In this document: one piece after another, positions 1 through 59,426 of the stretch
How the letters are laid out: every line of letters starts with the position of its first letter
Numbering within the stretch: the first letter of the stretch is position 1
NCBI GenBank assembly: GCA_002728715.1
Contig: PBVQ01000003.1
Span: forward strand, 1-59,426
Length of the DNA stretch: 59,426 nucleotides
Direction: 5' to 3'
DNA from: Dehalococcoidia bacterium
Lineage (GTDB): Bacteria > Chloroflexota > Dehalococcoidia > Lucifugimonadales > Lucifugimonadaceae
The notes under the pieces: model-generated
Seen by the model: the letters and a program-made list of their open reading frames with translations, nothing else
The model's database searches: none
What the model was told of the DNA's origin: nothing
Made by a program: the position numbers and the translations under genes

Positions 1-103
1 AATAGTTGGAAAAAAATAATGACGTGGAGATCTCACCTAAGTTGGTCTCCCTAAAAAAGAGCCCTATTTGGGTTATAAATAACACGTCCAAGGAGGAAAC
101 TCA
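1..103 (+). promoter_or_regulatory. 5' leader of the solute-binding protein gene
   Basis: No gene is visible here. A strong Shine-Dalgarno AGGAGG lies at 91-96, seven bases before a TTG codon at 104, and this decides the start of the following gene. A bulged inverted repeat pairs GGAG (26-29) and ACC (35-37) with GGTCTCC (44-50). It could be a leader hairpin or the end of an upstream gene's transcript. I cannot identify a convincing -35/-10 pair. Confidence 0.4.
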
Positions 104-2032
104 TTGTTTAAGGACAAAAATTGGAAGCTCCTAACAGGACTTCTAGTCGGTGGTCTAATGCTTGTTGCTATAGCATGTAGTTCAGATGACGCTGATGATT
201 CTTCATCTGCATCTGCACCTGCACCTACAGCAGCTGCTGCAGCTCCTGCTGCTACTGCCGCACCTGCGCCTACAAAGGCGCCGGCTAAGGATGATGATCA
301 TGACCATGAAGATGGTGAAATGATTCATGCTCCTGACCCTACTACACCTGCTGGGGTTGCTGTAATTGCAACAAACGGTGTAATCAATGACGAAAACGGT
401 CTTAACTCTGCGCAATCAGGTGATAACTTGAAAAACGTAGGTCTTACTGAAACTCTTTTCGCAAGAGCAGAAGACGATAGTACCGTAATGTGGCTTGCAG
501 AATCATTTGAAATTGCAGATGATCTTTCTTCAGCTACAGTCAAAATAAAGAGCGGAGTTTCTTGGCAAGATCACCACGGTGATTTTGGTAATGTAACCGC
601 TGAAGATGTTGCGTGGTCAATGAACAACGCAAACAGTGCTACTAACCCTGAGTCCATTCACGGACAGGCTGGTGACTTTGCTGGTCTATGGGGAGAGTGG
701 ACAGCAGTTGACGATTCAACTGTAACTTTCGAATTCACCAACTATGACTCAACATGGAAAGATGACTATGCTAACGCTTCAGGTCAGGCTTTCTCAGTTT
801 TCTCAAAGAAAGCTTATGATGAAAAGGGTGAAGATTTTGTAAGAGACAACATTATCGGTTCTGGTGTATACCAAGTTGATGAATGGATCAGTGGTGAATC
901 TTACACAATGAAGGCACGACCTAACCACCACATGTTCTCAGCAAAGACAGACACAATTAAGATTGTTGGTGTAAAAGAACCAACAACTCGTGCTGCTCTA
1001 CTAAGAACAGGTGAAGTTGACATGGCTCACTTAGAGCCTAAAGATGCAGCTAAGTTTGACATGGATGAGTTTACTCAGACTTCAACTTCTGCAGCAGTTC
1101 AGCTTGGTGTATTCTTCTCTGGTAACCTATGGGAAGACACATACGCTGGAGGTGAACTCAAAGGTCAGCCTCTACCAACTAAAGCTACATTCGTTCACGA
1201 CTTAGCTTGGATTGGTACAACTGGTGAAAGAGCATCCAACCACGATAAGAATGCTGACGACGGTGTCTCAGATGCCGACCAAGCAAAAGCAGTTCGAAGA
1301 GCTATGGCTATGGCTATTGACAGAGACCTAGTTAACGAACAGCTTCTAAGTGGTCTTGGATCTCCAGTACACGTAGAGTACTTCTCTGCATCACACCCTA
1401 ACTGGGATTCTAAATACGAATACCCATATGACCCTGACGCAGCTATTGCTTTGATTAAAGCACAAGATGCTGACTGGGTAACAGGTTCTGGTGACAAATC
1501 TGGTGTTCTAGGCGATCACGCTTTTGAAGCATCTGTATACGCTGGTCCTGAACTAGGTGGTGGTGCTTCAATTACTGGTGAAGTTGCTGATGCAGTCGCA
1601 GGTTTCTGGTCTGACATTGGTATTTCTACATTCAGTTTGAAGTTCTCATACCAGACATTCCGACCAACAGTTGTTGGTAGGTCAAACACTCACCCATGGA
1701 TCACATCTTGTGACAAGGGTCGTGAGTCTAACCCATGGCATTTCCCTAAGGGTCTAGTACAAACTTCTCTAACTCGAGGTGGATTCTCATGTGGATTTGA
1801 GTCACCAGTAATTCTGGATCTATACAACAAAATGGCTAAAGCTCCAGACTCAGCTGCTGCTACAGATGCTGCTAACGAGTACTTAGCTTACGTATACGAC
1901 CAGTCACTACAACCAGGTGTTGTAGCTGTTCCTGATGCTTACTACTTCAACAACAAGAAGATTAAGTCTGCAAAAATGGATAAAGCTGCGGCAGCTTCAA
2001 TCAACTCACTTTGGAACCTAGAATTACAATAG
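104..2032 (+). CDS. ABC transporter substrate-binding lipoprotein, family 5 (peptide/nickel type)
   Basis: This is the extracellular binding component of a peptide-type ABC importer. A hydrophobic signal (about residues 9-24) ends in a lipobox with the lipidated cysteine at 25. An Ala/Pro-rich linker follows (about 36-60), then an acidic His patch (DDDHDHED), then a long SBP_bac_5 domain to the C-terminus. The length, 642 aa, is somewhat long for the family because of the linker. The start is TTG at 104, set by AGGAGG at 91-96. The gene is visibly richer in GC and in C-ending codons than its neighbours, which suggests high expression. A terminator separates it from the two permease genes downstream. 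The ligand cannot be read from sequence; peptides, sugar acids or other small organics are possible. Confidence 0.9.
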   Translation: MFKDKNWKLLTGLLVGGLMLVAIACSSDDADDSSSASAPAPTAAAAAPAATAAPAPTKAPAKDDDHDHEDGEMIHAPDPTTPAGVAVIATNGVINDENGLNSAQSGDNLKNVGLTETLFARAEDDSTVMWLAESFEIADDLSSATVKIKSGVSWQDHHGDFGNVTAEDVAWSMNNANSATNPESIHGQAGDFAGLWGEWTAVDDSTVTFEFTNYDSTWKDDYANASGQAFSVFSKKAYDEKGEDFVRDNIIGSGVYQVDEWISGESYTMKARPNHHMFSAKTDTIKIVGVKEPTTRAALLRTGEVDMAHLEPKDAAKFDMDEFTQTSTSAAVQLGVFFSGNLWEDTYAGGELKGQPLPTKATFVHDLAWIGTTGERASNHDKNADDGVSDADQAKAVRRAMAMAIDRDLVNEQLLSGLGSPVHVEYFSASHPNWDSKYEYPYDPDAAIALIKAQDADWVTGSGDKSGVLGDHAFEASVYAGPELGGGASITGEVADAVAGFWSDIGISTFSLKFSYQTFRPTVVGRSNTHPWITSCDKGRESNPWHFPKGLVQTSLTRGGFSCGFESPVILDLYNKMAKAPDSAAATDAANEYLAYVYDQSLQPGVVAVPDAYYFNNKKIKSAKMDKAAAASINSLWNLELQ

Positions 2033-2058
2033 ATTCTAATTAGAGAAACGATTATAAG

Positions 2059-2087
2059 AAAAGAGGCTCAATTTTGAGCCTCTTTTC
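2059..2087 (+). terminator. Intrinsic terminator after the binding-protein gene
   Basis: A perfect 12-bp stem (2059-2070 with 2075-2086) closes a 4-nt ATTT loop, and the 3' arm ends in TTTT. It starts 26 nt after the stop codon. It probably ends most transcripts of the binding protein and allows that gene to be expressed far more than the permeases. Confidence 0.8.
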
Positions 2088-2113
2088 AATTATGAATAAA
2101 AATGTATAAATAA

Positions 2114-2142
2114 TTGTTTTTTATTAGGTAGATTATGATAAT
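2114..2142 (+). promoter_or_regulatory. Candidate sigma-70 promoter for the permease operon
   Basis: TTGTTT (2114-2119) and GATAAT (2137-2142) are separated by 17 nt, and lie between the terminator and the first permease gene. In DNA this AT-rich such matches arise by chance, so this is tentative. Confidence 0.3.
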
Positions 2143-2198
2143 CTTTTTTGGTATGGTTTTTATATTGTAATTAATAGATATATTATTTTGAGAATTTA

Positions 2199-3134
2199 AT
2201 GAGAAAGTTTATACTTAGAAGAGCTATATTTGCGGTCTTTAGTATCATACTAGCTACTTTTGCTGTTTTTCTAATATCAAGAGCCGCTGGTGACCCTCTA
2301 GACTTATATGCAAATTCTGGTTATGGTCTTTCAGAAGAAGGTGAAAGAGCACTAAGAAAAAAACTAGCACTAGACAGACCAGTAGTAGTCCAATATGGAT
2401 TATGGTTAGGAAAAACTCTCCAAGGTGATATGGGTGAGACCTTACTAGAAAGAAAACCTGTTACACGTACTATTACGCAACGTTTACCCGCTACAATACA
2501 TTTGGGATTAGTAGCATTTATAGGTTCATTTGCGGTTGGGATACCATTAGGTATACTTTCAGCCGTTAAGAGAGGATCATTACTAGATTATTGCGGCAGA
2601 TTTATTGCTCTTCTTGGTCAAGCTGTGCCTCAATTTTGGCTAGGGTTAGTATTAATTTTTATTTTTGCTGTTCAACTGAGATTATTACCTGCAGGACTAA
2701 GAGGTGACGGTTTATGGGATGTCAAGCATCTAATTTTACCAAGTATAACCATGGCATCTGGTGGCCTAGCGTACTATACAAGAATAACAAGAACTGCCAT
2801 GCTTCAAGTCTTAGATTCTGAGTATATACGATTGGCTAGGGCTAAAGGAGTTTCTAATAACGTGGTTATATGGAAGCATGCTTTCAAGAATGCTATTATT
2901 CAACCCTTAACAGGAATGACTCTTGGTCTAACCTTTTTCTTAAGTGGTTCTGTTTTGGTTGAAACTATATTCACTTGGCCAGGTATGGGAGATATGGCTA
3001 TAACAGCAGTAAATAACAATGATTTCCCTGTTTTACAGGGTTGTGTTTTCTTTTTTACAATTCTGTTTGTTGGTAGTACATTTTTGTGCGATATTTTATA
3101 TGCATATATTGACCCAAGAATAAGATACGATTAA
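2199..3134 (+). CDS. ABC transporter permease, DppB/OppB type
   Basis: This is an inner-membrane permease subunit of a peptide/nickel-type importer. It has an N-terminal membrane anchor followed by a BPD_transp_1 core with about six hydrophobic segments. The cytoplasmic EAA-like loop that docks the ATPase is visible as EYIRLARAKGV followed by WKHAFKNA. At 311 aa it has the normal family length. It is followed after 29 nt by the partner permease and preceded by the binding protein, so the three most likely form one transporter. No ATP-binding subunit is encoded next to them inside the window. Confidence 0.93.
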   Translation: MRKFILRRAIFAVFSIILATFAVFLISRAAGDPLDLYANSGYGLSEEGERALRKKLALDRPVVVQYGLWLGKTLQGDMGETLLERKPVTRTITQRLPATIHLGLVAFIGSFAVGIPLGILSAVKRGSLLDYCGRFIALLGQAVPQFWLGLVLIFIFAVQLRLLPAGLRGDGLWDVKHLILPSITMASGGLAYYTRITRTAMLQVLDSEYIRLARAKGVSNNVVIWKHAFKNAIIQPLTGMTLGLTFFLSGSVLVETIFTWPGMGDMAITAVNNNDFPVLQGCVFFFTILFVGSTFLCDILYAYIDPRIRYD

Positions 3135-3163
3135 ATAATAATTATTGAGGAATATAAAAAATT

Positions 3164-4189
3164 ATGAGTACAGGTTCAGAATCAAGTAGTTTAGGAAGTT
3201 CAAAGGGGTTACAGACAGTAAAAAGATCGCCTTTATCACAACTATGGTATCTACTACGAAGATGGCCATTAATCCCATTGTTCTTAATGATTACTTTAGT
3301 GCTAACTGGTTTATTTGCAGACGTTATTGCGCCCGAAGACCCAACTGTGCAGTCTCTAAAATTTCGTAACTTTGAACCAACTTGGGGTAGAGCAATGCCG
3401 GAGTATAATGTTGTGCCCAATCCTGAAGACTTTGACCTTGAAACCACTAGTGGGGTATCAGCCTATAATAGAGCAAAAAAATCTTCATTTCCGCAAAATA
3501 AATATATTTTAGGTGGAGATAACCTAGGTAGAGACGTTTTATCTCGTATTATTTATGGTGCAAGAATTTCACTTAAGGTAACTTTATATGCGCTTACATC
3601 GGGAATCATTGTAGGTACTGCACTTGGTCTAATAGGTGGATACTTTGGAGGTTGGACAGATGAAATCCTAATGAGGTTAGTAGATGTATGGCTTGCATTA
3701 CCATTTATTCTTATAGCACTGGTTATAGCTCAGATGTTTTTACACTCAGGGGGTGCAGCCGAAGGGGTAATTATTTTCCTTATTGCTCTTGTGGCATGGA
3801 CACCATTCGTTAGGCAGGTTAGAGCCGATGTATTAACTATTAGAGGTCAAGACTATGTTTTGGCAGCAAAGGTTGCCGGTGCAACACATCTTAGATTGAT
3901 GTGGAAACATGTACTTCCAGGTACTGTGAGTACTATTTTAGTTGTTGCTTCTCTAAGAGTAGGACAATTGATTCTTACTGAAGCTACTTTATCATATTTG
4001 GGTGCCGGTATTCCAGATCCTATTCCAGCGTGGGGAAAAAGTGTCAAGGATAGAAAAGACTTTATTGAAGAAGCTTGGTGGATTTCATTTTGGCCAGGAT
4101 TCTGTATATTTTTAGTTGTTATGTCACTAAACTTCTTCGGGGATTGGTTACGAGACCGACTCGACCCAAGACTTAGACAATTAGATTAA
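3164..4189 (+). CDS. ABC transporter permease, DppC/OppC type
   Basis: This is the second permease of the peptide-type importer. It has an N-terminal transmembrane segment (about 35-55), an extracytoplasmic stretch typical of OppC_N, and a permease core carrying the ATPase-docking loop (DYVLAAKVAGA then WKHVLPG). The C-terminus RDRLDPRLRQ is typical of DppC proteins. At 341 aa it is slightly longer than the usual ~300 aa because of the extracytoplasmic part before the core. The following dehydrogenase gene starts 16 nt later, so the substrate may be catabolised by the downstream enzymes; that link is inference. Confidence 0.93.
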   Translation: MSTGSESSSLGSSKGLQTVKRSPLSQLWYLLRRWPLIPLFLMITLVLTGLFADVIAPEDPTVQSLKFRNFEPTWGRAMPEYNVVPNPEDFDLETTSGVSAYNRAKKSSFPQNKYILGGDNLGRDVLSRIIYGARISLKVTLYALTSGIIVGTALGLIGGYFGGWTDEILMRLVDVWLALPFILIALVIAQMFLHSGGAAEGVIIFLIALVAWTPFVRQVRADVLTIRGQDYVLAAKVAGATHLRLMWKHVLPGTVSTILVVASLRVGQLILTEATLSYLGAGIPDPIPAWGKSVKDRKDFIEEAWWISFWPGFCIFLVVMSLNFFGDWLRDRLDPRLRQLD

Positions 4190-4205
4190 ATTTAAAGAGG
4201 GTATC

Positions 4206-5084
4206 ATGCGTATAGGCTTTGTTGGCTTAGGTAATATGGGCCAAGGTATGGCTGATAATTTATTGTCAAAAAAAACCGACCTTACAGTTTTTACTCGAAC
4301 TAAATCTAAAATAGACTCCATGATTAAAAAAGGTGCAAAAGGCGCTAATTCATTAAAAGAATTAGTTGATAATGTTGATGTTATTATGACATGCCTACCT
4401 AATGTTGATACCTCAATTGATGTTATCTTAGGTAATGACGGGATTATTAATTACGTAAGAAAAAATCAGATTATTATTGATCACAGTACTGTTTCTGTAT
4501 CCACCTCTCAAAAATGCAATGATGAGTTAAGTAAAAAGAATGCTATTTTTCTTGACGCACCAATATCAGGAGGTCCTACTGGTGCTTCTTCAGGGACGCT
4601 AACTATAATGGTTGGGGGAGATAAAAAAGCTTATGAAATTGTAAATCCGTATCTTTCAAAAATGGGCACCAACGTGAGGTACATGGGTAATGCTGGTGCT
4701 GGAACAGGAATGAAGTTAGTTAATCAACTGCTTGTTGGAGTTAATACAGTAGCTGCAGCTGAAGCATTTGCTTTTGCAAATAAGGTTGGAGTTGATGTTA
4801 ATATTGCGTCTGAATTGTTAGGTGTTAGTTGGGGTGGTAGCACAATGGTTGAAAGAAGTGCTCCAATAACCAAAGATAGAAAATTTCCTAATTCTCCTGC
4901 TCCAGTTAGAAATGTAGATAAAGACCTAAAAATAATCATTGAATTCGCAAAAGAAAATAAATTATTATTAGACTTAACAAAAATATCACTTGATATGTTT
5001 TCAGAACTTATGAATGATAATAAATCTGAATATGATATTGCTGGAGTTATAGAAGTCATCGAAAAAAACTCAAAGAATTTATGA
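4206..5084 (+). CDS. NAD-binding beta-hydroxyacid dehydrogenase (3-hydroxyisobutyrate dehydrogenase family)
   Basis: The predicted role is NAD(P)-dependent oxidation of a 3-hydroxy acid or reduction of a semialdehyde, such as 3-hydroxyisobutyrate or tartronate semialdehyde. The Rossmann motif GLGNMG is at residues 7-12. The substrate-binding motif of the family is present as DAPISGGPTGA. The catalytic lysine region reads GMKLVNQLL. The length, 292 aa, is typical. An RBS-like AGAGGG lies just upstream of the ATG. The gene overlaps the next aldo/keto reductase by 4 nt, which suggests translational coupling and a joint catabolic role. The exact substrate cannot be assigned. Confidence 0.9.
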   Translation: MRIGFVGLGNMGQGMADNLLSKKTDLTVFTRTKSKIDSMIKKGAKGANSLKELVDNVDVIMTCLPNVDTSIDVILGNDGIINYVRKNQIIIDHSTVSVSTSQKCNDELSKKNAIFLDAPISGGPTGASSGTLTIMVGGDKKAYEIVNPYLSKMGTNVRYMGNAGAGTGMKLVNQLLVGVNTVAAAEAFAFANKVGVDVNIASELLGVSWGGSTMVERSAPITKDRKFPNSPAPVRNVDKDLKIIIEFAKENKLLLDLTKISLDMFSELMNDNKSEYDIAGVIEVIEKNSKNL

Positions 5085-6073
5085 TTCCATTTGAAAAAAC
5101 CAAATTAGGAAAAACAGGGCTTATGATTCCTAATTTAGGATTGGGGACAGCACCTCTTTCTGGAGACATTTTAGCGGATGGCTTATATGGTGGATCAGCA
5201 GAAGAAAATGCTATAAAAGTACTAAATGAATCATATAATAATGGATTTAGATATGTAGATACCGCACCATTATATGGATCAGGTAAAGCAGAAAAAAGAA
5301 TAGGGAAATCTGTTTTTTCAAAAATTAAAAAAGAAGAGTTTCTTATTTCGACAAAAGTTGGTAGATTAGTTAAGGAAAATTCAAAAAATAAAACATCTTA
5401 CTGCATAGATGATTGGACAGAAAAAGCAATATATACTTCAATAGAAGAAAGTCTCAAGAGATTATGTATAGATTCTATAGACATTGTTTATGTTCATGAT
5501 CCAGACACTAGAAATTTTGGTGAAGAACAAGTCATAAATTATGCTTTCCCAACATTAATAAAACTAAGAGATGAAGGATTAATTAAAGCTATAGGTTGTG
5601 GGATGAATGAGTGGCAAATGCCGAGAAAATTTGTCCGCAAATTTGATCTAGATATCATACTCTTAGCTGGTAGATATACATTACTTGAGCAAAGCTCACT
5701 TGATTTTTTGTCTGATTGCATAGATTATGATGTAAAAATTGTTATAGGTGGACCATATAATTCTGGAATATTAGCACGAGACTTAGATGGACCTGTTTCA
5801 TATAATTATGAACCAGCACCACAAAAACTTATAGAAAAAGCAAAAAAAATAAATTTCTTATGCGAAGAGAATTCTGTACCTATGAAAGCAGCTGCTTTAC
5901 AATTTGTTTTGCATCACCCAGCAATAATTTCAGTAATACCAGGAGTACAATCAATAGATGAACTTATTGAAAATATAGAAATGATTAAATTTGATATACC
6001 TTATTCTTTTTGGGACGAGCTAAAAAATAAAAACTTAATTTCATCAAATTCGCCTATCAAAAACTCAATATAA
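5081..6073 (+). CDS. Aldo/keto reductase (aldose dehydrogenase-like)
   Basis: This is an NAD(P)-dependent oxidoreductase with the AKR barrel fold. The catalytic tetrad can be picked out: Asp in DTAPLYG, Tyr in the same motif, Lys in STKVG and His in VHDPD. The GLGTAPLSG and DGLYGG segments near the N-terminus resemble D-threo-aldose/fucose dehydrogenases, which oxidise free sugars to lactones. That closer assignment is only moderately supported. At 330 aa it has normal length. It overlaps the upstream dehydrogenase by 4 nt. A second, clearly different member of the family lies at 19831-20832. Confidence 0.88.
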   Translation: MIPFEKTKLGKTGLMIPNLGLGTAPLSGDILADGLYGGSAEENAIKVLNESYNNGFRYVDTAPLYGSGKAEKRIGKSVFSKIKKEEFLISTKVGRLVKENSKNKTSYCIDDWTEKAIYTSIEESLKRLCIDSIDIVYVHDPDTRNFGEEQVINYAFPTLIKLRDEGLIKAIGCGMNEWQMPRKFVRKFDLDIILLAGRYTLLEQSSLDFLSDCIDYDVKIVIGGPYNSGILARDLDGPVSYNYEPAPQKLIEKAKKINFLCEENSVPMKAAALQFVLHHPAIISVIPGVQSIDELIENIEMIKFDIPYSFWDELKNKNLISSNSPIKNSI

Positions 6074-6098
6074 GTAGAAAGCCTAATTGGAGGAATAT

Positions 6099-6314
6099 AT
6101 GAAGTTTAATAAAACCACATTATTTGGAGCATTATTAGGATTGATAATGGGAATTGTTTTCACTGTAATTGCATTATTTCAATATGATGAAAACCTAACC
6201 AATTCAAGAGATGTATTATTTTCAAGCCTGTTTATTGGTCTACCTTTTTCTATTATGATAGGTTTACTAGTTGGCTGGATTTGGAGCAAATTATTTGGCA
6301 AGTCAATTTTCTGA
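6099..6314 (+). CDS. Small membrane protein, two predicted helices
   Basis: I do not recognise this 71-aa protein. It has two hydrophobic segments (about residues 6-28 and 43-66) separated by a short polar loop, so both ends are probably on the same side of the membrane. I start it at ATG 6099 because GGAGG at 6089-6093 sits five bases upstream. An earlier in-frame TTG at 6087 would place that ribosome-binding site inside the gene. Its 3' end overlaps the likely start of the RNase D gene by 20 nt, so the two are probably co-translated. Confidence 0.65.
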   Translation: MKFNKTTLFGALLGLIMGIVFTVIALFQYDENLTNSRDVLFSSLFIGLPFSIMIGLLVGWIWSKLFGKSIF

Positions 6315-7377
6315 TAATAGTACAATTATCTCAAACTCTATACAATTAAAAAATTTTATAAAAAGCTTATCTCAAGAAAAAATTATTTCTTTTGATACAG
6401 AATTTATGAGACATAACACATATTGGCCGGTACTTTGCTCAATTCAAATGCATACTAAAAATAACTCCATACTTATCGATACCCTTAATAGAGAAATTAA
6501 TCTAGAACCACTAAAAGCTATTTTGAGTGATAATAAAATCTTAAAAATTTTTCATGCTCACACCCAAGATTTAGAAATACTAAATAATCTGTTTAATATT
6601 AAAATATCTAATATTTTCGACACTCAAATTGCTGCAAGTTTCTTAGGTTATGATGATCAAATTTCTTATCAAAAACTTGTAGAAAAAATACTTGATATTG
6701 AATTAGATAAAAAAGAAAGAATTAGCGATTGGTCAAGTCGTCCCCTCTCTAAAAAACAGGTAATCTATGCTCTAAATGATGTTAAGTATCTGTATAAATT
6801 ATATAAACCTTTATTTGAAAAATTATCAAGAGAAAAAAAAGCTGACTGGATGAAAGAAGAGATGAAATTATGTGTAAATAATATTTTCGAAAAATCAGAA
6901 AAACAAGATAATAAATATTCCGTATTATATAAAAAAATTTATGATTTTAGAGAAAAAATTGCACAGAAAAATAACGTACCAAGAAAATGGATTTTTGAGG
7001 ACAAGCTAATAAGAGATTTCATAATGTCCAAGGATAGAAAGAATTTAGTTATGAAACTAAAAAGTAAATTTATTGATTTATCTGAAAAAACAAACTTATA
7101 CAATTTTATAGAAATATACTTACAAAATAATCATATAATCAATAACATCCGAAACAAAAAACTTACTTCAACACAAAATAAATTATTAAGTAAGATATCA
7201 ACATACTTAGATAAAACATCAATTATGTATAATGTATCGAGAGGGTTAATCTCAAACAGAAAAGATATTGAGGAAATTATATTAAATGATTACCCAGATA
7301 ATAAATCTCTATTTGGTTGGAGAAAAGAAATATTTGGGAATAATGCCTTGATAATTAAGAATGGAGAAAATTTATAG
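6295..7377 (+). CDS. rnd: Ribonuclease D
   Basis: A 3'-5' exoribonuclease of the DEDDy class, acting in tRNA and stable-RNA 3' maturation. The motifs are in order: FDTEFMR (first D and E), FHAHTQDLEIL (second D), then a PLSKKQ-YALNDV segment with the catalytic Tyr and last Asp. An HRDC-like helical domain follows. No ATG precedes the first motif. I prefer TTG at 6295 with GGAG at 6283-6286 eight bases upstream; TTG at 6271 is the other option. The stop TAG is followed directly by the ATG of the next gene. Confidence 0.88.
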   Translation: MASQFSDNSTIISNSIQLKNFIKSLSQEKIISFDTEFMRHNTYWPVLCSIQMHTKNNSILIDTLNREINLEPLKAILSDNKILKIFHAHTQDLEILNNLFNIKISNIFDTQIAASFLGYDDQISYQKLVEKILDIELDKKERISDWSSRPLSKKQVIYALNDVKYLYKLYKPLFEKLSREKKADWMKEEMKLCVNNIFEKSEKQDNKYSVLYKKIYDFREKIAQKNNVPRKWIFEDKLIRDFIMSKDRKNLVMKLKSKFIDLSEKTNLYNFIEIYLQNNHIINNIRNKKLTSTQNKLLSKISTYLDKTSIMYNVSRGLISNRKDIEEIILNDYPDNKSLFGWRKEIFGNNALIIKNGENL

Positions 7378-7938
7378 ATGTTTAATTCAGAGAATAAAAA
7401 TTCTGATATTACTCTTTGCATTTTTCCTCACCTACAAGAATTTTTAGTTATAGATACCCGTTCTGGTAAAGATAAACTAGATGAAAATAGCGTATTTAGT
7501 TTATCACTTAATAAATTGCTTGATAACAAATTTCACAACAATCTTACAGACGAATTTTCCAAACTTATAAGAACTGATGATATAGATTTTATGAAACTTA
7601 TATCTCTACCTCAAAAAATTGAAAAAATAGTTAGAAATGAAATAATTAAAATAATAATTAATGAAGTGGGTATATCACAAAATAATTTGTCTCAAGTAGG
7701 TATAATTTTTTTTAACAAAGAAATAATAAAATTATCAAAAGAACAGCTTAAGAATGCACTCCTTGAAATATTTTCTGATAAAACTCATGATTTTTTTATT
7801 GAAAATCTTACAAATAAGATTATGAACCTTATCAAACTTGAAATAGACTTTGTTAAAAATAATTATAAGAGTAATATAGAAAGTATAATCAATGAAAATG
7901 ACGAATCTTATATTACTTTATGGAAAAAAGGGTCATAA
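7378..7938 (+). CDS. Hypothetical protein, 186 aa
   Basis: I do not recognise this protein. It starts at the base after the RNase D stop and ends 3 nt before the MscS gene, so it is almost certainly translated as part of that operon. It has no signal peptide or membrane segment. It looks soluble and mostly alpha-helical, rich in Ile, Asn, Lys and Glu. One region (residues ~80-140) is dense in lysine and hydrophobic residues. The N-terminal stretch (about 10-30) looks like beta strands. No catalytic motif is evident. Confidence 0.7.
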   Translation: MFNSENKNSDITLCIFPHLQEFLVIDTRSGKDKLDENSVFSLSLNKLLDNKFHNNLTDEFSKLIRTDDIDFMKLISLPQKIEKIVRNEIIKIIINEVGISQNNLSQVGIIFFNKEIIKLSKEQLKNALLEIFSDKTHDFFIENLTNKIMNLIKLEIDFVKNNYKSNIESIINENDESYITLWKKGS

Positions 7939-7941
7939 ATA

Positions 7942-9324
7942 TTGAAAACATTTCTTGAAAATCTACTCGGAAATCCAGAAAAGGATACATTTTTATACTG
8001 GATAACAGATGGAGGTTTTTTAGCTATATTAATTATTATTTTTTCTATAATTTTATGGCTATTACTAAAGACATTCATTAAAAGTAAACTAAACAAAAGA
8101 TTAACTATAATTACAAAACAAGAGATTGATAAAACGATTGATATTTATACATCTGGCTTGAAGTCTATTGAAGGTAAATACTTTAATGTTTTATCAGCAT
8201 TTTTTATAAGTCTTATTGCGTTAATACTAATTTATTCAGTTCTTGGAAATAACGTTGACCCATTAATAAATATTTTAAATAAAATAGGTGCAAGTGTTCT
8301 TAGTTGGCTATTAATTGATGGAATCAGAATTCTTACAATTATTGTTTTATCATTTTTTTGTATAAAATTCTCCAAAAATTTTATCCCAAAACTACTTACA
8401 TCTATAATGCTTGGACAATCATCCACATCAGACCACGATGAAATTTTAAAAAGATCGAAAACATTATCAGGAGTTTTTGTTGGTGCAGTTATTACACTAA
8501 TATATATACTTGCTATTTTTATGATTCTTTCAGAGCTTTCTATTCCTATAGCACCTGTAATAGGAGGATTTGGAATTGCAGGGATTGCTGTTGGATTTGG
8601 AGCACAACATCTTGTTAGGGATTTAATATCGGGCATATTTATTTTAGCTGAAAATCAGTATCGAACAGGGGATGTTGTTACAATTGCAGGAATTTCTGGA
8701 TTGGTAGAATCAATTAACCTTAGAAGAACAATATTAAGGGACCTTGATGGTCAGGTTCATATTATTCCGAATGGAGAAATATCGGTAGCTTCAAATAAAA
8801 CAAAATACTGGTCACGTGTTAATTTAGATATTGGAGTTGCATATAAAGAAAATGTAGAAAAAGTAATATCAATATTGAATCAAGTAGGTAAAGATCTATC
8901 AAATGATGAATACTTTGGGCTAATGTTAATCACTCCTCCCCAAGTTTTAAGATTAAATTCTCTTGACGATTCAGCTGTAACATTCAAAATTTTAGGTGAC
9001 TGTAAGCCTATGAAACAATGGGAAATAATGGGTGAACTAAGAAAAAGAATTAAGATTCGATTTGATGAAGAAAATATTGAAATACCATTTCCACACCAGA
9101 CTGTATATTGGGGTGAAAATCAATCACCGTTTAAGGATGACAACTCAAAGAGAGAAGTTAGTAAAAATAGTGAGTATAAAATCAAAGATACAGACGAAAT
9201 GACACCTGAAAAAAGAGAAGAATTACTAGCTGACAAATATTCTGATATGAAATCAAGAATATTATTTTCAGAGCCTGATGCTATGGAAAATACTAAATAT
9301 ATAGAATCAAATGATTCAGAATAA
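7942..9324 (+). CDS. MscS-family mechanosensitive ion channel
   Basis: A membrane channel that opens under membrane tension and releases solutes on osmotic downshock. About four to five N-terminal hydrophobic segments precede the pore-lining helix, visible as a Gly/Ala-rich run GGFGIAGIAVGFGAQ. Next comes the beta domain signature (QYRTGDVVTIAG), then a C-terminal alpha/beta domain. The last ~60 residues are a charged tail without obvious homology. At 460 aa it is longer than E. coli MscS (286 aa) and resembles YnaI/YbdG-sized members. The start is TTG at 7942, with AAGGG about nine bases upstream. Confidence 0.9.
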   Translation: MKTFLENLLGNPEKDTFLYWITDGGFLAILIIIFSIILWLLLKTFIKSKLNKRLTIITKQEIDKTIDIYTSGLKSIEGKYFNVLSAFFISLIALILIYSVLGNNVDPLINILNKIGASVLSWLLIDGIRILTIIVLSFFCIKFSKNFIPKLLTSIMLGQSSTSDHDEILKRSKTLSGVFVGAVITLIYILAIFMILSELSIPIAPVIGGFGIAGIAVGFGAQHLVRDLISGIFILAENQYRTGDVVTIAGISGLVESINLRRTILRDLDGQVHIIPNGEISVASNKTKYWSRVNLDIGVAYKENVEKVISILNQVGKDLSNDEYFGLMLITPPQVLRLNSLDDSAVTFKILGDCKPMKQWEIMGELRKRIKIRFDEENIEIPFPHQTVYWGENQSPFKDDNSKREVSKNSEYKIKDTDEMTPEKREELLADKYSDMKSRILFSEPDAMENTKYIESNDSE

Positions 9325-9368
9325 GAAATTATCTTTATGAAATTTACAATATAAATTATACTATAAAA

Positions 9369-12140
9369 ATGAAATTTTACACCAAAGATACATTAAGGCA
9401 AACATTTCTAGATTTTTTCAAAGAAAAAAAACATTCAATTTTGCCATCATCCTCATTGATTCCGGCAAACGACCCTACGTTGTTACTAATCAATTCTGGT
9501 ATGGCACAATTCAAGTCATACTTTTCAGGAGAAAAAATACCACCTAATCGAAGAATCACAACCTCACAAAAATGCTTCAGAACTACAGACATAGAAGAAG
9601 TTGGAGATAATACTCATCTAACTATGTTTGAAATGTTAGGTAATTTTAGTTTTGGTGATTATTTTAAAAAAGAAGCATGTTCATGGGCACTAGAGCTTAT
9701 GACAGAAAAACTTAATTTAGACATAGAAAAAATATATATTACAGTTTATAAAACAGATGATGAAGCTGAAAAAATTTGGCTAGATCTAGGTATTCCAAAG
9801 GAAAGAATATATAGGTTTGGTGACGAAGATAATTGGTGGGGGCCGGCAGGAGATGAAGGTGTGTGTGGTCCTAGTAGTGAGATAAATTATTATTTAGGAT
9901 TAGATGAAAACATCCCTCCAAAAAATGATCCAAAAAGAAAAGAAAAATGGGGACCAAATCTTCATGATGATTTCATTGAATTGTATAACTTAGTTTTCAC
10001 TCAATATTATAGAGATAAAAATGGCAACGATACTATTTTACCTAACAAAAATATAGATACTGGAATGGGACTAGAAAGAATGTTAGCAGTTCTTCAAAAT
10101 GTTGATAATGTATATGAAACAGATGTCTTTATACCTATAATAAAAACTGTTGAAAAATATTCAGATATTATGTGGGGGAGAAGTGAAGAAACTGATGAAG
10201 CTATAAGAGTAGTTGCAGAGCACGCTAGGTCAGCATCATTTCTTATAGGGGATGGAGTGTCTCCTAGTAATACTGGTAGAGGCTATGTACTTAGAAGATT
10301 AATTAGAAGAGGAATGTTGTTCGCTAAAAAATTAAATCTTTTAGACTCCACGCTTTCTTCATTAGTTGATGTGATAAGCAGAGAGATGGGAGAATACTAC
10401 CCAGAATTAGTTGATAATAAAAACTTTATTATTGAAGTCATATCTAAAGAAGAAGAGAATTTTAGTAAAACTTTGTCTAATGGACAATCAGTATTAGATG
10501 GAATGATTAATTTTAGAATAAAAAATAAAAACAGAGAATCTTCAGATAATTTCTCTAAAGGCTTAAAAATTGCAGCAAATGAATCTAAAAAATCAAATGC
10601 GAAAAACTTTGATAAATCATTAACAGGTAGAGAGGCTTTTATTCTTTATGATACTTATGGATATCCTGTTGAAATTACAATTGAAGTAGCAAAACAAAAT
10701 AATTTAGATCTTGATATAGATAGTTTCTACAAAGAGCTTGAAAATCAGAAAAAAGTTTCAAAAGAAAAAAGTGATCAATTTAATAAAAGTCAAAATTTAG
10801 AAATCTTTAAACATTTAGATATACCTAGCACCAAATTTGTTGGATATGAAAAAACTAATCATAATTCTAAAGTAATCAGTATCATTCATAATGATGAAAT
10901 TGTAGAGTCTATTGAAGAAGAATCTAATGCCCGAATAATTGTTTCAGAGACTCCATTTTATGCTGAAAGGGGAGGGCAAATTGGTGATAGTGGTTATATG
11001 CATAATGATCAAGTAGATATAGTTATAAATGACACACAATCTCCTTACGGCAATATATCTGTCCATTTTGCAAGTAGCATAAAAGGAAAATTATCTGTTG
11101 GAGACAAGATAAATTTGCAGGTTGATGTTATTAGAAGAGAAAAAATTAAAAGAAATCATACTGCAACCCACTTGTTACAAGCTGCACTAAGAGAAATTCT
11201 TGGCACACATGTGAAACAATCTGGTTCTGTAGTTGAACCTGAAAAGTTAAGATTTGATTTTACTCACTTAAAGCCACTTACTAATGAAGAACTGGTTGAA
11301 ATTCAAAATAGAGTTAACGAAGCAATAAGAGATAATCACAAAGTAAATGTAGATACAACAACATACACAGAAGCTGTAGATGATGGTGCATTAGCATTTT
11401 TTGGAGACACATATGACTCTGACGTTAGAACAATTAAGATTACACCTCCTTGGAGTTATGAATTATGCGGTGGCACTCATATGGATTATACGGGCGGTAT
11501 AGGTAGTTTTATAATTACCTCAGAAACAGGGATAGGTTCTGGGATAAGAAGGTTAGAAGCGATCACTGGTATTACCTCAGAAAAACTAATAATTGAAAAA
11601 TTTAATGTAATGAAAAAAGCAACTAATTTTCTAAAAGTTGCAGACAATGATCTTGTTGATAGAATTATTTCTATTAGCACCAAATTAGTAAATAAAGATA
11701 AAAAAATCTTAGATTTAGAACAACAATTACTTTTTGGATCTCTATCAAATGAAAATGATAACTATTCAGGCGATAAGAAAATTGAAATCAACAAGAAAAT
11801 CATAGATGTTATTATTAGAGAAGTCAAAGCTTCAAACATACAATCTCTAAGACAAACTGGTGATCATTTCAGAGGTGAAAATGAAAATGCATTGATTATT
11901 TTAGGTAGCAACATAGGGGATCAGTCTTATGTAGTTATCATGTGCTCCAATTTCTTAATAGGCAATAATTTTCATGCTGGAGAAATAGCAAAGCAAATTT
12001 CATTATTGATGGATGGTGGAGGTGGCGGTAATAATAAAGTTGCACAAGCAGGGGCAAAAAAACCTGTTGATTTTTCTAAAGTATTAAATCAATGTACTAA
12101 GATTATAAGTAATCAAATAAATAAAAGTGAAAAATCTTGA
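9369..12140 (+). CDS. alaS: Alanyl-tRNA synthetase
   Basis: Charges tRNA-Ala with alanine in the cytoplasm. Class II catalytic motifs are present, including TSQKCFRTTDIEEVG (motif 2 region) and a GRGYVLRRLIRR segment. The editing domain has the zinc-binding HTATH around residue 596 and CGGTH at about 700-704. A C-terminal DHHA1-like segment rich in glycine (MDGGGGGNNK) closes the protein. At 923 aa it is longer than the usual ~875 aa. Part of the excess is a Lys/Asn/Ser-rich insert around residues 380-415, before the conserved FILYDTYGYP. The following ruvX starts inside the stop region (TTGA overlap). Confidence 0.97.
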   Translation: MKFYTKDTLRQTFLDFFKEKKHSILPSSSLIPANDPTLLLINSGMAQFKSYFSGEKIPPNRRITTSQKCFRTTDIEEVGDNTHLTMFEMLGNFSFGDYFKKEACSWALELMTEKLNLDIEKIYITVYKTDDEAEKIWLDLGIPKERIYRFGDEDNWWGPAGDEGVCGPSSEINYYLGLDENIPPKNDPKRKEKWGPNLHDDFIELYNLVFTQYYRDKNGNDTILPNKNIDTGMGLERMLAVLQNVDNVYETDVFIPIIKTVEKYSDIMWGRSEETDEAIRVVAEHARSASFLIGDGVSPSNTGRGYVLRRLIRRGMLFAKKLNLLDSTLSSLVDVISREMGEYYPELVDNKNFIIEVISKEEENFSKTLSNGQSVLDGMINFRIKNKNRESSDNFSKGLKIAANESKKSNAKNFDKSLTGREAFILYDTYGYPVEITIEVAKQNNLDLDIDSFYKELENQKKVSKEKSDQFNKSQNLEIFKHLDIPSTKFVGYEKTNHNSKVISIIHNDEIVESIEEESNARIIVSETPFYAERGGQIGDSGYMHNDQVDIVINDTQSPYGNISVHFASSIKGKLSVGDKINLQVDVIRREKIKRNHTATHLLQAALREILGTHVKQSGSVVEPEKLRFDFTHLKPLTNEELVEIQNRVNEAIRDNHKVNVDTTTYTEAVDDGALAFFGDTYDSDVRTIKITPPWSYELCGGTHMDYTGGIGSFIITSETGIGSGIRRLEAITGITSEKLIIEKFNVMKKATNFLKVADNDLVDRIISISTKLVNKDKKILDLEQQLLFGSLSNENDNYSGDKKIEINKKIIDVIIREVKASNIQSLRQTGDHFRGENENALIILGSNIGDQSYVVIMCSNFLIGNNFHAGEIAKQISLLMDGGGGGNNKVAQAGAKKPVDFSKVLNQCTKIISNQINKSEKS

Positions 12141-12589
12141 GTATTCAACATAATAATCGAATTCTAGGGATAGATTACGGGGAGAAACGCTTAGGGATAG
12201 CAATCAGCGATGATACAAATACAATAGCCACACCTTTAAAATACATAGATAACAATAAAGAAATTCTTAGTAGACTTAATAAATTAATAAATAAATATAA
12301 CATAAAAACTTTGGTGGTCGGATTACCAATTAATCTCGATGGATCGCATAGTAAGTCCTCAAAAAAAGTTCTAAAATTTTGCAAGTATATAAAAAAAGAA
12401 TTAGATATTATTGTTCATACTACAGATGAAAGGCTATCTAGTGTAGAAGCCGAAAATAAATTGAGAGAATCTGGGAGATCGCCAAATATGTTTAGAAATC
12501 TTGATAGAGGTATAATTGATTCTGCTTCTGCAGCAATAATTTTAGATTCATTCATACAAAAAAAGGAACCCAAACTATATGAGAAATAA
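12137..12589 (+). CDS. ruvX: RuvX/YqgF-family RNase H-fold nuclease
   Basis: A putative Holliday-junction resolvase or pre-16S rRNA nuclease of the RNase H fold. Supporting motifs are ILGIDYGEKRLGIAISD at the N-terminus (first catalytic Asp), VVGLPINLDG in the middle, and DERLSSVEA, with a final Asp in the C-terminal IDSASA segment. The length, 150 aa, is typical. The TTG start overlaps the alaS stop by 4 nt. The alaS-yqgF neighbourhood is common in bacteria. The 3' end overlaps aroE by 11 nt. Confidence 0.92.
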   Translation: MSIQHNNRILGIDYGEKRLGIAISDDTNTIATPLKYIDNNKEILSRLNKLINKYNIKTLVVGLPINLDGSHSKSSKKVLKFCKYIKKELDIIVHTTDERLSSVEAENKLRESGRSPNMFRNLDRGIIDSASAAIILDSFIQKKEPKLYEK

Positions 12590-13421
12590 TATTGGAGTGA
12601 TGGGACATCCAATAAATCATAGTATGTCTCCAGTTTTCCAGCAAGCTGCCTTAGATTATTTAGGGAATAAAAATATTTTTGAAAAATGGGATGTTCATCC
12701 TGAAAAATTAGAAGAAAAAATCAAGTCTTTTAGAAAAGAATCTTTTATTGCTTCATGTGTCACATTACCTCACAAACAGAATATTATTCCCTTAATTGAC
12801 GAATTATCTGATTCGGCTAAAGCTATAGGAGCAGTTAATTGGATATACAATAAAAATAATAAACTACTAGGAGACAATACAGATTCCTCAGGTTTTATTA
12901 GATCACTAACAGAAAAATATAATTTCCTACCAAAGGATAAAACAGCTTTAGTTTTTGGTGCAGGTGGAGCCTCTAGAGCAATTATTTACGGGCTAATAAA
13001 ATCTAATGTAAAAAAAATCATACTATGTAATAGAAATTATGATAAAGCTAATGTTATTTCAAGAGAATTATCTACAAATAAAGTAAAGATAGAACCAATT
13101 TTATTTAATAGAGACTCATTAGCTAATTATGCTCCTTATACAGACATCATAATAAATACAACATCTTTAGGGATGGCAGGAGGCCCTGCTCCTACAACTA
13201 CTCCTATTTCATCTGAATTAATTTCATCTAACACCTTCGGTTACGACATAGTCTACTCGCCTCTAATAACTCCCTTTATAAAAGAATTTGAAAAGTCAGG
13301 TGCAGAATATGGGACTGGGCTTAGTATGCTTTTGTATCAAGGTGTAGAAGGAATAGAAAAAGCACTAAATACAAAAGCTCCAATAAATGTTATGCAAAAA
13401 GCATTAGATGCTTTATCATAG
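12579..13421 (+). CDS. aroE: Shikimate dehydrogenase
   Basis: Reduces 3-dehydroshikimate to shikimate with NADPH, the fourth step of the shikimate pathway. Typical features are the substrate-binding NHSMSP near residue 13, the catalytic Lys in TLPHK, and an Asn/Asp pair (GAVNW, GDNTDSSG). The NADPH-binding GAGGASRAI and the downstream NTTSLGM are also present. The length, 280 aa, is normal. It is the first gene of an aroE-aroC-aroK-aroB cluster and starts inside the end of ruvX. Confidence 0.96.
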   Translation: MRNNIGVMGHPINHSMSPVFQQAALDYLGNKNIFEKWDVHPEKLEEKIKSFRKESFIASCVTLPHKQNIIPLIDELSDSAKAIGAVNWIYNKNNKLLGDNTDSSGFIRSLTEKYNFLPKDKTALVFGAGGASRAIIYGLIKSNVKKIILCNRNYDKANVISRELSTNKVKIEPILFNRDSLANYAPYTDIIINTTSLGMAGGPAPTTTPISSELISSNTFGYDIVYSPLITPFIKEFEKSGAEYGTGLSMLLYQGVEGIEKALNTKAPINVMQKALDALS

Positions 13422-13439
13422 TAATGTAGGTGATTAATT

Positions 13440-14621
13440 ATGTCAAAACTTAGATACTTAACTTCTGGAGAATCTCATGGACAAGGCTTAACAGTTATTG
13501 TTGAAGGTATACCAGCTGATCTTAATATTTCTGAAAATTATATTGAACATCATATGGCAAGAAGGCAAAAGGGGTATGGATCGGGAGGAAGAATGAAAAT
13601 TGAAAAAGATAAAGCTTTAATTAAATCTGGTGTACGCCATGGAAAAACACTTGGATCTCCTATAGCTTTATGGATAGAAAATAAGGATTTTGAAAACTGG
13701 AATGAAGCAATGTCTATTGAGGAAGTACCCGATGATGTTGACAAAAAAGTTTTCACTAAGGTAGTTCCAGGTCATGCTGATTTTCCTGGAGCTCTTAAGT
13801 ACAATCAAACAGACCTTAGAAATATATTAGAAAGAGCAAGCGCTAGAGAAACTGCATCAAGAGTAGCTGCCGGTTCAATCGCTAGGAAATTCTTAGAATT
13901 TTTTGGCATATCTATTCATTCAAGAGTTATATCTATTGGCTCAGAAAGCTCTCAAAAACTTAATTATGAAAATATAGATTGGGAGTTTATTGAAAGCTCT
14001 GAAGTTCGTGCAAATGATCTTGAGTCTGAAGTAAAATTTAAAAAAGAAATAGACTTAGCCAAGTCTCAAAGAACAACCGTTGGAGGAATTTTTCAAATAA
14101 TTACATACGGTGTCCCCGTTGGCCTAGGAAGTCATGTTCACTGGGACAGAAAATTAGATGGGCAAATAGGACAATCTATACTTAGTATAAATGCAGTAAA
14201 AGGTGTAGAAATTGGAAATGGGTTTGAAAACACTACAAAAAAAGGTAAAGATGTTCATGATGTAATCATACCTGATAAAAATAACGTAAAAAACTTCAAG
14301 CATATTTCTAATCATGCAGGTGGAATTGAGGGTGGTATGACTAATGGAGAACCAATAATTGTAAATGTGGCAATCAAACCTATAGCCACTATGACAAAAC
14401 CACTTCCTTCAGTTGATATAAATACAGGAGAAATAGTTGAAGCTGCCTATAATAGAAGCGATATTTGTCAAGTTTCTCGTGCATGTCCAATAGGAGAATC
14501 AATGATTGCACTAACACTAGCTAATTCTTTTTTGGAAAAATTTGGAGGTGACTCAATGTTAGAAATCCAAACAAATTACACAAGTTTTATAAAAACACAC
14601 AAAAACTTTGGTAGTAAGTAG
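13440..14621 (+). CDS. aroC: Chorismate synthase
   Basis: Converts 5-enolpyruvylshikimate-3-phosphate to chorismate using reduced FMN. Signature segments are visible: GESHGQGL near residue 11, RRQKGYGSGGRM, a RASARETASRVAAG block in the centre, and a GGIEGGMTNGEP motif near residue 298. At 393 aa it matches the longer bacterial forms. The next gene begins with GTG on the last base of this stop codon. Its product feeds aromatic amino acids and, through MqnA (52275-53060), menaquinone. Confidence 0.97.
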   Translation: MSKLRYLTSGESHGQGLTVIVEGIPADLNISENYIEHHMARRQKGYGSGGRMKIEKDKALIKSGVRHGKTLGSPIALWIENKDFENWNEAMSIEEVPDDVDKKVFTKVVPGHADFPGALKYNQTDLRNILERASARETASRVAAGSIARKFLEFFGISIHSRVISIGSESSQKLNYENIDWEFIESSEVRANDLESEVKFKKEIDLAKSQRTTVGGIFQIITYGVPVGLGSHVHWDRKLDGQIGQSILSINAVKGVEIGNGFENTTKKGKDVHDVIIPDKNNVKNFKHISNHAGGIEGGMTNGEPIIVNVAIKPIATMTKPLPSVDINTGEIVEAAYNRSDICQVSRACPIGESMIALTLANSFLEKFGGDSMLEIQTNYTSFIKTHKNFGSK

Positions 14622-15163
14622 TGAATTCTCAAAAAAATAATATTATTTTTTTGATTGGATTACCTGGTTCTGGAAAAACTCATATTGGTAATTTACTCTC
14701 TGAAAGTATGTCATGGAATTTTATAGATATGGATGATCATATAGAAAAATATACAAAAAATACAATTAGTGATATTTTTAAAAATTTTGGAGAAACACAT
14801 TTTAGAAAAATTGAATTTGAAACACTGCAAAACCTAAAGAGCTTAAAAAAAACTATAATATCTACTGGTGGTGGATGCGTAGTGAGCGATAAAAATAAAT
14901 CTATCATAAAAAATTCAGGCACAGTAATTTGGTTAAAAGCCGAACCTGAAACATTACATAATAGACTGAATAATAAAAATCAAAAAAATATAAGACCTCT
15001 TTTAGGTAAAAATATAACCCTTGATAAAATTATTAATTTATCGAAGGAAAGAAAAAATCATTATATTATTGCTGATTTGACTATAAACACCGACAATAAA
15101 ACTACTAACGCTGTAAAAGATGAAATCATAAAGTTTTTAAGGAGAAATAATATTGAGTACTAA
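14621..15163 (+). CDS. aroK: Shikimate kinase
   Basis: Phosphorylates shikimate to shikimate-3-phosphate with ATP. The Walker A loop GLPGSGKTHIG sits near residues 13-23. The substrate-binding DMDD follows shortly after, then the STGGGCV segment and a lid-region arginine in the RPLLG motif. The length, 180 aa, is normal. The gene starts with GTG at 14621, overlapping the aroC stop by one base. It overlaps aroB by 11 nt at its 3' end. Confidence 0.95.
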   Translation: MNSQKNNIIFLIGLPGSGKTHIGNLLSESMSWNFIDMDDHIEKYTKNTISDIFKNFGETHFRKIEFETLQNLKSLKKTIISTGGGCVVSDKNKSIIKNSGTVIWLKAEPETLHNRLNNKNQKNIRPLLGKNITLDKIINLSKERKNHYIIADLTINTDNKTTNAVKDEIIKFLRRNNIEY

Positions 15164-16250
15164 AACAATAAAAGTAAGTACAAAAAATGAGTCCTACAAT
15201 GTAATAATAGGCCTAAATATGATTTCAGAATTAGGAGTTGAAATAAAAAAAATAGGGTTACCAGGTAAAGCTTTCATTATTATAGATAAAGCACTGTTTC
15301 CTGACCCTGCTCGTGAAATCCAAGAATCATTAGAAAAAAATAATTATGAAACCAAAATATTAAATATCGAAATAGATGAATCCAAAAAGAATATTGACAC
15401 TGTTAACGTAATTTATGAATGGCTTGAATCTTCAAAAATGGAACGAAGCGACTTTATAATTTCAGTTGGAGGTGGAGTAACAGGTGATTTAGTTGGTTTT
15501 GTAGCATCAACTTGGGTTAGAGGAGTTAATTTAATACATGTCCCATCAACCCTTATTGCTATGGTAGACTCTTCTATAGGTGGGAAAACTGGATACAATA
15601 CAAAAAATGGGAAAAATTTAGTAGGAGCATTTTACCAACCAAAACTTGTTTTTCAAGATATTAATTTTCTGAAAACATTACCTGATAGAGAGATTAGTGC
15701 TGGATGGGCTGAACTTATAAAGCACAGTCTAATTTATGATAAAAAATTATTTGATCATTTTTATCAAAATCACTCTGATATCAAAAACCTAAATAATATT
15801 AACTCAATAGAAGCTATCTCAAAAAGTGTTGAAATAAAAGCAAAAATTGTTTCAGAGGATATAAATGAAAAAGATCAAAAAAGAATTTTACTTAATTATG
15901 GTCATACAACAGGTCATGCACTGGAATCAATAACTAATTACAAAAAACTTTTACATGGTGAAGCTGTATCATTGGGAATGATGGTCGCTGGTAATATTTC
16001 ATACTTAATGGGGCTTTTGAGTTATGATAATCTACAAATCCAAAAAAATATTCTCGAAAAATATTCTCTTCCGACTTTCATTAGTGAAAACTTAAGTATA
16101 AATACTATTATAGATCTGACTAAGAATGATAAAAAAAGTAAGTCAGGAAAAATCAATTGGATTTTATTAGAGGATATAGGCAAACCTACAATTAGAAATG
16201 ATGTACCTGATGAGATGGTAATTAAGTCCCTTGAAAGTATATTTATCTAG
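15153..16250 (+). CDS. aroB: 3-dehydroquinate synthase
   Basis: Cyclises DAHP to 3-dehydroquinate with NAD and a divalent metal. The NAD-binding GGGVTGDLVGFVAS and the following DSSIGGKTG segment are diagnostic. The metal ligands include the Glu in GWAELIKHS and His residues in GHTTGHALE and LLHGEA. The length, 365 aa, is normal. The start is TTG at 15153. No DAHP synthase, type I/II dehydroquinase or AroA is encoded in this window. The 3' end overlaps the convergent CysO-like gene by 8 nt. Confidence 0.96.
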   Translation: MSTKTIKVSTKNESYNVIIGLNMISELGVEIKKIGLPGKAFIIIDKALFPDPAREIQESLEKNNYETKILNIEIDESKKNIDTVNVIYEWLESSKMERSDFIISVGGGVTGDLVGFVASTWVRGVNLIHVPSTLIAMVDSSIGGKTGYNTKNGKNLVGAFYQPKLVFQDINFLKTLPDREISAGWAELIKHSLIYDKKLFDHFYQNHSDIKNLNNINSIEAISKSVEIKAKIVSEDINEKDQKRILLNYGHTTGHALESITNYKKLLHGEAVSLGMMVAGNISYLMGLLSYDNLQIQKNILEKYSLPTFISENLSINTIIDLTKNDKKSKSGKINWILLEDIGKPTIRNDVPDEMVIKSLESIFI

Positions 16251-16527
16251 TTTGTCCGCCAGCTACAGCTGGGACTATAGTGATTTCTTCGTTGCCTGAA
16301 AGTTTAGTAGCTAAACCTTCCAGGTATTTTACATCTTCACCATTAACATAAATATTAACAAAGCCAAAAATATCACCTGTAGAATCAATTAATCTATCAT
16401 AGATACCTGAATAAGATTTATCCATATTTATTATAAGATCCTTAATATTTTCACCATTTGCTAGCACTGTGGATTCTCCATTAGTAAATTCTCTAAGTGG
16501 TGTTGGTATTTTAATTTTTATAGTCAT
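16243..16527 (-). CDS. CysO/MoaD-like ubiquitin-fold sulfur-carrier protein with a tail after Gly-Gly
   Basis: A small beta-grasp protein of the MoaD/ThiS family. The C-terminal half closely follows mycobacterial CysO: a FVNIYVN segment and the ending VPAVAGG. Such proteins carry sulfur as a C-terminal thiocarboxylate for cysteine, thiamine or molybdopterin synthesis. Here the Gly-Gly at residues 90-91 is followed by Gln-Thr-Arg before the stop, so the carrier would need trimming before activation. The tail is encoded in the overlap with the convergent aroB gene. No activating E1-like enzyme, CysM or Mec protease is nearby, so the pathway is unassigned. Confidence 0.85.
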   Translation of the reverse strand: MTIKIKIPTPLREFTNGESTVLANGENIKDLIINMDKSYSGIYDRLIDSTGDIFGFVNIYVNGEDVKYLEGLATKLSGNEEITIVPAVAGGQTR

Positions 16528-16559
16528 GTATTATCTTTCGTATCTATGGTAACAAAAAT

Positions 16560-17450
16560 TTATACTAAACTTACAATAATAATAGTGCCAAAAAATATCA
16601 AAATGATACCTATAACTCTCATTTTTTCTAATTTTTCTCTGAGAAAAAACCAACCAAACATAGCACCAATTACAACTCCTATCTCTCTCATTGGAGCGAT
16701 AAGACTAACTTGAGATATCTGCAAAGCACTTAGGATAAATACGTAAGATAAAAAAGAAAACAGTGCTCCTAATGAATTTCTCAACAAGTTTTCTCTTAAG
16801 ATTTTCTTGATCGAAACATGACTATAGTTATATTTATAAACTCCTAGGCCTGCACCTACACTACCCAAACACATTGCAGACATATAAAATAATGGATCTA
16901 CATATTTCACACCTTGTTTATCCCAAACTGAGTAAGCGGATACGGTTAAACCGGTAAGAAGAGAGTATACAAATGCTCTGGATTTCAGAAATTGCCTCCC
17001 CTGAATAGAATGAAAAACTAAAAAAATATTACTTTTTTTATTACCTCCAACTAATAAGACTCCAACAAATATTGAAAAAATAGACACTAAGCCCAAAAAG
17101 TTAATCTCTTCATTTAAAATTGTTACGCCTAATATCGGAATTAATCCTATACCAAGTCCTCTAGCTATAGGGTATACGAATGATAATTCTCCGTGTTTGT
17201 ATGATTTACCTAGAAAGATAAAATACAATATATGAATAATTGAAGTTCCAATTATAAAAATCCACCCTATTAAATCTGGTATTTCTGATATTAGAAAATA
17301 TATAAAAATAATTGGCAAAGAAATAAATCCTCTAAATATATGGATTACAGAATTGGATAACTCAGGATCTTTAGATCCACGAATAAAAAAATTCCATGAT
17401 GCGTGGAGAAGAGCAGAGAATAAAACTAAAATTATTGCTAATGAGTTCAA
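16560..17450 (-). CDS. EamA/DMT-superfamily transporter
   Basis: An integral membrane protein of about ten hydrophobic helices arranged as two EamA repeats, 296 aa. A helix ending in an Arg/Glu-containing loop (PMREIGVVIGAMFGW) and the closing FFLREKL segment are typical of drug/metabolite exporters and sugar or amino-acid permeases of this superfamily. The substrate is unknown. It lies 9 nt downstream of the enolase-superfamily gene on the same strand, so it may move the substrate or product of that enzyme; this is inferred from position only. Confidence 0.87.
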   Translation of the reverse strand: MNSLAIILVLFSALLHASWNFFIRGSKDPELSNSVIHIFRGFISLPIIFIYFLISEIPDLIGWIFIIGTSIIHILYFIFLGKSYKHGELSFVYPIARGLGIGLIPILGVTILNEEINFLGLVSIFSIFVGVLLVGGNKKSNIFLVFHSIQGRQFLKSRAFVYSLLTGLTVSAYSVWDKQGVKYVDPLFYMSAMCLGSVGAGLGVYKYNYSHVSIKKILRENLLRNSLGALFSFLSYVFILSALQISQVSLIAPMREIGVVIGAMFGWFFLREKLEKMRVIGIILIFFGTIIIVSLV

Positions 17451-17459
17451 TCCAAATCT

Positions 17460-18638
17460 TTAGCCTGCTAAATTAAATTTATCTACTGTGTGATTATTTA
17501 TCCAATCCCAATCAAGTTCAACACCAATTCCATATCCATCAGGAGCAAAAACATTTCCATTTTTATCTACTGCATCAAGTTCATCGCTATAATCTTTATA
17601 TACTTTTGACCATACATTAAATTTATTTAACTTTGGATGAACTAAGCCCAGTTCATAAAAATTAGTATTTTTTATTGAAGACATTATATGTCTATGCACA
17701 GGGCCAGGTCCATGAAGTTCTACATCAAGACCAAACCCTTCTGTTGCATGAGCTATTTTCATAGTTCCAGTTATACCTCCATCTTGATAAGCACCAGCTC
17801 TGACATAATCCGTTGATTCCGATAAAATGAAATCTACATGTTGTTCTAAAAATCTTATATGTTCTGTTTGCAGTATTGGAGTATTAATCATTTGACGTAA
17901 TTTTCTGTGAGCAAATTGTGAAACACCTCCATCTGCATACGGATCTTCAAGCCAGAAAAATTTAGCTTCATCACAAGCCCTCCCAATTCTTAGGGCATCT
18001 CCAAAATTTTTTATTTCACAAGCTGGATCAATCAGAAGATCAAGTTTGTTCTCAAAATTCTTTCCTAGTAATAACACATTTTTAATTTCTCTATCTATAT
18101 CGTTTCTAGCAAGCCCCCAACCGTGGACCTTAAATGCTTTATAACCTAACTCTAAACATTCTTGCGCAAAATCACTAAAGTCTTGAGGTGTTCCCAATCC
18201 ACCATTTTCATCTCCATGAAGAGTAGACGCATATGCTTTCAAAGGTATTTTTTCTCCTCCAAGAAGCCTATAAATAGGCTCTTCATAAATTTTTCCTGCT
18301 ATATCCCACAAACAAATATCAACATAACTATTAGCAGCATTTAATGATTGCCTCATACCTCTCTTGATATCCTTGTAAATTTCTTCTCTGGATAATGGGT
18401 TTTTTCCTATTAGATAGTTTGATACAGATTGAATCTCAGCCACATCAACTCCTGCATTCATAGGATATTCTCCTACTATACCTTGGTCAGTATGCACCTG
18501 GAGTATAGCTGCTTTTTGTTTCTTTTTTGAGCCAGGATCATATACTTGATTAAAAGTATTATAATCTGTACCGAGATTTAATGACTCCCATTCAAAAATA
18601 ACAACAGAAATTTTATTTATTTTTGGATATTTTTTCAT
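17460..18638 (-). CDS. Enolase-superfamily enzyme (mandelate racemase/muconate lactonizing type)
   Basis: A 392-aa enolase-superfamily protein, probably a sugar-acid dehydratase or racemase. The metal-binding Asp is in LLIDPACE, the first Glu in WLEDPY and a second Glu in LQTEH. A histidine in the HGPGP region may act as base. The usual KxK motif at the end of the second barrel strand reads KVH (Lys-x-His). This differs from classic mandelate racemases and matches one of the acid-sugar dehydratase-like branches. The product cannot be named. It is divergent from a cassette encoding a mutarotase-like protein, an aldo/keto reductase and an amidohydrolase. Confidence 0.87.
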   Translation of the reverse strand: MKKYPKINKISVVIFEWESLNLGTDYNTFNQVYDPGSKKKQKAAILQVHTDQGIVGEYPMNAGVDVAEIQSVSNYLIGKNPLSREEIYKDIKRGMRQSLNAANSYVDICLWDIAGKIYEEPIYRLLGGEKIPLKAYASTLHGDENGGLGTPQDFSDFAQECLELGYKAFKVHGWGLARNDIDREIKNVLLLGKNFENKLDLLIDPACEIKNFGDALRIGRACDEAKFFWLEDPYADGGVSQFAHRKLRQMINTPILQTEHIRFLEQHVDFILSESTDYVRAGAYQDGGITGTMKIAHATEGFGLDVELHGPGPVHRHIMSSIKNTNFYELGLVHPKLNKFNVWSKVYKDYSDELDAVDKNGNVFAPDGYGIGVELDWDWINNHTVDKFNLAG

Positions 18639-18660
18639 TGCTTTCCTACTTAGACTGAAA

Positions 18661-18682
18661 TGTAAATTACGTATATACTACA
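18661..18682. promoter_or_regulatory. Candidate operator in the divergent control region
   Basis: The 100-bp divergent gap 18639-18738 holds a perfect 8-bp palindrome GTATATAC (18671-18678) inside a wider TGTA-N14-TACA inverted repeat (18661-18682). GT-N-AC half-sites of this kind are used by GntR/FadR-type regulators, but no regulator gene is adjacent, and such short palindromes are frequent in AT-rich DNA. The gap must hold promoters for both directions. Confidence 0.25.
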
Positions 18683-18738
18683 TCAATATAACAAAAAAAT
18701 AAACTAAAATTACTACTTATGATATTTATGGAGAGAAA

Positions 18739-19827
18739 ATGAATTATCAAGAAGAAAGATCATCTGATTGTAGAATATCTGACGCTTGGACTTATAAAGG
18801 GCTAAAGACTGTCATTATAGAAAACAATTTGATACAAATTATTGTTTTGGCTGATAAAGGTGCAGATATATTTAGTTTTATAGATAAAGAAACTGACACA
18901 GATGTTCTTTGGAAAACTCCGTGGGGAGTAAGAGACCCCAAAACAACTATACCTCCAACTGGCGACCCTGCCTCTGTTTGGTTAGATTTTTACGAAGGAG
19001 GATGGCAAACAGTTTTACCAAATGGTGGATATCCTGGTAATGTAAATGGTGCAGACTTAGGGCTTCATTCAGATATCAATAATATTCCTTGGGATTATTC
19101 AATATTGGTTGACTCACCAGAAAAGGTATCAATAATTTTTTCTGCAAAAAGTATAAGATACCCATTGAATATTAAAAGAAAATTAACTTTAAATAATCAT
19201 TCAAAAATCCTAGAAATAGAACAAACCATTCATAACGATGGCGAAGAAAACATAGATATAGTTTGGTTAGAACATATAGCTTTAGGAGAACCAATTATTT
19301 CTGAAAATTCAACACTGTATTTACCAGAAAACTCAACGATACTTACACACCCAGATGATGTTGAGGCAAGTTCTAAATTAAATCCTGACTTCAAGGGGCC
19401 ATGGCCATATGCTGAACTAAAAAATGGGAAGAAAATAGATTTCAGAAAAATACCTCCGAAAAATGATAGGTCTTTAGACATGGCTTATATATCCGAAATG
19501 GAAAAAGGTTGGTACGCAATAAGAAATGATAATAATAATTTAGGATGGGTAGTAAGTTACCCTAAGGAAATATTTAAATATTTATGGTATTGGAGAAATT
19601 TTGGAGGAGGATACGGTTATCCTTTTTATGGAAGAAGTTACAATGCGGGATTAGAACCTTGCACTAGTTTTAATAATCAAGGATTAGAAGAATCAATAAA
19701 AAATGGAACATCATTAAAATTGAAGCCTAAAGAAAAAATAAACGTTAAAATCAACGCCGGTATATTCTCAGGGAGTGGTAAAATTATTGATGTTGATGAA
19801 AATTGCAATATTGTATTTGAGGAATAA
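18739..19827 (+). CDS. DUF4432/aldose 1-epimerase-like protein
   Basis: A galactose-mutarotase-fold protein, 362 aa, most like the DUF4432 branch of aldose epimerases that bind and may interconvert sugars. An N-terminal beta-rich half carries the LADKGADIFSFIDK segment typical of this fold, followed by GGWQTVLPNGG and LGLHSD. Histidines and glutamates expected at the sugar site are present (WLEHIALGEP), but the precise catalytic residues are uncertain. GGAG lies just upstream of the ATG. It is first in a three-gene cassette with an aldo/keto reductase 3 nt downstream. Confidence 0.8.
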   Translation: MNYQEERSSDCRISDAWTYKGLKTVIIENNLIQIIVLADKGADIFSFIDKETDTDVLWKTPWGVRDPKTTIPPTGDPASVWLDFYEGGWQTVLPNGGYPGNVNGADLGLHSDINNIPWDYSILVDSPEKVSIIFSAKSIRYPLNIKRKLTLNNHSKILEIEQTIHNDGEENIDIVWLEHIALGEPIISENSTLYLPENSTILTHPDDVEASSKLNPDFKGPWPYAELKNGKKIDFRKIPPKNDRSLDMAYISEMEKGWYAIRNDNNNLGWVVSYPKEIFKYLWYWRNFGGGYGYPFYGRSYNAGLEPCTSFNNQGLEESIKNGTSLKLKPKEKINVKINAGIFSGSGKIIDVDENCNIVFEE

Positions 19828-19830
19828 ATA

Positions 19831-20832
19831 ATGAGAAAAAGAACATTTGGTAATAGCGATCTAGAAACATCTGTCATTGGTTATGGGGGTTGGCCAATGG
19901 GAAGAGGCCAATATGGCCCGTTTGATGACGACAATGCTATAAAATCGGCTAAAATATCATATGAAAATGGTATTACATTATTTGATACTGCTGCAATTTA
20001 TGGTTGGGGTTATGGAGAGAAACTTATGGGTAAAGCTATAAAAGATTTTAGAAAAAATATAGTTTTAGTTACCAAAGGAGCGAGGGAGTGGGATAGAAAT
20101 AATCCTGACAGAAATACCGCTACAATTGCAGATTCTGATCCAATAAAGCTAGCGAATTCAATTGATGAAAGCTTAAGAAGATTACAAACAGACTACATAG
20201 ATTTATTTTTAATACATTGGCCTGATAAAACTAGACCTTTTTCAGTTCCTATGGAAGTTCTTGAAAAAGCAAAAAAAGATGGCAAAATAAGATATTCAGG
20301 AGTTTCAAATTTTTCTGTTTCTATGATGGAAGAATCTCTTCAATCGAGCGATATAATAACAAATCAAATTGGATATCATATTTTTGATAGAAGGCCAGAA
20401 GAAGAAGTGATGCCTTATATAAAAAAGAAAAATATGGGAATTATGGCTTATGGATCTATGGCTCATGGATTATTAACAGGAAGATGGAATACTTCTAAAA
20501 CATTTTCTAATGATGATTGGAGACAGAATACTACTAATTTTGGTTTACATTCATGGAGTAAAGAAAACTTGAAGAGTAATTTAGAGGTTGTAAATAAAAT
20601 TCAGGAATTAGGGAATGAATATAATAAATCAATTACTCAGTTAGCTATATCGTGGGTTTTAGCAAATGATACCGTAAGTGTAGCTTTGGCTGGTTCTACA
20701 AAACCTGAAAATAGCAAAGAAAATATAGGTGGTGATTGGGATATGCCAGATGAGCTAAAAAAAGAAATTGATAAAATTGTACTTACAACTGGATCAGGTG
20801 TAGGAAAATCTGGAATGGAAATAGCCACCTAA
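19831..20832 (+). CDS. Aldo/keto reductase
   Basis: A 333-aa NAD(P)-dependent oxidoreductase of the AKR family. The catalytic set is visible: Asp and Tyr in FDTAAIYGWG, Lys in LVTKGA and His in LIHWPD. The C-terminal cofactor-binding segment includes LAGSTKPEN. It probably oxidises or reduces a sugar or sugar-derived aldehyde, since it is sandwiched between a mutarotase-like gene and an amidohydrolase. The stop TAA overlaps the ATG of the next gene (TAATG). It is not a recent duplicate of the reductase at 5081-6073. Confidence 0.9.
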   Translation: MRKRTFGNSDLETSVIGYGGWPMGRGQYGPFDDDNAIKSAKISYENGITLFDTAAIYGWGYGEKLMGKAIKDFRKNIVLVTKGAREWDRNNPDRNTATIADSDPIKLANSIDESLRRLQTDYIDLFLIHWPDKTRPFSVPMEVLEKAKKDGKIRYSGVSNFSVSMMEESLQSSDIITNQIGYHIFDRRPEEEVMPYIKKKNMGIMAYGSMAHGLLTGRWNTSKTFSNDDWRQNTTNFGLHSWSKENLKSNLEVVNKIQELGNEYNKSITQLAISWVLANDTVSVALAGSTKPENSKENIGGDWDMPDELKKEIDKIVLTTGSGVGKSGMEIAT

Positions 20833-21611
20833 TGATTATTGATACACATTGCCATGCTGGTAATAATTGGTTCCTTCCAATAGAATCTTTAGAATTTGAG
20901 ATGAAAATGTCTAAGGTTGACGCTGCACTCTTAGTTCAACATGGAGGAAATTATGATAATGATTACATAATTAATCAGTCAGATAAAAATCCTAAAAAAT
21001 TCAAGTGTGTAGTACTCATTGACCCAGACGAAAAAAAACCATTAAAAAAACTAGAGCAACTGAAAGAAAAAAATATTTCTGGATTAAGATTATTCCCTAA
21101 CAGCATTTTTTCAAATTTAACTGACCAAAACGAAATTTGGTCAAAATCAGGTGAACTTGATATCTTAATAAGTTGCCAACCATTTTCTTCTGAAAAAAGT
21201 CTCTATGATAAAAAATTCATTAATATAGTAGAAAAAAATCCCAAAACAAATATTATTATTGAACATTTGGGAGGTATAGGAATAAATGGTTCACTAGAAA
21301 GTTTCAAGAAATTCTTAGACATTGCTAAATATCCTAATATATATATTAAAGTTCCTGGATTGGGAGAGGTACTTAAAAGGCCTAAAATACTAAAACCCGA
21401 ATTTTCTTTTCAAAAAGAATCTGAATATTTTGGACTAACTTTAGATGCATTCGGTTCAGAGAGAATGATGTGGGGCAGCGATTACCCTCCAAGTGCAGGT
21501 AGAGAAGGATACCGTAACACAATGTTAGGTATTATAGACAACCCTATCTTTTCAGAAATTGACGTGAAAAATATTATGGGTTTAACAGCAAAAAAGTTGT
21601 TAAGTTTATAA
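20832..21611 (+). CDS. Amidohydrolase (amidohydrolase_2 family), possible lactonase
   Basis: A TIM-barrel metal-dependent hydrolase or decarboxylase, 259 aa. The N-terminal HxH metal site is in DTHCHAG, another His in IIEHLGG, and the catalytic Asp in MWGSDYPPS. This family includes sugar lactonases (such as those for fucono- and rhamnono-lactone) and aromatic decarboxylases such as ACMSD. Beside an aldose-oxidising-type AKR and an acid-sugar-type enolase enzyme, a lactonase role would complete an oxidation-hydrolysis-dehydration route. That is inference from context. Confidence 0.85.
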   Translation: MIIDTHCHAGNNWFLPIESLEFEMKMSKVDAALLVQHGGNYDNDYIINQSDKNPKKFKCVVLIDPDEKKPLKKLEQLKEKNISGLRLFPNSIFSNLTDQNEIWSKSGELDILISCQPFSSEKSLYDKKFINIVEKNPKTNIIIEHLGGIGINGSLESFKKFLDIAKYPNIYIKVPGLGEVLKRPKILKPEFSFQKESEYFGLTLDAFGSERMMWGSDYPPSAGREGYRNTMLGIIDNPIFSEIDVKNIMGLTAKKLLSL

Positions 21612-21617
21612 TCATAA

Positions 21618-21645
21618 ATTTTCGCTTTCAATAAGTAACGAAAAT
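21618..21645. other. Short hairpin between the catabolic cassette and the his operon
   Basis: ATTTTCG (21618-21624) and CGAAAAT (21639-21645) are perfect inverted repeats with a 14-nt loop in the 78-bp gap before hisZ. It has no T-tract, so it is not a typical terminator. It is too short to call a T-box or a histidine leader, and I see no run of His codons. Confidence 0.25.
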
Positions 21646-21689
21646 ATATATATTGTCGAGTAAAATATATATGTATTATTTTTATTATC

Positions 21690-22961
21690 ATGAAATTTAA
21701 ACCTGTAAATAAAATTCCAAATATGGAAGACATATCTTCTGAGATTATTCAAAAGAGAGATAACATTATATATAAATTAGGATCTTTCCTAAATTTATAT
21801 GGATATGATCAAGTTGAAACGCCTATTATTGAAGAAACTGAATTATTCATTAGAAAGTCTGGCGGGGAATTATCTAATAAGTTGTACTCATTTGTCGAAC
21901 CAGGAGGTAATAAAGTAAGCCTACGCCCTGAAATCACATCAGGTTTAGTTAGAACTGCAAATCAAAAAATTAGCACCTCTAAAAATCTTAGATTCTATTA
22001 TAATGGTCCAGTTTTTCGATACTCATCACCAGAGGAAATATATGCAAATAAATCAAGGCAATATACTCAATTTGGCGCTGAACTTTTTGGTTCGAAATCC
22101 ATTCATTCTGATGCGGAAATTTTATCGATTGCAATAAAAGGCCTTAAGATAATTGGCATTAATAATCCAAAAATTTGTATATTTAATATGAATATAATAA
22201 ATGAAATTCTTTCAATTTTTAATATCTCAGATAGAGGTAGATTGTTTTTAATAAAGAATGTTGAAGACATAAAAATTTTATCAAATAAAGAAATAATAAA
22301 AAAAGCAAAATCTATAGGAATTATTAAAAATAATAAAATTGAGAAAAACATGACTTATTCTAAGGATTCAATTAATGGCTTTATTGGGAGAAGAACCAAA
22401 GCTGACATTATAAATAGAATTAAATTAGAAGAAAATCTTTTAGATGAAAACAGATTCCTCTCAGCACTAAATTTTGTAAAAAAAATGTATAAAATATCTG
22501 GAGATCCAGATAAATCATTGAGTAAATTTTCCAAGTTATTAGATAATTACGATAGCAAATTCAAATTACTCTCACAATACTTTATAGATCTTATTGAAGC
22601 TTTAGAGATGGAAAAAATAAATATCTCAAATATAATTTTAGACTTTGGTCTATCGAAAAGTATTTCATATTATAATGGACTTATTTTTGACATTTATGTT
22701 AATAGCAAAGCCATTGAGTCTATTGCTAGTGGAGGAAGATATGATGATCTAAATAAAATTTTAGGTTATCAAAATAATTTACCTGCGCTTGGTTTTGCTT
22801 ATAATATTGATGAAATAACTAAATTACTCAGAAGTGAAGAAAAAAAAGTTTCAGAGAATATATTAAAACAAACCAAAAGCAATAATATGAGAGAAATAAT
22901 TAATAAAGTAAATAAAGATAGAGAATCTGGTTTTAGATCCTATGTGGAGTACATAGAATAA
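21690..22961 (+). CDS. hisZ: ATP phosphoribosyltransferase regulatory subunit (HisRS-like)
   Basis: A catalytically inactive histidyl-tRNA-synthetase paralogue that joins the short HisG to form the active, histidine-sensitive enzyme. Class II synthetase features remain: a motif-2-like YNGPVFRYSSPE, a QFGAELFG segment and a late ASGGRYDDL. The HisRS anticodon-binding domain is absent. About 40 extra lysine-rich residues follow the core. HisZ identity is backed by the immediately following short-form hisG, 2 nt downstream. The length, 423 aa, lies in the HisZ range. Confidence 0.88.
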   Translation: MKFKPVNKIPNMEDISSEIIQKRDNIIYKLGSFLNLYGYDQVETPIIEETELFIRKSGGELSNKLYSFVEPGGNKVSLRPEITSGLVRTANQKISTSKNLRFYYNGPVFRYSSPEEIYANKSRQYTQFGAELFGSKSIHSDAEILSIAIKGLKIIGINNPKICIFNMNIINEILSIFNISDRGRLFLIKNVEDIKILSNKEIIKKAKSIGIIKNNKIEKNMTYSKDSINGFIGRRTKADIINRIKLEENLLDENRFLSALNFVKKMYKISGDPDKSLSKFSKLLDNYDSKFKLLSQYFIDLIEALEMEKINISNIILDFGLSKSISYYNGLIFDIYVNSKAIESIASGGRYDDLNKILGYQNNLPALGFAYNIDEITKLLRSEEKKVSENILKQTKSNNMREIINKVNKDRESGFRSYVEYIE

Positions 22962-22963
22962 CC

Positions 22964-23704
22964 ATGTCAAATTTACGTCTAGCAATTCCTTCTACTGGAG
23001 CATTATACGAAGACTCAATAAATTTTTTACAAAAGAAAAACCTAGAAATTAATAGGTTGAATTCAAGAAAGTATACTGCGAATATACCTTCGCTAAAGAA
23101 TATAAGTGTTCTTTTCCAGAGACAATCAGATATCACTATGGAGCTAGATAACGATAGTGCAGATATAGGAATTGTTGGACTAGATAGATATTTTGAATCG
23201 AGATTAGAAAAAGGAAATCTCGAAATAATGGATAAAAATTTGGGTTTTGGCCACGCAAAATTAGTTATAGCCATTCCAGACTCTTGGATAGATGTAAACT
23301 CTATGTTTGACCTAGCTGATATATCTCTTGAGTTTAGAAAAAAGGGTAGAAACATGAGAATCGCAACAAAATATCCAAGATTAGTTAACCGTTTCTTGCG
23401 TACAAATGATGTAAATTTTATTGATATAGTTCATATATCAGGAGGATTAGAGGCAGCTCCTATTATGGGTTATGCAGATATTATTGCTGATATAACTGCA
23501 ACCGGTACCACATTAAAAGAGAATGACTTAAGAATAATTGATGATGGGATAGTAATTGAATCACAAGCTGTAATGATTTGCAATTATGCATCAATCTTAA
23601 TTGATGATGAAAAAATCAATCTATTTAGCACATTATACGAAAGAGTTACTAATAAATCTGCTAAAGTGTTTGTTGATAATATAAGAAAGTATAAAACATT
23701 ATGA
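22964..23704 (+). CDS. hisG: ATP phosphoribosyltransferase, short form
   Basis: Catalyses the first step of histidine synthesis, ATP plus PRPP to phosphoribosyl-ATP. It has the periplasmic-binding-like fold, with LRLAIPSTGALYEDS at the N-terminus, DIGIVGLDRY, and the phosphate-binding DITATGTTLKEN near the C-terminus. At 246 aa it lacks the regulatory ACT-like domain of long HisG, consistent with dependence on HisZ encoded directly upstream. It overlaps hisD by 4 nt. Confidence 0.95.
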   Translation: MSNLRLAIPSTGALYEDSINFLQKKNLEINRLNSRKYTANIPSLKNISVLFQRQSDITMELDNDSADIGIVGLDRYFESRLEKGNLEIMDKNLGFGHAKLVIAIPDSWIDVNSMFDLADISLEFRKKGRNMRIATKYPRLVNRFLRTNDVNFIDIVHISGGLEAAPIMGYADIIADITATGTTLKENDLRIIDDGIVIESQAVMICNYASILIDDEKINLFSTLYERVTNKSAKVFVDNIRKYKTL

Positions 23705-25017
23705 AACATATAACTAAGATAAAAGATGCTATTACTTTTTTTGAAAATGAGAGAGTCATAAGTAATAATAATATTCTTTCAGATGGAAATGGTTTGTTTC
23801 CTAAAAAATATATACCATCTTATTTTGTAAAAAAAATTGATGAAATAGTTAGAAAAGAGGGAGATGAAGGTCTAAGAAGAATATCCTCTTATATAGATAG
23901 AAATAATCTCGTTGATTTTGAGATACCAAAAAATGAAATCATAAAATCTATCGAATCATTAAATAAAGATGAAGAAAAGGCGATAAAAAATTCTATAGAA
24001 AGAGTAACTGATTATCAAAAAAAATTATTGAATAATACTTGGATGAATGAAGATCAAACAATTGGAGAAAAAGTTGTTCCAATGGAATCCTCATTAGCGT
24101 ATGTTCCATCGGGCACTGCTCCTTTGATATCAACTGCAATAATGACTATTGTTCCTGCAAAAGTAGCTGGTGTAAAAAATATTTATGTAACTACTCCTGC
24201 TGATAAAAATTCAAAAGTGTCTGAAAAAATTCTTGCTGCTTCTTATTTGTCTGGGGCTGACCGGATATTTAAGATAGGAGGAGCACAGGCCATTTCTGCT
24301 TTTACCTATGGGACCGAGCTTATCCCAAAAGTTGATATTATTTGTGGTCCAGGAAATTTATGGGTAACTGCAGCAAAAAAGCATGTATATGGCGATGTAG
24401 GAATTGATGGGTTATATGGTCCAACTGAAACTTTGGTGATTATTGATGAAAATTCTGACCCAGATTACGCTGCGTCAGACCTCATAGCCCAAGCTGAGCA
24501 TGATGTTAGTGCTATGCCTATATTAATATCTAATTCAGAGACAGCAATAAATAATGTTATGAAATCTATAAAAAAACAGGTTATAAATTTAGAAAGAAGT
24601 TCAATAATTAATCAATCTCTTAAAAATAGGGGGGTAACCATTTTTTTGTCTACTCTAGATGAAATAGCTACTATTACAAATTATATTGCCCCAGAACATT
24701 TATGTATAGCAACAAAAAATCCAGAAAAAATATATAACAAAATTACAAACGCTGGAGCAATTTTTATGGGGGAGTGGTCAGCTGAAGTAATGGCTGATTA
24801 TATTGCAGGTCCTTCGCATGTTATGCCCACCTCAGGAACTGCAAAATTTTCATCATCCTTGTCCGTTCGAAATTTTCTAAAATATATACCTGTATTAAAC
24901 TTTAAAGAATCTACTTTTAGTAAATTATCTTTAGATGCTGAACTTATTGCAAATATGGAAAACTTGAGCGGACACGCAAATGCAGCTAAGATAAGAATTG
25001 AAAAGTCAAATGGATAA
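23701..25017 (+). CDS. hisD: Histidinol dehydrogenase
   Basis: Catalyses the two-step NAD-dependent oxidation of L-histidinol to histidine, the last reactions of the pathway. It has the central GPGNLWVTAAK segment, the zinc-site AQAEHDVSA and the catalytic Glu-His of APEHLCI, followed by the GPSHVMPTSGTA block. The length, 438 aa, is normal. The start overlaps the hisG stop by 4 nt and the stop overlaps the hisC start by 8 nt. Confidence 0.97.
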   Translation: MKHITKIKDAITFFENERVISNNNILSDGNGLFPKKYIPSYFVKKIDEIVRKEGDEGLRRISSYIDRNNLVDFEIPKNEIIKSIESLNKDEEKAIKNSIERVTDYQKKLLNNTWMNEDQTIGEKVVPMESSLAYVPSGTAPLISTAIMTIVPAKVAGVKNIYVTTPADKNSKVSEKILAASYLSGADRIFKIGGAQAISAFTYGTELIPKVDIICGPGNLWVTAAKKHVYGDVGIDGLYGPTETLVIIDENSDPDYAASDLIAQAEHDVSAMPILISNSETAINNVMKSIKKQVINLERSSIINQSLKNRGVTIFLSTLDEIATITNYIAPEHLCIATKNPEKIYNKITNAGAIFMGEWSAEVMADYIAGPSHVMPTSGTAKFSSSLSVRNFLKYIPVLNFKESTFSKLSLDAELIANMENLSGHANAAKIRIEKSNG

Positions 25018-26107
25018 AATATCAAAAAAAATAAGAAAGCACTTAAGAATTGTTAAGACCTATGAAGGTGTTGATTCTAATATAAATTTATCAAAAAAAT
25101 CTGGAATACCAACAAAAAATCTTATCAGGCTAAATGCAAATGAAAACCCTTATGGAACAATTCCTGAAGTCAAGAATTCTCTTCAAGAAATTGCACTACA
25201 CGAATATCCAGACCCAGAACAAAAAATTATACGTAAAGCTATTTCAGAGTATGTTAGCCTTCCTGAAAATTTAATTATTGCAGGAGCAGGCGGGGATGAA
25301 ATAATCGATCTTATTCTAAGATTATTCATTAATGAAAAAGATGAAGTAATTGATTGTATTCCTACTTTTGGAATGTATAATTTTGCAGCAAAACTATCAA
25401 ATTCTTCCATTATCTCAATTTCAAGAAAAAATAACTGGGAATTAGACACAGAAAAAATAATATCCAAAATTACCGATAAAACAAAAGTCATTTTTATAGC
25501 TTAACCAAATAACCCAACTGGGAATTTGGCTCAGGAAAATCAAATAATTGATCTCCTTGAAACTGGAATAATAGTATGTCTAGACGAAACGTACTTTGAA
25601 TTCTCAAATTTTTCTTTTTCACATCTATTAAATAAATACAGTAATTTAATTATTATTAGATCTTTTAGTAAATGGGCGGGGATAGCTGGCCTAAGAGTAG
25701 GATACGCAATTAGCTCTGAAATAATTATTAAGCATCTTATGGATATCAAGCAACCTTATAATGTAAATGTTGCAGCAGAGAATGCGGTAATACAAACATT
25801 AAAGTACAAAGATAAATTATTTGAAAAAGTAAAAAAACTCATGGATGAAAAAGAAAGATTAGAAGATTACATAAAATCATGTAATAACATAACTTCCTTT
25901 CCATCTCAAGCTAATTTTATTCTCTGCAAATTTTCAGAGTTCAGCAGTGAAAAAATTTATGAAATTTTTGCATCTGAAGGTATATTTACAAGAAAGTTTG
26001 ATCAAAAAATGCTTGAAAATTGTATAAGAATAAGCGCCGGTACACCAGAACAAACAGATAAAGTAATAAGTGTGATTAATAAAATTGAAAAAAATTTTTA
26101 TATATAA
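25010..26107 (+). pseudogene. hisC: Histidinol-phosphate aminotransferase interrupted by one in-frame TAA
   Basis: A PLP enzyme that converts imidazole-acetol phosphate to histidinol phosphate. The frame runs from ATG 25010 (inside the end of hisD) to TAA 26105-26107, 365 codons, a normal HisC length. A single TAA at 25502-25504 (codon 165) breaks it. The residues around the stop, FIA then PNNPTGN, form the highly conserved HisC loop, where Ser, Asn or Thr usually sits at the missing position; TCA to TAA is one base. Downstream the frame is intact, with DETYFEF and the PLP-lysine segment RSFSKWAG (Lys about 221). It could be a real nonsense mutation, a sequencing or assembly error, or tolerated by readthrough. 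hisB starts at the last base. Confidence 0.9.
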
Positions 26108-26712
26108 TGGACAAATCAAATAATAGAAAAGCAAAAATTTCTCGTGAAACCTCTGAGAGCAATATATCTGTATCGATAAATTTAGATGGTACAGGTAAGT
26201 CTAATATTGATACTCCTCTTGGATTTTTCAAACATATGTTAAATCAAATTTCTAAACATGGATTAATAGACCTAGATATTTCTGCAAATGGAGATCTTGA
26301 AACAGGAACACACCACACTATTGAAGATACTGCAATAGCATTAGGAAGAGCTATTGATTCTGCTTTAGGAGACAGAAAAGGTATAATTCGCATGTCAAAT
26401 AAAATTTGTCCACTTGATGAATCATTATCTCAGGCAGTTATTGACCTTTCTGGACGAGGCTATTCAGTTGTAGATATGATGTTGCCTAACAATATTGGAG
26501 AATTCCCAACTGATATGGTAAGACATTTTTTTGAGACTCTAGCTGTTGAAGGTAGATTTTGTTTGCACCTAAGTGTTCTCAAAGGAGAAAATGAGCATCA
26601 TATTATAGAATCTGCTTTCAAAGCTTTTGCTAGGGCACTAAGAGAAGCATCTACAATAGATCCTAGGTCGCCAAATGTTGTACCTAGCAGTAAGGGTACT
26701 CTTACAAGTTAG
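26107..26712 (+). CDS. hisB: Imidazoleglycerol-phosphate dehydratase
   Basis: Dehydrates IGP to imidazole-acetol phosphate, the substrate of HisC. The manganese-binding His/Glu repeats are visible as HHTIEDTAIALG near residues 78-89 and EHHIIESAFKAF near residue 165. The length, 201 aa, is typical of monofunctional HisB. The start overlaps the hisC stop by one base. The gene ends on 26712 and the convergent purS stop begins on 26713, so the two genes touch with no terminator between them. hisA, hisF, hisH, hisI and hisE are not in the window. Confidence 0.96.
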   Translation: MDKSNNRKAKISRETSESNISVSINLDGTGKSNIDTPLGFFKHMLNQISKHGLIDLDISANGDLETGTHHTIEDTAIALGRAIDSALGDRKGIIRMSNKICPLDESLSQAVIDLSGRGYSVVDMMLPNNIGEFPTDMVRHFFETLAVEGRFCLHLSVLKGENEHHIIESAFKAFARALREASTIDPRSPNVVPSSKGTLTS

Positions 26713-26964
26713 CTATGTTTTACTTATAATTTCATAACTATATGTTTCAATTATAGGATTTGTAATTACGTTGTCGCAAATATTTTCCACTATTTTAGCA
26801 ACTTCTTTTTCTTCGTCGCCATTTATATTTATTTCAAAATATTTCCCAGATCTAAGAGAGTCAATTTGCTTATGATCTAACCTGTGAAGTGCCTCTAGAA
26901 TTGTTTGTCCTTCTGGGTCATTCACGGTTGATTTTAGTTTTACTTGTACTTTTACTAAAAACAT
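26713..26964 (-). CDS. purS: Phosphoribosylformylglycinamidine synthase subunit PurS
   Basis: A small structural subunit that joins PurL and PurQ in the fourth step of purine synthesis. The 83-aa protein has the PurS features VKLKSTVNDPEGQTI at the N-terminus and SLRSGKYFEI in the middle. It is the last gene of the minus-strand purine cluster. Its usual partners purQ and purL do not follow; the region downstream belongs to the convergent his operon. The purS stop abuts the hisB stop. Confidence 0.9.
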   Translation of the reverse strand: MFLVKVQVKLKSTVNDPEGQTILEALHRLDHKQIDSLRSGKYFEININGDEEKEVAKIVENICDNVITNPIIETYSYEIISKT

Positions 26965-26966
26965 GA

Positions 26967-27644
26967 CTAATAAAGATTATACCTTATAGTTTGAGGACCT
27001 CTATCTTGATATTCATCTATAAATAACTTAATTTTTTCTATATCCACATTATCAAGCAATAGATGATGTCTCCAGGCAGTGATAGCTATTTTTTTTGGCA
27101 TGTAAGAATGAGGGGACATAATATATTGTGAGGAATCAACAGGAATTATATCTTCTAATTCACTAACTATCTCTGGGCACTCTTCAGGACAATAGTAATG
27201 TAAACCTATTCCACCGAATTCTAGGTTCTGTATCAATATTTCAGGAATTATTTCATAATCATAAATTCCCCACCGAGCTGGAGAAGGTATTCCAAATGGA
27301 GTCTCTGGACCATTCCAGTGTGGTCCAGAAGTTGGAGGGTTTGTAGAATATTCACCTTGGTATCCTACCCCAATTTCTAGTTCTTTTCTTCCGTCATTTG
27401 GGTCTAAAGGCAAATGTCCGGAAGTATTTATGCCTTTAGGATTAGAATTATTAGAATTGGTATTGGGGGATAAAACCAAAGATGCAATAAATAATACTGC
27501 TAACAAAATACCAAAAAACATAAGAATTGATCTTTTCTTACGAGCTCTATTTTTACTTCTCTCCCTTCTTTCTTCTCTTATTTGAGCCTTAGACATTCCG
27601 CGTCTTTCAGGAGGTCGGGTAGAAGCTTTTCTATTATCTTTCAT
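26967..27644 (-). CDS. DUF3105 membrane-anchored protein
   Basis: A 225-aa protein with a very basic N-terminus (about residues 1-38, rich in Arg, Lys and Glu) and one transmembrane segment (about 39-59). A DUF3105 domain outside the membrane follows. The domain hallmark YSTNPPTSGPHW is clear, with conserved His residues and a YYCPEECPE stretch. The function of DUF3105 is not established. It lies between purC and purS with gaps of 2-3 nt, so it is probably co-transcribed with the purine genes, though a functional link is unproven. Confidence 0.85.
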   Translation of the reverse strand: MKDNRKASTRPPERRGMSKAQIREERRERSKNRARKKRSILMFFGILLAVLFIASLVLSPNTNSNNSNPKGINTSGHLPLDPNDGRKELEIGVGYQGEYSTNPPTSGPHWNGPETPFGIPSPARWGIYDYEIIPEILIQNLEFGGIGLHYYCPEECPEIVSELEDIIPVDSSQYIMSPHSYMPKKIAITAWRHHLLLDNVDIEKIKLFIDEYQDRGPQTIRYNLY

Positions 27645-27647
27645 TGA

Positions 27648-28574
27648 TTATTTACCTATTTCTAGACTCTTGTTTTCTATATTAGTAAGTCTTTTAAAAG
27701 ATTCCAAATATCTTTTTTTTGTGTCATTTATTATTTTGTTTGGGATTTTTGGAGGAGGGTATGTCAAATTCCAATTAGATTTTAACAGCCACTCCCTTAG
27801 GAATTGTTTATCAAAAGCTGGAGGAAATTTACCTACAACGTAATCATCTTTATCCCAATACCTACTGGAATCTGGAGTCAATAATTCATCTATTAATATA
27901 ACTTCATCATCTAAAATTCCAAATTCAAATTTACTGTCAACTAATATCATACCTTTTTCTTTTGATAAATCATGGGCAAAATTATAAATTTCTATACTTT
28001 TTTTTTCTAAAAAGTTATACATTTCATGTCCAACTAAATTTTTACCATCTTTTTCGGATAACGGAACATCATGACCGGTTTCTGCTTTTGTAGAAGGTGT
28101 AAAAATAGGATAGTCGAATTTTTCTGCTGGAGAAAGTTTCTTTTGAAAAAGTTTATCATTTATTGTATTGTTGTTTTTATACTCGCTCCATGCAGAACCA
28201 GCTATGTATCCACGAACAATACACTCTATATCTAATCTTTTGGCTTTTTTTACAATCATCGATCTTGATTTTATATCTTGATTAATATGATTTTTGAATA
28301 AGTTCATATCTACATCTTTAGTATTTATTACATCATCTATATTGCCTACAAAGTGATTTGGAATAATATGTTTTGTCTTTTCTAACCAGAACGTTGACAT
28401 TGAGTTTAAAATCTCACCCTTTCCCGGAACTGCCTCATTCATTACAACATCAAAAGCTGAAATTCTATCGGTTGACACCATAATCATATATTTATCATTA
28501 ATAAAATAAGTATCTCGAACTTTTCCTGAATAAAGATGATTAGGAAGATTCGTTTTTATTAATATTGAACCCAA
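27648..28574 (-). CDS. purC: SAICAR synthetase
   Basis: Joins aspartate to CAIR with ATP to give SAICAR in purine synthesis. Typical segments are YSGKVRDTYFI near the N-terminus, STDRISAFDVVM, the ECIVRGYIAGSAW block and a late LLTPDSSRYW. At 308 aa it matches the longer, eukaryote-like PurC form. It lies 2 nt downstream of purB on the same strand. Confidence 0.96.
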   Translation of the reverse strand: MGSILIKTNLPNHLYSGKVRDTYFINDKYMIMVSTDRISAFDVVMNEAVPGKGEILNSMSTFWLEKTKHIIPNHFVGNIDDVINTKDVDMNLFKNHINQDIKSRSMIVKKAKRLDIECIVRGYIAGSAWSEYKNNNTINDKLFQKKLSPAEKFDYPIFTPSTKAETGHDVPLSEKDGKNLVGHEMYNFLEKKSIEIYNFAHDLSKEKGMILVDSKFEFGILDDEVILIDELLTPDSSRYWDKDDYVVGKFPPAFDKQFLREWLLKSNWNLTYPPPKIPNKIINDTKKRYLESFKRLTNIENKSLEIGK

Positions 28575-28576
28575 AA

Positions 28577-29878
28577 TTATCTTATCCCTAAACGCTTATA
28601 TATTTCATTTACATGCTTTAAGTAAAAATTATAATCAAATAACCCCTTTAATTCTTTACTATCTATAACTGAAAGTACTTTTTTATCCTTTTGTAATAAA
28701 TCTCTAAAATCTAACTTTTTATCCCAAGTGTCCATAGAGTGCTTTTGAACAATATCATATGCTTCGTCTCTATCTAAACCATTTTCAACTAATTTCAGCA
28801 TTACTCTTGGGGAAAAAACTAATCCACGGTTTGACTCAAGATTTTCAAGCATTCGATCAGGATATACAACCATATCCTTAATTATTCCAACTGTCAGGTG
28901 CAATATGTAGTCTAATCCAATTGAAGAGTCAGGTAATATTAGTCTTTCAGCAGAAGAATGAGAAATATCTCTTTCATGCCATAACGAAACATTTTCAAGA
29001 GCTGTAACTGAATGCCCCCTAATTAATCTAGACAATCCACAAATTCTTTCTGATAATTCAGGATTTCTCTTATGAGGCATAGATGATGACCCTTTCGTTA
29101 CATATCCTGGAGTACCAAATGGTTCTTCTAATTCTCTTACTTCTGTTCGTTGCAAACCTCGTATCTCGGTAGCAATTTTTTCTAATGAAGCGGCAACTAG
29201 TGCTAAAACTTGAACATACTCTGCGTGTCTATCTCTTTGTATTATTTGATTTGTTATTGGATCTATAGAAAGCCCAAGCTTTTGACATACTTTTTCTTCA
29301 ATATCTGGAGGAATTGAGGAAAAATTTCCTACCGGACCAGAAAGCATGCCTACCGATACTCTATTTTTTACTGATTCTAAGCGTAACTTGTGTCTTTCAA
29401 ATTCAGCATACCAGAGTGCTAACTTTAATCCGAAACTCATCGGTTCTGCATGAATCCCATGTGATCTTCCTATACAAGGGGTATTCTTAAATTCAATCGC
29501 TCTTTTTTTTAGGTTGAGTAGGAGATTATCAATAAGATTGAGGATTATTTCTGTGGATTGAAATAATTGAAGGCTCAGAGCAGTGTCTTTTATGTCATTA
29601 GATGTAAGCCCATGATGAATCCATCTTTTTTCATCGCCTAAGGATTCACCAACAGAACGAGTAAAAGAAACAATATCATGCTTAGTTTCAGCAAAAATTT
29701 TTTCATAAATTTTTCTACTAAACTTTGCTTTTCTAATTTTTACAATATCTTTTGAACTAATAACTCCTTTTTCGTGCCAAGCTTCAGAAGCAGCAATTTC
29801 AATTTTAAGCCATAAATCAAACATATTGTCATCAGACCACACTTTATCCATTTCTTCACGGGAATATCTAGGAATCAT
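28577..29878 (-). CDS. purB: Adenylosuccinate lyase
   Basis: Cleaves SAICAR to AICAR and adenylosuccinate to AMP, each with release of fumarate. The protein begins with the canonical MIPRYSREEM. I chose ATG at 29876-29878 because GGAG (complement of 29885-29888) sits six bases upstream; a longer in-frame start at 29905 adds nine residues and is less likely. HHGLTSNDIKDTAL and the fumarase-superfamily signature GSSSMPHKRNP are present. The length, 433 aa, is normal. Confidence 0.96.
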   Translation of the reverse strand: MIPRYSREEMDKVWSDDNMFDLWLKIEIAASEAWHEKGVISSKDIVKIRKAKFSRKIYEKIFAETKHDIVSFTRSVGESLGDEKRWIHHGLTSNDIKDTALSLQLFQSTEIILNLIDNLLLNLKKRAIEFKNTPCIGRSHGIHAEPMSFGLKLALWYAEFERHKLRLESVKNRVSVGMLSGPVGNFSSIPPDIEEKVCQKLGLSIDPITNQIIQRDRHAEYVQVLALVAASLEKIATEIRGLQRTEVRELEEPFGTPGYVTKGSSSMPHKRNPELSERICGLSRLIRGHSVTALENVSLWHERDISHSSAERLILPDSSIGLDYILHLTVGIIKDMVVYPDRMLENLESNRGLVFSPRVMLKLVENGLDRDEAYDIVQKHSMDTWDKKLDFRDLLQKDKKVLSVIDSKELKGLFDYNFYLKHVNEIYKRLGIR

Positions 29879-29943
29879 TTTTTTCTCCAATAGTTTTTCT
29901 ATCACTTATTAATTATCTACATTACAAATTACAATAAAATAAA

Positions 29944-31236
29944 TTAACTTTCATTTATAGCCCTTTTTCCAATATCTTTTCTATAAAAAGAATTTCTAAA
30001 ATAAATTTTACTTACACCTTTATATGATTCATTTATTGCATCTATCATACTTGCGCCTTCTCCTACTACACCAATAACTCTTCCACCATTAGTAAATATA
30101 TTTTTGTTTAACTTTTTAGTTCCAGAGTGGATAATATTGTACTCTTTTACATTTTCTAAGCCACTTATCAATTTACCTACTTCATAATCTCCAGGATAAC
30201 CTTCTGATGTCATCATAACAAAGCAAAAATTTTTATTGTTCCAAACAACTTTATTTGGGTCAAAATTTTTTTTTGAAATATCCATACAAATTTCAAATAA
30301 ATCAGAATCAAGTTTAGACATCAAAATCTGTGTTTCTGGGTCTCCAAATCTGCAGTTATATTCGATAACCATTGGACCAGTTTTTGTAACCATAACACCT
30401 ATATAAAGCACTCCTGAATAACTAGAATTTTCTAATGAAAGGGCATTTATTGTTGGGTATAAAATTTCACTTTTAATTTTATCTTCTAATTTTCTCTTCC
30501 AAAACTCAGGAGGAGAATATGCACCAACTCCACCTGTATTAGGACCTTCGTCATTTTCAAAAATCCGCTTATAATCACAAACAGCTGCCAATTCAGAAGT
30601 TTTACCACCATCAACAAAAGCAAAAACACTAACTTCTGGACCATAAATTCTTTCTGAAATAAGAATTTTAGAATTAAGTGAACCAAAAATTTTTTTATCT
30701 AGTATATCTTCAATAGTTTTGTTAATTTCATCTTCTGTCTTTGGAAGAAAAACTCCTTTTCCTCCAGCTAAACCATCTGCCTTCAACACCAAATCATTAG
30801 GATTGAAATTTCGTACATATTTTTTTGCCAATTCAGACTGATCAAAAACTTCAGATTTAGGACAAGGTATATTATATTTTTCCATAAGTTTATATGCCCA
30901 TATTTTTGAACCTTCTATTCTTGAAGCCTTCTTTGAAGGACCAAATATATTTAAGCCATTTTTCTTAAACACATCTACTATACCACCAACTAAGGGTTGC
31001 TCAGGACCGACGATGGTAAGGTCAATACTTTCAGTCGAAACAAAATTAATTAATTCATCTAAATTTGATAAATTAATATTTATGTTAAATATATTTAATT
31101 TAGGATTTGAAGTACCTCCATTACCGGGACAAACAAAAGTTTTATAAACATTTTTACTGCTAGAAATCTTTTTCACTAATGCATGTTCTCTTCCACCTGA
31201 GCCTAAAATAAGAATATTATGTTTTCTATTAATCAT
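29944..31236 (-). CDS. purD: Phosphoribosylamine-glycine ligase
   Basis: An ATP-grasp enzyme that makes GAR from phosphoribosylamine and glycine. The N-terminal ILGSGGREHAL, VGPEQPLVGG, the ATP-grasp segment LKADGLAGGKGVFL and the metal-site EYNCRFGDPETQ are all clear. The length, 430 aa, is normal. It is separated from the VOC gene by zero bases (stop at 31237, start at 31236) and from purB by about 65 nt, which may hold a promoter for purB. Confidence 0.97.
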   Translation of the reverse strand: MINRKHNILILGSGGREHALVKKISSSKNVYKTFVCPGNGGTSNPKLNIFNININLSNLDELINFVSTESIDLTIVGPEQPLVGGIVDVFKKNGLNIFGPSKKASRIEGSKIWAYKLMEKYNIPCPKSEVFDQSELAKKYVRNFNPNDLVLKADGLAGGKGVFLPKTEDEINKTIEDILDKKIFGSLNSKILISERIYGPEVSVFAFVDGGKTSELAAVCDYKRIFENDEGPNTGGVGAYSPPEFWKRKLEDKIKSEILYPTINALSLENSSYSGVLYIGVMVTKTGPMVIEYNCRFGDPETQILMSKLDSDLFEICMDISKKNFDPNKVVWNNKNFCFVMMTSEGYPGDYEVGKLISGLENVKEYNIIHSGTKKLNKNIFTNGGRVIGVVGEGASMIDAINESYKGVSKIYFRNSFYRKDIGKRAINES

Positions 31237-31659
31237 TTATATCTCCTGAGAAATTTCTATTAAATTACCATCTGGATCTCTTATATATATTGATAAAATT
31301 TCACCTTTTGCACCAGTTCTTTTTACAGGTCCATCTTCAATTTCAATTTCATTACGAATCAAATAATCAATCCAATCGTTTAAAGATGTATTAGATAAAA
31401 AGCATATATCTGTAGATCCTGAAGTTGGTTTTTTTGCATGAGGTATATGTTTTTTGTCAACTGAATGAATATTAATTTTTTGGTTTCCAAAAGAAAAAGA
31501 AATTCGTTTTGTATTATCATTTTTAGCGGTATAAAAACTTAATTTCATGTTAAGAACATTCTTGTAAAAATAAACTGTTTTATCAATGTTTTGAACTGTA
31601 AGAACTATGTGATCAATAGACTCAACAGAAAAAGAAATATTTTTATTGATTATTCCCAC
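31237..31659 (-). CDS. VOC-superfamily (glyoxalase/dioxygenase-like) protein
   Basis: A 140-aa protein with paired beta-alpha-beta-beta-beta modules. The opening HIVLTVQNIDKTVYFYKNVL and the closing IRDPDGNLIEI are typical of the vicinal-oxygen-chelate fold. Likely metal ligands are the His near residue 17, a central His and the Glu in NLIEI. Substrates in this superfamily are diverse (methylglyoxal adducts, catechols, antibiotics), so none is assigned. The GTG start lies 10 nt inside the end of guaA, which makes it part of the purine operon. Confidence 0.85.
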   Translation of the reverse strand: MGIINKNISFSVESIDHIVLTVQNIDKTVYFYKNVLNMKLSFYTAKNDNTKRISFSFGNQKINIHSVDKKHIPHAKKPTSGSTDICFLSNTSLNDWIDYLIRNEIEIEDGPVKRTGAKGEILSIYIRDPDGNLIEISQEI

Positions 31660-33314
31660 TCTATTGTTCCAGGCGGTTTACTTGTAATATCATATACAAC
31701 TCTATTCACATCATTTACCTCATTAACAATTCGGTTTGAAATTTTTCCTAACAGATCGTAAGGTAATTTACTCCAATCTGCAGTCATTGCATCTTGACTA
31801 TCAACTGACCTAATTGCTACCACGTATTGATATGTTCTTTTGTCGCCCATAACTCCAACTGTCTGAGTGTTTGTTAGAACTGCAAAAGATTGCCATACTT
31901 TCTCATATAAACCAGCAGATTTGATTTCATTCACAATAATCCAATCTGAATCTCTTAGGATTTCAAGTTTTTTTTCTGTTATCTCTCCAATAATTCTAAT
32001 AGCTAGTCCTGGCCCAGGGAAAGGCTGTCTATAAACATTTTGTTTAGATAATCCTAATTCAATTCCAGCCAATCTTACTTCATCTTTAAATAAATATCTA
32101 AGTGGCTCGATCAATCTTAATTTCATTTTTTCTGGTAACCCACCAACATTGTGATGAGTCTTAATTTTGTGAGCTTGACCTGTTTCATTACTGGTAGACT
32201 CTATTACATCAGGATATAAGGTACCTTGCGCAAGATAGTCTACAGTACCTATTTCTTCAGCTACTTCTTCAAAAATATTAATAAATTCAGCTCCTATGAT
32301 TTTTCTTTTTTCTTCAGGATCTATAATATTTTTCAAAGATTTCAAAAACCTTTTTTTCCCATCATAAAAAATCACTTTAGCGCCAATATCTTTCGTAAAA
32401 ACATCTCTAATCCTTTCTACTTCACCTTTTCTCATTAGCCCATTGTCTACAAATATGCATGTGAGATTATCTCCTATTGCCTTATGAATCAAAGCAGCAG
32501 TAACAGTAGAATCCACACCTCCGGATAAAGCGCAAATCACTTTATCGTTTCCTATTCTTTGTTTAATATTCTTAACAGTTTGTGATACAAAATTTTTTGA
32601 TGTCCAACTGCCACTTGAATTACAAATTTTAAATATAAAATTTTTTAATATTTTAGTTCCATTAGGAGTGTGAACTACCTCAGGATGAAACTGAATACCA
32701 TAATACATCTTGTTCTCATCTGAAATTATAGCATTCGGTGAATTATCACTAAAAGCTATAGTTTCAAAACCTATTGGCTTAGATTCTATTCTGTCTCCAT
32801 GACTCATCCACACTGTTACATCATCAGCAATTTCCGCAAGAATTTTACTACTTTTATTCTTATGTATTACAGTATGACCATACTCTTTTTTTTGGCCAGG
32901 AACCACCTTTCCTCCAAGTTGATGGGCAAGTATTTGCATACCGTAACATATACCTAAAATAGGCTTGTTTGATGCATAAACCCAATTTGGAGCAAGGGGG
33001 GCATTTTTATCATAAACACTATTTGGTCCACCTGAGAAAATAAACCCTATAACATTTTGCTCATTCATTATCGAAGGATCTGAATCAAAATTTATGATTT
33101 CACAAAAGGTATTTAGTTCTCTTACTCTTCTTGCTATAAGCCTTGAGTATTGAGAACCAAAATCAAAAATTACAATAGTCTGATTTTTCGAATCAATTTC
33201 TGGGCTAGTACCCTTAAGAGTATGGGATTTAGCAATTTCTAGATATGTACCTAACTCAATATCATCTGAAGTTGATATACGTAGATTATCTTTAATATTT
33301 TTTTCATGTTTCAT
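31650..33314 (-). CDS. guaA: GMP synthase (glutamine-hydrolysing)
   Basis: Aminates XMP to GMP using glutamine and ATP. The class I glutamine amidotransferase domain starts at about residue 46 (DFGSQYSRLI), with the nucleophile Cys in GICYGMQ and a His-Glu pair in FHPEVVH. The ATP pyrophosphatase P-loop ALSGGVDSTVT and the C-terminal dimerisation domain ending KPPGTIEWE follow. At 554 aa it exceeds the usual 510-525 aa because of about 44 extra N-terminal residues. No alternative start codon occurs within that extension. Confidence 0.96.
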   Translation of the reverse strand: MKHEKNIKDNLRISTSDDIELGTYLEIAKSHTLKGTSPEIDSKNQTIVIFDFGSQYSRLIARRVRELNTFCEIINFDSDPSIMNEQNVIGFIFSGGPNSVYDKNAPLAPNWVYASNKPILGICYGMQILAHQLGGKVVPGQKKEYGHTVIHKNKSSKILAEIADDVTVWMSHGDRIESKPIGFETIAFSDNSPNAIISDENKMYYGIQFHPEVVHTPNGTKILKNFIFKICNSSGSWTSKNFVSQTVKNIKQRIGNDKVICALSGGVDSTVTAALIHKAIGDNLTCIFVDNGLMRKGEVERIRDVFTKDIGAKVIFYDGKKRFLKSLKNIIDPEEKRKIIGAEFINIFEEVAEEIGTVDYLAQGTLYPDVIESTSNETGQAHKIKTHHNVGGLPEKMKLRLIEPLRYLFKDEVRLAGIELGLSKQNVYRQPFPGPGLAIRIIGEITEKKLEILRDSDWIIVNEIKSAGLYEKVWQSFAVLTNTQTVGVMGDKRTYQYVVAIRSVDSQDAMTADWSKLPYDLLGKISNRIVNEVNDVNRVVYDITSKPPGTIEWE

Positions 33315-33351
33315 TTATATAAATTATCATTTCCCTAGTAAAAAAAAAATC

Positions 33352-33801
33352 TTACAAAGGTGAAATAATATTTTTTTGCATCTTTATGTGTAAAATATCT
33401 GCTTCAAAAAATTCATCCCCAACAGGATTAAATCCATTTTTCAAGTAGAATTTTTCTACATACTTTTGTGCATTCAATTCAATTTTTTTTATTTGCTTTT
33501 TCTTAAGATAATTTTCTATAAATAGCAGTATTTCACTTCCAATTCCATACCTTCTATGTTTTTTCTTTACAGCCATTCTACCTACTTTGTATTTTTCTTC
33601 TGAGATTTTTTGTAATCTTGCAGTTGCAACAGGTTGATTTTTATAAAAAGCAAGTATGTGTTCACATTTATAATCTATATTATCTATCTCTATTATAGGA
33701 TTAACTCCTTGCTCATTAATAAAAACTTCTTTTCTAATATCTACACAAAGTTGTATTTCTTTTTCGCTTTTAGCTTCTATTATTTGAAATAAATTAAACA
33801 T
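33352..33801 (-). CDS. GNAT-family N-acetyltransferase
   Basis: A 149-aa acyl-CoA-dependent acetyltransferase resembling the ElaA/YjcF group. It has an N-terminal IRKEVFINEQGV motif, a central strand VGRMAVKKKHRR and the acetyl-CoA pyrophosphate loop reading RRYGIGSEIL. The final strands (KFYLKNGFNPVG) are also typical. The substrate is unknown. It is upstream of guaA by 37 nt and divergent from tsaC across a 64-bp gap that must contain both promoters. Confidence 0.85.
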   Translation of the reverse strand: MFNLFQIIEAKSEKEIQLCVDIRKEVFINEQGVNPIIEIDNIDYKCEHILAFYKNQPVATARLQKISEEKYKVGRMAVKKKHRRYGIGSEILLFIENYLKKKQIKKIELNAQKYVEKFYLKNGFNPVGDEFFEADILHIKMQKNIISPL

Positions 33802-33865
33802 ATATATATTATTTGTTTTTTTTTACTTAAAATCAAATTAATTTAATTTATAGTTAATATACGTT

Positions 33866-34477
33866 ATGCAATCAAAAATCAATCAGGCAATAAAATATAT
33901 AATTGACGAAAAACTCGTAGCAGTACCTACTGATACTTATTTCGCACTTAGCGCCAATGGGCTGAGCGCTAGAGCCATAAAGAAAATATATTACGCTAAA
34001 GGCAGACACTATTCATCTCCAATACCACTTTTGATTTCCAGCCAAGATATGGCTAAAGATATATCTAAAAATTTATCAGATTTATTTTTTAAATTAACTG
34101 AAAAATTTTGGCCAGGGCCACTAACTGTTGTTGTTGACGCAAATGAAAATATACCTGAAATTGTAAAATCTAAATCTAATAAAGTTGGAATAAGAATTCC
34201 TAGCCACAAAGTATGTTTACAGATAATAAAAGAAACTAATTTACCTATTTCTGGTACCAGTTGTAATATATCAGGAATGGAGCCTAGCAAAAGCTATAAT
34301 TTTATTAAGAAAAATTATTCAAAACTTGTAGACTTTGTGCTCGAAGAACCCTGCGGAATTGAAACTGCTCCAAGTACCGTAGTGGAAATAAATAATAATT
34401 CAATTAAAATATTAAGACTGGGAGCCATCAAAAAGGAAGCCATTAACAAACATTTGCCTGAGATTTTAATCAATTAA
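33866..34477 (+). CDS. tsaC: Threonylcarbamoyl-AMP synthase (TsaC/YrdC/Sua5 family)
   Basis: Makes threonylcarbamoyl-AMP from threonine, bicarbonate and ATP for t6A37 modification of ANN-decoding tRNAs. AVPTDTYFALSA, IYYAKGR, FWPGPLTVVVDA and the later SGTSCNISG are typical YrdC-domain segments. The 203-aa length shows the short TsaC form without the Sua5 C-terminal domain. It opens a plus-strand run of housekeeping genes. Confidence 0.93.
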   Translation: MQSKINQAIKYIIDEKLVAVPTDTYFALSANGLSARAIKKIYYAKGRHYSSPIPLLISSQDMAKDISKNLSDLFFKLTEKFWPGPLTVVVDANENIPEIVKSKSNKVGIRIPSHKVCLQIIKETNLPISGTSCNISGMEPSKSYNFIKKNYSKLVDFVLEEPCGIETAPSTVVEINNNSIKILRLGAIKKEAINKHLPEILIN

Positions 34478-34512
34478 AATATATATAATAACTTTAATGA
34501 AAGAGAATAATC

Positions 34513-35538
34513 TTGGTTAATAATAGTAATTATCTAGAAACTGACAAAAATCTACTTGAAGAAGCATTAAGAAAATTTATCCTTAGTAGAGATCTTCCTA
34601 TGTATAAAATCATGAGTTATCATATGGGATGGTTAGATAGAAACGGCGACTTAGAGCATTCTATATTACCAAATAGAAATATAGGCAACCTTTTACTAAA
34701 ATTTTCAAGATGTATAGATGAAGATAAAATACCACCAATATCATTAGCTGTTTCAACTGAATTACTATCTAATTTCCTTCAGATTCATGAAGATGTAAAA
34801 TATGCAAATACCAATAGAAACAACCGTGAATCTGTATGGTGGATATGGGGTCCAGCCCAAGCAATAAATACTGGAGATGGTGTTCATGCTATGGCTAGAG
34901 TAGCTATATTTGAACAGGAAAATTTTGATAAAAATAATTTATCAAAAAACCAAATACTCTATGCCTTAAAGATTTTAGATGAATGTATTCTTTCTGTATG
35001 TGAAGGAGATTATTTAGAAAATTCTTTTCAAGAAAGAGCTAATGTAACAGTAGATGAAATTTTAAGATCTGTTGAGAAACAATCGAATTTGTATGGATGC
35101 ACAACCGCATTAGCAGGAATAGGCAATATTACCGATAAAAAAAATATAAATACCCTAAAGTACACTGGGATAGAAATAGGAAAATGCCTGATATTAAATA
35201 ATGATTTAAAATACTTTATAGATAGCAAAAATAATCTAATCAACGATACAGATTTAGGCAAACTTCAGTCTAAAAAAAAGTCTATTATTACATCACATGC
35301 AATTGAAAATGGGACACCTTCAATAAGAAGAAAAATGGGTGAAATATTCATGAAAAGAGTTTTAGAAGATGCAGATCTTAACGAAATAAAAAATATTGTT
35401 GAAAAGACTAAAAGTGTAGAATTTGCAGAGCTTTATATTTCTGACCTAAAAAATGAATTGTTAAAGACTATTAAGAATTCATTTTTCGAAAACAATCAAA
35501 AAAAATCAATTTCAAGCCTCATTGAAAATATAAATTAA
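34513..35538 (+). CDS. Polyprenyl-synthetase-family protein with degenerate aspartate-rich motifs
   Basis: A 341-aa all-helical protein related to class I trans-isoprenyl diphosphate synthases. The clearest match is WIWGPAQAINTGDGVHAMA (about 110-128), matching the conserved region after the first Asp-rich motif. The catalytic sites are eroded. The first DDxxD reads EDVKY (93-97), and the following Arg-rich patch reads NRNNRES. The second Asp-rich motif reads NNDLKY (229-234), although the downstream DLGKLQSKKKS resembles the usual DIxxGKKT loop. Diphosphate-magnesium binding is therefore doubtful. It may be a regulatory or divergent subunit, or act on another substrate. The start is TTG at 34513. 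pgk follows after 10 nt. Confidence 0.75.
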   Translation: MVNNSNYLETDKNLLEEALRKFILSRDLPMYKIMSYHMGWLDRNGDLEHSILPNRNIGNLLLKFSRCIDEDKIPPISLAVSTELLSNFLQIHEDVKYANTNRNNRESVWWIWGPAQAINTGDGVHAMARVAIFEQENFDKNNLSKNQILYALKILDECILSVCEGDYLENSFQERANVTVDEILRSVEKQSNLYGCTTALAGIGNITDKKNINTLKYTGIEIGKCLILNNDLKYFIDSKNNLINDTDLGKLQSKKKSIITSHAIENGTPSIRRKMGEIFMKRVLEDADLNEIKNIVEKTKSVEFAELYISDLKNELLKTIKNSFFENNQKKSISSLIENIN

Positions 35539-35548
35539 ATAATAGCGT

Positions 35549-36679
35549 ATGAAAACATTATCCGAATCAGAAATATACAATAAAAATATTTTTCTAAGAG
35601 TTGATTTAAATGTACCAATGATGAATGGTAAAATTAGAGACGAATCTAAAATAACAAGTGTTATACCTACAATAAAATATTTGATAAAAAATAATAATAG
35701 AATAATTATTTGCTCTCATTTAGGTAGACCTAAAGGTTCTTACGATAAAAATTTATCTCTTGAACCTATTGCAAAAAGATTGAGTAAATTTCTTGAAAAT
35801 ATAGAAATTAAAATCATTAATTTACCCTTTGATAATCTCAGCAGAGACGAATTCCAAAGTTCTAATATATATATGCTTGAAAATATACGTTTTGATAGCA
35901 GAGAAGAGTTAAATTCTGAAACTTTATCTAATGAACTAAGTAAATTTGCAGATATTTATATCAACGATGCTTTTGCCAGCAGCCATAGAAAACATGCATC
36001 AACATATGGAATAACAAAATTCCTCCCAAGTTATGCTGGATTTTTTTTAGAAAAAGAAATTAATTCTTTGAACGAATTATTTTCAAAGAAATTTTCAAAA
36101 AAATTAGCTATCGTAGGTGGGGCAAAAGTCTCAGATAAAATACAGTTGATTAATAACCTATCAAAAAAACTTGATTTTATTCTTATAGGAGGAGGGATGA
36201 TTTCCGCTTTTGTTCAAAAAAATCATCCAGACCATGCATTTGCAGAAGAAATAGTCATAAATAGTAAAGCAAAAATAATTATTCCAGAATACGTTTTAGT
36301 AGGAAATGAGTTCAATGAAAACACTAAATATAAAATCATTAACACCGTTGACATTGAGGATAATCTGAATATAAATATTTTAGATATTGCGGAAAAATCA
36401 TTTGAAAAAATTTCAGATTATATTTCATCATCAGATATGATTATTTGGAATGGACCTGTAGGGGTTTTTGAATGGGCTAATTTCTCTCATGGGACATTAA
36501 GATTAATTGAATTATTGAAGAATACGAAAGCAAAAACATTTATAGGAGGTGGCTCTACCGCTGAAATAATACATAATACTTCCACGGGAAAATTTTTTAC
36601 ACACATATCTACTGGAGGTGGAGCAACATTAGAATTTTTAGAGGGTAAAGAGTTACCAGGCATAAAAGCACTATTATGA
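35549..36679 (+). CDS. pgk: Phosphoglycerate kinase
   Basis: Transfers phosphate between 1,3-bisphosphoglycerate and ADP in glycolysis/gluconeogenesis. RVDLNVPM near the N-terminus, the SHLGRPKG substrate loop, NDAFASSHRKHAS, and the nucleotide-binding segment of the C-terminal domain (IGGGSTAEII, then STGGGATLEFLEGK) are unmistakable. At 376 aa it is slightly shorter than the usual ~395. It overlaps tpiA by 4 nt. Confidence 0.97.
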   Translation: MKTLSESEIYNKNIFLRVDLNVPMMNGKIRDESKITSVIPTIKYLIKNNNRIIICSHLGRPKGSYDKNLSLEPIAKRLSKFLENIEIKIINLPFDNLSRDEFQSSNIYMLENIRFDSREELNSETLSNELSKFADIYINDAFASSHRKHASTYGITKFLPSYAGFFLEKEINSLNELFSKKFSKKLAIVGGAKVSDKIQLINNLSKKLDFILIGGGMISAFVQKNHPDHAFAEEIVINSKAKIIIPEYVLVGNEFNENTKYKIINTVDIEDNLNINILDIAEKSFEKISDYISSSDMIIWNGPVGVFEWANFSHGTLRLIELLKNTKAKTFIGGGSTAEIIHNTSTGKFFTHISTGGGATLEFLEGKELPGIKALL

Positions 36680-37440
36680 AGAATAAATCTTATATATCTA
36701 CCGTAGTTGCAAACTGGAAAATGCATAATGATTTCAATGCTGCTTTAGATCTAGTAATAAAAATTTTTTCATACTGTAATATGGTAAAAAATGTAGAAAA
36801 AATTATATGTCCTCCAGTTGTAAACATTATACCGCTTTATGATCAATTTAAGAATTCTACATTTAGTTTAGGTGCTCAAAATATTAACGAGAATAGTAAA
36901 GGGTCATTTACGGGTGAAATTTCCGTGAATATGTTAAAAAATTATATCTCTCATGCTATCATAGGACACTCAGAAAGAAGAGTGATATTTAATGAAAGCA
37001 ACCACACAATATCTCTCAAAGCGAAAGCACTATTAGATAACAAGATTGTGCCTATTATTTGTGTAGGAGAACCTATTGATGTATATAAAAAAAATAAATC
37101 TGTAGATTTTATAAATAATCAATTATTTGAAATTTTTTCTGAAATCCAATTAAATAGTGAAATAGTAATAGCGTATGAGCCAATTTGGTCTATTGGAAAT
37201 AAAAACCCAGCAGACCCAATATATGTAGAAAAAATCATAACTAAATCCAAGGATTTCTTATGCACATTAAAACATCTTAGAAATACAAATCTTAAATTTT
37301 TATATGGGGGTAGCGTTAGTTCTAAAAATGTATTAGATTATACCAACCAAAAAAATATAGATGGAGTTCTAGTTGGAAGTGCGAGTTTAGATGCTAGTGA
37401 ATTTGGGAAAATAGTATTACAAATATCGAAAAATGGATAA
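36676..37440 (+). CDS. tpiA: Triosephosphate isomerase
   Basis: Interconverts dihydroxyacetone phosphate and glyceraldehyde-3-phosphate. The substrate-binding NWKMH, catalytic His in GHSERR, catalytic Glu in AYEPIWSIG (flexible loop region) and phosphate-binding LYGGSVSS are present. The length, 254 aa, is normal. It is coupled to pgk upstream (4-nt overlap) and to miaA downstream (8-nt overlap). Confidence 0.97.
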   Translation: MKNKSYISTVVANWKMHNDFNAALDLVIKIFSYCNMVKNVEKIICPPVVNIIPLYDQFKNSTFSLGAQNINENSKGSFTGEISVNMLKNYISHAIIGHSERRVIFNESNHTISLKAKALLDNKIVPIICVGEPIDVYKKNKSVDFINNQLFEIFSEIQLNSEIVIAYEPIWSIGNKNPADPIYVEKIITKSKDFLCTLKHLRNTNLKFLYGGSVSSKNVLDYTNQKNIDGVLVGSASLDASEFGKIVLQISKNG

Positions 37441-38356
37441 AAAAAACAAGATAATTGTAATAGTTGGAGCTACTGCAAGTGGAAAATCTAGCTTAGGTAT
37501 AAAACTAGCAAATCACCTTAGTTCTGAAATTATAAATGCTGATTCAAGGTTATTTTATAGAGGGCTCAATATTGGAACAGCTAAACCCACTAAGAGTGAA
37601 TTAAGTCTAACTAAACATCATTTAATTGATATTTTAGATCCTGATGAAAAATTTACTTTAAACAATTTTTTGATTTTAGTTCGAAGACAAATCGAAAAAT
37701 TACACAGTGAAAAAAAAATCCCCATAATTGTTGGAGGCTCAGGTCAATATATTTGGTCACTTATTGAAGGTTGGAATATACCAAAAGTAAAACCAGATAC
37801 TGAACTTAGGTCAAATCTAGAAAAACAACTTAATCAATATGGTATTGAACACCTTCAAGTTATGCTAAAAAATTTATCTGAGAAATTATATGAGCAAACA
37901 GATTTACTAAACCCAAGGAGAATTATAAGATCTATTGAAATTGCAAAAAGTTCATTAGACAATAAGGTTCAAAAGAACGAAAATCTAACGTATGATTCAT
38001 TTATTGTCGGACTAAATATAGAAAGAAAGTTACTTCACTCAAAAGTACGAAATAGATTAAACAAGATGCTAAATGATGGCTTTATCGAAGAGATCAATAC
38101 TCTAATTGCAAAAGGATATGATAGTTCTTTGCAGTCGATGAGCAGTATTGGTTACAAAGAATTTATAAATTATGTAAATGGTGAATACTCAAAAGAAGAA
38201 GCCATTGAGAAAACAATTATTTCTACAAATAGGCTAATTCGTAATCAAAATAATTGGTTCAAGCAGAGCGATGATAGAATCTTTTGGATTAATAATAATG
38301 AAGAAAAAAATTTTAATTTGTTAAAAAATCTTATAAAAAAATGGATAAAAACATAA
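37433..38356 (+). CDS. miaA: tRNA dimethylallyltransferase
   Basis: Adds the isopentenyl group to A37 of tRNAs reading UNN codons. The P-loop GATASGKSSLG sits near residues 12-22. Other MiaA hallmarks are INADSRLFYRGLNIGTAKP, the LVGGSGQY-like IVGGSGQYIW segment, and SIGYKEF in the tRNA-binding part. The length, 307 aa, is typical. It ends 43 nt before the dapF-like gene. Confidence 0.96.
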   Translation: MDKKNKIIVIVGATASGKSSLGIKLANHLSSEIINADSRLFYRGLNIGTAKPTKSELSLTKHHLIDILDPDEKFTLNNFLILVRRQIEKLHSEKKIPIIVGGSGQYIWSLIEGWNIPKVKPDTELRSNLEKQLNQYGIEHLQVMLKNLSEKLYEQTDLLNPRRIIRSIEIAKSSLDNKVQKNENLTYDSFIVGLNIERKLLHSKVRNRLNKMLNDGFIEEINTLIAKGYDSSLQSMSSIGYKEFINYVNGEYSKEEAIEKTIISTNRLIRNQNNWFKQSDDRIFWINNNEEKNFNLLKNLIKKWIKT

Positions 38357-38399
38357 AATTTCAATAATTTTTTTTTACAATATAAAATATACTTATATT

Positions 38400-39272
38400 A
38401 TGATTATTAATTTCACAAAATTACAGGGCGCAGGTAATGGCTACATAGCCATAGACGGCAGAGACATCACCGTTTCTTGGGGGAAATTAGCAAAAGAGAT
38501 GGGTGACCCAGCTTTCGGAGTTGGTTCAGACGGGATTGTAGTGGTAGAAAATTCTAAATTAGCTTCAATTAAGATGCGAGTATTCAATACTGATGGATCA
38601 GAAGCCGAAATGAGTGGTAACGGTATAAGACTATTTTCTAAATTTGTAATCGACAATAAAATTTGTTTACCAGTCAATAACGCTTTAGATATAGAAACAT
38701 TGGGAGGTATTCGAACTGTTTGGCCTGAAATTTCAAATGAAAAAATGATCTCAGCTAAAGTAGCCATGGGTAAGCCAACATTCAAAACAGAAAAGGTCCC
38801 TGTTGATGTAAAAAAAGTTGAGGATATTTCACCTGTCCAAAATTATTCTTTAAAAATCAATCATGACAAATTTAAGGAAATTAAAATAACATGCTTGTCT
38901 ATTGGTAACCCTCATGCAGTTTGTATTTTAGACACCCCTGTAGAAGAATTCCCACTTAATGATATTGGTCCATTAGTTGAGAATCATGAAATTTTCCCAA
39001 ACAGAATAAATTTCGAAATAGTTAATGTAATAAACGAAAATACTATCCGTGCAAGAATATTTGAAAGGGGAGAAGGAGAAACATTATCATCGGGAACAGG
39101 AAGTACAGCATCAGCATGTGCATCAAGAAAGTTAGGATTTGTAAAGGAAAAAGTTGAAGTGATACTTGATGGTGGGGTACTAAAAATCTCATGGGATAAT
39201 GATGGAGAAGCGTACCTTGAAGGTCCCGCAGAGGAAGTTTTCACTGGAAAATGGGAAATTAAAAATCACTAA
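38400..39272 (+). CDS. dapF: DapF-family epimerase lacking both catalytic cysteines
   Basis: Homologous over its full 290 aa to diaminopimelate epimerase, which interconverts LL- and meso-DAP by a two-cysteine acid-base mechanism. Conserved blocks are FTKLQGAGN, GVGSDG, FNTDGSEAEM, SIGNPHAV and FERGEGET. Both catalytic cysteines are replaced. The usual MCGNG reads MSGNG (Ser72, AGT at 38613-38615), and the usual ACGTG reads SSGTG (Ser231, TCG at 39090-39092). dapL follows after 14 nt, so a role in DAP/lysine synthesis is expected by context. Activity as a normal epimerase is doubtful without the thiols. It might be a different isomerase or dehydratase, or an epimerase using serines. Confidence 0.85.
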   Translation: MIINFTKLQGAGNGYIAIDGRDITVSWGKLAKEMGDPAFGVGSDGIVVVENSKLASIKMRVFNTDGSEAEMSGNGIRLFSKFVIDNKICLPVNNALDIETLGGIRTVWPEISNEKMISAKVAMGKPTFKTEKVPVDVKKVEDISPVQNYSLKINHDKFKEIKITCLSIGNPHAVCILDTPVEEFPLNDIGPLVENHEIFPNRINFEIVNVINENTIRARIFERGEGETLSSGTGSTASACASRKLGFVKEKVEVILDGGVLKISWDNDGEAYLEGPAEEVFTGKWEIKNH

Positions 39273-39286
39273 GGAAATAAATTATT

Positions 39287-40453
39287 ATGAAATTTGCTAA
39301 ACGAGTTGAACAATTACCGCCATACCTTTTTGTTAATATATCAAGAGCTATCGCAGAAAAAAAGAAACAAGGAATAGATGTCATATCTTTTGGAATTGGA
39401 GATCCAGATATTCCTACTCCTCAAAAAGTTTTAGACGCACTTATAGATTCGTCACAAAAACCAGAAAATCATAAATATCCAGAAAGTGAAGGATTACCAG
39501 AATTTCGCAAGGCTGTGGCTGAATTTTATAAAGACAGATTTAATGTGAATTTAGATTATGAAACAGAGATAATTAATTTAATTGGTGCAAAAGAGGGTAT
39601 TGCTCATGCCGCTCTATGCTTTATAGACCCAGGAGATATTTCATTAAGTACTAACCCAGCATACCCTGTGTACGAAATAGGTACTATGTTTGCTGGTGGT
39701 CAAACTCACTTTTTGAATTTAGAAGAAAAAAATCAATATCTCGTTGATTTTACTTCAATTCCAACAAATATAGCAAAAAAAGCAAAAACATTATGGTTAA
39801 ATTACCCAAACAATCCAACAGGAGCTATTGCTCCTATATCATTTTTTGAAGAAGCAGTTAAATTTTGTAAGGAATTTGATATAGCCCTACTACATGATGC
39901 TGCTTACACAGAAGTAACTTATGATGATTATGTTGCTCCAAGTATTCTACAGGTTGAGGGAGCTATGGATATTGCGATGGAATTCCACTCTTTATCGAAG
40001 ACTGCCAATATGACTGGCTGGAGAGTAGGTATGGCTGCAGGTAATAAAGACATGGTTAATGCACTTATGAGAGTAAAATCTAACATAGATTCAGGCCTAT
40101 CTCAATCAAATCAGTATATGGGAATAGCAGCGTTGAAACTTAGCGACGATTGGTATAAGCAAAACAATGAAATTTATAAAAAAAGAAGAGATAAAGTAGT
40201 AGATGTATTAAATAGTATCGGAGTAAAAACAGTAAAGCCTAAAGGAGGCTTGTACATATGGACCCCTGTACCAAAAGGTTATACATCTGCTGAATTTGCA
40301 GAGAAACTACTAAATGAAGCAAACGTTGTTGTAACCCCGGGTAATGGATACGGTGATGCAGGTGAAGGTTATATTAGACTTTCATTAACTATCCCGGATG
40401 ACCAGATAGATGAAGGATTAATTCGACTGTCAAAAATTAGAGTTAGTTCCTAA
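39287..40453 (+). CDS. dapL: LL-diaminopimelate aminotransferase
   Basis: A class I PLP aminotransferase that converts tetrahydrodipicolinate directly to LL-DAP, bypassing succinyl or acetyl intermediates. Diagnostic segments include FGIGDPDIPTP, KYPESEGLPEFR, LNYPNNPTGA and the PLP-lysine motif SLSKTANMTGWRVG. The C-terminal substrate arginine lies in YIRLSL. The length, 388 aa, matches the shorter DapL2-type branch. The 14-nt gap to dapF supports the assignment over a general aspartate aminotransferase. Its ATG has AAGGA seven to eight bases upstream. Confidence 0.9.
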   Translation: MKFAKRVEQLPPYLFVNISRAIAEKKKQGIDVISFGIGDPDIPTPQKVLDALIDSSQKPENHKYPESEGLPEFRKAVAEFYKDRFNVNLDYETEIINLIGAKEGIAHAALCFIDPGDISLSTNPAYPVYEIGTMFAGGQTHFLNLEEKNQYLVDFTSIPTNIAKKAKTLWLNYPNNPTGAIAPISFFEEAVKFCKEFDIALLHDAAYTEVTYDDYVAPSILQVEGAMDIAMEFHSLSKTANMTGWRVGMAAGNKDMVNALMRVKSNIDSGLSQSNQYMGIAALKLSDDWYKQNNEIYKKRRDKVVDVLNSIGVKTVKPKGGLYIWTPVPKGYTSAEFAEKLLNEANVVVTPGNGYGDAGEGYIRLSLTIPDDQIDEGLIRLSKIRVSS

Positions 40454-40463
40454 ATAATACTTA

Positions 40464-41603
40464 ATGCCAAAACATAAAACCTACAAAACTGGACCGTTCT
40501 TTGAAAGAGCAGTACTTGTTGGTATAAGTTTAAGAAACAAAGAGAATAATTGGAGTATAGATGATTCCCTTTCAGAACTTTCTCAACTAGCAATAGCCGC
40601 AAAAACCAATCCTATAACTCGATTTTCACAATCATTAAATTCCCCTAGTCAAACGTATTTAGGAAAGGGTAAATTAAATGAACTAAAAGATTTGATTGAT
40701 AAAAAAAAAATAAATGTTGCAATATTCGATGATGAATTAAATCCAAATCAACAAAGGATGCTAGAAGACCAACTAAAAATAAAGGTTATTGATAGAACAG
40801 CACTAATTATTGATGTGTTTGCACAAAGAGCAAATACAAAAGAAGGGCGTTTGCAAATTGAATTAGCCCAAACAGAATATTTGTTACCTAGATTAGCTGG
40901 ACAATGGTCCCATCTTGAGAGATTAGGTGGTGGTGTTGGAACTAGAGGACCTGGTGAAACTCAAATTGAAACTGACAGAAGATTAGTTAGAAAAAAAATT
41001 AGTAGAATTAAAAAGGAAATAGATAGAATAAAAAGTCAGAGAGAAAACCAAAGAAATAATAGATATAACAATTTAACTAACAATGTTTCAATAGTTGGAT
41101 ATACAAATGCAGGCAAATCAGCATTATTTAATAACTTAACAAGTTCAAAAGTAATCGAAAAAAATCAATTGTTTTCAACGTTAGATACTACTTCAAGAAA
41201 ATTATTTATAAACACAGATCTTAACTGCATAATAAGTGACACTGTTGGATTTGTAAATAAACTTCCACCTATACTAGTAGCTGCCTTTAGAACAACTCTT
41301 GAAGAGTCTATTAATTCTCAATTATTATTACATGTTTCAGATATATCAAGCCCGTACCTTATTGAGCAAATCACAGTAGTAAATAAACAACTTAATGAAC
41401 TTGGAATAGGTAACAAACCAAAAATTCTAGTTCTAAATAAAAAAGACCTTATAAGTGCAAAAGAATATGACCTAATCGATAAAAATATATATAAAAAAAT
41501 ATACGAAACCGGAATAACATATGAAGACATAATTTTATCTTCAGCCCAAGAAAATTGGGGTATAACAGAAATCAAAACATCTATAAAACAATTCTTCAAC
41601 TAA
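40464..41603 (+). CDS. hflX: GTPase HflX
   Basis: A ribosome-associated GTPase that splits stalled ribosomes. The N-terminal HflX domain contains NPNQQRMLE and DRTALIIDVFA, followed by the GGVGTRGPGETQIETDRR linker. The G domain has G1 (GYTNAGKSAL), G3 (DTVGF), G4 (NKKD) and a G5-like SSAQ. The length, 379 aa, is normal for compact HflX. A 92-bp gap follows, before ctpA; I see no tRNA or clear terminator in it. Confidence 0.95.
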   Translation: MPKHKTYKTGPFFERAVLVGISLRNKENNWSIDDSLSELSQLAIAAKTNPITRFSQSLNSPSQTYLGKGKLNELKDLIDKKKINVAIFDDELNPNQQRMLEDQLKIKVIDRTALIIDVFAQRANTKEGRLQIELAQTEYLLPRLAGQWSHLERLGGGVGTRGPGETQIETDRRLVRKKISRIKKEIDRIKSQRENQRNNRYNNLTNNVSIVGYTNAGKSALFNNLTSSKVIEKNQLFSTLDTTSRKLFINTDLNCIISDTVGFVNKLPPILVAAFRTTLEESINSQLLLHVSDISSPYLIEQITVVNKQLNELGIGNKPKILVLNKKDLISAKEYDLIDKNIYKKIYETGITYEDIILSSAQENWGITEIKTSIKQFFN

Positions 41604-41695
41604 CTGCACCTTAAATCGAACGTCGCACTATCATTGTTATGTAAAGTTAGCAGTAGTACTAGAATACTAAACTAAATACGAGTAAAATATATAAT

Positions 41696-42907
41696 ATGAA
41701 AAAAATTCTATTAATATTACTTACAAGCATATTTGTTATTAGCTGTTTTGATAGTTCTGATAAATCTAAAACGATCGAAATTACAAATAAATCTAACGAA
41801 TATAATGATGAAAAAATTTCAGATGAATTAAAGATTATCTGGGAAGCTTATGAAATACTAGCCGAAGAATATATAGATAAGGAAAATCTAAATCCTGAAA
41901 ATCTTGCAGAAGAAGCAATTAAAGGCATGTTGAACTCACTAAATGACCCCTACACATCATATGTCCCTCCAGAAACGTTTAAAATTGACCAAGAAAGCTT
42001 TATGGGTCATTTTGGCGGAATAGGAGCAAATGTTGAAGATTCACCTGATAATAATGGGATATTAATTACAAAACCTATGCCAAATACGCCAGCTGAAAAT
42101 TCTGGAATAAAATCTGGGGATAGAATTATCAGGATTAATGGTGAGGATTCTACTAAAATGACTTTATTAGAGGCGGTTAACAAAATCAGAGGAGAAAAAG
42201 GTACTCCAGTAACACTTACGATAAAAAGAATTGGAGTAGAAACCGAACTTGACATAACAATTATAAGAGACATTATTGACACCCCAAGTGTTGATTCATA
42301 TGAGGTGCCTGATACAGATTTTGTTAGAATTGTTATATCTCAATTCACCGCCAAAACCCATGATGAAATTATTAAAATTATTGACAAGCATACAGATGAA
42401 AACATCAAAGGTTTTATTTTGGATTTAAGAGGTAACCCTGGAGGCCTTCTAAGCTCTACAGTAAATGTTGCTTCCCTATTCATTGATGAAGGTCTGATTA
42501 CTTACGAAATAACCTCAGATGGTAATCGAGAAGAGTGGAATGTAAGAAAAACAAAAGATTATAAAAACTTACCAATTGTGACTTTAGTTGACAGATATTC
42601 AGCAAGTGGATCTGAGGTCCTCGCTGGAGCATTACAAGATCATAAAAGATCAATAATAATTGGTGAAAAAACTTTTGGTAAAGGAAGTGTCAATATGATG
42701 AGTTCCCTTTCAAATGAGGGAGGTATATACGTAACAATAGGAAGATGGTACACCCCAAATGGTAGGTTAATTGAAAAGCTAGGAATAGAGCCTGATTTAA
42801 TTATTGAAAACAAATTATTATCTGAATTGAATGCATATGATAAAGATTTTGTTGATTTGCAGCTTAATGCAGCAATTACCCAATTAAATTTTGAGATAAG
42901 AAACTAA
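41696..42907 (+). CDS. ctpA: S41-family C-terminal processing peptidase (lipoprotein)
   Basis: A membrane-anchored serine protease that cleaves proteins near their C-termini, outside the cytoplasm. A short hydrophobic signal ends in VISC (lipidated Cys about 17). A PDZ domain (about 100-185) includes GIGANVEDSP and SGIKSGDRI. The protease domain carries LRGNPGG, the serine region YSASGSEVLAGAL (301-313) and the Lys in GEKTFGKG (323-330). The length, 403 aa, is typical. smpB begins 1 nt after the stop and ssrA lies just beyond. In E. coli the related Tsp/Prc destroys SsrA-tagged proteins in the periplasm, which makes this order suggestive. Confidence 0.94.
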   Translation: MKKILLILLTSIFVISCFDSSDKSKTIEITNKSNEYNDEKISDELKIIWEAYEILAEEYIDKENLNPENLAEEAIKGMLNSLNDPYTSYVPPETFKIDQESFMGHFGGIGANVEDSPDNNGILITKPMPNTPAENSGIKSGDRIIRINGEDSTKMTLLEAVNKIRGEKGTPVTLTIKRIGVETELDITIIRDIIDTPSVDSYEVPDTDFVRIVISQFTAKTHDEIIKIIDKHTDENIKGFILDLRGNPGGLLSSTVNVASLFIDEGLITYEITSDGNREEWNVRKTKDYKNLPIVTLVDRYSASGSEVLAGALQDHKRSIIIGEKTFGKGSVNMMSSLSNEGGIYVTIGRWYTPNGRLIEKLGIEPDLIIENKLLSELNAYDKDFVDLQLNAAITQLNFEIRN

Positions 42908-42908
42908 T

Positions 42909-43385
42909 ATGAAATCAAAAGATTCAAGTTTAGCTACCAACCGTAAAGCCAGATATGACTATTCTATATCTGAAACATTTGAAGCTGGTTTAGTACTTTT
43001 AGGGACTGAAATAAAATCTATTAGAGAAGGTAAAATAAATATTTCGGAGGGATACATTTACATAAAAAATAATGAAGCATGGTTAGAAAATGCAAATATT
43101 CCTATTTATTCTCCAGCGGGAGAATTCAATCAACATGACCCCTACAGATCAAAAAAATTACTACTTACAAAAAAACAAATAAATTATATAAAAAGTGAAA
43201 TAGAAAAATCAGGTTTTTCTGCAATTCCTCTAAAAATATACATAAAAAAAAGAGTTGCAAAATTGCTTTTTGGAATAGGTAAAGGTAAAAAGCAATATGA
43301 TAAAAGAGAAGTTATTAAAAAGAGAGATTCAGACAGAATAATTGAACGTGCAATGAAAAAAAGAATATCAGATTTTCAAAAGTAA
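42909..43385 (+). CDS. smpB: SsrA-binding protein SmpB
   Basis: Binds the tRNA-like part of tmRNA and delivers it to stalled ribosomes. Typical motifs are NRKARYDYSISETFEAGLVL at the N-terminus, GTEIKSIREGK, and the basic C-terminal tail (KKQYDKREVIKKRD) that occupies the empty mRNA channel. The length, 158 aa, is normal. The ssrA gene starts 24 nt after the stop, on the same strand. Confidence 0.97.
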   Translation: MKSKDSSLATNRKARYDYSISETFEAGLVLLGTEIKSIREGKINISEGYIYIKNNEAWLENANIPIYSPAGEFNQHDPYRSKKLLLTKKQINYIKSEIEKSGFSAIPLKIYIKKRVAKLLFGIGKGKKQYDKREVIKKRDSDRIIERAMKKRISDFQK

Positions 43386-43401
43386 TATATATATATATAA
43401 T
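43373..43401 (+). promoter_or_regulatory. Candidate ssrA promoter
   Basis: A perfect TATAAT (43396-43401) lies 8 nt before the inferred 5' end of tmRNA at 43410, with TTTTCA (43373-43378) 17 nt further upstream inside the end of smpB. The spacing to the mature end is right for direct transcription, although processing from an smpB transcript is also possible. Confidence 0.5.
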
Positions 43402-43409
43402 AGATACAT

Positions 43410-43765
43410 GGGGACGCGTGGTTTAGACAGGAATTTATTTTTTTGATTTGCGGGTCGTGGCACCGTGCACCACGTAAAAAGCGGTAAAATTATAAATGGC
43501 GATAAAGAATTCGCTCTCGCTGCCTAATAATTAGTTAGCGACGTTCAAAATTTTTTCTGCTCGATGGAATTTTTTGAACGACGATTAGTCGAGCTGCAGT
43601 GTATGATTTGTTAGTATCATATAAATAAGAACCCACTAACTGGTCATTGTAATTTCTGCCGACGGGATTATTACAATGATAAGATTTTTTCCGACGGCTA
43701 CACTCGTAGAGGTCAGACTTATAACTTTTCTGGACGGGGAGTTCAACTCTCCCCCGTCTCCACCA
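43410..43765 (+). ncRNA. ssrA: tmRNA (SsrA)
   Basis: Rescues stalled ribosomes and adds a degradation tag. The 5' GGGGACG (43410-43416) pairs with CGTCTCC (43755-43761) as a seven-pair acceptor stem with one G-U, followed by A and an encoded CCA. The D-arm analogue GTGGTTTAGACAGG and the T-arm (GGGGAG, loop TTCAACT, CTCCCC) are clear. The tag frame ends in ...NGDKEFALAA with tandem TAA stops (43525-43530); the frame is open from about GGT 43483, but the resume codon is uncertain. The ALAA end is the usual ClpXP-type degron. Helices between 43530 and 43700 fit the pseudoknot region. It ends 4 nt before the convergent ATPase gene. Confidence 0.96.
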
Positions 43766-43769
43766 TTGT

Positions 43770-44417
43770 TTATTTTGTGTTTAAAGTATAATCTGATACC
43801 GGACCAGAAAAAATAATTTTACCATCATCTATTTGTATAATTTCATCTGAAAAAATCTTTGCAGAATTAATATCATGTGTAACAAGAATAATAGTTTTTC
43901 GTAAAGATTGTATTTCCCTAAGCAACTCATAAAACTCTAGTTTAGATGCTTGATCAATTGAAGATAATGGTTCGTCCATTATAATAATTTCCCTAGATTG
44001 AGAGAGGCAAAATGCAAGCCAAACCCTTTGTTTTTCACCCTCAGACAAATCATAAAAATATTTAGAATATAATTTCCTAATCCCACACTGAGAGAGATAT
44101 TTATCTATTAGTTTATATTTATATTTTTTATCCATATTTAATAATGTCATACCAGATAAGACTATTTCATAAACTTTAAGAAAAGGGGGATCTTGTATTT
44201 TTTGGGGAATGTATGAAATTTTTTCTGAAATAGGTGCAATAATCTCTCCACTTGAGGGATTAATATTAGATGTTAGCAGGCTAAGTAAAGTAGTCTTACC
44301 AGACCCATTAGCACCAACAATACTTGTAAATTTTTCAGGAGCTATAGAAACATCAATTTTATCTATAATTTTCACATTATTCACAATATATTCTACATTT
44401 TTTAATAAAATTTTCAT
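43770..44417 (-). CDS. ABC transporter ATP-binding protein (iron/cobalamin type)
   Basis: The cytoplasmic ATPase of a FecE/BtuD-like importer, 215 aa. Walker A GANGSGKTTLL is at 35-45, the ABC signature LSEGEKQR at 124-131, Walker B IIIMDEP at 144-150, and the H-loop is in LVTHD. The length is short for FecE (about 255 aa). It overlaps the permease gene by 4 nt (ATGA). The ligand is not decidable from sequence; siderophore iron, heme or cobalamin are the family options. Confidence 0.92.
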   Translation of the reverse strand: MKILLKNVEYIVNNVKIIDKIDVSIAPEKFTSIVGANGSGKTTLLSLLTSNINPSSGEIIAPISEKISYIPQKIQDPPFLKVYEIVLSGMTLLNMDKKYKYKLIDKYLSQCGIRKLYSKYFYDLSEGEKQRVWLAFCLSQSREIIIMDEPLSSIDQASKLEFYELLREIQSLRKTIILVTHDINSAKIFSDEIIQIDDGKIIFSGPVSDYTLNTK

Positions 44418-45394
44418 TTTAGCTTTAACCTATAACCTATAAAAATCATTAATGGAGCTGCAAATGCTGTAGTTATCATTCCAACGGGTAATTCAGTTGG
44501 AGAAAACAAACTTCTAGCAATTTGGTCAGCAAAAAGAACAAATACCCCCCCAATTAAAATAGTTAATACTAATAGTTTTTTTGAATCATTTCCTATAATA
44601 TTTCTTGCTATATGAGGAGACAACAAACCAACAAAACCAACAATACCAGCAGCATAAACTGAGGTTGATGCAAGTACACCAGCTATCGTTATACAAACTA
44701 ATCTTGATTTTCCTGGATTAACTCCTAATGTTTTTGCAAGTGTATCTCCTAAAAGTAAAGGTGTAAACGAGTTAATAAAAAATATTGAAATGGCTATTGA
44801 TAATACAAACACAAAAAATGTATAGATTAATATTTCCCAACTACTAGAGGAAAAAGATCCAGATATTAGGCCTAAAGCTTGAGAAGGAAATACCTTACCA
44901 TATGACACTACTCCAGTGCTAAGAGCAACACTAATTGCGCCTAAAGCAATACCAATAATTGTAATTTTTATTGGAGGGAAATCTTTTTTATATAAAATTA
45001 CTACAAGAATAGAAGAAACAACTAATCCTCCAATAACACTTGAAAGAAATAAATTAATATTACTAAAACTTATAATTCCTGCAACAACAAAAGCTTTGAA
45101 AAAACTAGCTCCTCCTCCAACTCCAAAAATATGAGGATCTCCAAATGGAGAGCGTGTTGAAAATTGTATGAGAGCACCAGAGAGGCCTAGACTGCAACCA
45201 ACGATAAAACTACATAGTATCCGAGGTATTCTAATATCCCAAATAATTGTGTAAAGAATGTTTTCTTGATCACGATTTATTATTACAGAAAAAACTTCTC
45301 TTAGAGAATTATCATATGCACCCTTAGATAATCCCCAGTAGACTGAAATAACCGTGAGAAACACTAAGAGTGCATATGAGTAATATTTTTTCAA
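44414..45394 (-). CDS. FecCD-family ABC transporter permease
   Basis: A membrane-embedded permease, 326 aa, with about ten hydrophobic helices. It has the FecCD hallmarks CSLGLSGALIQ near the N-terminal third, GDTLAKTLGVNPGKSRL before the coupling helix, and the VGFVGLLSPHIAR motif in the C-terminal part. It transports iron-siderophore, heme or cobalamin complexes together with the adjacent ATPase and binding protein. It starts 8 nt after the binding-protein stop. Confidence 0.94.
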   Translation of the reverse strand: MKKYYSYALLVFLTVISVYWGLSKGAYDNSLREVFSVIINRDQENILYTIIWDIRIPRILCSFIVGCSLGLSGALIQFSTRSPFGDPHIFGVGGGASFFKAFVVAGIISFSNINLFLSSVIGGLVVSSILVVILYKKDFPPIKITIIGIALGAISVALSTGVVSYGKVFPSQALGLISGSFSSSSWEILIYTFFVFVLSIAISIFFINSFTPLLLGDTLAKTLGVNPGKSRLVCITIAGVLASTSVYAAGIVGFVGLLSPHIARNIIGNDSKKLLVLTILIGGVFVLFADQIARSLFSPTELPVGMITTAFAAPLMIFIGYRLKLK

Positions 45395-45402
45395 TTTTTA
45401 GA

Positions 45403-46395
45403 CTAAAAGTTTTCTTTCATGAAGGCTACAGCATCAACAATCCTTGGACCAGGTGAATTAAGAAAGATTACTACATCTGATTCAATGACCTTGTTTGTTT
45501 GCATAGCTTTTAAACCCTTGAATGGAGGAATAAAGCCCAGAGACTGAGATAGTCTAGGAGCAGGCTCAGGAGCAGGCGTTATTGTGAATATCATATCGGG
45601 ATTTGCCCTCAAGATTTGCTCGGTAGACATAAGAGCAAAGCCAGGATAAGGACCACTATCTTCAGCATCACCTGCTGCATTTTCAAGACCCGCTAAGCTT
45701 GCAATCAAACCAGTATATGATTTTTTTGTAGCAGCATACAAATTTTGATCTTGATCCCCTATTAACATTAAAGCAGTTTTACCTTCTGCACCAGTACCAT
45801 ATGTCACTAGGTCTTGCTTTATAACCTCTACTACACTCTCTGCATACCCTGTGTCTCCTAGAATAGTTCCTATATTTATTAATGAATTATATAAATCATC
45901 AATTGTTTCTATCTTTATTGCAAACACCTTTAAGCCCAACTGTTGCAATTGACCTATAAATCTCGACTGAGTTAGAGCTTCGATAATTACTAGGTCCGGA
46001 TTTTGCGCAACTAAATCTTCAATAGATGGGTCGTATGAGCTACCTACGCTTGGCAAACTATTTACCTCTGCAGGATACCTAGAAGCCCTATCTCTTATAA
46101 TTGCAGTACCTCCAGCTTTGTACAGGATTTCAGTAGCACTTGGACTAATAGTTGCAATCCTGTTTGGGATTGAGTCAAATGACACTTTGTTTCCAAGTGC
46201 ATCAATTACAGAAAATTCGACTTTAAGATCTTCAGCTTTTTTTGCTGGCAATGGATCAGCAGCTGGATCAGGATCAATAGATGGCGCCGCTTCTGCTGGA
46301 GCCAAAGGCTGCTTCGGGTTTGAAGATGAAGCTTCCTCCCCTGATGAACAGGCTACTGACAAGATTAGAACCATTAACAATAATATTCTTTGCAT
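45403..46395 (-). CDS. Iron/cobalamin ABC transporter substrate-binding lipoprotein
   Basis: A class III periplasmic-binding-type lipoprotein, 330 aa. A signal peptide ends at SVAC (Cys16), followed by a Ser/Pro/Ala-rich linker (about 17-52) and a TroA/BtuF-like domain. Typical segments are IATISPSATEILYKAGG, VGSSYDPSIEDLVAQNPDLVI and MSTEQILRANPDMIF. It heads a three-gene importer operon. Like the binding protein at the start of the window, its coding sequence is richer in GC than nearby genes. Confidence 0.92.
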   Translation of the reverse strand: MQRILLLMVLILSVACSSGEEASSSNPKQPLAPAEAAPSIDPDPAADPLPAKKAEDLKVEFSVIDALGNKVSFDSIPNRIATISPSATEILYKAGGTAIIRDRASRYPAEVNSLPSVGSSYDPSIEDLVAQNPDLVIIEALTQSRFIGQLQQLGLKVFAIKIETIDDLYNSLINIGTILGDTGYAESVVEVIKQDLVTYGTGAEGKTALMLIGDQDQNLYAATKKSYTGLIASLAGLENAAGDAEDSGPYPGFALMSTEQILRANPDMIFTITPAPEPAPRLSQSLGFIPPFKGLKAMQTNKVIESDVVIFLNSPGPRIVDAVAFMKENF

Positions 46396-46653
46396 TTTAC
46401 TTAATACCTCAACAAATAGTTTACTTAATTAGTACACTTTAATTTTACTAATTTTAAACCAATTATGTAGTACAAATTTTATGAATTATTATATTTTTTA
46501 TAGATGACATAACACTCTTCGTATGGTAATATTTAATTTTTCTTCAATACTCTCAAATACACTCCTTAGTTAGTCAATTATTGGTAAATAAAAATTCAAA
46601 ATAAACTAAATATAGATGATAGAAAATTTTATCACGGATGGTATATAGCATTT
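46396..46653. promoter_or_regulatory. Divergent intergenic region between the iron/cobalamin operon and the MFS gene
   Basis: The largest gap in the window, very AT-rich. TTTACTTAAT occurs twice, at 46396-46405 and 46420-46429, next to the start of the binding-protein gene; this could be a regulator site. No RNA gene is visible. The last part (about 46594-46653) reads as the missing N-terminus of the MFS protein, either from a non-ATG start or after a one-base frameshift. Confidence 0.4.
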
Positions 46654-47856
46654 GTGTCTTTTATTTCTATAGGAACTGTTCTTGGTACAACTCAATTCGT
46701 ATTTGGGCTTTTCATAATCCCATTTGAGGAAGAATTTGGCTGGTCAAGAACCGAAGTGAATCTGGCATTAACTTTTGGAGGAATAACTTCGTCTTTAATT
46801 TCCCCCTTGATAGGAAATACCTTAGATAAATATGGCCCAAGAAAAACTATGATTATTTCAATATCTTTAGTCGCAATGGGATTTTTACTAAGATCTCAAA
46901 CCCAAAATTTAACATCATTATATATTTTTACTATCCTAATGTTTTTAGGAGTACCTGGTTCAACCATAATGCCAGCATCAAAATTAATAATTACCTGGTT
47001 TCCAAAAACAACTGGAAGAATGATGGGAGGTGTCACATCAGGTAATAATTTAGGAAGTGCCTTTGCAGTACCTGCAATTGCAACCCTACTAACAATATTT
47101 GGTTGGCGTTTAACTCATTTAATTATTGGTTTGTCATTGATAATATTACTTTTAATTATTTTATTTATAGTAAAAGATGATAATAAAAAAGTTATAAGCC
47201 AAAAATATCCTTCAAGAAAAAAAGATCAATTAATATCACCTAAATCAAAGTTATTAGAAAATATATATAGAAACCAAATATTTTGGTTAATAATTCTAGG
47301 CATGACTTTGCAACAATTTTTGAGATTTGGAGTAGTTAGTCAATTAATCCCTCACTTTGATCAAATTGGCTTATCATTATCTATGGCTTCTGGATTAATG
47401 ATCATCCTCTCAATAGGAGGTGCCTCGAGTAAACTTATATTTGGACCATTAAGTGAAAAAATAACAGCAAGAATAGCTTTCATATTAATTATGATTCTCC
47501 AAACTATTGGACTACTAATATTGCTTCACTCGGAATCTATAATATTCATTTGGACATCAATTACTATTATGGGCTTAGGAATGGGAGGTGTTGGAGCATT
47601 AACACCCTTAGTATTATCAGAAATTTTTGGAACAAAAAATTTAGGTCAAATTATAGGAGTAAGCAGAGTTGGCCTAGTTGCACCTGCAATAGCTGGACCA
47701 ATATTAGCAGGATTAATTTTTGATAATTATAATAACTATAAATATTTGTTTTGGATTATGATTTTTTTGCTTATATTATCAATTATTTGCTTTATCTTAG
47801 CATCCATTATCCATAAAAAAACTCATAGAAATATTTCAAAACCCAGCATTAAATAA
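46654..47856 (+). CDS. MFS transporter
   Basis: A major-facilitator permease with about twelve helices and a cytoplasmic central loop (about residues 180-205). The start given is GTG 46654, but this cuts into helix 1. The frame stays open upstream to 46588 and encodes KFYHGWYIAF, a typical MFS N-terminus, with no ATG, GTG or TTG before it. ATG at 46616 is in another frame. One extra A in the A-run at 46623-46626 would join it to give MIEKFYHGWYIAF. The motif-A loop NTLDKYGPRKTM supports MFS. It resembles monocarboxylate/oxalate-formate-type members; the substrate is unknown. Confidence 0.85.
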   Translation: MSFISIGTVLGTTQFVFGLFIIPFEEEFGWSRTEVNLALTFGGITSSLISPLIGNTLDKYGPRKTMIISISLVAMGFLLRSQTQNLTSLYIFTILMFLGVPGSTIMPASKLIITWFPKTTGRMMGGVTSGNNLGSAFAVPAIATLLTIFGWRLTHLIIGLSLIILLLIILFIVKDDNKKVISQKYPSRKKDQLISPKSKLLENIYRNQIFWLIILGMTLQQFLRFGVVSQLIPHFDQIGLSLSMASGLMIILSIGGASSKLIFGPLSEKITARIAFILIMILQTIGLLILLHSESIIFIWTSITIMGLGMGGVGALTPLVLSEIFGTKNLGQIIGVSRVGLVAPAIAGPILAGLIFDNYNNYKYLFWIMIFLLILSIICFILASIIHKKTHRNISKPSIK

Positions 47857-47887
47857 AAAAAGAGAACACCAGCGTCCTCTTTTTTTA
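47855..47887. terminator. Bidirectional terminator between the MFS gene and znuA
   Basis: A-rich and T-rich arms form a stem in which AAAAAAAGAG pairs with CTCTTTTTTT, extended by an AC/GT pair after one mismatch, around a short loop. Flanking A and T tracts let it act on both convergent transcripts. Confidence 0.7.
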
Positions 47888-47920
47888 TCAAATGAAAGAT
47901 TGGTCACAAACTTCCAATTT

Positions 47921-48985
47921 CTATTTAGCAGATAAACCTTCAACTAATATTGAAACGTTATTTTCTATCCAATCAATATATGATTGATCGGCAGATTTCA
48001 TATTTTCAACAGTCATACCTGTAATAAGAGTTATACCTGTATCATCAACCATAGAATCTGCCATCTTTTTAGCTACACCATCTTCAACAATAAGAAAATT
48101 CGCTTTAGAGTCATTGATTACATCCAACATTTCTATATACTTAGAACTTGTAATCTCCAAATCTTCAAGGTTATAAGCATACACACTACCTGCAGCAGTT
48201 AATGAATACTTTGTAATCAAGTATCCTAATGATTCATGCATTGTTATAAAAGGAACACTTGAAATCATAGAATTATCGATTTTTTCTTTAGTTTGAGTAG
48301 CAAAATCAGCTAATTTTTTAGCATATGCAGACTGATTGTCAACATATGATTTTTCATTTTCAGAGTCTAAGGCTACCATAGTTTGACTAATTTTTTCTGT
48401 AGCAAGAATAACCCTATCTATATCGAACCAGAAATGTGGGTCAAACTCACCATGATCATGACCTTCATGACCAGCATGGTCGTCATGCTTATCTTCATCA
48501 CCGTGATCAGCATGGTCGTCATGCTTATCTTCATCGCCGTGATCAGCATGGTCGTCATGGCCGTGGCCTTCATGATCATCATGCCCATCTTCTTCAAAAG
48601 CCATAGGGTTGACGTATGAAAGTAACTCTACATGATTTATGTTATTCTCTTCAATAAATTTGATTAGAGAAGAGCTTTCATATCCTTCCCCTATTAGGAA
48701 AAAAACATCAGATTCAGATATTTTTGTAAAATCTTTTGGAGTAAATTGATAATGATGCGCATCTGAATCATACGGAATCAAGTTTGTAATATCATTATTA
48801 TTTTCTCCATCAATATTTTTTATCCAGTCGGTAATTATTGGACTTGATGTAGTTATTGTTAGGCTTCCAATTTCTTTTTCATCATTAGCTACTTCATCTG
48901 TAGAACATGCCAAAAATAATGAAAAAATTATCAATAATAATGACATTGAAATTTGAGACCTAATATCTTTTATTTTTTTGAACAA
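47921..48985 (-). CDS. znuA: Zinc ABC transporter substrate-binding lipoprotein, ZnuA-like
   Basis: A cluster A-I metal-binding protein, 354 aa, with a signal peptide and lipobox (FLAC, Cys27). The expected metal ligands are His in DAHHYQF, His in DPHFWFD, a later His (MHESLGYL) and an acidic residue near the C-terminus. Between the first two lies a very long His/Asp-rich loop (about residues 132-182), a hallmark of zinc-specific ZnuA. Part of it is encoded by a 36-bp tandem repeat. The gene overlaps the upstream Fur-family gene by 16 nt. znuB and znuC are not next to it; the MFS gene is convergent. Confidence 0.92.
   Translation of the reverse strand: MFKKIKDIRSQISMSLLLIIFSLFLACSTDEVANDEKEIGSLTITTSSPIITDWIKNIDGENNNDITNLIPYDSDAHHYQFTPKDFTKISESDVFFLIGEGYESSSLIKFIEENNINHVELLSYVNPMAFEEDGHDDHEGHGHDDHADHGDEDKHDDHADHGDEDKHDDHAGHEGHDHGEFDPHFWFDIDRVILATEKISQTMVALDSENEKSYVDNQSAYAKKLADFATQTKEKIDNSMISSVPFITMHESLGYLITKYSLTAAGSVYAYNLEDLEITSSKYIEMLDVINDSKANFLIVEDGVAKKMADSMVDDTGITLITGMTVENMKSADQSYIDWIENNVSILVEGLSAK
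48473..48559 (-). repeat. 36-bp in-frame tandem repeat in the His-rich loop of znuA
   Basis: Two full copies (48473-48508, 48509-48544) differing at one base, plus a 15-nt partial third copy (48545-48559). Each unit encodes 12 residues of the DHGDEDKHDDHA type. The period is a multiple of three, so copy-number change would keep the frame. Confidence 0.9.
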
Positions 48986-49434
48986 TTAAAGCACTCCATA
49001 TATATTACAAGTTGGTGAGAAATTAAGTTCCAATCTTCTGTAGAACTTATATTTTTCATAATTTTTTCTAAAGCAGGGAAGTGCTTATCTGAAACACAAC
49101 CGCACTTTACACAAAGAAGGTGATGGTGATGCATTGTACTAGAAGATCTAGTATAAACAACCGAACCATCATTATCTATTTTGCATATTGAACCTATGTC
49201 TGATAAATTTTTCAGAATTCTGAAAATTGTTGCCCTACCAATGTCTGGCGCAGAAGTAACAAGTTCCTCTGAAGCAAAACTGTGTGAGTGATTTATCTCT
49301 TCAGACTCGCAACATAAATCTCCATCTAAATGGTTGGAGGTCAATTCAAGTATTTTTTTGGTTATAATCTTTCTAGGCTTAGTAAGAGTATAACCAGCAT
49401 TGTACAATTCTTTATCTAATAAATTTTGAGACAT
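48970..49434 (-). CDS. Fur-family transcriptional regulator, probably Zur
   Basis: A 154-aa metal-responsive repressor with an N-terminal winged helix (TKPRKIITKKILEL, then DIGRATIFRILKNL). The C-terminal half has the regulatory His cluster MHHHHLLCVKCG and two CxxC pairs (Cys108/111 and Cys148/151) for structural zinc. A Cys-Cys pair and a His-rich stretch in residues 41-51 are extra potential metal ligands. The 16-nt overlap with znuA makes Zur (zinc) more likely than Fur. No clear palindromic box is visible in the 32-bp gap upstream. Confidence 0.85.
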   Translation of the reverse strand: MSQNLLDKELYNAGYTLTKPRKIITKKILELTSNHLDGDLCCESEEINHSHSFASEELVTSAPDIGRATIFRILKNLSDIGSICKIDNDGSVVYTRSSSTMHHHHLLCVKCGCVSDKHFPALEKIMKNISSTEDWNLISHQLVIYMECFNCSKK

Positions 49435-49466
49435 GGTATCATTTTACCCTAAAAAAACAATTATGT

Positions 49467-50303
49467 CTAATAACCCGAATTAAACCTGTAAGAAATCATC
49501 ATTATAAAAATCAGCACAAAAAATAATGCTAAAAAAGCTTTAAAGTAAATGTTTGTTATTAATTTATAAATAATTCTATTTACCCCAAACACTCTTTCAA
49601 ATGAATCATATGTATAAATTTCCTTATTATTCCTGGGCACTATTAGTATAGATATAATTAATCCGGATAGAATACCCCCCAAATGTGCAGCATTATCAAT
49701 TCCCGATGAAATAAATCCAAAAATTAACGAAATTGAAATTATAGCAATTATTGATATAAGGTATTCCTTAGCAATATTACCAAATATATTTTTATTAAGA
49801 TAAAAATATGTTAGCAGAGAGGCAAGAACTCCAAATACAGAACTACTTGAGCCTACTCCAAGATAAGGACTAAAATAAAAACTAAAAGTATTGCCATAAA
49901 TTCCTGATAAAACATAGATAGCGATAAACTTAATTGATCCTAGTTTTTTTTCAATTATTGACCCAAAAACTAAAATACCAAATAAATTTGTAACAAGATG
50001 GAAAATATCAGCATGTAAAAAAATCGGAGTTAGCAGTCTCCAAAATTCACCATTGATTATGCCATAACTCGATTTAGCTCCAATTTCTATTATTTTTCCA
50101 TTAAGCAACAAGTCCAATAATAAGACTAAAATATTTACTGAAGCCAGTAATATTGTTATTGGAGATTCTTTTCGACTAAGCGAAATGTTGAAAATTCCAC
50201 TGCCATTTGACTGATAATTATAATTACGAATATAATCACTCTTACAATCTACACAAGTACAATAAGGTGGGCATTCATCATCATATTGTCTATTAAAAGA
50301 CAT
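49467..50303 (-). CDS. Rhomboid-family intramembrane serine protease
   Basis: A 278-aa membrane protease that cuts transmembrane helices. The core has the HLVTNLFGI segment (His102, Asn106), the serine motif as GSSSSVFG (Ser153 by alignment with the usual GASGAIFG, so Gly after Ser is replaced by Ser), and the catalytic His in NAAHLGG (His207). About six helices are predicted. The N-terminal 25 residues carry a compact Cys cluster (Cys11, 15, 17, 20) that could bind zinc. The start overlaps mqnD by 11 nt, so it is probably transcribed with the menaquinone operon. Substrates are unknown. Confidence 0.9.
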   Translation of the reverse strand: MSFNRQYDDECPPYCTCVDCKSDYIRNYNYQSNGSGIFNISLSRKESPITILLASVNILVLLLDLLLNGKIIEIGAKSSYGIINGEFWRLLTPIFLHADIFHLVTNLFGILVFGSIIEKKLGSIKFIAIYVLSGIYGNTFSFYFSPYLGVGSSSSVFGVLASLLTYFYLNKNIFGNIAKEYLISIIAIISISLIFGFISSGIDNAAHLGGILSGLIISILIVPRNNKEIYTYDSFERVFGVNRIIYKLITNIYFKAFLALFFVLIFIMMISYRFNSGY

Positions 50304-51156
50304 TTTCTGCCTGAATAATATCTATTTTTGGCATTGTATCTATAATATTATTTTCTACTGAAAGTTCGTATAACTTTGACAATGCTTCCCTACCCTGCTC
50401 TCCCATATCAATTGTATCTTCATTTACATACATATTTATAAATTTCTTGATATTTTCATTACTTTCATCTAGAGAAGAAATTTCTTTTGAATATTCTATT
50501 GCATCATCCATATTTTCTAAAGCATACTTAATGCTAGCTAGTGAAATATTTGCTATGTCTTTACATAATCTTTCATCTAACTGCCTACAAACAACATCTA
50601 AACCCAAAGGCAATGGCAACCCAGTTTCTTGGTACCAAGACTCTCCAAGATTTAATAGTAAATTAAAACCTCTTTTTTCATATAAAATTTGCCCCTCATG
50701 AAGTAAAATTCCAAGTTGTGCTTCACCACTTTTTACTGTTTTTTCAACATCATCAAAATCAACAAATAATGGAGTACAGTTTATTTTTGCAAAAATTCTA
50801 AATAGTGCCCACGATGTTGTATTTTTACCTGGAACTGCTATTTTTGATCCTTCATATTCACTAAGAACAGAATTTGCTTTTGTCGTAACTACTACAGGAC
50901 CATAATTTCTTCCGATAGAAGAACCACATGACATGATTCTATATTTATCAGATACTGACGGATATTTTGAGGCAGATATTGCCGTAACTTGATAAACATT
51001 TTTTTCAGAAATTGAATTTAGTGTTTCAATATCTGCCATGTAATGATCAATTGAATAACCAGGAATACCAAATTTGCCTTTAGCAATACCATAATACATG
51101 AATGCATCATCAGAGTCTGGACTATGTGCAAAAATTAATTTTTTATCTGAAGGCAT
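50293..51156 (-). CDS. mqnD: 1,4-dihydroxy-6-naphthoate synthase
   Basis: Converts cyclic dehypoxanthine futalosine to 1,4-dihydroxy-6-naphthoate in the futalosine route to menaquinone. It has a periplasmic-binding-like fold with the N-terminal FAHSPDSDDAFMYYGIAKG that is characteristic of MqnD, and a later VPGKNTTSWALFRI. I start it at ATG 51154-51156 (MPSDKKL), preceded by a purine-rich GAGGCAGAG. An upstream ATG at 51186 would add ten residues inside mqnC. The length, 287 aa, is normal. It overlaps mqnC by 14 nt. Confidence 0.93.
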   Translation of the reverse strand: MPSDKKLIFAHSPDSDDAFMYYGIAKGKFGIPGYSIDHYMADIETLNSISEKNVYQVTAISASKYPSVSDKYRIMSCGSSIGRNYGPVVVTTKANSVLSEYEGSKIAVPGKNTTSWALFRIFAKINCTPLFVDFDDVEKTVKSGEAQLGILLHEGQILYEKRGFNLLLNLGESWYQETGLPLPLGLDVVCRQLDERLCKDIANISLASIKYALENMDDAIEYSKEISSLDESNENIKKFINMYVNEDTIDMGEQGREALSKLYELSVENNIIDTMPKIDIIQAENVF

Positions 51157-52264
51157 TCTCTGCCTCTTTCTTTGGAACAATTTCATAGTTAGTTAACCTC
51201 TCTGTAGGATTAAAACCAGCTTCTGAAATCATGTCTTTTATCTCATCTTCTGTTGTTCTATTATAAAAACCAGCAGCTAACATTACATTTTCATCAAATA
51301 GTGTTCCTCCAAAATCATCTGCACCAAACCTCAATGCAATTTGTCCAGTTTTTTTCCCTTCTGAAAACCAAGATGCCTGTATATGAGGTATATTATCAAG
51401 CATAATTCTAGAAACAGCTATAATTCTAAGATACTCATTTGGTCCTGATTCTTCTGATACTTTTTTTGCCAATGCTGTATTATCTTTTTTATAAGACCAA
51501 GGAATTAATGCAGTAAACCCGCCATTATTTCCATTTTGCAAAGCATCATCCTGTACCAATCTTATGTGATCTAAAGATTCTATAACATGGTGTATTTTTT
51601 CTACATGACCATACATCATGGTTGCAGTAGTCTTAAAGCCTATACTATGTGCTGCTCTATGAACTTCTGTCCACTGATCAATAGTATTTTTAGGCTTGAA
51701 TCTAGAAATTTCAGACTTTACTTCATTGGATAAAATCTCTGATCCTCCTCCAGGCATGGATCTCTGGCCTGCATCCCATAGAGCTTTAAAAACTTCCTTG
51801 TATGACATTTCTCCTACCTCGGACATTCTTATAATTTCTGGAGCTGACCAAAAGTGAGGTGTTATATTAGGAAATCGTTTTTTTGTCTCTTTTACCATAT
51901 CAATGTAATAATCAAAAGATAAATTACTATTTAAACCTCCTTGCATTAGCACAGTTCTCACACCATTTTTTTCTGCTCTTGAAATTTTATCCATGATTTG
52001 TTCAACAGTATATGTGTATGCAGAGGGATCATTTTCATCCGTTCGATAGAATGCACAAAAGGAGCAATACGCATCACAAATATTTGTATAATTTAGATTA
52101 GTATCTACGACATATGTAACATTCTTATTAGGATTGTGTTTAGTTCTCCAATGATCAGCAAGTGGTATCAAGTCTAATAATTCTGATTCCTTAAGTAACC
52201 AAATTCCTTCTTCAATGCTTATTCTTTCAGAGTTAAATATTTTTTTTGAAATTTTACTTAGCAT
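51143..52264 (-). CDS. mqnC: Cyclic dehypoxanthine futalosine synthase (radical SAM)
   Basis: A radical-SAM enzyme that cyclises dehypoxanthine futalosine. The [4Fe-4S]-binding CDAYCSFC has cysteines at 63, 67 and 70. Other family blocks are VLMQGGLN, PGGGSEIL and TTATMMYGHVE. The length, 373 aa, is normal. It is distinguished from MqnE by its cluster motif context (CSFCAFYR) and the QGGLN loop. It lies 10 nt downstream of mqnA. Confidence 0.94.
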   Translation of the reverse strand: MLSKISKKIFNSERISIEEGIWLLKESELLDLIPLADHWRTKHNPNKNVTYVVDTNLNYTNICDAYCSFCAFYRTDENDPSAYTYTVEQIMDKISRAEKNGVRTVLMQGGLNSNLSFDYYIDMVKETKKRFPNITPHFWSAPEIIRMSEVGEMSYKEVFKALWDAGQRSMPGGGSEILSNEVKSEISRFKPKNTIDQWTEVHRAAHSIGFKTTATMMYGHVEKIHHVIESLDHIRLVQDDALQNGNNGGFTALIPWSYKKDNTALAKKVSEESGPNEYLRIIAVSRIMLDNIPHIQASWFSEGKKTGQIALRFGADDFGGTLFDENVMLAAGFYNRTTEDEIKDMISEAGFNPTERLTNYEIVPKKEAENAFR

Positions 52265-52274
52265 GTTTTATTTC

Positions 52275-53060
52275 CTAGTATAAAGACTCCCATAAATTCA
52301 ACGTTTCTAACCTTTTCCTAAATTCTAACTGGCCTTTTCTACACTCATCATCCAATATATAGGTGAAATTATCAATGTAATTAACTATCTCATTTTCATC
52401 AAAATAATGATCAGAAAAATTTTGAGTTAACTTTTCTAAATTCTTTTTACTTAATTTTATACTATTTTTTATATCCTCTGAAAGAATATTTGATTCTTCT
52501 AAAGAGCTTTGATTTGAAACCCACTCAGCAAAAACAAAAGGTAATCCTGTCAATTCTTTCCAAATTAATGCCAAGTCACAAACAATTTTATATGAACCAG
52601 ATTTTTTTACTTTTATTGCAGGGTCTCCAATAACTAAAGATACATCATGAGGTGAATCTTCCTTAACAAACTCATAATTTTCTAATGACCAATAATCTCT
52701 TAAAAGAATTCTAAGAAGTTGAATAGAAGTAGCTGAGTGAGAAGTTACTGCAATAATTATTTTTTTCTTTCTAAATTTTAATTTAGAAATACTAGTATCT
52801 GAAAAAATAAAAACACTTTTTGCGTCATTTTTACAAGCAACCCCAATATTTGATAATGGGGTTATTTTTTCTCCTAACCTAATAATTTCTGCATAAGGGA
52901 TTGGACCTGCAAAAATTTTATTTTCTTCTATAGATTTTGCCATTTCTCTAGGCGTATAGGGAAGTAATGAATATTTACATTTAGGTAAATTAGAGTAAAA
53001 AACAGCAGAATTAAGGTAAGTCATGTGACCCAATTTAATTTGCTTACTAGGTCTATTCAT
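52275..53060 (-). CDS. mqnA: Chorismate dehydratase
   Basis: Converts chorismate to 3-enolpyruvyl-benzoate, the first step of the futalosine pathway. The start of the fold, IKLGHMTYLNSAVFY, matches the MqnA pattern (usually RIPYLNS), and a VIGDPAIKV segment is typical. I start it at ATG 53058-53060 (MNRPSKQ), which overlaps mqnE by 8 nt; an upstream ATG adds 23 residues inside mqnE. The length, 261 aa, is normal. Chorismate comes from the aro genes encoded earlier in the window. Confidence 0.9.
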   Translation of the reverse strand: MNRPSKQIKLGHMTYLNSAVFYSNLPKCKYSLLPYTPREMAKSIEENKIFAGPIPYAEIIRLGEKITPLSNIGVACKNDAKSVFIFSDTSISKLKFRKKKIIIAVTSHSATSIQLLRILLRDYWSLENYEFVKEDSPHDVSLVIGDPAIKVKKSGSYKIVCDLALIWKELTGLPFVFAEWVSNQSSLEESNILSEDIKNSIKLSKKNLEKLTQNFSDHYFDENEIVNYIDNFTYILDDECRKGQLEFRKRLETLNLWESLY

Positions 53061-54174
53061 ATACCTTGATTTCATTGTATAGTGCATCTCTTTCGACCGG
53101 GATTCTTCTAGCTTCCTTAATGGATGCAACCATTTTTGCTTTTGCTACTCCTGCAGGAGATTCTGCTAAAGCAGCATGAGCTATTCTTTCCTTACCAATA
53201 GTACCATCCAAGTCATTAGCACCAAAGTTTAGCCCTATGCTTGCCGTAGCTTCTCCAAGCATAACCCAGTAGGCTTTAACATACTTAATGTTATCAAGCA
53301 TTAGCCTTGCTACTGAAATCATTTTCAAGTCATCCATAGGTGGAGTGTGCCTAGGACGGAGTTTTGTCATACCTATTTGATATTCTAGAGGTATAAATGC
53401 TAAAAACCCACCTGTTTCGTCTTGAATCTCTCGCAATCTGATTAAGTGATCAATTCTTTCTTCATAATTTTCAACATGACCATACAAAAGTGTGCAGTTT
53501 GTAGGAATACCCATATTATGAGCTATTTTGTGTATATCTGCCCATCTATCAGCATTAGCCTTTCCAGGTAATAACATTTTATGGACTCTCGACGAAAAGA
53601 CTTCAGCTCCACCTCCAGGCATTGACTGAAGACCAGCTTCTTTTAGTATGGCCAGAGATTCTTCTGGAGGAACTTTCCATCTTCTTTGAAAATAGTCTAT
53701 TTCAGATGCGGTAAAACCTTTTATTTGAACATTAGGATTTTTTTTGTGTATTTCTTTTACCATATCAACATAATATTCAAAGGGCCATTTAGGGTGGTGC
53801 CCTCCTACAATGTGTATTTCATGAATTTCATCATCAACATGGTCGAGAATTTCTTCCATGTTCATAGCATAGGCACCCTCTTCACCAGGTTTTTTTGCGA
53901 AATCACAAAACTTACAACTTAATACACAAATATTGGTCGGATTGAGTTGTCTGTTTAGTACAAAATAAACCTTATCACCAGTAACTCTTTTTTTTGCAAA
54001 ATCTGCAATTCTGCCAATCGTGGATAAATCATCTGACTCAAAAAGCTTAATTCCATCTGTCATGGTCAATCTTTCATGATTTTGAACTTTATCCCATACA
54101 TTGAATAAATTTTTGTCAGTAATGTTAATATCTATTGATAAATTTGGTTGAGCTACCTTGTATATAGATGCCAA
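53053..54174 (-). CDS. mqnE: Aminofutalosine synthase (radical SAM)
   Basis: Joins 3-enolpyruvyl-benzoate to the adenosyl moiety of SAM, giving aminodeoxyfutalosine. The cluster motif CVLSCKFC has cysteines at 83, 87 and 90, followed by the MqnE-type FAKKPGE. HIVGGHHP, PGGGAEVFS and NCTLLYGHVE are further family segments. The length, 373 aa, is normal. The start is TTG at 54174, 22 nt inside the end of the UbiD-like gene, with only a weak ribosome-binding site, so translation is probably coupled. Confidence 0.94.
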   Translation of the reverse strand: MASIYKVAQPNLSIDINITDKNLFNVWDKVQNHERLTMTDGIKLFESDDLSTIGRIADFAKKRVTGDKVYFVLNRQLNPTNICVLSCKFCDFAKKPGEEGAYAMNMEEILDHVDDEIHEIHIVGGHHPKWPFEYYVDMVKEIHKKNPNVQIKGFTASEIDYFQRRWKVPPEESLAILKEAGLQSMPGGGAEVFSSRVHKMLLPGKANADRWADIHKIAHNMGIPTNCTLLYGHVENYEERIDHLIRLREIQDETGGFLAFIPLEYQIGMTKLRPRHTPPMDDLKMISVARLMLDNIKYVKAYWVMLGEATASIGLNFGANDLDGTIGKERIAHAALAESPAGVAKAKMVASIKEARRIPVERDALYNEIKVYE

Positions 54175-55913
54175 TTGTTATCTACTTTCTTAATTATATC
54201 TTCACTCATTACTAGTGGTTTTTGGTAGCCTTCTTTCCATGTTGCATCAATTCCCATAACTCCAGAATAGACTGGCGCTATATTCACAAATTTAGAATTT
54301 GAAAACATAACATCCCTTACAGCATCAAAGCGGGTAAAAATTCCCCAAATAAGATTTTCATCATCATTTATATCAACATCATCTGAAACTACCACTATCA
54401 TCTTAATTTTACTCAATAATGGATTTTCAAGCGCAGAAATTAAAGTATCTCTACCATTATTTTTTGTAGCTATAACTAATAATGTGTTTGAAATAAACCT
54501 ATATGCATAAACATCAGGAATGATATCAGCTAGATTACCAGGTATAGGAATAGCACTAATATAATTATGAACATTTTCTCTAGACGTTGCATCAAGAATC
54601 ATCTTTGAACCTCTATTTATTGTCCCACTTGTGAAATCTAAAGTATCTGCTGCAGTTTTAGACAATAAATGAAATCCAGATTCTGGATTAAAGTTTTTTC
54701 TGATGGACTGTAAAACCTCTTTGTAGTTTTTTGGATTAACATCATGATCAACAAGTATAAGAGTTTTAGTTAATGATAATTGACCTTCACCTAACAATCC
54801 TAATGCTGTCTTCAATGGTTCTTGTTCATACCTATTGTCAACAGAAACTACCAATAAATTATGAAACCCAGCTTCGTAATATGCCCACATGTCTACAACA
54901 TCTTTTCTAATAATTTTTATTAGCGGAGTTAATGCTAATTGAGCTGCATCACCAAGAAACTTATCTTCCTGCGGGGGTTTACCTACAACAGTTGCTGGGT
55001 ATACTGGATTTTTTCTAGATGTGATGCTAGTAATCTCAAAAACAGGATGATCATCCGCCTGCGAATAATGACCAAAATGATCCCCAAAAGGACCTTCTAA
55101 TCTTCGAACTCTGGGCTGGAGTCTACCTTCAAATATAAATTCAGCATTTGCCGGTACATTCAAGTCAACTGTTTTAGCTTTTGTAATAGGCGTTCTGATA
55201 CCTCTTACTATTCCTGAAAAGGCCACTTCGTCTAAACCTTCAGGCAGAGGCATTATAGAAGCTAAAATTAGACTCGGGTCACCTCCGACAGCTACAGCCA
55301 TATCTAGAGGTTGATTCAATTTTTCTGCATTTTGGTAATGGAAACCTCCTCCTTTTTGAATTTGCATGTGCATACCTGTAGTAAGAGAATCAAAAACTTG
55401 CATCCTATACATACCCATGTTCATAGTATTATCTTTGGGATCTTTTGATACAACTAATGGTAGTGTTATAAATCTTCCACCGTCTTCAGGCCAACATTTC
55501 AAAACTGGAATTTGGTTAAGATTATATTTATTTTCCTCTTGTTGAACAATTGCCCCTCTAACTTTTTTGGGTCTAATTTTTAAAAGCCTCCATAAAGTTT
55601 TTTTATTTCTCCAAAAAGATGATATTTTGGGGGGATTTATATCTTGAACGAATGATAGTATCTCCTCGCCTAATTCTTCTGGAGGCCTTCCTATAGCAAT
55701 CTCTAATCTTTTCATACTAGCCATAGAGTTTATTACTAATGGTACATTCGAGCCAATAACATTTTCAAATACAATTGCCGGACTACCTTGCTTAACTGCC
55801 CGTATAGCAATTTCTGTAACTTCTAACTCAGGGTCTACTGGTTCAGTAACTCTAATAAGTTCACCTTGTTTTTCAAGTTCAAATATGAATGATTGAAAAT
55901 CAGTAAAAGACAA
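54153..55913 (-). CDS. UbiD-family prenylated-FMN decarboxylase (MqnL role)
   Basis: Decarboxylates an aromatic acid with prenylated FMN, here most likely the 6-carboxyl of the (prenylated) dihydroxynaphthoate. The E-R-E region of the active site can be traced around GRLQPRVRRLEGPFGDHFG. Other UbiD hallmarks are GMYRMQVFD, MQIQKGGGFHYQ and PPQEDKFLGD. At 586 aa it is longer than E. coli UbiD (497 aa) and matches the menaquinone-linked forms. The UbiX partner is encoded 4 nt upstream and mqnE directly downstream. Confidence 0.93.
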   Translation of the reverse strand: MSFTDFQSFIFELEKQGELIRVTEPVDPELEVTEIAIRAVKQGSPAIVFENVIGSNVPLVINSMASMKRLEIAIGRPPEELGEEILSFVQDINPPKISSFWRNKKTLWRLLKIRPKKVRGAIVQQEENKYNLNQIPVLKCWPEDGGRFITLPLVVSKDPKDNTMNMGMYRMQVFDSLTTGMHMQIQKGGGFHYQNAEKLNQPLDMAVAVGGDPSLILASIMPLPEGLDEVAFSGIVRGIRTPITKAKTVDLNVPANAEFIFEGRLQPRVRRLEGPFGDHFGHYSQADDHPVFEITSITSRKNPVYPATVVGKPPQEDKFLGDAAQLALTPLIKIIRKDVVDMWAYYEAGFHNLLVVSVDNRYEQEPLKTALGLLGEGQLSLTKTLILVDHDVNPKNYKEVLQSIRKNFNPESGFHLLSKTAADTLDFTSGTINRGSKMILDATSRENVHNYISAIPIPGNLADIIPDVYAYRFISNTLLVIATKNNGRDTLISALENPLLSKIKMIVVVSDDVDINDDENLIWGIFTRFDAVRDVMFSNSKFVNIAPVYSGVMGIDATWKEGYQKPLVMSEDIIKKVDNNWHLYTR

Positions 55914-55917
55914 TTAT

Positions 55918-56538
55918 TTAATCTCCTTTATTTACACCTAACCACGGCTTTAATAATTTGTTTTCAAACCCTAATAAAGATAGTATTCTGCCGGCAACAG
56001 TATCAACAAGATCAGAAATACTTTTAGGCTTATGATAAAATCCAGGTGAAGCTGGCAAGATAATGCCTCCCGCTTCTGTAATTGAGGTCATATTTTTTAG
56101 ATGAACAAGACTAATTGGCATTTCTCTAGGAACAATAATCAATCTTTTCCTTTCCTTTAGACACACATCTGCAGCTCTTTCTATGAGGCCATTTGAAATA
56201 CCATTTGCTACTCTACCAATAGTTCCACCTGAACAAGGAACTATGGCCATAGCCGTAACTGGATATGACCCGGAGGCAATTGGAGCAGAAACATCTTTGG
56301 AATTATAAATTTCGAGAGATCCTTTGGGTTTGTTTACCTCTGACCAAGAAAGTAATGTATCATATGTGTTTTCAAGTTTATTGTCTAGCAAAATCCCCTC
56401 TTCAACTTCGAGAACTTTTTTTCCTGCATCAGATACCACAACCTTGATGTCATGCTCTGATAGAAGTAATTGCTGCAGAACTCTCCTAGTGTATGGAACA
56501 CCACTAGAACCAGATATAGCTAAAGTGTATATGCTCAT
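55918..56538 (-). CDS. UbiX-family flavin prenyltransferase (MqnM role)
   Basis: Makes prenylated FMN, the cofactor of the adjacent UbiD-type decarboxylase. The N-terminal AISGSSGVPYTRRVLQ corresponds to the FMN-binding start of UbiX, where the usual GASG reads SGSSG. The IVPCSGGTIGRVANG segment and the PREMPISLVHLKNM motif are diagnostic. The length, 206 aa, is normal. It overlaps the UbiA-like gene by 4 nt. Confidence 0.94.
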   Translation of the reverse strand: MSIYTLAISGSSGVPYTRRVLQQLLLSEHDIKVVVSDAGKKVLEVEEGILLDNKLENTYDTLLSWSEVNKPKGSLEIYNSKDVSAPIASGSYPVTAMAIVPCSGGTIGRVANGISNGLIERAADVCLKERKRLIIVPREMPISLVHLKNMTSITEAGGIILPASPGFYHKPKSISDLVDTVAGRILSLLGFENKLLKPWLGVNKGD

Positions 56539-57410
56539 AAGTTAAGTACTTCTCCTAGAATTACAAAAATACCAAAAACAAAAGATATCACACCATTCAT
56601 TGTAAAAAATGCCATGTTTAATTTCTTTAAATTTTTATAAGAAATAAGTGATTGTTCGTAAATTAGTAGAATTTTTGTGCAGATTACACCTATAAAAAAT
56701 AATAAGCCTGCATCCAATACTATCCCCGCTAAAAACAACATTGCGACCGAAACTGTATGACATAATCTTGAAATATTTAAGGAATTTTTTATCCCAAATT
56801 TTGCAGGTATGGAGTATATATTCTGTTTTATATCAATCTCAAAATCATTAATAGCATACAAAATGTCGAAACCTACAACCCAAAACATAGCACCAACACC
56901 TAATAATAATATCCCGAGAGAAATATTACCATTTATAGCTACCTCAACAGCGGAAGGAACTATTAGGTATACGATTCCTAGACCAAAATGTGCTAGCCAT
57001 GTAAACCTCTTCAGGTATGGGTAAATAATCATCACAGCAATGGGTATTGGTAAATATTTTTGTGCTGATGAATGCAAATTAAAAACTGACAATAAAAATA
57101 AAATTAAACTAAAAGTTGTAAAAAATAACATTTGATTTATGCTTATTAAACCCTTAGGTAATGCTCGATTACTAGTCCTTGGGTTTCTAGTATCTATTTC
57201 TTTGTCGATTATACGATTTGCACCCATTCCGAATGTTCTCATAGATACCATGGCTATTATAATCCAAAATAAGATAGTATAATCTGGATTACCTTCGTAA
57301 ACGATAAAAAGTGTAAGCAAGGCAAAAGGAAGAGCAAAAATAGAATGCTCAAGTTTTATTGCTTCAGAATAAACCTTGAAATTCTCGGACAATGTTTTTA
57401 TATATGACAT
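56535..57410 (-). CDS. UbiA-family prenyltransferase (MqnP role)
   Basis: A membrane enzyme of eight to nine helices, 291 aa, that prenylates an aromatic acid. The first Asp-rich motif is NRIIDKEIDTRNPRT with the usual Asn/Asp spacing. The second is DILYAINDFEIDIKQN. In this setting it most likely attaches the polyprenyl chain to 1,4-dihydroxy-6-naphthoate before decarboxylation. It is the first gene of the minus-strand menaquinone operon; the 85-bp divergent gap upstream (57411-57495) should hold its promoter. Confidence 0.93.
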   Translation of the reverse strand: MSYIKTLSENFKVYSEAIKLEHSIFALPFALLTLFIVYEGNPDYTILFWIIIAMVSMRTFGMGANRIIDKEIDTRNPRTSNRALPKGLISINQMLFFTTFSLILFLLSVFNLHSSAQKYLPIPIAVMIIYPYLKRFTWLAHFGLGIVYLIVPSAVEVAINGNISLGILLLGVGAMFWVVGFDILYAINDFEIDIKQNIYSIPAKFGIKNSLNISRLCHTVSVAMLFLAGIVLDAGLLFFIGVICTKILLIYEQSLISYKNLKKLNMAFFTMNGVISFVFGIFVILGEVLNL

Positions 57411-57495
57411 ATAATCCTCATAGCGAATTTTTGAAAAAAATAAAAATCAGCATATAATTAATTGTATCTTCTGGAAAATTATTTGCAATTTTATT

Positions 57496-58338
57496 ATGAG
57501 TAAAAACTTAGAAAACAAGCCGAAAAAATTTAAAATTATTACTGAAGGGATTATCAACCCTGAAGGTCCTGTACTTGGACCAGATGGAAATATATACCTT
57601 GTTAGTGCTGACGAGTCTAATATTTATATGATTGATAAACAAAATAAGGTTTCATCAATTGGTAAAACAAATGGTAGGCCTAATGGATTAGCTTTTAATT
57701 CAAATGGAGAATTATTTGTTGCTGATGCAGGCCACAAAGCAATTCTCAAAATGAAAAATGGTAAATTTGATGTTTTTGTAGATGAATACGATGGATCAAG
57801 ATTAGATGGACCAAATGATTTATGCTTTCTGCCAAATGGTAACTTGTTATTCACAGACCCTGTTAGAAAACCATTACCAGACCCTTCTATAAGCCCAATA
57901 TATAGTGCTGAGCAAGGATCAGGTAAAGTAAAAGTTTTTGCTAATGATCTTGCATATCCAAATGGAATTGAGTTATCAAATGACAAAAAAAATATATTTG
58001 TTTCTGAAAGCCGAGCAAATAGATTAGTATCTTTCCTAATTGACGAAGAAGGTAATTTATTGGATCAAAAATTAATTAGAAGATTTAGAGACCCAGGACA
58101 TCCTGATGGTCTAGCCATAGATTCAAATGGGGATATACTCCAAACTTTACCGGGAATAAGATCAATATGCTACCTAGACCAAAAGGGAAAAATGAAAAAT
58201 TTATATCATATACCTGATTGGAGTCCTTCAAATATAGCATTTGGGGGAGGAAACCTTGACGAAGTTTTTGTTTGCGGTGGTTCAAAAAATGTTATCTATT
58301 CTTTTATACATGAGGTTCCAGGTAACAAAATTTTATAA
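57496..58338 (+). CDS. SMP-30/gluconolactonase-like beta-propeller hydrolase
   Basis: A six-bladed propeller protein, 280 aa, of the SMP-30/LRE family, which includes sugar lactonases. Repeated blade motifs are GPVLGPDGNIYL, GRPNGLAFNSNGELFVAD, GPNDLCFLPNGNLLFTDP and YPNGIELSNDKKNIFVSE. Likely calcium ligands are the Glu in NPEGPV, Asn in GPNDL and Asn in YPNGI, and a later Asp in HPDGLAID. No signal peptide is visible, so it probably acts in the cytoplasm. A lactonase role would fit the sugar-oxidation genes elsewhere in the window, but they are far away. Its stop abuts the mutL stop. Confidence 0.88.
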   Translation: MSKNLENKPKKFKIITEGIINPEGPVLGPDGNIYLVSADESNIYMIDKQNKVSSIGKTNGRPNGLAFNSNGELFVADAGHKAILKMKNGKFDVFVDEYDGSRLDGPNDLCFLPNGNLLFTDPVRKPLPDPSISPIYSAEQGSGKVKVFANDLAYPNGIELSNDKKNIFVSESRANRLVSFLIDEEGNLLDQKLIRRFRDPGHPDGLAIDSNGDILQTLPGIRSICYLDQKGKMKNLYHIPDWSPSNIAFGGGNLDEVFVCGGSKNVIYSFIHEVPGNKIL

Positions 58339-59426
58339 TTATTTTCTAAGAAATTCTGAATCAAGAATTTCATTTTCAATCTGCATAACTGTTGGTCTTC
58401 CATGAGGACATGTTTGAGGAGAATCACATTTTTCAAGCATTTTGATTATATTTTTCTGTTCATCCAAAGATAAAATTTGACCAGCTCTCACAGCTGAATG
58501 ACATGACAAAGATGCCACTATTTTGTCAAGCCATAAATCACTGTCTGACAAAACTATAACCTCATCTAATAAATTTTGAAATATACTTTGAATATTACCG
58601 TTGACCAAACTTATATTATTTTTTGTAATTATACTTGGAACTTCCCTTATCGCTAATGATGTAGGACCAAATGCATCAACCTGCCAACCACAATTACTTA
58701 GTTCATTTTTGTATTCGCTCAAGATACTTGTTGTGTCATTATTTACCTCTATTATCAAGGGATCTAACAAAGGCTGTGAAGATAAATGTTTTTCCTTTGA
58801 TAAATGATTAAATATTTGCTCATATTTTACCCTTTCATGAGCTGCATGTTGATCTAAAACATATAAACCATTAGGACCTTCACAAGCTATATATTTTTTT
58901 GAAAATTGCCCAATAACTCTAAGTATTGGAATAGTATTTTTCATAGTTTTGGAATATTCATTTTGCGAGTAAATCATATCTTCTAAACCATGAAATTTTT
59001 TTTCAATAAAGTCTGATTTTTCTGATGAAAACAAATTTATATTTTTTTGAGAGTCATATAAATTTTGTTCATTTTGATTAACTACTTTCACAGGAGATCT
59101 GAAACTTATAGTATTTCTAATATTTTTTTGAATCATAGAAAAAACATAATCCTCATTTATGAAACGAACCTCAGCCTTATTTGGATGTACATTTGGATCC
59201 ACTTGATTTAAAGGAGCTGTTATTCTAATAATTCCCATGGGAAATTTTCTCTGTGGTAAAAGTCCAGCAAATGATCTCTCTACAGCATAATTTAATTTTT
59301 TCGAATTTATAATTCTTCCATTAACAGACAAGATTAAATAATTTCTATTGGATTTATACATAGACGGCGATCCTATCAAGCCACTAATTTTATAATTAGA
59401 ACTTTCATTTTCATCATCAATTAGAA
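58339..59426 (-). CDS. mutL: DNA mismatch repair protein MutL, C-terminal part (cut by window end)
   Basis: The 3' two-thirds of mutL; the frame is open to the last base of the window, so the GHKL ATPase domain lies outside. Visible are the end of the transducer domain (LILSVNGRIINSK, NVHPNKAEVRF), a variable linker and the dimerisation/endonuclease domain. DQHAAHERVKYE (58819-58854) matches the DQHA-x2-E-x4-E endonuclease motif and CPHGRPT (about 58391-58410) the C-terminal metal site. This MutL is therefore expected to nick DNA itself, as in bacteria without MutH. The gene ends on the base next to the SMP-30-like stop. Confidence 0.95.
   Translation of the reverse strand, partial: LIDDENESSNYKISGLIGSPSMYKSNRNYLILSVNGRIINSKKLNYAVERSFAGLLPQRKFPMGIIRITAPLNQVDPNVHPNKAEVRFINEDYVFSMIQKNIRNTISFRSPVKVVNQNEQNLYDSQKNINLFSSEKSDFIEKKFHGLEDMIYSQNEYSKTMKNTIPILRVIGQFSKKYIACEGPNGLYVLDQHAAHERVKYEQIFNHLSKEKHLSSQPLLDPLIIEVNNDTTSILSEYKNELSNCGWQVDAFGPTSLAIREVPSIITKNNISLVNGNIQSIFQNLLDEVIVLSDSDLWLDKIVASLSCHSAVRAGQILSLDEQKNIIKMLEKCDSPQTCPHGRPTVMQIENEILDSEFLRK

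Follow-up and report, generated by a model that had tools for sequence, protein, structure and literature searches.

A DapF homologue with serine at both catalytic cysteine positions in a family of Dehalococcoidia

The window analysed here, a 59,426-nucleotide stretch of a Dehalococcoidia contig, encodes a homologue of diaminopimelate epimerase (DapF) in which serine stands at the positions of both catalytic cysteines. All 31 sequences that we retrieved for the family of the window's genome (the own family), representing 12 genera and separate assemblies, have the same two serines. On balance, we consider this protein to be probably a functional DapF that would use its serines as an acid-base pair and still epimerise LL-DAP for lysine. 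No report of a natural Ser/Ser DapF was found in the open-access literature, and we know of no cofactor-free amino-acid epimerase with a Ser/Ser pair.

The gene and its fixation in the family

The dapF gene (38400..39272, forward strand, like the neighbours and codons listed below) encodes 290 aa. It was identified by its match to TIGR00652, by an AlphaFold2 model, and by DapF structures being the best PDB matches. The score against the TIGR00652 DapF equivalog is 243.2 bits, far over the cut-off of 114.65, so automatic annotation would not flag the protein as Ser/Ser. Its translation contains EMSGNGIR, with MSGNG at residues 71-75, and ETLSSGTGS, with SSGTG at residues 230-234. Ser72 (AGT, 38613..38615) lies at the position of catalytic Cys73 of Haemophilus influenzae DapF, and Ser231 (TCG, 39090..39092) at that of catalytic Cys217. 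Upstream are the conserved neighbours tpiA (36676..37440) and miaA (37433..38356). Downstream are dapL, for LL-diaminopimelate aminotransferase (39287..40453; PRK09276, 589 bits), with its ATG at 39287 and thus 14 nt after the dapF stop, and hflX (40464..41603), also a conserved neighbour. The order tpiA-miaA-dapF-dapL-hflX is found across the class, and dapF lies beside dapL at this locus in most own-family members. Identity of the window protein is ~40-49% to Cys/Cys members of the order and 32% to a Ser/Ser protein of another clade in the same class. This higher identity to the Cys/Cys proteins, together with the retained ancestral gene order, indicates that the gene is a vertical orthologue. 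At residue 14 (38439-38441), the window's genus has Gly (GNGY) in place of the Asp (GNDY) found in the rest of the family and in almost all DapF proteins.

Our survey covered 233 dapF sequences, drawn from relatives, from the class, from further classes of the phylum and from outgroups. Outside the own family, the rest of the order has 23 Cys/Cys and 1 Ser/Cys sequences, and the rest of the class has 89 Cys/Cys, 8 Ser/Cys, 8 Cys/Ser and 1 Ser/Ser (two partial). Other Chloroflexota classes contribute 32 Cys/Cys and 13 Ser/Ser. Sampling beyond Chloroflexota was thin, comprising 25 outgroup loci (clostridia, Thermoplasmatota, Thermoleophilia and others), every one Cys/Cys, and three readable dapF genes from a plasmid collection, likewise all Cys/Cys.

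Within the own family, the first serine is encoded by AGY (AGT or AGC) in 31/31 sequences and the second by TCN (TCA, TCG, TCT or TCC) in 31/31; third codon positions vary freely while serine stays constant. Pairwise dN/dS is 0.04-0.13 for pairs with unsaturated dS. In-frame stops were listed for three relatives, and in the two of these fetched as loci the frames reach query residue ~285. The assembly behind the window is incomplete and of metagenome type, a setting in which errors of sequencing or assembly, or decay of the gene, might be suspected. However, all 31 own-family genomes agree, their frames are open over the full length, and dN/dS is well below 1. The unanimity, the free synonymous drift and the low dN/dS together exclude error and decay, to which we attach a negligible probability. 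A preliminary description of this DNA had pointed out the two serine motifs with their AGT and TCG codons and the 14-nt spacing to dapL, all of which the reading frame and codons bear out. It had also judged two Cys-to-Ser changes unlikely to be errors, as the separate assemblies now confirm. The alignment with relatives that it proposed finds the Ser/Ser form fixed in the own family, and the case that it named against itself, close homologues with cysteines beside a decaying copy, is contradicted by the uniformly Ser/Ser family and its dN/dS.

Retained residues and repeated origins of the serine forms

In the DapF of C. glutamicum (CgDapF), alanine mutants of N15, N74, N85, N159, N194, E212, R213 and T223 lose almost all activity (PMC5296763). 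The equivalents in the window protein are N13, N63, N74, N170, N204, E222, R223 and T233. All eight of these DAP-contacting residues are invariant in the own family, N13 being uncovered in one truncated sequence. His172 (GNPH, 38913..38915) is retained in all full-length sequences examined, and His172 and Glu222 are both present in 31/31 own-family sequences and are equally conserved in Cys/Cys enzymes. The AlphaFold2 model (pLDDT 89.9, pTM 0.86) has the two-domain DapF fold, with Z scores of 36.5 to 8QZY and 36.3 to 2OTN. Helices 73-85 and 232-244 of the model place Ser72 and Ser231 at the two helix N-termini where DapF has its catalytic cysteines.

Three further changes are fixed in the own family and are rare or missing among Cys/Cys proteins. 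Ala17 (38448..38450) is found in 30/30 own-family sequences, in the own family only, and in 0% of 169 Cys/Cys sequences. Leu78 (38631..38633) replaces a third, near-invariant cysteine (C in 164/169 Cys/Cys sequences), at which the second Ser/Ser clade described below has Ile. Phe221, in the pair Phe221-Glu222 (39060..39065), replaces a Trp found elsewhere, beside the conserved Glu. Loss of Cys78 tracks the double-Ser state in both clades, since single-site Ser forms retain it. Cys165 is present in 31/31 own-family members and in about half of the Cys/Cys sequences, and the second Ser/Ser clade lacks it. We rejected it as a relocated catalytic cysteine because it is missing from that clade and, in the model, sits in strand 160-167, away from the helix N-termini.

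How often did the Ser/Ser form arise? In a careful tree of 46 rows, from which the trait columns were left out, the own family is a 100/100 clade nested within the Cys/Cys order, and the other Ser/Ser proteins form a separate 98/98 clade with the motifs KSGNG...ASG[TS]S and GNPHC. A single origin of all Ser/Ser forms was rejected with the 46-row tree (p 0.0045), but not with a quick tree of 130 rows (p 0.20). These comparisons indicate that Ser/Ser arose at least twice, in the own family and in a clade in other Chloroflexota classes. Parsimony requires at least 7 changes at the first site and at least 3 at the second, every one between Cys and Ser; no other residue was seen. Since 2 of the 7 missense changes that one base can cause in TGY lead to Ser, ten Ser outcomes by random single-base change have a probability of (2/7)^10, or ~4e-6. 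The figure argues that Ser has been selected, though by itself not that catalysis has been. Ser is the closest in shape to Cys, and its exclusive use could therefore reflect packing.

Serine forms recur outside the own family. The second Ser/Ser type (KSGNGxRI...GNPHC...ASG[TS]S) was seen at 14 loci from several other Chloroflexota families; it adjoins lysA in two genomes and an aminotransferase gene in another. In one family, 8/8 genomes combine Cys at the first catalytic position with Ser at the second (ASGTS). Nine loci carry a single Ser/Cys DapF, and the occurrence of both AGC and TCN serine codons among them points to several separate origins. One of these, L092, is an unlikely stepping stone to the own family; its serine codon is TCC, as opposed to the AGY of the family, and in the tree it joins a Cys/Cys protein. 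One Cys/Cys DapF has a very long branch and may function differently; its genome, 95% complete, gave no LysA match at 1e-30.

A serine-based route to meso-DAP and its alternatives

The own-family genomes retain a lysine pathway around this protein. A lysA gene is present in nearly every one, mostly scoring over the cut-off; that of the window's genome lies at C3:170583-171851 (439 bits, cut-off 297.9). The dapB gene was found in 20 of the 23 own-family genomes tested and is missing from the window's incomplete bin. The window DapF is the sole PF01678 protein in this bin (1.35 Mb, ~84% complete), which thus has no second DapF, Cys-containing or other. Neither DAP dehydrogenase nor MurE was found over its cut-off among 60 relatives, and alanine racemase (Alr) was not detected in the own family. 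That none of the three was detected in this way suggests that DAP probably serves lysine only. DapF appears to be the sole known route from LL- to meso-DAP in the own-family genomes. Genomes of the second Ser/Ser clade have lysA over the cut-off in 11/14 cases and most have MurE, the substrate motifs of which were legible in few loci only. More widely, 94 of 161 Chloroflexota genomes at least 80% complete have no DapF match at all, and meso-DAP or lysine must come otherwise there.

We propose that LL-DAP from DapL is converted to meso-DAP by the Ser/Ser DapF and passed to LysA. The accepted mechanism of DapF employs a thiol/thiolate pair at helix N-termini (PMC12039745). In the window protein, Ser72 and Ser231, at the N-termini of the two central helices, would take over the acid and base roles of the cysteines as proton donor and acceptor, possibly aided by His172 and Glu222. 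Ala17, Leu78 and Phe221 would then be adjusting changes.

A natural Ser/Cys 4-hydroxyproline epimerase works (PMC4113996). Among related enzymes, Cys-to-Ser mutants of PddB have under 0.1% activity (PMC8225329) and those of HisR have greatly reduced activity (PMC11602996), and recombinant Ser-Cys and Cys-Thr homologues of proline racemase neither racemised nor epimerised proline or hydroxyproline (PMC1964878). A Ser/Ser DapF would probably be slower than the Cys enzymes, which would suit slow, wall-less, SAR202-like cells. The kcat of CgDapF is 58/s (PMC5296763). At 0.1% of this value, with growth at 0.2/day and saturated substrate, we estimate that ~250 DapF copies cover lysine demand, on the assumption that a small cell contains 6 million lysines. 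That ~250 saturated copies suffice suggests that a slow enzyme is affordable. A possible benefit is suggested by the disulfide inactivation seen in CgDapF (PMC5296763), to which the Ser/Ser form may be resistant.

The host genome, small and AT-rich (31.5% GC in the window), is rich in paralogs of the mandelate-racemase/muconate-lactonizing (MR/MLE) family, and we infer a SAR202-like, slow and wall-less organism. Growth rates of 0.18-0.24 per day are reported for cultured strains of marine SAR202 group I, in which peptidoglycan genes are missing, and richness in MR/MLE paralogs is a reported hallmark of this group (PMC10444878; cf. PMC11994032). An MR/MLE paralog lies in the window at 17511-18434 on the reverse strand, and there are about 20 more such places in the 606 kb examined; some of these could be amino-acid racemases. 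In one own-family member, a 400-kb sample has a GC content of 51.7%, and 3 of 10 proteins scanned are MR/MLE.

The MR/MLE paralogs bear on an alternative explanation, that the Ser/Ser protein binds DAP or an analogue but performs other chemistry (one-sided deuterium exchange, elimination, or action on another substrate) while another enzyme, such as an MR/MLE paralog, makes meso-DAP. We know of no MR/MLE family member that epimerises DAP, which counts against this idea. Nonetheless, the superfamily includes amino-acid racemases (PMC8142540), the genome bin is incomplete, its paralogs could include another racemase, a racemase of a different fold may exist, and Ser or Thr replacements in the proline racemase superfamily accompany dehydratases (PMC4113996). 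The fixed A17, L78 and F221 are also suggestive of retuning. Set against this, every DAP-contacting residue is unchanged, dapF stays beside dapL at the ancestral locus in most members, and the second Ser/Ser clade keeps LysA, with lysA or an aminotransferase gene adjoining in some genomes. We therefore regard a changed activity as unlikely. It is likewise unlikely, in our view, that the protein is an epimerase working through other bases (His172 with Glu222, water, or Cys165) with purely structural serines. PhzF has the same fold without the Cys pair, neither His172 nor Glu222 varies among the 31 sequences, and Cys165 is invariant in the family. However, His172 and Glu222 are no less conserved in Cys/Cys enzymes, Cys165 has the strand position and clade distribution described above, and the replacing residue is always Ser.

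Loss of catalysis, with retention of the protein for a second role and lysine made from trace meso-DAP or by an LL-DAP-tolerant LysA, seems very unlikely. There is a precedent for such a role: E. coli DapF is reported to bind the RNA pyrophosphohydrolase RppH directly and to regulate it (PMC4227774). The own-family LysA also differs at a few positions. Yet active-site residues, which would be expected to drift after loss of catalysis, are constant. LysA itself is canonical by its score, and its handful of own-family-specific positions are ordinary-looking and none is compelling; we rejected retuning of LysA for LL-DAP on these grounds.

Taken together, the presence of lysA, the kept DAP-binding residues, the ancestral locus, and the failure to find a DAP dehydrogenase, second DapF or Alr favour the serine epimerase. 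The preliminary description had left two readings side by side, a serine-based epimerase or a new activity. The checks that it suggested in the genomes found lysA, with no second Cys-containing dapF in the bin and no DAP dehydrogenase or MurE over cut-off among the 60 relatives; we favour the former reading, the latter being less supported. The broader proposition has, in our estimation, an even chance of being right: that cofactor-free Ser/Ser acid-base epimerases exist and evolved at least twice from Cys/Cys ancestors in Chloroflexota, so that stereoinversion at an unactivated amino-acid alpha-carbon does not strictly depend on the low pKa of a thiol.

Significance and relation to known enzymes

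DapF is a model for how a proton of very low acidity (pKa ~29) is removed without a cofactor. If a natural, repeatedly evolved Ser/Ser form is indeed an epimerase, the rest of the active site can bear the catalytic burden; alternatively, a new reaction is hidden beneath an automatic DapF annotation. Because annotation models accept Ser/Ser proteins without any warning, a predicted activity underlies the lysine pathways assigned to a widespread marine group. Cys-reactive DapF inhibitors should fail on the Ser/Ser form.

The closest known system is DapF itself (TIGR00652; H. influenzae 1GQZ, B. anthracis 2OTN, C. glutamicum 5M47). The window protein shares its fold, length, DAP-contacting residues, placement of the catalytic residues at helix N-termini and lysine-pathway context. 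It differs in having Ser/Ser, Leu78, Phe221 and Ala17, where known DapF proteins have Cys/Cys, Cys78 and Trp221 and lack the alanine. The engineered C73S and C217S forms of H. influenzae DapF (PDB 2Q9H, 2Q9J), which are among the nearest structures of the model (Foldseek, VIA), have serine at the same positions. Those are single laboratory changes, whereas the window protein has two that are natural, fixed and joined by accompanying changes.

More distant relatives are less similar. DcsC, an O-ureidoserine racemase, matches at 96.7 bits and B. anthracis DapF at 175.2 bits, so DapF is closer; the neighbours tpiA, miaA, dapL and hflX also disfavour a DcsC identity. PhzF, an isomerase with a carboxylate base, lacks a Cys/Cys pair and has the same fold, but its identity to the window DapF is ~15% and its active-site motifs are different. 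Members of the proline racemase superfamily are ~11-16% identical to the model in the structure search. The dehydratases among them, of Cys/Thr or Ser/Thr type, have Thr at the second catalytic position, where the own family has Ser231 in 31/31 sequences, with the DAP-site residues kept. The Agrobacterium vitis 4-hydroxyproline epimerase of this superfamily offers a natural parallel, as a cofactor-free two-base enzyme that works with a natural catalytic Cys-to-Ser change (PMC4113996). Unlike the window protein, it has only one of its two cysteines replaced and acts on another substrate.
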